A stretch of 64,000 bases of DNA from Rhea pennata. Its lineage: Eukaryota > Chordata > Aves > Rheiformes > Rheidae. The stretch spans positions 6,768,001 through 6,832,000 of the forward strand of contig NC_084682.1 in NCBI RefSeq assembly GCF_028389875.1, given 5' to 3'. The translations under genes and the position numbers were made by a program. The notes beneath the pieces are model-generated. The model had not been told where the DNA came from. It was given only the letters and a program-made list of their open reading frames with translations, and ran no database searches. The number at the start of each line of letters is the position of its first letter. The first letter of the stretch is position 1. Below, one piece after another: positions 1 through 64,000 of the stretch.

Positions 1-253
1 TGCCGGGGGTGCCGGGGCCGGGCGCACGGGAGAGCCCCTTCGCTGACGGCGGGGATGCCGGTGGCGCGGGGAGGGCCGGGAGCGGGCGACGGCCACGGCG
101 CGGACGTCGGGCTGGGGTCGGGCGTGCGCGGGGTGTGCGCGGGGAGGGACGCGGGCTGGGACCGCGCGCCGCCGAGGGGCGGGCACCCCGGCCCGCGGCC
201 AGCAAGGTGTCGGGGCTGGCCGGGGCGCTCAGCCCCTCCCGCCTCCCTCCCAG

Positions 254-605
254 ACGGCGTCCCCACGTCCTGCTGCTTCAGCTACCAGCTCCGACCCATC
301 CCGCGGGGCCTCATCGCCTCCGCCTACGTCTCCAACAGCAACTGCACTCAGCCGGGAGTGATGTGAGTACCGGGGGGCCGCCGCCGCCCCGGGACCCTCC
401 GCGGGCGCTCGGCCGGGAGCGGGGCCGGGAGCCGCGGTGGGGCCGGGGCACGGGGCCGGGGCGCCCGCGTCCCGCCGGCAAAGCCCGCTCACGGCCCTTT
501 GCTCCCCGCAGCTTCGTCACCAAGAAGCAGCGGGAGATCTGCGCCGACCCCCAGGCCGCCTGGGTCCGGGCGCACCTCAAACACTTCCAGGCGAAGCAGA
601 ACTGA
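254..605 (+). CDS. CC chemokine, MCP-like, copy A (partial, exons 2-3)
   Basis: Secreted leukocyte-attracting CC chemokine; exon 1 with the signal peptide lies left of the window. Exon 2 is 254-362 (acceptor CAG at 251-253, donor GTGAGT at 363) and exon 3 is 512-605 ending in TGA at 603-605. Phases 1 and 2 for the two introns are those usual for CC chemokine genes. Exon 2 encodes the adjacent CC pair and the third cysteine; exon 3 encodes the fourth cysteine in an EICADP motif followed by the WV-containing C-terminal helix. EICADP resembles the MCP/eotaxin group (CCL2/7/8/11/13), which fits synteny with TMEM132E. The coding exons are identical to those of copy B at 3726-4462, which reads toward it from the other palindrome arm. 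Which mammalian CCL it corresponds to cannot be settled by eye. Confidence 0.9.
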
Positions 606-1013
606 CCCGGCCGCGACGGCGTCCCGGGGCGGCCGGCGGCCCCCGCCGCGGCGCCCGGCCGGCCCCCGCGCTCGCACCGCCCCGCACCGCCCCGCACCGC
701 TAAAACTGTGTCTTTCTGGCATGGAGCCTTTTATTCTATTTAAGTTATTTGTGGTTAACTTAAGTTAAATATTTTTGCAAAAAAGAAAAAAGAGAAAATG
801 CAAAAAGAGTTTTCCTAATTTAAGTAATTTAAAAGGTGGGAAGCTGCCTGTGGGTGAGGGTTCGGGCAGTCGGCCCTGCTGCCCCAATAAAACGTTTGGG
901 TTACAAAGCGCCGTGAGTGTCTGTGTGAAACCGCCGCCGGAGCGCCGGCCCGGGGACGGGGCGGGGGGGACCCGGGCGCCCCGGGCTCGCCGCCTTCCTC
1001 CCCGCGGCTCCCG
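606..1013 (+). other. 3' UTR and poly(A) region of chemokine copy A
   Basis: Non-coding. After the TGA at 603-605 a short GC-rich part is followed by an AU-rich stretch (about 728-835) with an ATTTA pentamer at 738-742 and several TATTTT/TTATTT runs, like the instability elements of inducible chemokine mRNAs. The poly(A) signal AATAAA is at 886-891. The same arrangement is mirrored in copy B. Palindrome homology ends at 1013. Confidence 0.75.
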
Positions 1014-1254
1014 GGCCCAGCGCCGGAGGGGTGCGGGCAGCCTGGGGCGGCCCCGTGGGGCAGCTCCGTCTCTCGGGGCGCCGGGGCCGGCCCCACTGTG
1101 ATGCGCGCCGGCGTCGCGCGCCGCGGGGCCGCCGGAGCGCCGGCGGCTGTGGCCAGCCGCGGGAGGCGAGCCGTGCCCGGCGCCAACGCCGCCGTCCCGC
1201 GGGGCCGCCCCGGGGCTGCCCGCACCCCTCCGGCGCTGCTCCGGGTCTGCCGAG
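1014..1254 (+). promoter_or_regulatory. 5' flank / probable CpG promoter of PHF7-like gene
   Basis: GC-rich, CpG-dense, no TATA box visible. It contains a local inverted repeat: 1021-1054 is matched by the reverse complement of 1201-1235, with the outer 22 bases (1021-1042 against 1214-1235) perfect and one mismatch plus one indel beyond. The promoter assignment is inferred from position just upstream of the start codon at 1255. Confidence 0.5.
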
Positions 1255-3127
1255 ATGAAGCGTCCGGCCCCGGAGGAGGAAGGTGAGCGCGGAGCACCCC
1301 GACGGGGGATTTCGGAGGGAGCGGGGGAGCTGGGTCCGGCTTTGCAGACGCAGCGCGCCGGGAGCATCGCCCGCCCTCGCGGCGGCCTCGCGGCCCCGGC
1401 GCGGTGCTGACAGCGCCGCCGTCCCCGCCGGCAGCGTGCGGGCTGTGCCAGCGGGCCGACCGCGACCCCGAGGTCTTTGGGCAGACGTGCCGGCAGGACG
1501 GGCTGTGCGTCCACGAAAACTGCCTGGTGAGTGCGCGGGGCTCGGCGCCCGGCCCGCGCCCGCAGCCCTCCCCGGGGACACACGGCCTCTTTCCCTCCCG
1601 CAGTACCAGGCCAGCGGGCTGAGCCAGAGAGGAGCCGACGGCGAGGGCTTCTACGGCTTCCTCTTCCCCGACATCCGCCGGGAGCTGAAGCGGGCGGCCC
1701 GGAAGGTGAGGCCGGGCGCCCGCAGCCCCGGGGCCTTCCCCCAGCTCGGCGCCTCCTGCTCTGCAGCAGCCCGCGGGCACCCGGGGGTGCTCCGGCCGGG
1801 GGCGGCTGGCTGCAGCCGGACCCTCGCGTGGCCAGAGAGACCCGTTTCTGCACGAAGCGGGCATCCGGAGGGAAAAACGATCGGACCGGTTCCCTTTGCC
1901 GTTACGGTTTTCACGCCCGAGGTTTTATGCTCAGCATCCCCGGGGTGGCAAAGACGCTCGGCGGAGGCGGCAGCCGGGCTGCCCGCGGCGCTGACGCCGG
2001 CCGCCACCGTGCCGTCCCCAGACCTGCTGCATCTGCCGGCGGCGGGGGGCCTCCGTCGCCTGCCGGGGCCGGAGATGCCCCCGAAACTTCCACTTCCCCT
2101 GCGGCGGCGAGCGGGGCTGCGTCTCCCAGTTTTTCGGGGAGTTCAAGTGAGTGCGGAGGGCGCCGCAGCGGAGGAGGAGGAGGAGGAGGAAGGCTGGCGC
2201 GGGGCAGGGAGCTGAGCGGCCGCCTCCGCCCCGTCCCGCAGGTCCTTCTGCTGGCAGCACCGGCCGGTGCAGCGGGCGCGGGCGCCGCAGCCGGGCCAGA
2301 CCCGCTGCCTCGTCTGCCAGGAGGCGGTGGCGGGGCGGCCCCGCTTCGGCGCCCTGGTGTGCCCCGCGTGCCGCAGCGCCTGGTTTCACCGCGCCTGCAT
2401 CCAGGTACGCGCCGCCCGCCGGCGCCCCGCGCCCCCGCCGGGCCGGGGGCTCCCGCGGGCCCGGGGCTCCCGCGCGGCCGCCTCTCGCCCCGCAGGGCCA
2501 GGCGCTGCGCTCCGCCTTGCACCACTTCCGCTGCCCGCTCTGCCGCGACGTGGAGACCTTCCAGGCGGAGATGTTTCGCCTCGGCATCAAAATCCCCGAC
2601 AGGTGGGCGCGCGGCTCCGCGCGGGGAGAGGCCCCGGCCGGGCTGCCGGAGCCGCTGGCTCACTCCCCCGCGCCGGGCCTGCCAGGGACGCCGCCTGGGA
2701 AGAGGAGGGCGCCTTCGACGACCACTACCGGCGGCACAGCTCCTGCGACGCCGCGCGCTGCCTCTGCCCCGCGGGCCGGGAGCGGGCGGACGAGGAGGGG
2801 TGAGGCCGGCGGCGCCAGCGGTGGGCGCGTGCCCCGGCGGGGCCGGGAGCGGAGGGCTCCGGGCTGCGCCCCGGCCCCGGGCTCTCACGGCTCCCGCGCT
2901 CCCGCAGGCCCTGGCGCTTGCTGCTCTGCGACTCGTGCGGCTCCCGGGGCACCCACGGGCGCTGCGGCGGGCTGCCCGAGGCCGCCGGCACCTGGGAGTG
3001 CGGCGACTGCGCCGGCCTGGGCACCGGTGAGGGGCACGGGGCGGGGGGACGGGCGGACAGACGGACACCCTGGGGCTGCGATGGGGGCGGCCGCGCTCAC
3101 CTCCGCACCCCCGCAGCCCCCCGCTAG
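1255..3127 (+). CDS. PHF7/G2E3-like triple zinc-finger protein (ePHD-RING-PHD)
   Basis: Nine coding exons, 861 nt, 286 residues: 1255-1282, 1435-1526, 1604-1705, 2022-2146, 2242-2404, 2496-2602, 2686-2799, 2908-3026, 3117-3127. All introns are GT-AG and the frame is kept throughout. Residues about 11-122 form an extended PHD finger (C11/C14, later an FHFPC motif and an FGEFKSFC stretch ending CWQH). Residues 138-190 form a RING/PHD-type finger with ligands C138, C141, C156, C159, H165, C168 and a final C-x2-C. After an IPDRDAAW linker typical of PHF7/G2E3, a C-terminal PHD finger follows (about 225-280). All zinc ligands look intact. PHF7 proteins read and ubiquitinate histones in the male germ line; G2E3 also has a HECT domain, which is absent here. 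The last exon encodes only three residues. Intron 8 (90 nt) is in frame and open, so its retention would give 316 residues. It sits between inward-facing chemokine genes. Whether it is functional or a lineage-specific duplicate is inference. Confidence 0.87.
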
Positions 3128-3230
3128 CCCCCGGCCCCGTGGCACCCTCTCCGCCGGGACGACGGCACCGGGACGCTCGGAGGCCGCCCCGCCGCCCCCG
3201 CGGAGCCCCCCCGGCCTGCGGCAGGCACCT

Positions 3231-3236
3231 AATAAA
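3231..3236 (+). other. Poly(A) signal of PHF7-like gene
   Basis: AATAAA 104 bases after the stop codon, followed by an A-run and then GT-rich sequence (from about 3250), a normal cleavage context. The 3' UTR is about 120 bases long and ends before the right palindrome arm begins at 3318. Confidence 0.8.
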
Positions 3237-3317
3237 CGGCGAAAAAAAACACACGTGGGTTTGTGCTGGTGGCTGGGCTGCTGGGGAGGGCTGCTGGGGC
3301 CCACGGGGGCTGCGGCA

Positions 3318-3725
3318 CGGGAGCCGCGGGGAGGAAGGCGGCGAGCCCGGGGCGCCCGGGTCCCCCCCGCCCCGTCCCCGGGCCGGCGCTCCGGCGGCGG
3401 TTTCACACAGACACTCACGGCGCTTTGTAACCCAAACGCTTTATTGGGGCAGCAGGGCCGACTGCCCGAACCCTCACCCACAGGCAGCTTCCCACCTTTT
3501 AAATTACTTAAATTAGGAAAACTCTTTTTGCATTTTCTCTTTTTTCTTTTTTGCAAAAATATTTAACTTAAGTTAACCACAAATAACTTAAATAGAATAA
3601 AAGGCTCCATGCCAGAAAGACACAGTGCAAGCGGTGCGGGGCGGTGCGGTGCGGTGCGAGCGCGGGGGCCGGCCGGGCGCCGCGGCGGGGACCGCCGGCC
3701 GCCCCGGGACGCCGTCGCGGCCGGG
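3318..3725 (-). other. 3' UTR and poly(A) region of chemokine copy B
   Basis: Mirror of 606-1013. The poly(A) signal AATAAA on the - strand is at 3445-3440, 281 bases after the stop codon, and the AU-rich block lies at about 3496-3603. The only clustered differences from copy A are three adjacent bases at 3627-3629. Confidence 0.75.
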
Positions 3726-4462
3726 TCAGTTCTGCTTCGCCTGGAAGTGTTTGAGGTGCGCCCGGACCCAGGCGGCCTGGGGGTCGGCGCAGATCTCCCG
3801 CTGCTTCTTGGTGACGAAGCTGCGGGGAGCAAAGGGCCGTGAGCGGGCTTTGCCGGCGGGACGCGGGCGCCCCGGCCCCGTGCCCCGGCCCCACCGCGGC
3901 TCCCGGCCCCGCTCCCGGCCGCGCGCCCGCGGAGGGTCCCGGGGCGGCGGCGGCCCCCCGGTACTCACATCACTCCCGGCTGAGTGCAGTTGCTGTTGGA
4001 GACGTAGGCGGAGGCGATGAGGCCCCGCGGGATGGGTCGGAGCTGGTAGCTGAAGCAGCAGGACGTGGGGACGCCGTCTGGGAGGGAGGCGGGAGGGGCT
4101 GAGCGCCCCGGCCAGCCCCGACACCTTGCCGGCCGCGGGCCGGGGCGCCCACCCCTCGGCGGCGCGCGGTCCCAGCCCGCGTCCCACCCCGCGCACACCC
4201 CGCGCACGCCCGACCCCAGCCCGACGTCCGCGCCGTGGCCGTCGCCCGCTCCCGGCCCTCCCCGCGCCACCGGCATCCCCGCCGTCAGCGAAGGGGCTCT
4301 CCCATGCGCCCGGCCCCGGCACCCCCGGCAGGGCATCGCCCGCCCCGGCCCCAGCCCCGGCCGCGAGCGGGGAGCAGCTGCCGACTCACCAAGATGGGCC
4401 TCGGCCGGGGAGCAGAGGGCGGCGAGCAGGAGAGCAGCCAGGGCGGCCACCAAGACCTTCAT
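3726..4462 (-). CDS. CC chemokine, MCP-like, copy B (complete, 91 aa)
   Basis: Three exons on the - strand: 4462-4390, 4077-3969, 3819-3726; 276 nt, 91 residues. The start is the only ATG giving a signal peptide: MKV, then an Ala/Leu-rich core and cleavage near AEA-HL. The mature protein has the adjacent CC pair, a third Cys inside an N-C-T glycosylation sequon, and the fourth Cys in EICADP before the WV-containing helix, so all four canonical cysteines are present. It is secreted and expected to act on leukocytes through CC chemokine receptors. EICADP and the location next to TMEM132E suggest the MCP/eotaxin branch. A TATA box (4567-4561) lies about 95 bases upstream, and an AU-rich 3' UTR is present. 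It is the right arm of the palindrome and has the same coding exons 2-3 as copy A. Confidence 0.93.
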
Positions 4463-4560
4463 GGTGCTGCTGGGGCTCGGGACTTGCAAGAGGGGGACTG
4501 GTGCCGCCGGGCTGCTCTCCTCCGCCCCGTGCTCGTGCTCGGAGCCAGGCCGCTGCCCCC

Positions 4561-4608
4561 TCTTATAGTGGAGCCGCTGGGCGGGCCCAAGGTTTCAAAG
4601 AAAGAAAA
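4561..4608 (-). promoter_or_regulatory. TATA box and IRF-like motif of chemokine copy B
   Basis: On the - strand TATAAGA occupies 4567-4561, giving a transcription start near 4535 and a roughly 70-base 5' UTR. Just upstream, 4593-4608 carries overlapping GAAA/TTTC runs resembling an interferon-response (IRF/ISRE) element. TATA assignment is good; the IRF reading is tentative. Confidence 0.6.
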
Positions 4609-7522
4609 TGAGCACATCGTACCGGGGAAGCTGTGTCGGGATGAGCCCCGTTTTGCTGAGCTGGAAGATGCGAGGAAGCCGCAAAAGGGGAAGCGCCGGC
4701 CCCAGCTCTGCCACTTTCGGATTCCGTTTTCCTGCCCGGAGGCACCAGCCAGAGCCCCAGGCCCGCACACCAGCCCTTCGCCCTGCCCGCGCCACTGCTG
4801 CAACGAAAGCCACCGGCCTCCGCGGCCGGCCGAGACCCGGCGCGGCTTGGAGAGCTTCCCGCCCACTTTCCGTGGTGGAAATCCAAAGCGGGCGACCACG
4901 AAGTGCCTCCACCAACCTCCTGCGCAGGGACTTGCCTCGCTACAGCGCCGTGCAGCATCGCTGTGTTGCTGCAGACCTGCTCTGCCACGGCCGAGCCGAG
5001 CGCAGCGGAGCCGGCTCTGCACCATGGCTCCCAGGCCCTGCCGTTACTGCTGGCAGTAAAAACATTACCACTCTTAAAATCCAGAACTTTTCCATCGTTT
5101 TTGCAGCCTGGGAGCAAAACAGCCCCTAAAGGTGGGTTAAGAAACAGAGCCAGTGGGGGAAGGTTTTCTTGGCCAGGAGGCTACCAGACTTGAAAGGCAA
5201 CCAGCCAACAAGTATCATCAGGCCAGTGGAGTCCTCTATTAATGCCATCCCCCAGGACTGCTGCTCAGTCCTGACCAGGCTCCTTGGGAGCCTGCTCAAT
5301 GTGGCTCTTTTTCACCACACCACAGGCACAGACATCAAAGAGCCTGCTGTGAAACCACAGAATTTACCACTTCTTGTCAAAGCAGCCCAGGAAACCTGCC
5401 CGCCCCTGCTTTGACAGCCTCAGGCAAGCCGGGGGATGCTCCTTGAGGTTTTGGAAAAGGTCACCATGGTGTGAAGGCCACGCTCAGCCAACGCTGCTGA
5501 AATGTGGTGGCTGGAGACCACAAAGGACGTGGAAACTTGAGGATGGTGGTTAGGCACTGCATGACTGCTTTTTGGAGGGAGAGGCCAGATTCCCACAGGG
5601 TTGATCTGTGATGACCAACTAGGATTTTCCCCAGCACTCTCAAGGCTAGGAGAGGAAGAAAGGTGGAAAGGACAGCCTGGGTGGTAATGCTGGGGCTGAG
5701 CTCCCTCCGCATCCCAAAGGCAGGTGCATGTGGGCACTCCATTGCCGGTGGGAACCCTTTGGGTTGCATCGTTTCTGAGGACAAGGTGTGAATTTTGGCT
5801 TTCTGCTCCTCTCCTGCACTTGTTCCTGGGTTTTGGCTCATCCAAGGGCAGCACTATCTTGGTTTCCAGATGTCATGAACAGGCTCCCAAATGGGATGGC
5901 TTTTGAAACAGTCTTGTGATGCGTGTCCTGCTTCCTGAGAGGGTATGAGTCACTTGAAACTACTGGTGCGGGCTGACCCAGCTTGCAGGAGCCTGGGGCT
6001 GGAGCTTCAACAAGCAGCAGTGGAGACGGGGAGCTCTGAAATGAACCTGAAAGAGCCAGCAGCCGGAGCTGTGTTGTGGGAAACTTTTTCCGTACTCAGT
6101 GTTCAATATGCAACATTTGTGAGATGGGATCTGGATTCGGGTTGCGAGTTTGCACAGAGATTAATCTCATTTTCCAGAGCCTCTCTGTGTATTTATTTCC
6201 AGAGCACTGCAGACCTTTGGGTACAGGATGTGGGGAGAGTTTGGTGGCTCTGGAAAAAACCTTCACGCCCTGGGGGTGTAGCGGTGCTGCTGGCATTAAC
6301 ATTATTGCTCCCTGCTGTCGCTGGGGCCAGCCCTGCACGGCACAAAGAGCTTCCCCACTCCGCAGGGACACCGATGGGTTGCTGAGGTTCAACACCGCCA
6401 TGAGCAACCTTTGGAAAGCATCAACGGAGGCACTGCTTGGGACGGCGCTTCCCACCAGAGCCTGGTGCTGCCGCCGGAGCTGGCTCAGCTGCAACGGAGG
6501 GAGGGAGGAAAGCCAAGGCATGCATCTTCAAATACTTCCCTATTTCAGGGAAATCATTGAAATGAGTGACATCATGATCCAGTTTCCTTCACTTTTAGCA
6601 ACAAACTGCTATTTTGGCTGTCCTGGCCCAAAGTAGGCTCTGATGTAAGCTGCAGAGGAAGCAAGAAAGTTCCCGGTTACCTCTGCCTGGAGTGGTCCCA
6701 CTTGGGCACGTGCCACCCTTCCTCCGTGCACCCGACTGGAGCCATCGCTCCCACCGGGCTCAGAGTGAGCCAGGGCCGTGCGAGCCCCACACCGAAGGAC
6801 GGCACTAAACCCACAGCGAGAGCTCACTGCGGGGCTCTGCCTCGAAACACCTCCCTCGGCTCGCCGGGGCCGTTCTCTGCCCCCAGGGAGCAGAGCGCAG
6901 CCATCACCCCAGGGCTCCCTGGGGACCAGGCTGTTCCTGCAGGACCCCCGAGCCCCTCCTGGCTGCCTTACCCTGCTCCTTGCCTGCAGCGTTGCAAAGC
7001 ATCAGGCAGAGCCACATCCCTAAACCTCTGTCCCCAGCAGCCAGCATTTAACACCCTGCTCCTCTCCAGGACACCCAGCTGCAATGCATCTCCCCCTTCC
7101 AGCTGTGCTTCTCCCTTGGCAGCTCCAGCAGAGAGGTTAAGAAATTAAAAAGCAAAACCTCAAAAAAAAAAAAAAAAGGTATAAATAAGAAAAAAAACCA
7201 ACCCCTGCACTAACTGCCTGCACCCGGCTGTCCCATCTCAATCAACACCCAAGGGCTGGCAGCTGTGTGGGGCCTCCTTAAACCCCTCACTCCAGGCAGG
7301 GAAAACCTGGGGACAGCTCTAAGCCTCAGCCTGATGCCCTGAGTTTGCAGAGCATTTCAGGTCTGTCTTTCTCTCCTCTGGCAGCACTACTCTCCTGAGG
7401 TCTCCTGGACTATTTCTAGGTCCCCATAGCAAGGCAAAGCCCTGGCATGAGCCCCCCTTTCCCAGGAGGGATGTGCATCTCCTTGCTTCAGTGCCATGGA
7501 CACACAGGTCAGAGCAGTGTGG
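4609..7522. other. Intergenic, no gene seen
   Basis: About 2.9 kb between chemokine copy B and the next chemokine. The first 400 bases are GC-rich; the rest is ordinary mixed-composition DNA. No open frame with recognisable protein similarity or splice-consistent exons was found on either strand. An A-rich tract at about 7146-7200 (a 16-base A run, then TATAAATAAG and more A) is the only compositional oddity. Confidence 0.55.
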
Positions 7523-7528
7523 TTTATT
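7523..7528 (-). other. Poly(A) signal of second chemokine gene
   Basis: AATAAA on the - strand, 170 bases after the stop codon of the gene at 7698-8769. Confidence 0.75.
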
Positions 7529-7697
7529 AAATCAGTAGAGGACAATACAGTAGCTTTGAGTGGTGGGATGTGATGTGGCCGTAGGGGGTGAGGGGAGCAG
7601 GTGGGGCTTGCTCCATAGGTTAACAAGACAAGACTAAACATTGGAAAACACAGATAATCAAAGGCTATAAATAAATAGCACATATGCCGGCTGCTGC

Positions 7698-8769
7698 TTA
7701 AAGTCTGGGTGATGTCTGATTTCTTCTCTGTAGGAGGTACTTCTGGAACCATTCCACTTTGGGGTCCACGCAGACTTTCTTCCCCTTCGGCAGCTCGACG
7801 CTGGCAAGAGAGGGAGTTTGTCATTAGTTTGCAGGTCCTCTGCAGTGGCCCTGCTGGTGGGATGCGAGGCCATGCAGCCCCGGAGGCACCTCGGAGGCCT
7901 CCAGCTTGAGTCTTGCACCAGCAGCACCCCCCTCTGACAGCTCCTAAAATAGCTGGCTTTTAGCACCCTCTAGCCCTCCTTCGGTGATCTTTATCTGCTT
8001 CTTTCTCAGTTGACAACTTAAAACATCAAATTTGTTGGAATATTTGGCATAAATCGTCAAGGAGGGTGTCCTGTGTCAGTAGCGGGGCTGCCGCACGCAG
8101 CACTGCCCCTTTGGGGTGGCTCATCCCAAGGGCTCAGCTGTACCGGGACACTTAGCAGGGCTACCGCGGGCAGGCAGTGCCAAGCGAGGAGGAGCGCGGT
8201 GGCGGGGAGGAAGGCCGCGGCTACCAGGGGATACTCACATCACGGCTTTGCGGGTGCAGCTGGGTGACGTCTGTCTGTAGCTTTTGATGAAGCCTGCAGG
8301 GATTGTGCCTTGGAAGAACATCTCCGGGAAGCAGCACGTGGTGTAGGGGCTGCGGACTGAGAGGGAGCAATGGGGGTTGGTGCTGTCCCGCACGAGTCAC
8401 GACCTGAGTCGGTTCTCTACCCATCCTCCTTGCCCAGAGCAGCTACAGCCGAGGGCAACGAAAAGCCAGGGTCTGGCTCTACTGAAACCACGCCAAAGTC
8501 TGCTTCCCCTCCGTGTAATGGGAACACGGCAGCCCAGGCAGCTTTGGACACCCTTCAGCAACCGAAACCTGCAGCCAGAAGCAGGCGTTCAGGCAGTTCC
8601 CCCTTCCCTCACATCCCTGTCCCCAGGCTGGAGGAGTCTTAGATGGGACGGGGGCAGCCCGCAAGGTATGAGAAAAGGCTTTGAGTCAGTACTTACAGGA
8701 CTTGCCCTGGGTTTCCGTCAACAGTGCAGCAAGAAGCAGAGAAACTAGGGCTAGGGAGAAGACCTTCAT
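7698..8769 (-). CDS. CC chemokine (97 aa), eotaxin/MCP-like
   Basis: Three exons on the - strand: 8769-8697, 8356-8239, 7800-7698; 294 nt, 97 residues, intron phases 1 and 2 as in other CC chemokines. The signal peptide is MKVFS... with a Leu/Ala core, probably cleaved after TETQG. The mature chain has a TTCCF pair, a third Cys (SPSC) and a fourth Cys in KKVCVDP, followed by a W-containing helix. The C-terminus is longer and more basic than in its neighbour and ends after an N-Q-T sequon. The loop after the CC pair is unusual (PEMFF). It is secreted and presumably a leukocyte attractant. The closest mammalian counterpart is uncertain; AVI...KGKKVC resembles the eotaxin/CCL26 type more than MIP-1. 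TATA box at 8872-8866; poly(A) signal at 7528-7523. Confidence 0.92.
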
Positions 8770-8865
8770 GTCCAGGCTAGGTCTCGGCTGGCTTCAGCAG
8801 CAAGCAGCTTCTTGCTGGCTTGAGGTCGCTCAGACCTACCTGCTGCTTCTTGCTGTGCCTCTGCG

Positions 8866-8891
8866 TTATATAGCCCTCAGTGAGGATTTCC
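8866..8891 (-). promoter_or_regulatory. TATA box (and possible NF-kB site) of second chemokine
   Basis: TATATAA on the - strand at 8872-8866, 97 bases upstream of the ATG. Immediately upstream, 8884-8891 reads GGATTTCC on the + strand, close to but not matching a full kappa-B site. NF-kB control is common for CC chemokines, but this assignment is tentative. Confidence 0.65.
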
Positions 8892-9621
8892 ATGACTGCT
8901 CTGGACTCTCCCCAGTGGAAGAACCACTTGAAGTTATAAATGCCAACTGATAAATGGAAACTTTTTGTGGTCAGCACCTCTCCAGCCCCTCCATGCTCCG
9001 ACCTGCAGCTAGAAGGATGCTGGAAAGTCTGGTAGCAACGCCACAGCCCTGCACCACAGCGATGCTCGGGGGCCCGCAGTCTATTTTGGGTTCAGCTGTT
9101 GCCACTGACAAACCACACAGGATGATGCTGGCGTCCTCGCTCGCGCTCGCGAAAGCCCCACGCGAGTCTATTTGCAAAAAACCCACCTGCCAACCACCCC
9201 TCCGTGATGCCCATCCTGCTCGCCCCGGCCCGGCCCCCGGGCCCCCGTGTCGAGCGCCCCCGCGGCGCCCGTGCCCGGCTCCCGCCTCTCCTCCCCGGGC
9301 CGCGTCCCCGAGGGGCCTGGCGAGGCGTCGCTCCGGCGGGAGGTGACGGGGGGTGGGTGGGGAGGACGTGACTGAATTTTGGCCGGGGGTCTCCGTCCGG
9401 GTGGCGGGGACGGACGCGGAAACGCGGCAGGCCTCGTCTTTGCAGGCCGGGCGCCGACCCGGGGCCGGCGCCCCCTCCGCAGCCCCCAGGGACGGGCTCC
9501 GCTCCCCCCTTCGCCTCCCCCCCCGTGCTCCTCGTCGGCGCTCGGCCGAGGGAAGGCGGCGGCGGCGGCTCCCGCGACTCACAGACTTGCCCAGCCGGAG
9601 GGTTGCGCGCGTGACGCGGTC
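8892..9621. other. Intergenic, no gene seen
   Basis: Spacer between the second and third chemokines. The half nearest the second gene is AT-moderate; from about 9200 it becomes strongly GC- and CpG-rich. No coding exon was recognised. Confidence 0.5.
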
Positions 9622-9627
9622 TTTAAT
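9622..9627 (-). other. Probable poly(A) signal (ATTAAA) of third chemokine
   Basis: ATTAAA on the - strand, 200 bases past the stop codon, in an otherwise very GC-rich 3' UTR. No AATAAA is nearer. Confidence 0.55.
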
Positions 9628-9826
9628 CCCGCTCGTCGCGTCGTACAGGCAGCGAGCGCGCGGACGCGGCTCCTTAGCCCCCGCGCCCGAGCGGGGGGCG
9701 CCGGCGGGGCGGGCCGCCCCGGGGAGCGGGGTGGGGGTCCCGCCTCGGCCCCCCGGCGCGGGGGGAAGCGAGGGAGGCGGCGCGGCGAGGGCCCCTCTGC
9801 TTCGGGGCCGGCGCGCTGCCTCCCCT

Positions 9827-10414
9827 CTAGCTGGGGATGGAGAAGGAGCTGGCCTTGAAGGTCTCCTGGTACTTCTTCACCCAGGGCCTGCCGGCTTGGG
9901 CGCAGATCTCCTTGCCGTTTTTCACCTTGAATCTGGCGGAGGGCAGACGGGAGCGGGCTCAGCGGGCGGCCGCAGCGGAGCGGGGCGCGGCGCCGGCCCG
10001 CGGGCCGCGGCCGGCCGGGCGCTAGCCCCGGCGAGGGGAGGCGGGCGCTCACATGACGGCCCGGTGCGGGCACTCGGGGCTCGTGGCGTAGCAGCCCACC
10101 ACGTTGTCCTTCTTGATCCTCCTCATCTGGAAGTTGAAGCAGCACTTGTCCGGAATGGCCGGGGCTCCTAGGGGACGGCGGGGGCTCGGCTCGGCTCGGC
10201 TCGGCTCGGCTCGGCCCGGCAGCACCCGGCCGGACGCCCCGCACGAAGCGGCGCCGGCCCCACGGCCCTCCCCGCGCCTCCCCCCCGGGGCTCGCCGCCC
10301 GCCGTGCTCACTCTGGGCCAGGCTCCGGCAGCACAGCGCAGCGAGGAGGAGGAGGAGGAGGAGGAGGAGGCGGAGGAGGGCGCCGCTGCCGCCGGCTCCG
10401 GCTGCCTTCGCCAT
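9827..10414 (-). CDS. CC chemokine (107 aa), CCL1-like by position and extra cysteine
   Basis: Three exons on the - strand: 10414-10312, 10167-10053, 9932-9827; 324 nt, 107 residues, intron phases 1 and 2. The signal peptide is long, with a run of nine leucines encoded by repeated CTC codons, and probably ends near SLAQ. The mature chain has DKCCFNF, then a G-C-Y cysteine, PEC, and EIC, i.e. five cysteines instead of four. Human CCL1 has its extra cysteine at the same Cys-Tyr position, but it pairs with a C-terminal cysteine that is missing here. AVIFKVKNGKEIC resembles the MCP group. It is the chemokine nearest TMEM132E, as CCL1 is in human. CCL1 orthology is therefore plausible but unproven; it could be an MCP-type paralogue that gained a cysteine. 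Confidence 0.9.
10185..10214. repeat. Pentanucleotide microsatellite (CTCGG)6
   Basis: Six head-to-tail CTCGG units inside intron 1 of the third chemokine gene, close to its 3' splice site (exon 2 begins at 10167 on the - strand). Confidence 0.95.
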
Positions 10415-10473
10415 GCCGAGGTGCAGCTGGGCGACGGAGCCGCTGGGAATCCTCGGCCGGGGCTGCCCGGCTG

Positions 10474-10481
10474 CTTTTATC
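10474..10481 (-). promoter_or_regulatory. TATA-like box of third chemokine
   Basis: GATAAAAG on the - strand, 60 bases upstream of the ATG at 10414. The short distance implies a 5' UTR of only about 30 bases. Confidence 0.5.
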
Positions 10482-13400
10482 GGGGAGCGTCGGGCGGCAA
10501 CCGCGTGGGAAAGGGGAGGACCTGGTCCCTGGCCACGTCCCAAAGCACAGAGCACGGGGGATATCGGTTCCCTCCCAGAAAAGCTCCAGGATGGAAAAAT
10601 CCCGGCTCCCAGCTGGTGCTCTCGGCCTCCTGAGGGGCTCGGGCTCTTCCTGGCTGCTGGCTCCAGCGTTACAGCTGGTGGCCGGGTCGCACTCGAGGTC
10701 TCAAAAAGCCCTGGAGAAACCGCTGCTCTCTAGGGGGAAAAGGTGGAAAAGCGGTTTTTATCAGGACAAAAATTTCCACTGGAAACACCACTTTGCATTG
10801 TTTTTTGCACATATTTGGGACTTCTGGACGCTGGGAGAGCCCGGGGGCCAGCGCCTCTGTTCCCCCCCAATAGGCCCCCCAGGCTGGGACAGGCAGCAGG
10901 TTCGCAGCTGGGCTGGGCTGAGCAAAGCAGAGGCCAGTTTGGGGCTTTTCCAGCGGATTCTGTCTGTCTGCAGTTGGCCAAAGAGCCCCCTGTTCCCTGT
11001 TCCCAAACGCCTCCTGGGGCGCCCGGCGCAGCTGCCGGGAACCGGCGCAGAGCTGGGACCCGGGTCTGCGCAGCAGCGGTTCCCCGCCAGCCCGGCTGGC
11101 CGGGCAGATCGTGCTCCGGGGAGCGGGTGGGAGCCCCATCCGGTGGCGGCCTCTTCTCTCCTTCCTCCGTTATTGCAACTGCCTCCCCGAGCCCGGCCGC
11201 GGCGCTGCGCGGGGGCTTCAGTCCCGGCGAGCGGGTTTCAGTGACCCCTTCATCTTGGTTTGTGCTTCCAGCTATGTTCCGGGAAACGTTTTGCACCAGT
11301 GGGGCCGCTTCGTCGCCTACCAGCCGAACGGCCGAATCGGGGAGCCCCCCCCCGACCTCGGACGGAGGAGGACGAGGGGCTGGCGGAGGCCCCCGGGCCA
11401 CCTCTGCGGCGGGGTCGTGCGAGTGCTCGCGTGTGCCTCCCTTTCCTCTTCTCCAAAGGCGTTTCCCAGAAAACAGCCTGGCCTTCTGGCTGCAAAGAGC
11501 TCCGCTGCGGGGATGCGAGCGCGGGGAAGGGACGGCGCAGGCGGCAGCACCGAGGCTGCCGGGGAAAGGCCCTTCCCGGGGCGAGCGGGGCGGCTGCTCC
11601 TCCGCCGCGCGGGCTCCGCTGGGCGCCGGGCTGCCTGAGCCGTGAAAGCAGCCTCGGGGAGGGGGGGTGATCCTGAAAAGGGTTCGGTGGGGCTTGCTGA
11701 AACCCGCCCCAGCAAAAACAAGCTGGGGAAAATATAGCCCCCCCCAGTCCTCCCTCTGCTGCGGCCATGAGCGGCTCCTCGCCCTGCGCCCCGGGCCCTG
11801 CGGGGATTGCACGTGCCCTGTATACATATGTATTTCCCCCCGCCGAGGCCCTGCTTTGCCCCGAGGTTCGCCCACCCCTGCTTCTTCCTCTGGCCAGCGT
11901 GACAAGTTTGCATTCCCCCGATGTGGTCTGAAAAAAATCGTGCAGCAGGGTGCATTGAACCCTTAAAACTGAAACAATTTCAGGCCGGGGGAAATTTAGT
12001 CCCCAAATGACAGCTATTTTCCTCGCAGTGAGAAATAGTCGCGCAATCTAAAGAATGAGGGGTTTCGGCACTGGGAAAGAGCCCGCTTCCAGGTTCCCAT
12101 GAAAAATGCCTGGATGTGTCGAGCTGGGGAAATCCAGGGATGATGTTACCAGCACCTGCTGCGTCCATCCCTCCTGCGGCCCCTGCAGCCGGGGGGCTGC
12201 AGCCCCCGGCGCCCACCGCGGCTTGCCAGGAAAACCCTCCTGGTCCCGCCGGCGGCCCGGGGAAGCGGCCACGCTCCGGGTCTGGCCCTGGCGCTTGCTG
12301 GTGGCAGGAGCGGCGCTGGCAGCCTGGACGCCCCTGGGGCTCGCTCGGAGCGGCGCCGGTGGAGACGGGAGGCAGCTCGTCTCGGTCTCAAGTCATCGAA
12401 CTGTGGGGAAACCACCGCTTCCGTGGGGAGTTTGTGTCAGTGGTTAATGACACTTGATTTTCTTTTTTAAAAAGGAGACACAGCCTCTGCTCTCAGAGCA
12501 GCACGTTGACCTGGCTGCTGGATCGCCGCTCGTTACGCTTTTCTCCCCTGCATTAAACGCACGTATTCCAGCGCATCCGTTTTCCGGGGATGCCAACCAC
12601 TCGAGCTCTGGCTGTCTCTTCCCCAGCGCGTTTCCCCCAGCGCCCGTGAGGCGTTCAGGGTCCCCGTCTCCCTGCTCCGCGTTTGCACAGCTCCGACAGC
12701 TCCGAGCGAGCGCAGCAGCAGCCGCTGCCACCGCGGTGTTTCCGTCGGCGGGGCCGTGCCGGCTGCCGGGGGCTTCCTTCCTGCGGCGCCCGGCGCCACG
12801 CTCGGGCCCCAGAGAACTTTGCAAACTTTGCAAACTTTGCAAACTTTGTCTTTTTTTAAGCATAACGCGGACGGGCTCCTCGGGGGCCCGGAGCGGTGCG
12901 GGGGTGCAGGATGAGGGGCTGATCCCTGCGGAGCCCCCCGCAGCAACGCCCCGCTCCTCGGCCACCTCTGCATGGGGCGGCTGCTTTGCCGGTGGGTCCG
13001 GCGGACGGTTTGCGCCCGCTTTATGGAGGCTGCGGCTCCCTCCTCGTTCCTCTGCCGCCTCCGGGGCAGCACGGCCCCTACGGCCGGTGCCTCCAAAATA
13101 GGAGGTGCAATCGAATGAGCTTTGCCAGGTCAGCTCTGTTTTCCCCAAAGTCATAAGGATTCGCTTTTAATTCTTTGTATCTTGGCTAGGCCTGTGATCA
13201 GCTTTGCCGGCGCCTTGCCTCAGCTGATAACTGCTTAATAGCTGGGCTATTTCCTCTAAGTGCTGGCACGATCCTCGCCCTTTCCTGGCCTCCTGGGATT
13301 TTCCCTGCTATTTGAGGATATGAGCTAGATTCGACCGGAGGAGGCTGCCGCGAGCCAGGACCACCCTCGCCCGTCCCCAGGAGCAGGCTGATCTGGGTCG

Positions 13401-14740
13401 TCCAGCGCCGCGGCCCCCGCCTCCGCGGAGACCGGCCGCGAGCCGCCCTTCCCCGAGCGCGGCGCGGACTTCTGCCCAGGGCTGGAAATTGCCCCCACCC
13501 CCAGGAATGTGTGATCTCGCCCCCAAATCTGCTTGCTCAAAGCTGCACCCAGTGGGGGAGGAAAGCTCTTCCCACTCTGCATTCGCAGCTCGCCCGAGGT
13601 TTCCGTCCGCCGGCACGTGCGCGTGGGGTGAGAGCAGGCCTTCCCCGTCTCCCGCTTCCGAACGTCGCTGGAAACTGAAAACATACAGAAATAACAGGGA
13701 ACAGATGGCTTAATCTGTGTCCAGGGGAACCCCACCGACAGCGTCGCGGCCAAGTCCCAATTTAACAAACGCTAATCACAAGCGAGTGATGTCGAACGTA
13801 TCGCTGAGACGGGCTCGGGACAGCCGGGAGCGCCGGCAGCGCGACCCTGCTTTCCCCGGCGCTCCCCATCTCGGGGTGTCCTCGGCTGCACTCCGCTGCG
13901 CCCGGGGAGTCCCCGGCACGCCGGGCCGTGACTCATTTCCCATGGCCTTTGAGCCCCCGCCAGGATGCGGGGGGCTGAGTGGGCAGAGCAGCCCCGGCTG
14001 GCAGGGTGACTTTGCACCAAACTCCTCTGCTCGCGATTAAGATCAGCGCTGGGCTTTTTAGAGCCGAGCGCTTTTCTCCGCCGCTCCCCAGCCGTGCGGC
14101 TGCCTTTGCAAGCCACAAGATTCAAGCTTGCAAAGCTTAAAGCCCCAGCATCGCCCACCTCCCGGCCTCTGCACCCCGACTCCTGAGCCTGCGGTCGCAC
14201 AGGCTTCATGCTTTCCCTGCAACTGCAAAAAGCAAGAAGCAGCCTTTATCAGCGAAAACTAGGTAAAAACAGGGAGGGAGAACAAGGTGGTGCGGTTCCC
14301 TCCGTGGAAGACCGGGCTGCTGCTCTCAGCCGCGCGGTGGGATGCTCCTCGCAGCCGGGACTGCCGGGCCGTCAGCCACGCAGCTCGTCTCCTCCGCCTG
14401 AGCCTTTTAATTCAATTTGTGATCCAGAGATCTGTTGACATATGTTTTCCTGTTCCCAACTGGTGTCTCAGCTGGAGACATCTGTGAGTCCTGACCTTCG
14501 AGGCCGAGCTGCGACTTAAGCCCTTCCTGCTCCCTTTTGCAGTCTCTAGCAGTCTCCGCTGACGTGAGTTTTGGCAGCGCTCGAAGGGGCTGAGCGAGCC
14601 CCTGCCCCTGCCGGAGCTGCTCCTCCTGGCTCTAGTGAGTTCTCATGATTTTATCAGGGCTTGATAAGATAAGATAAAATAAAATAAAAAAAAAGCCTTT
14701 CCCCACCTCCACAGCTCTTAGGAAAGAGCAAACAGGGACG
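10482..14740. other. Intergenic, GC-rich, no gene seen
   Basis: First part of a 20-kb stretch between the chemokines and TMEM132E. Composition is GC-rich with CpG-dense patches near 11.0-11.6, 12.2-13.1 and 13.3-14.1 kb. Long open frames here lack recognisable domains and coincide with CpG-rich sequence on both strands. Two lower-GC patches, about 13.09-13.33 kb and 14.40-14.49 kb, have E-box, GATA and homeodomain-like words and may be conserved elements. Confidence 0.5.
12815..12848. repeat. 9-bp tandem repeat AACTTTGCA, 3.8 copies
   Basis: Perfect units at 12815, 12824, 12833 and 12842 (last one truncated to 7 bases). Each junction creates TTTGCAAA, an eight-base palindrome. Confidence 0.95.
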
Positions 14741-17700
14741 GGGGTTTGGCAGAAGCCGCGGATGCCAGCCCCGAAGCATGTAGGCTCCTCAGGGTTGTGT
14801 CTCGAACTCAGACCTCAAACTCGACCCTTCTTCGGGGAAAAAAAAAATCACAGCCCGGCTCTGCGGGCCGAGGGGACCGACCCGCCGAAGCACGAGCCCC
14901 CGGGGAGGCGTGCACCGGCGGCGAAGAGGTGGGTTTTTCTGAGCTGGGCTTGCTCACCGCGGCGCTGCGGGAGCCGCGTGCCGGCATCTCAGAGCAGCAG
15001 CCCTCGGCGCGGCAGAGCTGAGCGCCGGGCCCCCCGAAATACCAGCTGGACTGAAAATAAAGGATTTGGGCTGGTTTATGGGGAGCTGTTGGGCATTTGA
15101 AGGGAGGGGACGCAAGACTGTGGTGGTTTTCCCCTGTCCTGGCCGGGTGGGACATGGAGGGTGGTCGCAGGGGAGATCCAAAGCCCTGATGTTTTTCCTC
15201 CATTTGGCACAAGATGTCAGTGCCGCCCAAGGAACGGCCGCCCGCGCCACCCCGGTGCCGTGCCTCCTTCTCCTGCCCGTCCCTGGGGCCTCCCTCCCTC
15301 CCGTCTCCCCTCCCGGAGGGTGCCGGGGTCTGCGAGGCCCCACGGGTGTCCCTCAGGACTGGTGTGGAGCCCAGCAGGCAGGGCCAAGGGGGGCTTTTCC
15401 GGACGGAGGAGCCAACGGAGACTGCAGCAGAGCTGCCTCTTGGGAAGCCAGAGCTGATCACGCCAAGGCAGAAAACTTGGCTGCCCTTGGAGGATGTGTG
15501 GAAGCTGATATCTGCTCAGAGCCTGTCAACGTGCCACGCACGGTGCTTGGGGCCTATGGAGAGGGCAGGGCAGGGCCCAAGGGGGCTCTGGGGACTCCCG
15601 TGTGTGGCCGCATTTGGTGCGGGCTCCTCTGGACCATGCAGATGAGCCCTGCCTGGAGGCAGAGTGCGGGAGCCACCCTTTGGGAACAGGGCTGCCCCAA
15701 TGTGATCAGTGACCTGTTCTTCTGGAGCCCATCGCTGGACACAACAGCCCCCATGGGAGTCGTGCAGACAGGAGTGCAGGACCACTGACTATGCTCAGGA
15801 GGATGGAGAGGGACTGAAGAGCATCTCCTGAACATGTTATCTGCTCCGCAGCACCTCCTGCTACCAGCCACCCCTGGAGGAGCCTCCACCAGCTCTGCCC
15901 ATCGCCTTTTGCCGGTTCCTTGGCAAGTCTGCTAACCACCTTCTCCTTAACACTGGTGATTCTCTACACCTTCTGGGAGGACACACAAGATAGGTCCAAG
16001 TCAGCGATGCCCCATTATCTACACTGCAAGATGGTCTCCTGAAGCTCCTGAGGGTCTACATGTGGCTCACACATGCTTGGTAGGAGCAGAGGCAACAGGC
16101 TTGGTGAGGGCTTCAAGTCATGGCACCACCAGGACGCTACGTTTCCCAGCTCCTCTATACCCACCTCTCACTTCCTGTGGCACCTTCATTGCGATGTTGT
16201 CCTTCACACCACTTGCCGTCAGGGCTGCCTGAGGGAGTTTGTCGAGTACCAGTGCTCCGCTCCCAGCGTACCTAATTAGCTTTGCTTTCCACCGAGGGAA
16301 TGCAAAGCAGCCAGGATTGCTAATGGCAGGCATCTCCGATGTTCAATATTCCTGGATGGCAATCAACATAAAAGAGAGGGAGAGCATCTCTCTGAGGATT
16401 TGGTGACCTTCAACTGTGTTCTTCAGCGCAGGGAGGATCAGACATGAAATGTTGGGCTCTGTGTGTCGGGGGGGGCAGAGATTAGATACTGAGCACAGGA
16501 GAAAAAAGAAAAAGAAAAGGGACAAAGAAGAAAAATATGCAATGAATCAAAAAAAATAAACTCCTCTAAAGTCACATGTGGAAAAGAAAAAAAACCCCTC
16601 AAAACAGTGTTGACAAGTCTGGAGGCTTCTGGGACCTTGGATGACCAGAAAAATAACACATCAAAGACCTCACGTATGCTTGAAGACAGATAAAAACTCT
16701 GAGCCAAAATGTTCTATGAATATTTAACTACCATCAATATTTAATTAGCAGATAGAGAGAGATTAAGAGCAAAGATATCCATACTCCGTGTGCACTCCAT
16801 CGCTACCCTGCGCCTACCCCGTCATGTCACTGCCGGGCTCGCGGGGGCTCGTTCCCGCGGCGGGGGCACGGCGCTGCCGCCTGGGTTTTGTGCCTCAGTC
16901 TCTTGTTTGTGTTTGCTGGAGGGCGGAAAATGTCCCGGCACAACGGGAATTCCCCCCTTTCCCGGCTCCTGCCTTCACCTGGTGACTGCTGACAGCCCAC
17001 GAGGCCAGGAGAGGCGAGGCTGAGGTTTGAAAAAGGATGAACGAAGCACGTGGAAGGAGATGCAGGCAAAGGGGCCAGAGCGGGGCTGGACCACGGCTGA
17101 GGACGCCGGGTGCGAGAGCGGGTGCCCAGGGCCTGGAAGGAGGGCGCAGCCGGGCTTTGCTCTCACGAGGAGACAAGCCCTCGCTTCCCTTGGCTTTGGG
17201 GAGAGCCGCGGGGAAGAGCCAGGACTTTCTTTAAGTGAATCCCTCCATTAAAAAAAAAACCCCAACCCTCTAACTCACAAAACATCACTCTGCAACGGGC
17301 CGTGATGCTCTGCAGCACGCGCCTGTCTGTTAAGCTGCTCTAATTTAATAATAACCACTGTTCAATCAGAGATCTGCGATAAGGGCGTTTGGTTTGAGTC
17401 CCTGGGTTTCGTGGAGGAATTCAAAGCAGTGGAGGGGGGAAGCAGGAGATTCTGCTCTGATGCCGGGGAAGATACCTCTCCGTGGTGCCCCGGGGAGGAC
17501 ACGGCGCTTCGGAGCCTTCCTCCAGCAGCTGCTTCCCTCCTCCCCAAAGCTTCGGCTCTTTGAAGGCTCCTGAACATGATTAAAAGAGAAGCTTCAAAAA
17601 AGAAAGGAGATAAACTGCACTAAAAATCAAGGGAAGGAGTAAAGGGTGGAAGGAAGCGGGGGGGAAAGAGCTTGAAAAAATAGGACCTTTTAATCTGCCT

Positions 17701-18000
17701 TGCAGCCGGGAACAGCCCCATGACCAATTTCCATGGGAATCAAAGAGACAGCGAGGCCCTTTAATCAGCTTTTTTGATGGAGGTTTTGGGAGCACAGAGG
17801 AGGCGGCTGGCCAGGGATGACGGGCTGGGCACACGAGAGGACGGTGGGGAGGCAACGCGGGTCCTGGAGGAGCTCGTGGAGGAGCTCCACGGGCCAGCAG
17901 GCGCGGGCCAACTCACGGCTGAGCGCTGCGCGTGAGGCTCGTGTCCCCTGTCCCTCCAGCTCGCCCGTCCTTCCTTGCCCCAGCATCCCTCTCTTTTGGC
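14741..18000. other. Intergenic, mixed composition, no gene seen
   Basis: Lower GC than its flanks, especially 15.8-16.8 kb. AT-rich homeodomain-like words (TTTAATTAGC, TAATAATAAC) occur at about 16.71-16.77 kb, 17.27-17.39 kb and 17.69-17.78 kb; these are candidate conserved non-coding elements. No exon was recognised. Confidence 0.45.
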
Positions 18001-20900
18001 TGAAATCCCGCTAGGGGACCCTCACAGGCCGCGGGCGACTCGCTAGGATCGGGGCTCGGCGCTCGGGGCGATGCAGGGAGCGGAGGGACCTCTGGGGCCG
18101 AGCGCTGAAGCTGAGCGCGGAGCGAAGGCGCCGGCGAGCCCCGGCCTGGGAGCCGTCCAGGGCGCCCGTCAAGCGACTCGTTGAGCGATGAAGGATTTAC
18201 GGAGCCAGCAATCTGCTCGTGGGTATTTTGCCGGGCAGCAGGGGGGAGGGAGGCTGCATGCCTGGAATAAACGGCTCCCCGTGCGCGGCGCGGGGGGATC
18301 TGATGGGGGTGTCAGTCATCTCAGCTTGCCGGTGCCAATCCGCTAAAGAGGAGCCCGCGCAAGTGCCGTTCGCCGGCAGCGGGGGAGCCAGACGGGGGGG
18401 GGGGGCAGAACGACCCGCTGCGCTCCTGGCGGCGGGAGGAAACGAGCTGGGTTTATCCGAAAAGCACAGAGCGAAGACACACGGGGATCCCGCTCGCGGC
18501 CTCCGCTGCGCCCCGCTCCCCAGGCTCGGCAAAGATGGCATCAGACCGCCATGGGTCTGAGGCTTTCTCATTGCAACGAGCCGATATTTTTGCCCGGCGA
18601 TGTCCCCCCCACCCCCCTATCCCGAAGGCAGGACGCACGGACAGGGACAGCCCTGCGAAGGGGGATCTCAGCAGCCGCGATCCTGAGCGGGCCGCCAAGC
18701 AAACCGCCCCGTCGCACCAGAGCCGGGGCGGGGGGGGGGGGGTGGAAATAAACCTGGTTATTTCGGTGCCAGGGGTCCTGGGGTCCCGCCACGGCTCAGC
18801 GCGGGGCCAGCGGCCCCGCTCTGCCCTGCTCCGCGGTATTTCTCTCCCGGGGAGCTGCCTTAGCTGGAGGGGGACTGGAGAGGGCAGTAAAAGCCAAGCC
18901 GAGCCCCAGCCGGAGCGGCAGCCGCCATCTCCTCCGCACGCCTGCAGCCCGCAAAGTCCCCGCAGCTCGGCGGGGCCTCGCCGGCCGCAAGCAGACGAAG
19001 CCCGGGAGAGGCCGGGACGGTGCTCACCGGGACGGTGCCTGCCGAGACGGTGCTCGCAGGACGGTGCCCACCAAGATGCTGCCCGCCAGGATGGTGCCCA
19101 CCAAGATGCTGCCTGCTGGGACGGTGCCCTCCAGGACGGTGCCCACCGGGATGCTGCCCGCCGGGATGCTGCCCTCCAGGACAGTGCCTGCAGGGACGCT
19201 GCCCGCCGGGACGGTGCCCGCCGGGACGGTGCCCTCCAGGACGGTGCCCGCTGGGACGGTGCCCGCAGGGACGCTGCCCAGGGTCTCGGCCCAGCTCGGG
19301 GCTCTCCCCGGGGTCAGCGGCGGCGGAGCGGCAGGCTGGGAGCCGCGCGCAGGCACCTGGGCAGCGGGTCGTGTCTGGAGCGGGGAAACGACCGGACCGA
19401 GCCCGGCAGTGCCAACCCCTCCCCATCCCTCCAACGCCCCCAGCTCCTCCGGGCTCTCCGTCCCTCCCCAGCAGGGATTCGGGAGCCGGGGCGGTGCCCA
19501 GAGCCAGGGCTGCGTGAGGAGCGGCGGCTGGAAGAACCAGCAGGACGTCGCCGACCGCCACCTTCAACGGGCGTTTCGGAGCGGACGGGCAGGCACCCCG
19601 GAGCCGAGCGGAGCGGGAGCGGGGCCACGCCGAGCCCCGGCCCCGGCCGGCGGCGGGGTCAGGCAGCAGCCTGTAAAATCCCCCCCTCGCGCCGCGAGCA
19701 GCCCGTTGGCGGGGGAATCGGCGGCCGGGCCCCGCCGGCGCCGCGGCGGGGGCGAGCGGAGGCCGGCCAGGCCTCGGCGGCCGCGGCGGCCTCCGTATCT
19801 GGGCCATTCGCCACTCGAGACTTTTAGCGCCCCGAGCAACGGCATGTACTGCTGATGAGTTCTTTCTGCTCCAGTAATTACAGTGAGGAATTTGTCAGAA
19901 CGAGCTTTCTAAAACCTTCTTGTCTTGTTCTGATTTTACCTGGAGTGTAAAAAGTCATTAGTATGGTAAAACGGAGGCTGTGCTAAGCCAGCAAGCCATC
20001 CAGATAACACGGGTTACATCCACTCCACGCTCAGTATGCAAAAAACCAAACCAAAACAAAACCCCCAAACAACAACAACAAAAAAACCCGTCTGGCTTTA
20101 TTTTTTACCAAGATGGGAGTTTTCCACAGTTGAAATTATCCAGCAGAAGGTGGCAGGGCTTGTGGTGTTTAGAGCACGAAACCCCTCGGCTCCGCTAACC
20201 CGCCCTTCCCGAGGCAACGCTTCCCGCGGGATCCCACCGCGGGAAAAACCTGGGAGGGTTCCTCCAAAAGCCGGCCGGATCAGCATCTCCCCGGCGAAGC
20301 CTGCTCCAGGGTTATTAGCTCCAGGGACGAGCACAGCAGTGGAAACCGCCGGCGGATAACGCTCCTCGGAAATTACCCCCTGCCACGGCAGTTGCTTTGG
20401 TGCAGGGCGGGAAAAAAATAGCTGTCGATCCTCTCCCGGGGGCTGCAGCGGCGGGATAGCTGCGCTCCCGGCTCATCCAAGCTCCCCGGGGCTCCCCGTG
20501 TCCGAGCGCGCTCCGGTTTAAGGGCTATTAGCCAGGAAGCCTCGAGGGGGAGGGCGAATTGGAGTGTTTTTTAAAAAAGGAAATACTTCCACCTGGAGGG
20601 AAAAAGTCACATTGGGCTCCAATAAAAGCGTTTTGGTTTGGATTTAATCAAATGCTAACTTTTTAGAGGGCCGGAAAGGAAACCCTTTGGTGGGGGTAAT
20701 TTGGGATTCAGAGTATTTCCAGCATTTTCTCGGGCTCAGTGAAACATCCCTGAAGGCCACTTCAAAGAGAAAAAGTGATTTCAAGGCAGAACGTTGCTTT
20801 CTGGCGATGCAATATCCAAGCATTAAATTTCTTCCGTTTTTTTTTTCCGTTTTTGTAATGAACATCTTAGCAAAATTAGATCAAACGCGTGTATGTTTTT
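18001..20900. other. Intergenic, CpG-rich with minisatellite, no gene seen
   Basis: Very GC- and CpG-rich from 18.0 to 19.8 kb, including a 13-base G run near 18729-18741 and the 15-bp minisatellite annotated separately. An AT-richer block at 19.84-20.0 kb follows (TTACCTGGAGTG... region) and could be a conserved element. The long + frame 18535-19827 crosses the minisatellite and is judged non-coding. Confidence 0.45.
19014..19279. repeat. 15-bp minisatellite, about 18 units
   Basis: Units of consensus GGGACGGTGCCCGCC run head to tail from 19014 to 19279, with one 14-base unit at about 19059-19072 that shifts the register. Variation is mostly transitions plus a G/C change at the eighth base (GGTG or GCTG). 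Because the period is divisible by three, long open frames appear on both strands. Confidence 0.95.
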
Positions 20901-23900
20901 GGCAACACCGGTCCGTCCTTTTGGGCCGGCAAACTTGGGGAGGGGGGGGTTAACCTGCGGTGGTCTTCGCCGGAGGCGGGGACACGAGCCAGGCGGCGCG
21001 GTGCGGGCGTGGGGGGCCGCCTGGCATTTCTGTGCCCGCACGGGCGTCTGGCCGGCCGCGTCCCCCGGCGAGGCGGCCCCGGCGGCCCCAGTGCCCCCTG
21101 CACCCCGATCCCAGCCTGAGAAGCCCCAGCGCCTGAGATTCCTCCTTTTCCCCTGCTTTTTCGCGCCTGTCCCGAGCGGCATCCCGCCGCCCCACTCCGC
21201 TCCCGTTTCCCAGCCGCGTGGGGAACGGGTGGTTTCAGGTCGGCTGCGGCAAGCAGGACACCGATTCAAGGTCGGCCGCCAGCGGGGTTGGCCAAAAAGA
21301 GGAAAACTAACCCCATTCCGAGGAGCCAAAGCATCCGACCGCGCGTTCCCCAAGGGGGATTCTCTTTCGGAGCTTGCTCAGCTCCAACGGCGAGAGCTCG
21401 GCTCGGAGCGCGTGGCGGGAGCGGAGCCCCCGGCGCCGCGCGCCCGTCTGCGGGGTGCCCTCGAATCGGCGTCGCGCACCCCGGCTCGGCACGTCGGTGC
21501 TCAGCCCCGTGCCGGCGGGCTTCCGCCGGGGTCTGCGCCGGCTGCGAGCCGGCGGTCATCAAACACAGGTTTTTACTAGCAGGGAAGGGAGCCGCTGCGA
21601 GTCTTGCTGGGGTGAGGCACGTGCAAGCTCTCTGGAGGGGCTCGGGGCACCTCAGGCTGGGCGCGGAGCAGTGGGGAAGCGGGGGTTTTCCACCACTCTC
21701 TGGCTATTTTGGAAAAGGGAGAAAAGGAATCTGCTCTGGGGTGGGTGGAAACTACTGCCCCTTCCCCCCGCCAGCTCCTCAGATCAGCAGCAGGTTGAAA
21801 AGCAGAGGGAAGGGGGGTCAGCGGCTGGCCTGGAAACCCCTCCCCGGCACAGAGCTGCAGGATAACCTCATCCCCCACCCCGCTCCGTGGGTGCACCTGA
21901 GCCCCGGCCCTAGCTGGAGCCCACGTACGCATATACCTGTATATAAATATATATTCATATTTGTTCCTTCCACGCTCTGCTTCTCCCTGCAGGGGTGGTG
22001 AGAAGGGCCCTCGCCGAGCGAGGGCCAGAGCTGGATTCACCAGGGCATTTCCTGACATGGGACAGGAGGGGAGGAAAAAAAAAAGGCTTGTAAATGTATT
22101 TAATCTGTGTTATGAAAATCTATGACGCCCTCAGGCCACTGGAGCTGCCTGGAAGCTGAACGGCAGCGCCAGACTGGGACCTGCTAATGCACTTGATGGG
22201 TTTTTTTTCCCCCTTTTAATGCTCTCTCCGCCTCCCCCTCGCCATGGACATCCCTGGAGCAGCCCCCTAATGCGACCAGGCTCCGGCGCTGCCGGGAAAG
22301 GGTTCGCCGCTTCGGCCCGTGCCCCGCGGGGAGCGGCGCTCGCCTGCGCTTGTACCAGGGTCCGTGCCGGTTTCCCCAGCCGCGGGAGTCAAAATCCAAC
22401 CGGGAGTGGTGGTGGTGGTGGTGGGGGGGGAGCAAAGCTCCCTTCCAGGAGCACCGGGTCTTTATAAAAAGCCCCTTGAAGCCGCTTTTGTCGCTGGTCG
22501 GCTTGTTGCCCCGGCCAGGCGCGAGCCGTGCAGCGGCGGCGAGGCAGCACAGCTGGCGTGCCCAGATGTTCCCCTTTTCGCCACGGTCCGAGGCCGCCGC
22601 CGGGGCGGTTTAACATCCCGGCCAGTCGCTTCCGACCCGGGCGAACACGGGGCCGCAGCGGAGGCTTCAGGCTTAAGTGAAAAATTGTCTGCTTTTTAGT
22701 GGGATTAAAAATAGCTCGCTAACTCCCTGGCCGGCGCTGGCCCGCGGGGCTCGCGGCTGAGCCGATAACGCCGGCGCCGGGGAAGGAGGCGACGGAGACG
22801 GAGCGGGCACGTCTCGCCGCCCCGGCCGAAAACGGGGCTCCCCGGGCACCAAAGAGGTGGAAAACTGAAATGGAGGTGCAAAAAGTAGCGTTAGCGTGAT
22901 GATTAATCAAAGATAATTAATTAAGGGGAGAGGGCGGCTTGTTTGGAGGCTGGCGGGGCGCTCGCAGCCCTGCCGGACCCGCTTTCCGCGGGAGGCGGCT
23001 TCCTGCCCCGGAGGCCGGTGCCGAGTGCCGGTGCCTGCTCGGGAGCCGAGCGCTTCCCCCGAGCCCGTGCAGCACGTCTCGCCAGCTGCTGGATGGCGAG
23101 CGTAAATCTTTCAAGGCTGCAAATGCCTTTTTTTTTATTATTTTATTTTTTTTCCCTCTCTTCTGCGTGAGGAAAATGGATTTATTTTGCCACCCTCTTC
23201 AATGTCACTGGTACGGAGAGCCCAGCGCAGGCGCAGGCTGCGCGCCGCAGACCCCCTCGCCCTGCACGGCCTTTCCCTGCCTCGGTTTCCTTGCTGATTC
23301 CCTCTTTTTGGTGAGTTTTCCATTTCGCTCCCCGCTGTGGGCCGGGCTGCAGCACCCGCTGCCCCCCCCCGGCACCCGCGAAGGCTCCTTCGTGGCCGGG
23401 CAGGAGGAGGAGGAGGGTGGCGGCAGCGAGGACGTGGCGTTAGCGTGACGTTAGCGTGACATTCATCCGTCTGTCTCCGGCACACGCGAAACGCGAGGGT
23501 TTGGGGGGCGTTGCGGGAGCCCCCAGTCCCAGGGGGGAATTTGCCTTTAATTTGCTTTTAAAGCCCTGAGCTCCTGGAGCCTGGGGATCGGGAGAGCGTC
23601 TCGGGGCTTGGATCTTCCCGCTGCTCCCATCGGAACTTCCCCGTGCGGCTTTTCCCGCATGATCATGCTGTACGTCCACAGCTATTTTTTAAGCGGCCTG
23701 GAAAATACTGGGGTCCCCCCCGGCCTCCCGCAGCAGGTATCGGAGAAGCAAGACCAGGCTGGGCCACGCTTGCAGGGTCGACGCGAGGGCTGAGCCGCCA
23801 GCGCCTTTTAGCCAAACACTGAAATCATCTTTGGCCAGATACCGTCAAGGTCAGAAATATTTCGTTCAGGAAAGTGCTGAGCTCTAGAAAACGTTGCCAG

Positions 23901-25500
23901 GAGCCTCGAACGCCGTGAAGTCGTCAGCGCAACCCTTCGCTCCCTGCCCTGCCCCGCAGAGCCTGGCGCGCCACGATCTTTCCTAGTGGAAAAACTTCGG
24001 TCTTTCCTGGTTATTTCCCATCCCCTCCCTCCACGTCTGGGCGTTACGGGGGGTGGTGTCGTTTCGGACGGCTCCTGCGCTTGGAGCGGGAGGCTCTCGC
24101 GACCCGCGCGCTGTCGCTGTCCCGGCTCCGGCGCTGGCTCGTGTCCCCCGACCCTTCGCGTGGGTTTTAACGCCTGTTTTTGCAGCAAGGGAGCCCGAGT
24201 CGCCTTCGGCGAACGCTTTGCTGCAGCTCCTTCCCCGCACCGAGGCCCTGGAGCAAAACAAGCCGCTTTTTTTTGCTGCTTCCCGACACGCTTTGGGCAA
24301 GACGCAAATCCTGCTGCCTCCTGCATTGCCCCTTCCCGCTCCGGGGCTCAGCGCCGGGACGGTTCCCGTTCACGGCTGAGACCCCGCGGCCGAGCCTCCT
24401 CCGGGCTTGGAGAAGCCGAACGGCACCGAGGGAGCGGCAGCCGGGCCAAGAACCGCAGCAGCCCCCTCCGGCCCAGGGCCGCCTCACCGGCGGCGCCGGA
24501 GGGGTTAATCCGCTTTGCGCAAAAAAAAAAAAAACCCAGACGTTTCCCCGAACGCCGCTCGCTCCATGTTACTGAAGGAGCTCCTGAAAAATGCATGCCC
24601 CTAAATTGTTTTCCAGGGGGTTATTTCCCCCAGGGGAGGCCAGGCACAGGCTGGAGAAGGGCCGGAGCAGCTGGAATGCCGGGCGGGAGCTGCTAATGGC
24701 ACGAAGCAGCGGCCTTCGCCCGGCCCCAGCTCCAGACGGGACGGCGCGGGGCTCCCCGGGGACGAGCTGCCCCAGCCATTAGCGGGATCCCATCAGGCCG
24801 GAGCGGAGCCGGCGCTGAGCCGCGGGCGTTAGCGGCCGCTTCGGCGTCACCCTGCCCGCGCGGGGCTGGCGGGGGCTCTCGGTGCTGGGGTCGCCCCGCT
24901 GCGCCCGCCCGCCCGCCCCGCCGCCGGCCCCGAGGACTCGCGGGCTGCTCGGGAGCGCGGGGGGCTGGAGCAAACGCGGGACGCGGCTCCGCGGCGCTCC
25001 GCTCTGGCTCGGCCCCGCCGCGGGGAACCGAGCGTTCGCGCGAGCGGGGGCCGCAGGCTGCTCGACGGCGGGATCCCACCTCCGCTTTTGGACAGCCCCG
25101 AGAGCCGAGTCTCCCCGGGGCGCGCGCCGCTGGCCGGGCCAGCCCCCGTCTTCGCCCTCCTCTTCCACCGGTGTCGGCAGCAGCAGCTACGTCTTGTTTG
25201 CAGGGCGAGTGACTCAGTGTAAAATCCGGACAGCGTCTTCTCAGGCGTTTTTTCCTGCCCTTAAATCACCGACGAACGAGCCGGAGAGCCTGCAGAGGGT
25301 CCCGGCTTGCTGCCGCCGTGGCCGGCCGGCCCGGGGGCTGCCGGGGCCGCGGGGCGCTGCGGGCGCCAGGGCCTGGCCCGGGAGTGTTTTATCCCCCGTA
25401 AAACCAGCGTTTAGCCCGGGCAGGGGGGCTGCCGGAGCCGGGGGCTGCCGCGGCGGCAGCAGGCAGGGAGACGGGCTGGATGGACAGACAGAGGATATGT

Positions 25501-25566
25501 AGGGGTATGTAAATATGCATGTGTGTATATACACACGTACATGTGCATATATATATATATATATGG
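25501..25566. repeat. TA/CA-rich dinucleotide microsatellite
   Basis: Alternating purine-pyrimidine tract mixing TG, CA and a run of nine to ten TA units (ending near 25564). Confidence 0.9.
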
Positions 25567-25876
25567 TATTTGCACGCTGGCTGGGTGCTGCCGGTGTCGG
25601 AGCCGGGATCCTGCATCCGACAGACCTTCCCCCCGTTCGGCGCAGCCCGACGTTCCCGTCGGCCGGACCTGGGGCGCGGGACCTCGCTGCCTTACCCGGG
25701 CTGGGGCGGAGGCGGCCTCGGGGGGGGAAATGCGGGGTGATTTGGGCCAGATTCCCGCTGCGAGGGGACACCGGCGCTCGCCGTGTCCACCCCAAAAGGA
25801 GCTGCCCGAGCCCGCGCGGCCCCTTGTCTGATCAGGCACCGGGGCAGGCCTAAAAGCCTCCGGAGAATTAAACTGC

Positions 25877-25904
25877 CCGAGCCGAGCCGAGCCGAGCCGA
25901 GCCG
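25877..25904. repeat. Pentanucleotide microsatellite (CCGAG)n
   Basis: Five and a half perfect CCGAG units. This is the same pentamer family, on the other strand, as the repeat inside the third chemokine's intron 1. Confidence 0.9.
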
Positions 25905-26229
25905 GGGAGGACTGGGAAACCAAAGCAAATGGCCTTTCCTCCTCCTCCTAAGCGCTTTTTCGCTGTCCGTCTTTCCTTCCTGGCCAGAGAGGCCGGGGAA
26001 GGGGGAGGGAGCCGGGGAGCGCCCACGAAACGCCCTTTCCCACCTACCTTTTCCCTCGCCCCCAACCCACAGCTTGGATTTCGCCTCCTCCTGGCTGGAG
26101 GGAATGAAAATATTCCCCCGAATCTATGCGGCGTTTTTGTGTTTAAAAAAAGAAAACAGAAAGGAAAGAAAAAAACCTGCTCTCGCTAGCCTTCCTGGCT
26201 GCCAAGATAACCACCCCCCGCTAAACAGC

Positions 26230-27250
26230 GGCTGTAATTAGGTTCCTTGAATCCCCGGCGGTGGAGAAATGTGGCATTCATGAATTTTCTGCGAGGATGC
26301 TGGACTGATCCGTTTAAACACGTTATTGAATCGTGCAATGATTGCTCTCCCGGGCGCCGCGCACGAACAGCCCCGGCCGGCCGCCTCCGCGCCACCCTTC
26401 CTGCCCCGACGAGGGCAATGCCGAGCTCGGAGCCGGCTTTTATAATTTTCTTTTTTTTTTTTTTTTCCTTTTTTTCTTTTTTTGCTTGGGATTGGAACAA
26501 AGGATGAGAATGTCGAAATTTCCCCCCAGGGTAAAAAAATTTGGAAGGGGGGGTGGGAATCACTGCTGTAGGCTGAGACGTTTCCTTTCAAGCCCTTCGC
26601 TCCTCTAATAGATCCGTAGGGTTTGATGCTCGTGAGGCCGTTTCATTTCACCCATTCCCCTGCGCCGAGCCCCAACAACTTCAATAACGTTGGCTTGTTA
26701 TATCAGATAAAATATTTAAGGCACATAATATAGCCTAAAATTAATATTTTAACAGGATGTAGAAGTCGAGGCAAAGCTGAATCCAAACAGTAAAACTGAA
26801 ATGAAACATTATTTTTTTTTTCCTCTCACAACAACGAAATGGTTTGGCGCGACGGCTTTGATTCGCCCTTCCGTTACTTTTACACGCTATTAAAATATTC
26901 ATTTTAATATTATAAATATTACATTTAATAACTGCTGTGCTGCTAAGATGTTTGGGGCGCTGGAAAGTCAAAACAATTAGGCGATTCGCCTGCCGGCCGC
27001 GACCGCGCACCCCTCTGCGAGCCAGCGCGCACTGAGCTGGGCAATTAGCTAGAATAAGGGTCTTTTTTGCTTTAGAAATAATAACTTCAAATTAATTTAT
27101 GGTGAGTGCCGGATTTCTATATTTATGGTGCTATCAGAACGACACAAAGCAAATTGGATGATCTAAAGGTATTTTGGGAGCTGCTTTGAAAAGGAGGGAA
27201 CTGATAAATGGTTTTAATCCTGCTCCGGGGTGATCAGTCCGGCACCAACG
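26230..27250. promoter_or_regulatory. AT-rich candidate conserved enhancer block
   Basis: About 1 kb of AT-rich, non-repetitive DNA standing out within CpG-rich surroundings, about 3.2-4.2 kb upstream of the TMEM132E start codon. It is full of homeodomain/POU/GATA-like words: CAATTAGCTAG, TTAATAACTG, AAATTAATTT, ATATCAGATAAA, ATTCATTTTAATATT. No open frame is convincing. Non-random texture without coding potential is what developmental enhancers look like; conservation itself cannot be seen from one sequence. Confidence 0.45.
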
Positions 27251-28593
27251 CTGAGCTGGAGAGCTGGGCCGGGGGTCAGCGCTCCGGCCGCTAACAGGCG
27301 GCCAGTGGCGCAGGGACCCTCTTTTCGGCGGAAATCTTTCCGATTTCCTCCTCTGCCGGCGGGATGCGACTCCTGACAAGTTGCAACCTTTGCAATAAAT
27401 CACCTGTAGCAGCACGGATGCTGCAGCCGACGCTCGGATGAGGCGGCTCGTTCCGACCTTGCCGGCGTCGTCTTTGGCTAAACCCCCCCCGTGATTTGTC
27501 CGCGGTGCCTCCCCGGGCCGGCGGCACGAGCGGCAACCCCTCCGGCGGCGCCCGCCCCGTGCCTTCGGCCCTCGCACGGGAGCGCGGTCGCCCGCTCCTT
27601 CCTGCCCCGGCCCCTCCGCCTGCCAAAGCTGGAGCCATAAATAAAATCCAGCCGGGGTAAAAATACTTATTTCTGTAACGGTTGAAAAATATCCTAGTGG
27701 CAGTGCCAAGAAACTGCCAGGAACGCTGGGGAAACGCGGGAGGGATTGCACCCAAACACGCCGCTGCGAAAGCTCTCGCCCGTCGGGAAGGAAACGCTCC
27801 GGCGCCGGGGCAGGACGCGGCGGGAAGGGAAGCGCAGCCCCGCCGCGGGAGCCCGCGGGAGCCCTCGGGAGCGCCGCGACGGCGGCCGGGGGCGCGCGCC
27901 CCTCTCCCCTCCCCTCCCCTCCCCGAGGCAATCAGCAGAGTGGTTAATAAATCAGGAGGTTTTTGCGTCAAGCAGCGCCGCACGCGGCCGTCGCCCGGCG
28001 CGCGCGTCTCCGCCGCGGCCGCGGCCTTTTCCGCCTCCGGGGAGCGATGGGTCCCCTTTGCCCAGGACGCCGGGACTGGGGCTTTGGGGGCCCCCGGGGC
28101 GGCAGCACCCGGGAGGGCTTTGCCCGTCCCCGTCTCTGGTTCTGGGCATCTCCCTTACCCCCACCCCGAGCATCGCTTGCGAAGCACCGCCCGGCTGCGC
28201 CGTGTCCCGTGACGCCCAAAGGCGCTGGGGCGCGTGGGGGGCTCGGCACGGGGTGCCCCCCCCCCAGGCGCTGCAACGAGCCGGCCGTTCTCAGAGGCGT
28301 CGTCGGCTCCCGTCTCTGCTCAAGGTCAATAACATTAATTGCCATGAATTATTTTGGCATTAATGGAGATGTCATATGCACTTCCACTATAAACGAGGCT
28401 TCCAGGATGAACGCGCTGGGCGGCATTTCCCAGTGCGGGGAGACGGGAAACTGCGCCGCAGCGGAGCGGGAAGGGCGAGGGGCCGGAGGGGCCGTGCGGG
28501 GTCCCGGGGGAGGGCAGGGAAACCCACGCGTGGCGCGGGCACGCAGCCGGGAGACGCACGCACCGCGCGGTGGGCTCGCTGGCGGGGCGCGCA

Positions 28594-28643
28594 GCGCAGA
28601 GCCGCGCAGAGCCGCGCATTGCCGCGCAGCGCCGCGCAGAGCC
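28594..28643. repeat. 10-bp tandem repeat GCGCAGAGCC, 5 copies
   Basis: Five consecutive decamers, three of them identical; variants carry ATT or AGC in place of AGA. Confidence 0.9.
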
Positions 28644-28837
28644 GTGGCCCGGCCTGCGCTTTGCGGCTCCGGCCCTTCCCGCAGCGCCGGCCTAACCCTG
28701 CGCCCCCCCCGCCCCCCCGCGCCCCGGGCGCTCCCGCACCCCTCCGCGCCGGGCGCGGGCAGCGCAGCCGTCCCGGGGCGCAGCTTCAAAAGCGCTGGTG
28801 CTGCCCCCCCCCCCGAGCCCATCCCGGCAGCCACGGC

Positions 28838-28877
28838 GGGATGGGGATGGGGATGGGGATGGGGATGGGGATGGGGC
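28838..28877. repeat. Hexanucleotide repeat (GGGGAT)n
   Basis: Nearly seven units of GGGGAT, with G-runs of four at regular spacing that could form a G-quadruplex on the + strand. Confidence 0.95.
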
Positions 28878-29202
28878 CCCCCCGCCCCCTCCCCGCCCGC
28901 CCGGAGCAGCCCGTATTCCCGTTACCTTCCGGCGTTAGCAGCGGCGGGGCCGGGCATTGCCCCGGGCTCCTCAGCAATGAGAGCGCCGGGGGTGGGGGGG
29001 AGCGGGGGGCACAGCGGGCCTTGCAGCCTCCCACCTCCCCCCCGCACGCCGGGGCCCTGGGGGGGGGGCGGGGGTCGGCTGGGAGCCTGCGCGGCGGGGG
29101 GAGGCTGGGGAAGGGGGCTGCGTTGCGTTGCACTGCGTTTAATTGCCTCGCGTTGCACCGGCGGGGAGCGCGGCTCGGCTCCGCTCCCTCCTCCTCCTCG
29201 CC

Positions 29203-29248
29203 CAAGGAGGAGAAGGAGGGAGGAGGAGGAGGAGGAGGAGGAGGAAGG
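29203..29248. repeat. Polypurine GGA microsatellite
   Basis: Run of GGA/GGAA triplets, uninterrupted (GGA)n in the second half. Confidence 0.9.
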
Positions 29249-29800
29249 CACCTCCCCCTCCCGCCCTCCCCGCGCTGGCACCCACCGGAGCCCGATGCGG
29301 CTCCGGCCGGGCGAGCGGCCACGGGAGCGCCCAGCGGCGGGGCCCCCCCGCGACGGGCAGGGCCGACGGGCTGCAGGCGGGGGGGCGGGGGGGGGGAAGA
29401 AGGGGGCAAAGCCCCCCCTAAACTTGCCGCTTTCCCCAGGGTTTTTGCACCCCCTCCCGCCTTTATTTTCCTTTGCAAGCGGGAGGAGGGGGCACCTCTC
29501 TCCTTACCCTGGGGGGGGGGGGGTCGTAGCGGCGGCGACGGCGGGGAGCCCCCCCGCCCCTCTGCACGCTGACGGCCGCCGTCGCCCGCTTGGAGCCCTC
29601 GCGGGGGACCGGGGGGGAGCGGCTCCCCCCGGCTGGGGCGCTCCGCCCGCCCCGCGCCCCCAAACTTTGCCTTCGGATGCAGGGACTCTTCCGCTCGCCT
29701 CCGCCGCGGTTTTCTTCCCGCTGATTAATTGCATCTGCCTGGGATTAATTACTCACCCTCCTGCTTTGGGTTTTTTCTTCCCTGTTGTTCGTTTGTTTTA

Positions 29801-29829
29801 CCTTTTTTTTTTTTTTTTTTTTTTTTTTA
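29801..29829. repeat. Poly-T tract
   Basis: About 27 consecutive T, about 0.6 kb upstream of the TMEM132E start codon. Its exact length may be affected by sequencing. Confidence 0.9.
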
Positions 29830-30422
29830 ATTGAGAGGAGTGCTTTCATTCTTATGTTTTTGGAAAAGCCGCTTGGAGCTTTTTTTGCTTTTTTGTGCAT
29901 AGGGGTGCTGGCGACCTGCTAGCCCTGCAGCATCATCCTTGATCAGCACATCCTTTTTTTTTGGGAGGGGGGGGTGAGGAGGAAGTTACACGTGCTTTTC
30001 TAACCCCCGGATCCTGGAGGAGGAAGAGGAGGAGGAGGGGGAACCCAGCCCCCCCTTCCCCCCGCCGCCGCCTCGGTGCACCCCAGATGCTGTAGTTTGC
30101 CTGCAGGCACTGGGGGGGTTGCGGCAGGCTTGGGGTGCGGGCTGCGGAGGGGTGGGGGGGCTGGAAATGGGGTACCGTGCTCGCTGAGCTGGGGGAGGCC
30201 GAGAGCTGAGCCCCCCAACCTGAGCCGGTCCCCCCCTCCCCCCCAAGAAATTCTGCCAGTGGCTGCTGCTCCCGGCTTGCACGTGGTTGGATTTAGGGGA
30301 TTTTTGTGATTTTTTTTTTTTTTGGTGCTCAGTTTGGATTTTTTCTCCCCACCGGGGGTGGCCCCAGGCCTTGCCCCCCCTCCCCCCCGCCCGTTGCGGC
30401 CCCCTCGGCGCCCCGCACCGCA

Positions 30423-59862
<29,440 letters not shown>

Positions 59863-61273
59863 CGCAGAGGCAGAGGGGACGGGGGGAGGGAGGGTGCCAC
59901 CATGCCACGCCACGCCATGCCACACCACGCCGCACCGGCTGCTTCCTGGAAGGGCCGGCGACCCAAATTTGGCTCTCGTGTGTGTTCTCTCTTTTGCACA
60001 TGTCACATCCTCTTCACCTCGTTTGAATGCACCCCCCCGGCTCTTTTTTCTTTACTTGCCCTTTACAGTTTTATTTTTCCCAAGGAGAAGCACTGAGTTT
60101 ACGCACAGATAACGAAGCCCATCAGCCCGCGGGCAGCAGAGGGAGCGCAGGGGCCAAGCTAGGGGTGGAAAACGGCTGCGGCTGAAACCTCCGCGCGTGT
60201 CCCGCGGCGAGCGGCTCCAGGCCCGGGCCAGAAGGACGCTGCCGCGGGCCTCGCAGCGGGATGTGGAAGAAGGGAGGTGCCACGGCCCCACCGGGAGCCG
60301 CCGCGGGAGAGGAGCAGGGTTGCTCGGGGCTTGGCGGAGCTGGTCCTTGCACCAGCGGAGCGGGAGATGCGGTCCGGGGGGGGGGGGGGCGGGGCTTCTC
60401 CGTTGGGGCGTGGCCTCCACGTAGGGCGGTGGCCTCTAAGGGGTGTGGCTTCCCACGGGGGCGTGGCCTAGCCCGCTGGGGGCGTGGCCTGTGCCCCCCC
60501 CCCCGTGCAGCCGGCCGGGCCGGGCCGGGCCGGGCCGGGCCCGGAGCGGCGCCGCGCACCCGTTGGGTGGCTCCCAAAGGCGAACCGCGACTGTCTTTGC
60601 TTTATTTTGTTGCACAATTTAGGAATTCAATGTACGTTCAGGGATTTGCCGCCCTCCTTGGCTCGGCTGCGGGGGCGGGCGGGCTGGGCATGGAGCCCGG
60701 CCGCCCCCCCGGCTGCGTGCTGGTCCCTCCCCGGGCAGCCGGGCCAGCCCTGCCGTGGGGTTCCCTGCCTGGAGAGAGCGAGGGCCCAGCTGCCTGCCCC
60801 GCGGCTGCTGGGGGGCTCTCAGGGTGCCTGGCCGCACCGGGAGGGAAGGCGGCGAGCGGCGGCGCTGGGGCATCCCGTCGCCCCGGGGAGCCGAGCCTTA
60901 GTCCCGACCAGGACCAGGCCTGTCCCAGTTCTCCCAGCGCCGGCCCAGTGGGGCTGCCTGGCGCGAGATGCAGCCGCCGCGGTGCCTTCTGCCTGCCGTA
61001 AACCACTGCCTCCCGCTCGCCTCGCTCCTGCGGCAGCTCCCCAGCGTCCGTCTCCCGCCCGCCCGTGAGCCCGGGGCTGCCAGGCTGGTCCCGCGGCCGG
61101 CGCCGAGCCCGGCCCTGCTCGGAGCATCCTCACCCAGGCGTCGCCCTGCGGGTCCCGCCGCGCCTGGCCCCGCGACACCCAGGGCGGGGGGAGGCAGAGG
61201 CTGGCAGCGGCTTATTTCTGGATTGGAAGTTACCCACCACTGTGTCTAATTTTCTTTTTCTTTCTTAAATAAA
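59863..61273 (+). other. TMEM132E: Probable 3' UTR of TMEM132E
   Basis: After the TAA at 59860-59862 there is a (CCACG)n-like pentamer stretch (59900-59936), then a strongly CpG-rich part (60.12-61.2 kb). The candidate poly(A) signal AATAAA is at 61268-61273. A later AATAAA at 62031-62036 would give a longer alternative UTR. UTR extent is inferred. Confidence 0.55.
60405..60490. repeat. Array of five GGGGCGTGGCCT-type GC/CACCC boxes
   Basis: Units at 60405-60416, 60424-60435, 60440-60450, 60457-60469 and 60478-60490, spaced about 17-21 bases. They fit SP/KLF-type GC and GT boxes. The array is followed by a GGGCC pentamer run (about 60511-60543). Confidence 0.75.
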
Positions 61274-61751
61274 AGACTAGAAAAGAAAAAAAAAAAAAAG
61301 AAAAGAAAACGAAAAGCCAAACCAAAAGGCACTGCAGCACTGTGATGGGCTGTATCTGTTTGTCCCCACGCCCGGGCTTCGGATATGCACCCGTCCGGGG
61401 CGCAGCCGCTGCCCTGAGCCCCAGGGGCACCGCTGCGGCTGACCCGGCGTAAGTGCACGCAGTGGCCTCGCCACCGCCGCCGGCTGAGCCCCCTTTTGGG
61501 ACCCCCCCCCCCCCCGGGAGCCTTTTCCTCTTCGGAAATCTGGGGCCGTGCAGGGGTCGGTGCCACGGAAGAGACGATGGTGCGGCCACCTCTCGCGCTG
61601 ATCCCCGTGCCTCGGTTTCCCTTGCTGGAAAGCAGCAGCCTGTGGCAGCATGCGGTGGTGTGAAAGGCTCTTTAAAGGGTTTATCGTTTTCAGGCTATGA
61701 AAGTTTCTCCCCCAGCGGCCTTAAAACTTACCAGTTAGCTCTATGCTGATT

Positions 61752-61791
61752 TTATATATACGTGTATATATATATACATATATATATATGG
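61752..61791. repeat. (TA)n microsatellite
   Basis: TA-rich alternating tract with single C/G interruptions. Confidence 0.9.
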
Positions 61792-62741
61792 GAGAATTGA
61801 GATATGCTCAAAGACCAGTTACATTTTACTGTGCCCTGTTATCTAAAGGACCCAGGTACGACTGAACAAGCCACTGATCTAATAATAATTCTAAGCAGTA
61901 AAATTAATACAGCCAAATTCCCTGCTTGGAACTTCTAAACCTCATCGTTAAATTAACATATATGAATATTTGTTAAAAAAAAAAAGGAAGAAGAAGAAGA
62001 AAAGGAGGGGGAAAGGTAAGAAGCGTGTATAATAAAATTTTATAATTGTAATAAGACATGCCAGCGCCCGACTCCTGGTACCTGAATGCGTCCCCAGGGC
62101 TGCGGAGAGGTGCGGGGACAGACCCGGCTCGCGGTGGGGCCAAAGACCGGCTGGGAGGTGCGGGCTGGTGCCTCGATGGGGCAGTGCAATGCGGCCCAGC
62201 CCCTCCTGGCCCCGTGGCTGAGTCTCTGCGGGATTGTGCCCCCCCTCTTTTTCTTTTCTCGTGTGATTTTTCTGGGGCCGGATCCCCGAGCCGTCCCCTC
62301 CCCGAGCAGCGCTGGCTGCTCTCCCGCTGCCTTCTCCAGGGGCTGCAGCCATGGCCCAGGATCTGACACCGAGCATCAGCGGCAGTTTTCCAGCCCATCA
62401 GTTCCCATTTCAGCTGATAGATAAAGTTCAGGACTCCAAGAGCCCTTGGGAAACCAGCGCCGATGCGTCAGGGAATTTGAGCTGCTCGCAAGCGCTGGCG
62501 CCCGGCGTCTCTCCTGCCGGGCACGAGCGGCCGTCGTCAGCTGGGCTCCGGCAGCGCCGCTCGAGCTGCACGGCGCGGCGCCGCTTGCAGTGCTGGTGGG
62601 GACGGGCGATGGGCTGGCGGGGGGCCAGATGCTGGCAACGGCTCGGAGAAGTGCCTGGGAGAGAGGCTGGCTCGAGAGAGGGGCTTCGCTTTTTAAAGAT
62701 GAGCGCGTCAGCTTCTCTGCATCTATATCACTATCCTTTTA

Positions 62742-62869
62742 GCTCTATATAAATATGTATGTGTATATGCATGCATATACACACACTTATCTCTCTATAT
62801 ATATCTATATAGGAGAGCACGTGTGCATGTGTGTGTATATATATATATATATATGTGTGTGTGTGCGCG

Positions 62870-62902
<33 letters not shown>

Positions 62903-63015
62903 GCACATATGAGTGCACGCTTTAAGGATTGATGCAAAGGGGCTTGCACAGACACACACATGTTTGTGTGTGTGCATATGCATGCACCTGCATATACACT
63001 TACAAACACGCACAC
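62742..63015. repeat. TA/TG/CA dinucleotide microsatellite cluster
   Basis: Includes two long TA runs (about 62838-62852 and 62879-62901), a TG/CG run between them, and CA/TG tracts to 63015. Such alternating sequence is prone to Z-DNA and cruciform formation and to length polymorphism. Confidence 0.93.
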
Positions 63016-63259
63016 AGGTGTTTTCCCCTGAGCAGCACCATTTACAGGAATCCTTAAAATGCACCCCGAGCATCAGGAACGCAAGGTGAAGCAGCTCGCT
63101 GGAAGTTTATCTGGGCTCCTAACTCCTCCTAAGTTTCTCAGGGAGGAATCAGTCAAAATTCTGGGGAATGAAACCCAGGAAAATGAGGCGGGTTTTGCAT
63201 GGACGTGGTAAAGTCCTGAGGACTGGCATCTTCCCTCTCGTACTCCTTCGGCTCTGGTT

Positions 63260-63306
63260 AAAAAAAAAAGAAAAAAAGAAAAAGAAAAAAAAAAGAAAAA
63301 AAAAAG
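63260..63306. repeat. A-rich (AAAAG)n polypurine tract
   Basis: Nearly pure A with scattered G, 47 bases. Confidence 0.9.
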
Positions 63307-64000
63307 GTCCTGCAATGGCCAAAAGTCACTTAAGGAAAAGAAAAAGGGGGAAAAATAATTAAAAGGAAACCTCTATATCAGCTCCCTTCTCCCTGTGCCC
63401 TCTGTTTATTCTATGCTGCCTCTTTCCTGTTTAGCGTTTTACTATCTGCTCCCAGCAGGCAGGGACAAATTTGCATTTTAATGTGGTGTTGTAAGGCTAC
63501 ACAAAACACCTGTGACTAGGCAGTGCCCAGGGATGCACGCTCCCTTCTCCCTATTTATCAGCTCAGGCATTTGCCTTTTAAAGAGATGCTTAGTTCACAC
63601 CCCTCCAATCCTACCACCATCCCATTAGCTTAATATTTTGCTTAAAAAAACTGATACACTAATAAAAAAAAACAAATTTCATAAAGTATCCAACCTCCCT
63701 CATATGAAATAGTGAGAATGGGGAGGGAGGAAAAGAAATAGAAATACACCTCCGCCAGCCTCTCTAAAGAGCCCCCCCCCCTCCAGTTCTCCTCTCCTCC
63801 CTGCTGGATGCATATCCCGGTGGTGCCAGGCCTGACGCCAGGGTGAGGGGCTCTGCACCAGACTGGGTGTGTTAGGCAATGCCCCCATGCATGGCCAGTG
63901 AAGGATGCTCTCCCAGAATGCTCCCATGCTGAATTTGACCCCCAGGAATGCATTCGGTACCAGCAGCCCTTGCTGTCCCCAGTGTCCCAGCCAGCAGCCT

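Follow-up and report, generated by a model that had tools for sequence, protein, structure and literature searches.

In the chicken, two large CC chemokine clusters have been described on chromosome 19, and one of them contains two genes of the CCL1-like and three of the MCP-like type (PMC1082905). The MCP-type CCL genes number six in chicken, five in turkey and three in zebra finch (PMC2935454). Since the number of MCP-family genes differs among birds, gain and loss of genes are normal in such a cluster. The gene PHF7, a testis gene, is described as having undergone extensive duplication in both chicken and turkey (PMC10360393), and 60 copies have been counted in the chicken, of which 16 are Z-linked (PMC12794477).

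Two kinds of inverted duplication resemble the locus described here. The first are the ampliconic palindromes of sex chromosomes (primate Y, bird W), in which inverted arms carrying genes enclose a unique spacer. The arms of primate Y palindromes average 73–344 kb, and those of the human Y are at least 99.9% identical (PMC3403216). The second are the inverted duplications generated by fold-back or template switching, in which an inverted copy is found with a short inverted patch at the junction (PMC3907307, PMC7954356); patches of this sort can arise when replication switches template (PMC7954356). Here we investigate a pair of CC chemokine genes inverted around a PHF7-like gene in Rhea pennata, an arrangement for which no report was found in the open-licence literature.

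The window, which is the whole 64-kb stretch of DNA analysed, covers C20:6768001-6832000 of a 1.27-Gb assembly in 180 contigs; positions to its left are given as negative numbers. An earlier inspection of the letters, the sequence-only reading, had proposed inverted arms of at least 1013 bp with 12 mismatches and no indels. On recounting, window positions 1–1013 and 3318–4330 are reverse complements with exactly those figures, and the mismatch count becomes 13 once the arms are taken four bases further inward, to 1017/3314. The length holds as a minimum, but the homology ends neither at 4330 nor at the window edge. Extension to the left, as that reading had proposed, places the end of the arm homology at -614 (C20:6767386). 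The full left arm therefore extends from -614 to 1013, with 4945 down to 3318 as its mirror image on the right, and the arms comprise 1,628 nt with 14 mismatches, no indels and 99.14% identity. The homology stops abruptly at both ends. The left arm (plus strand) is within the window from 1 to 1013, and the right arm (minus strand) is there in full at 3318–4945. The palindrome centre is near 2165. A search of the window with 14-nt seeds reported no inverted pair of at least 60 nt other than this one, and no second palindrome. Neither the window nor the adjoining 30 kb on its left contains any N.

Each arm contains a whole three-exon CC chemokine gene, together with 483 nt of sequence ahead of the ATG, which include a TATA-like box, and at the other end an AATAAA signal and some sequence beyond it. 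In the left gene (plus strand, 254–605 within the window) exon 1 lies to the left of the window at -131 to -59, coding exons 2 and 3 are at 254–362 and 512–605, and the poly-A signal is at 886–891 by eye. The right gene (minus strand, 3726–4462) has its coding exons at 4462–4390, 4077–3969 and 3819–3726, and its TATA-like box precedes the ATG by 105 nt. The coding sequences of the two copies, at 276 nt, are identical and encode a protein of 91 aa. This protein matches the Pfam IL8 profile (PF00048) at 66 bits, against a cut-off of 21.3, and has the adjacent cysteines and four-cysteine spacing of a CC chemokine (CCX22CX15C, counted by eye); three coding exons are also as expected, and the signal peptide was recognized by eye only. 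The best matches in the PDB are CCL3, then CCL4 and CCL5. Because the sequence favours the solved CCL3, CCL4 and CCL5 over the MCPs, the placing of this chemokine in the MCP family rests on its position.

The spacer (1014–3317, 2.3 kb) is occupied by one complete PHF7-like gene on the plus strand (1255–3127), with its ATG at 1255 and a stop codon that ends at 3127. Its nine coding exons (1255–1282, 1435–1526, 1604–1705, 2022–2146, 2242–2404, 2496–2602, 2686–2799, 2908–3026 and 3117–3127) encode 286 aa, and every intron is GT-AG. The gene is transcribed toward the right chemokine copy; its poly-A signal is at 3231–3236, and the poly-A signals of the two genes are about 200 nt apart, both by eye. 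Residues 9–283 of the protein align with PHF7 in the PDB (E 4.7e-81), residues 212–279 match the separate PHF7 PHD structure 1weq, and 24 of 26 cysteines and 6 of 12 histidines of human PHF7 are kept. With Pfam at E 0.001 only the zf-HC5HC2H (ePHD) module was reported, RING and PHD going unreported. Judged by modules (ePHD, RING-like and PHD in the order of PHF7) and by zinc-binding cysteines, the protein belongs to the PHF7 family. The sequence-only reading was thus right to see in the spacer almost exactly one complete zinc-finger gene of the PHF7 type, and the arms and intact genes bear out its compact palindrome of chemokine, PHF7-like gene and chemokine. The inverted chemokine pair is probably a real structure.

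What is the chromosomal setting of this palindrome? Two further CC chemokine genes are present on the minus strand within the window. One, at 7700–8769 (ATG 8769; low end approximate), is CCL1-like by its CCX24 spacing, and the other, of which exons 2 and 3 are at 9851–10156, is MCP-like, with CCL13 as its best PDB match and CCL4 next. A synteny marker is provided by a TMEM132-family gene on the plus strand (45672–59859, assumed to be one gene), with N-terminal domains in the ORF at 45672–46595 and C-terminal domains in that at 58750–59859. Ten ORFs from the 37 of at least 250 aa were compared with Pfam; two matched TMEM132 and eight had no match. The same contig carries a second CC chemokine cluster at 12.36–12.40 Mb and, at 2.2 Mb, an acetyl-CoA carboxylase gene, one of two such loci, ACACA and ACACB not being told apart. 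The palindrome thus lies beside CCL1-like and MCP-like genes and is separate from the CCL5/CCL4-type cluster that this chromosome also carries; CCL1-like and CCL5-like are tentative names, guided by cysteine spacing. TMEM132E borders the human CCL2-CCL1 cluster, and ACACA is on chicken chromosome 19. The two CC clusters, the acetyl-CoA carboxylase gene and the TMEM132 gene together point to the homologue of chicken chromosome 19, an autosome, and, by gene content only, the locus seems to be autosomal.

The locus is therefore an immune cluster, as had been claimed, and it resembles the MCP-type CCL cluster of chicken chromosome 19 (CCLi5-10/CCL1L, CCL/MCP-L) in having two CC clusters on one contig (PMC1082905). 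The likeness extends to CCX22CX15C chemokines with CCL1-like and MCP-like neighbours, in a cluster whose copy number varies between birds (PMC1082905, PMC2935454). It differs in that two near-identical copies are inverted here around a PHF7-like gene. An exon-wise scan of the genome with PF00048 gave nine matches, six of them on this contig and none in the window; since the window's own chemokines were missed, the scan is no census, and a regular-expression scan for chemokines can also miss genes. Two IL8-family matches on C61 (a contig of more than 71 Mb) may be the Z-linked CCL19/21.

The comparison with sex-chromosome palindromes, of which the sequence-only reading had considered this structure typical, does not stand. 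A location on a sex chromosome is disfavoured by the gene content of the contig, which fits an autosome. Ampliconic palindromes have arms of tens to hundreds of kb at about 99.9% identity or higher, whereas the arms here are 1.6 kb at 99.1%, and there is no second palindrome in the window.

At the inner end of the left arm there is an additional feature. Just inside it, at 1018–1055, lies a 38-bp patch that is an inverted copy of 1201–1238, both belonging to the PHF7-like gene's 5' region. The exact core of the patch is 25 nt (1018–1042/1214–1238), compared with 15 nt for the longest exact inverted repeat in 300 first-order Markov sequences. Identity is about 95% over the core by eye, 82% ungapped over 44 nt and 69% over 221 nt; the patch is more diverged than the arms. 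It is possibly the scar of a template switch, and may be older than the arms. We reject a fold-back centred on the small 1018/1238 hairpin, since the palindrome itself is centred near 2165. The locus shares with the described fold-back and template-switch duplications the inverted copy and the short inverted patch at the junction, yet its spacer is a whole 2.3-kb gene and its centre is not at the small hairpin (PMC3907307, PMC7954356).

We favour as the likely explanation a recent, lineage-specific, local inverted duplication of one CC chemokine gene across a pre-existing PHF7-like gene, within an avian MCP/CCL1-type cluster on the homologue of chicken chromosome 19. That the duplication is recent and lineage-specific is suggested by the identity of the arms alone. 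A single 1.63-kb segment, with promoter, three exons and poly-A signal, would have been copied in reverse to the far side of the PHF7-like gene, and this older, unrelated gene would thereby have become the spacer. Two observations make the right chemokine copy the probable original and the left its inverted copy: the right copy shares the minus strand with both of the neighbouring chemokines found, and the odd 38-bp inverted patch lies at the left arm's inner junction. Replication template switching may have been the mechanism of copying. The PHF7-like gene, at most 59.1% identical to the 12 other loci compared, became a separate gene much earlier than the duplication, if the latter is dated by the 99% identity of the arms. 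The avian rate is about 1.5e-9 per site per year, and if the arms have been neutral the duplication would be a few million years old. In our assessment, the palindrome is probably a real and tidy example of a known process.

Is the 99.1% identity of the arms the result of youth? Or, has later gene conversion kept them alike? It reflects one, the other or both. An old palindrome, common to many birds, could have kept its arms more than 99% alike through arm-to-arm conversion, as an autosomal miniature of the Y and W palindromes; we regard this as unlikely. All 14 arm differences lie outside the coding exons, those at arm positions 640, 681 and 702–704 being downstream of the stop codon, and the chance of finding none in 276 coding nt out of 1,628 is p 0.07, or 0.11 if the triple change at 702–704 was one event. 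In addition, the outer 641 nt of the arm contain only 2 of the 14 differences (p 0.04–0.09), a division chosen after seeing the data. With 702–704 as one event the two tests give p = 0.09 and 0.11, neither of which reaches 0.05, so the clustering of mismatches is weak. With a chance probability of 0.07–0.11, coding identity is no proof of conversion or of selection, and purifying selection explains the identical coding exons equally well. Conversion between the arms is possible: they are inverted and 2.3 kb apart, and hence well placed for it, and the greater divergence of the junction patch, if it dates from the duplication, would be consistent with an older palindrome whose arms conversion has homogenized. 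The matching chicken cluster, with three MCP-like genes that are close relatives of one another (PMC1082905), would also be in keeping with age. Against this, 99.1% is far below the 99.9% or more of the often-converting human Y arms (PMC3403216). A fuller version, in which an ancient mini-palindrome across birds keeps two chemokines identical by conversion, with a testis-type PHF7 as its permanent spacer, would place a Y-like palindrome on a recombining microchromosome, at work within an immune cluster, and we consider it improbable.

An assembly artefact, either a false duplication or a mis-joined haplotype inversion, is improbable to a similar degree. Inverted repeats are hard to assemble, and an arm divergence of 1% is within the allelic range. 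However, the inverted orientation and the unduplicated 2.3-kb gene between the arms would be unusual for a haplotig duplication or a hairpin read, and different single-copy sequence adjoins each arm on the outside with no gap.

The idea that the unit is one mobile chemokine-PHF7-chemokine module, as the sequence-only reading had suggested, or a repeatedly amplified one, we consider very improbable: despite the compactness of the unit and the PHF7-like tandem arrays (C2, C20) and repeated groups (C1) elsewhere, the arm is found in full only twice, at one locus, the outer flanks are single-copy, and no close copy of the spacer gene was found among the PHF7-like matches listed, the 12 other bird loci compared being at most 59.1% identical to it. 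The counts behind this are lower bounds for the arms, which gave 28 matches in the 1.27-Gb genome, two of full length (100 and 99%) and 26 partial, each of 102 nt or less. The left outer flank (384 nt) and the right outer flank (651 nt) each match only themselves. Besides itself, the PHF7 5' region (241 nt) matches nothing but its own inverted repeat. No sign of a transposon or of a repeated module was seen at the arms, at these flanks or in the 5' region. On this evidence we reject the mobile module.

The local duplication that we favour may have consequences for the genes involved. Since both copies are intact and share promoter and protein, the dose of a single secreted chemokine should rise, provided that both are expressed. 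The PHF7-like protein, if it acts as PHF7 does, would be a nuclear E3 ubiquitin ligase and histone reader with a separate job, unrelated to chemokine signalling. The locus gives a base-level view of how one inflammatory chemokine gene was doubled with its promoter and coding sequence intact, in a cluster that varies in size among birds. If its breakpoints are common to other birds, it would offer a small, tractable autosomal system for measuring conversion between inverted arms.

The spacer gene itself belongs to a large family, with at least 165 matches to PHF7-like exons in this genome, its own exons included. The matches listed are on contigs C1, C2, C5, C6, C7, C12 and C20; they form tandem arrays on C2 and C20, and repeated groups on C1. 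Chicken PHF7 is reportedly (Fouchecourt 2022) on chromosomes 1, 2, 12, 19 and Z. The description of PHF7 as a male germ-line factor was a fair one (PMC10360393). Its presence in an immune cluster, which had been called unexpected, is confirmed as to both the cluster and the type of gene, but is less surprising than it looks because the family is spread over several contigs and one dispersed copy lies about 69 kb to the right of the spacer gene.

The spacer gene is 46.5–59.1% identical to 12 other loci compared in the same genome, values that lean upward because the pieces compared were chosen as the best match to its exons. A tree was built from 14 rows (the spacer gene, 12 bird loci from the larger family and human PHF7; no rows dropped). 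In it the other 11 bird loci form a group that excludes the spacer gene and a copy on C7, with support of 92/93, which is below the tool's star, and the positions of the long rows (spacer and human) were flagged as unsure by the tool. Two rows are doubtful: C1_199.94, with a 7-residue edge piece and one stop, and C12_21.80, with one piece from the opposite strand. The locus has in common with the PHF7 expansion of chicken and turkey a gene that aligns with PHF7 over its full length and many copies on several contigs. It differs in that the spacer gene appears from these comparisons to be an isolated paralogue on its own branch and not an array member. Such an isolated lineage could help to root the large avian PHF7 expansion.

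Other members of the family are arranged in several ways. In the array at C2:23322339-23442084 there are 21 listed matches to one exon, mostly 5.75 kb apart, and the two members compared, at 23.37 and 23.44 Mb, show no difference over the pieces of protein used. In the second array, at C20:10057179-10094778, nine matches to a single exon are listed, most of them spaced by 4.28 kb. Near-identical dispersed copies are found 3 Mb apart at C20:9896531-9897653 and C20:6840439-6841561. Within the window there are also two tandem repeats: a GC-rich 15-bp repeat of 18 copies at 19011–19279, within a 507-aa open frame without a Pfam match, and a 20-bp repeat of five copies at 39023–39124.
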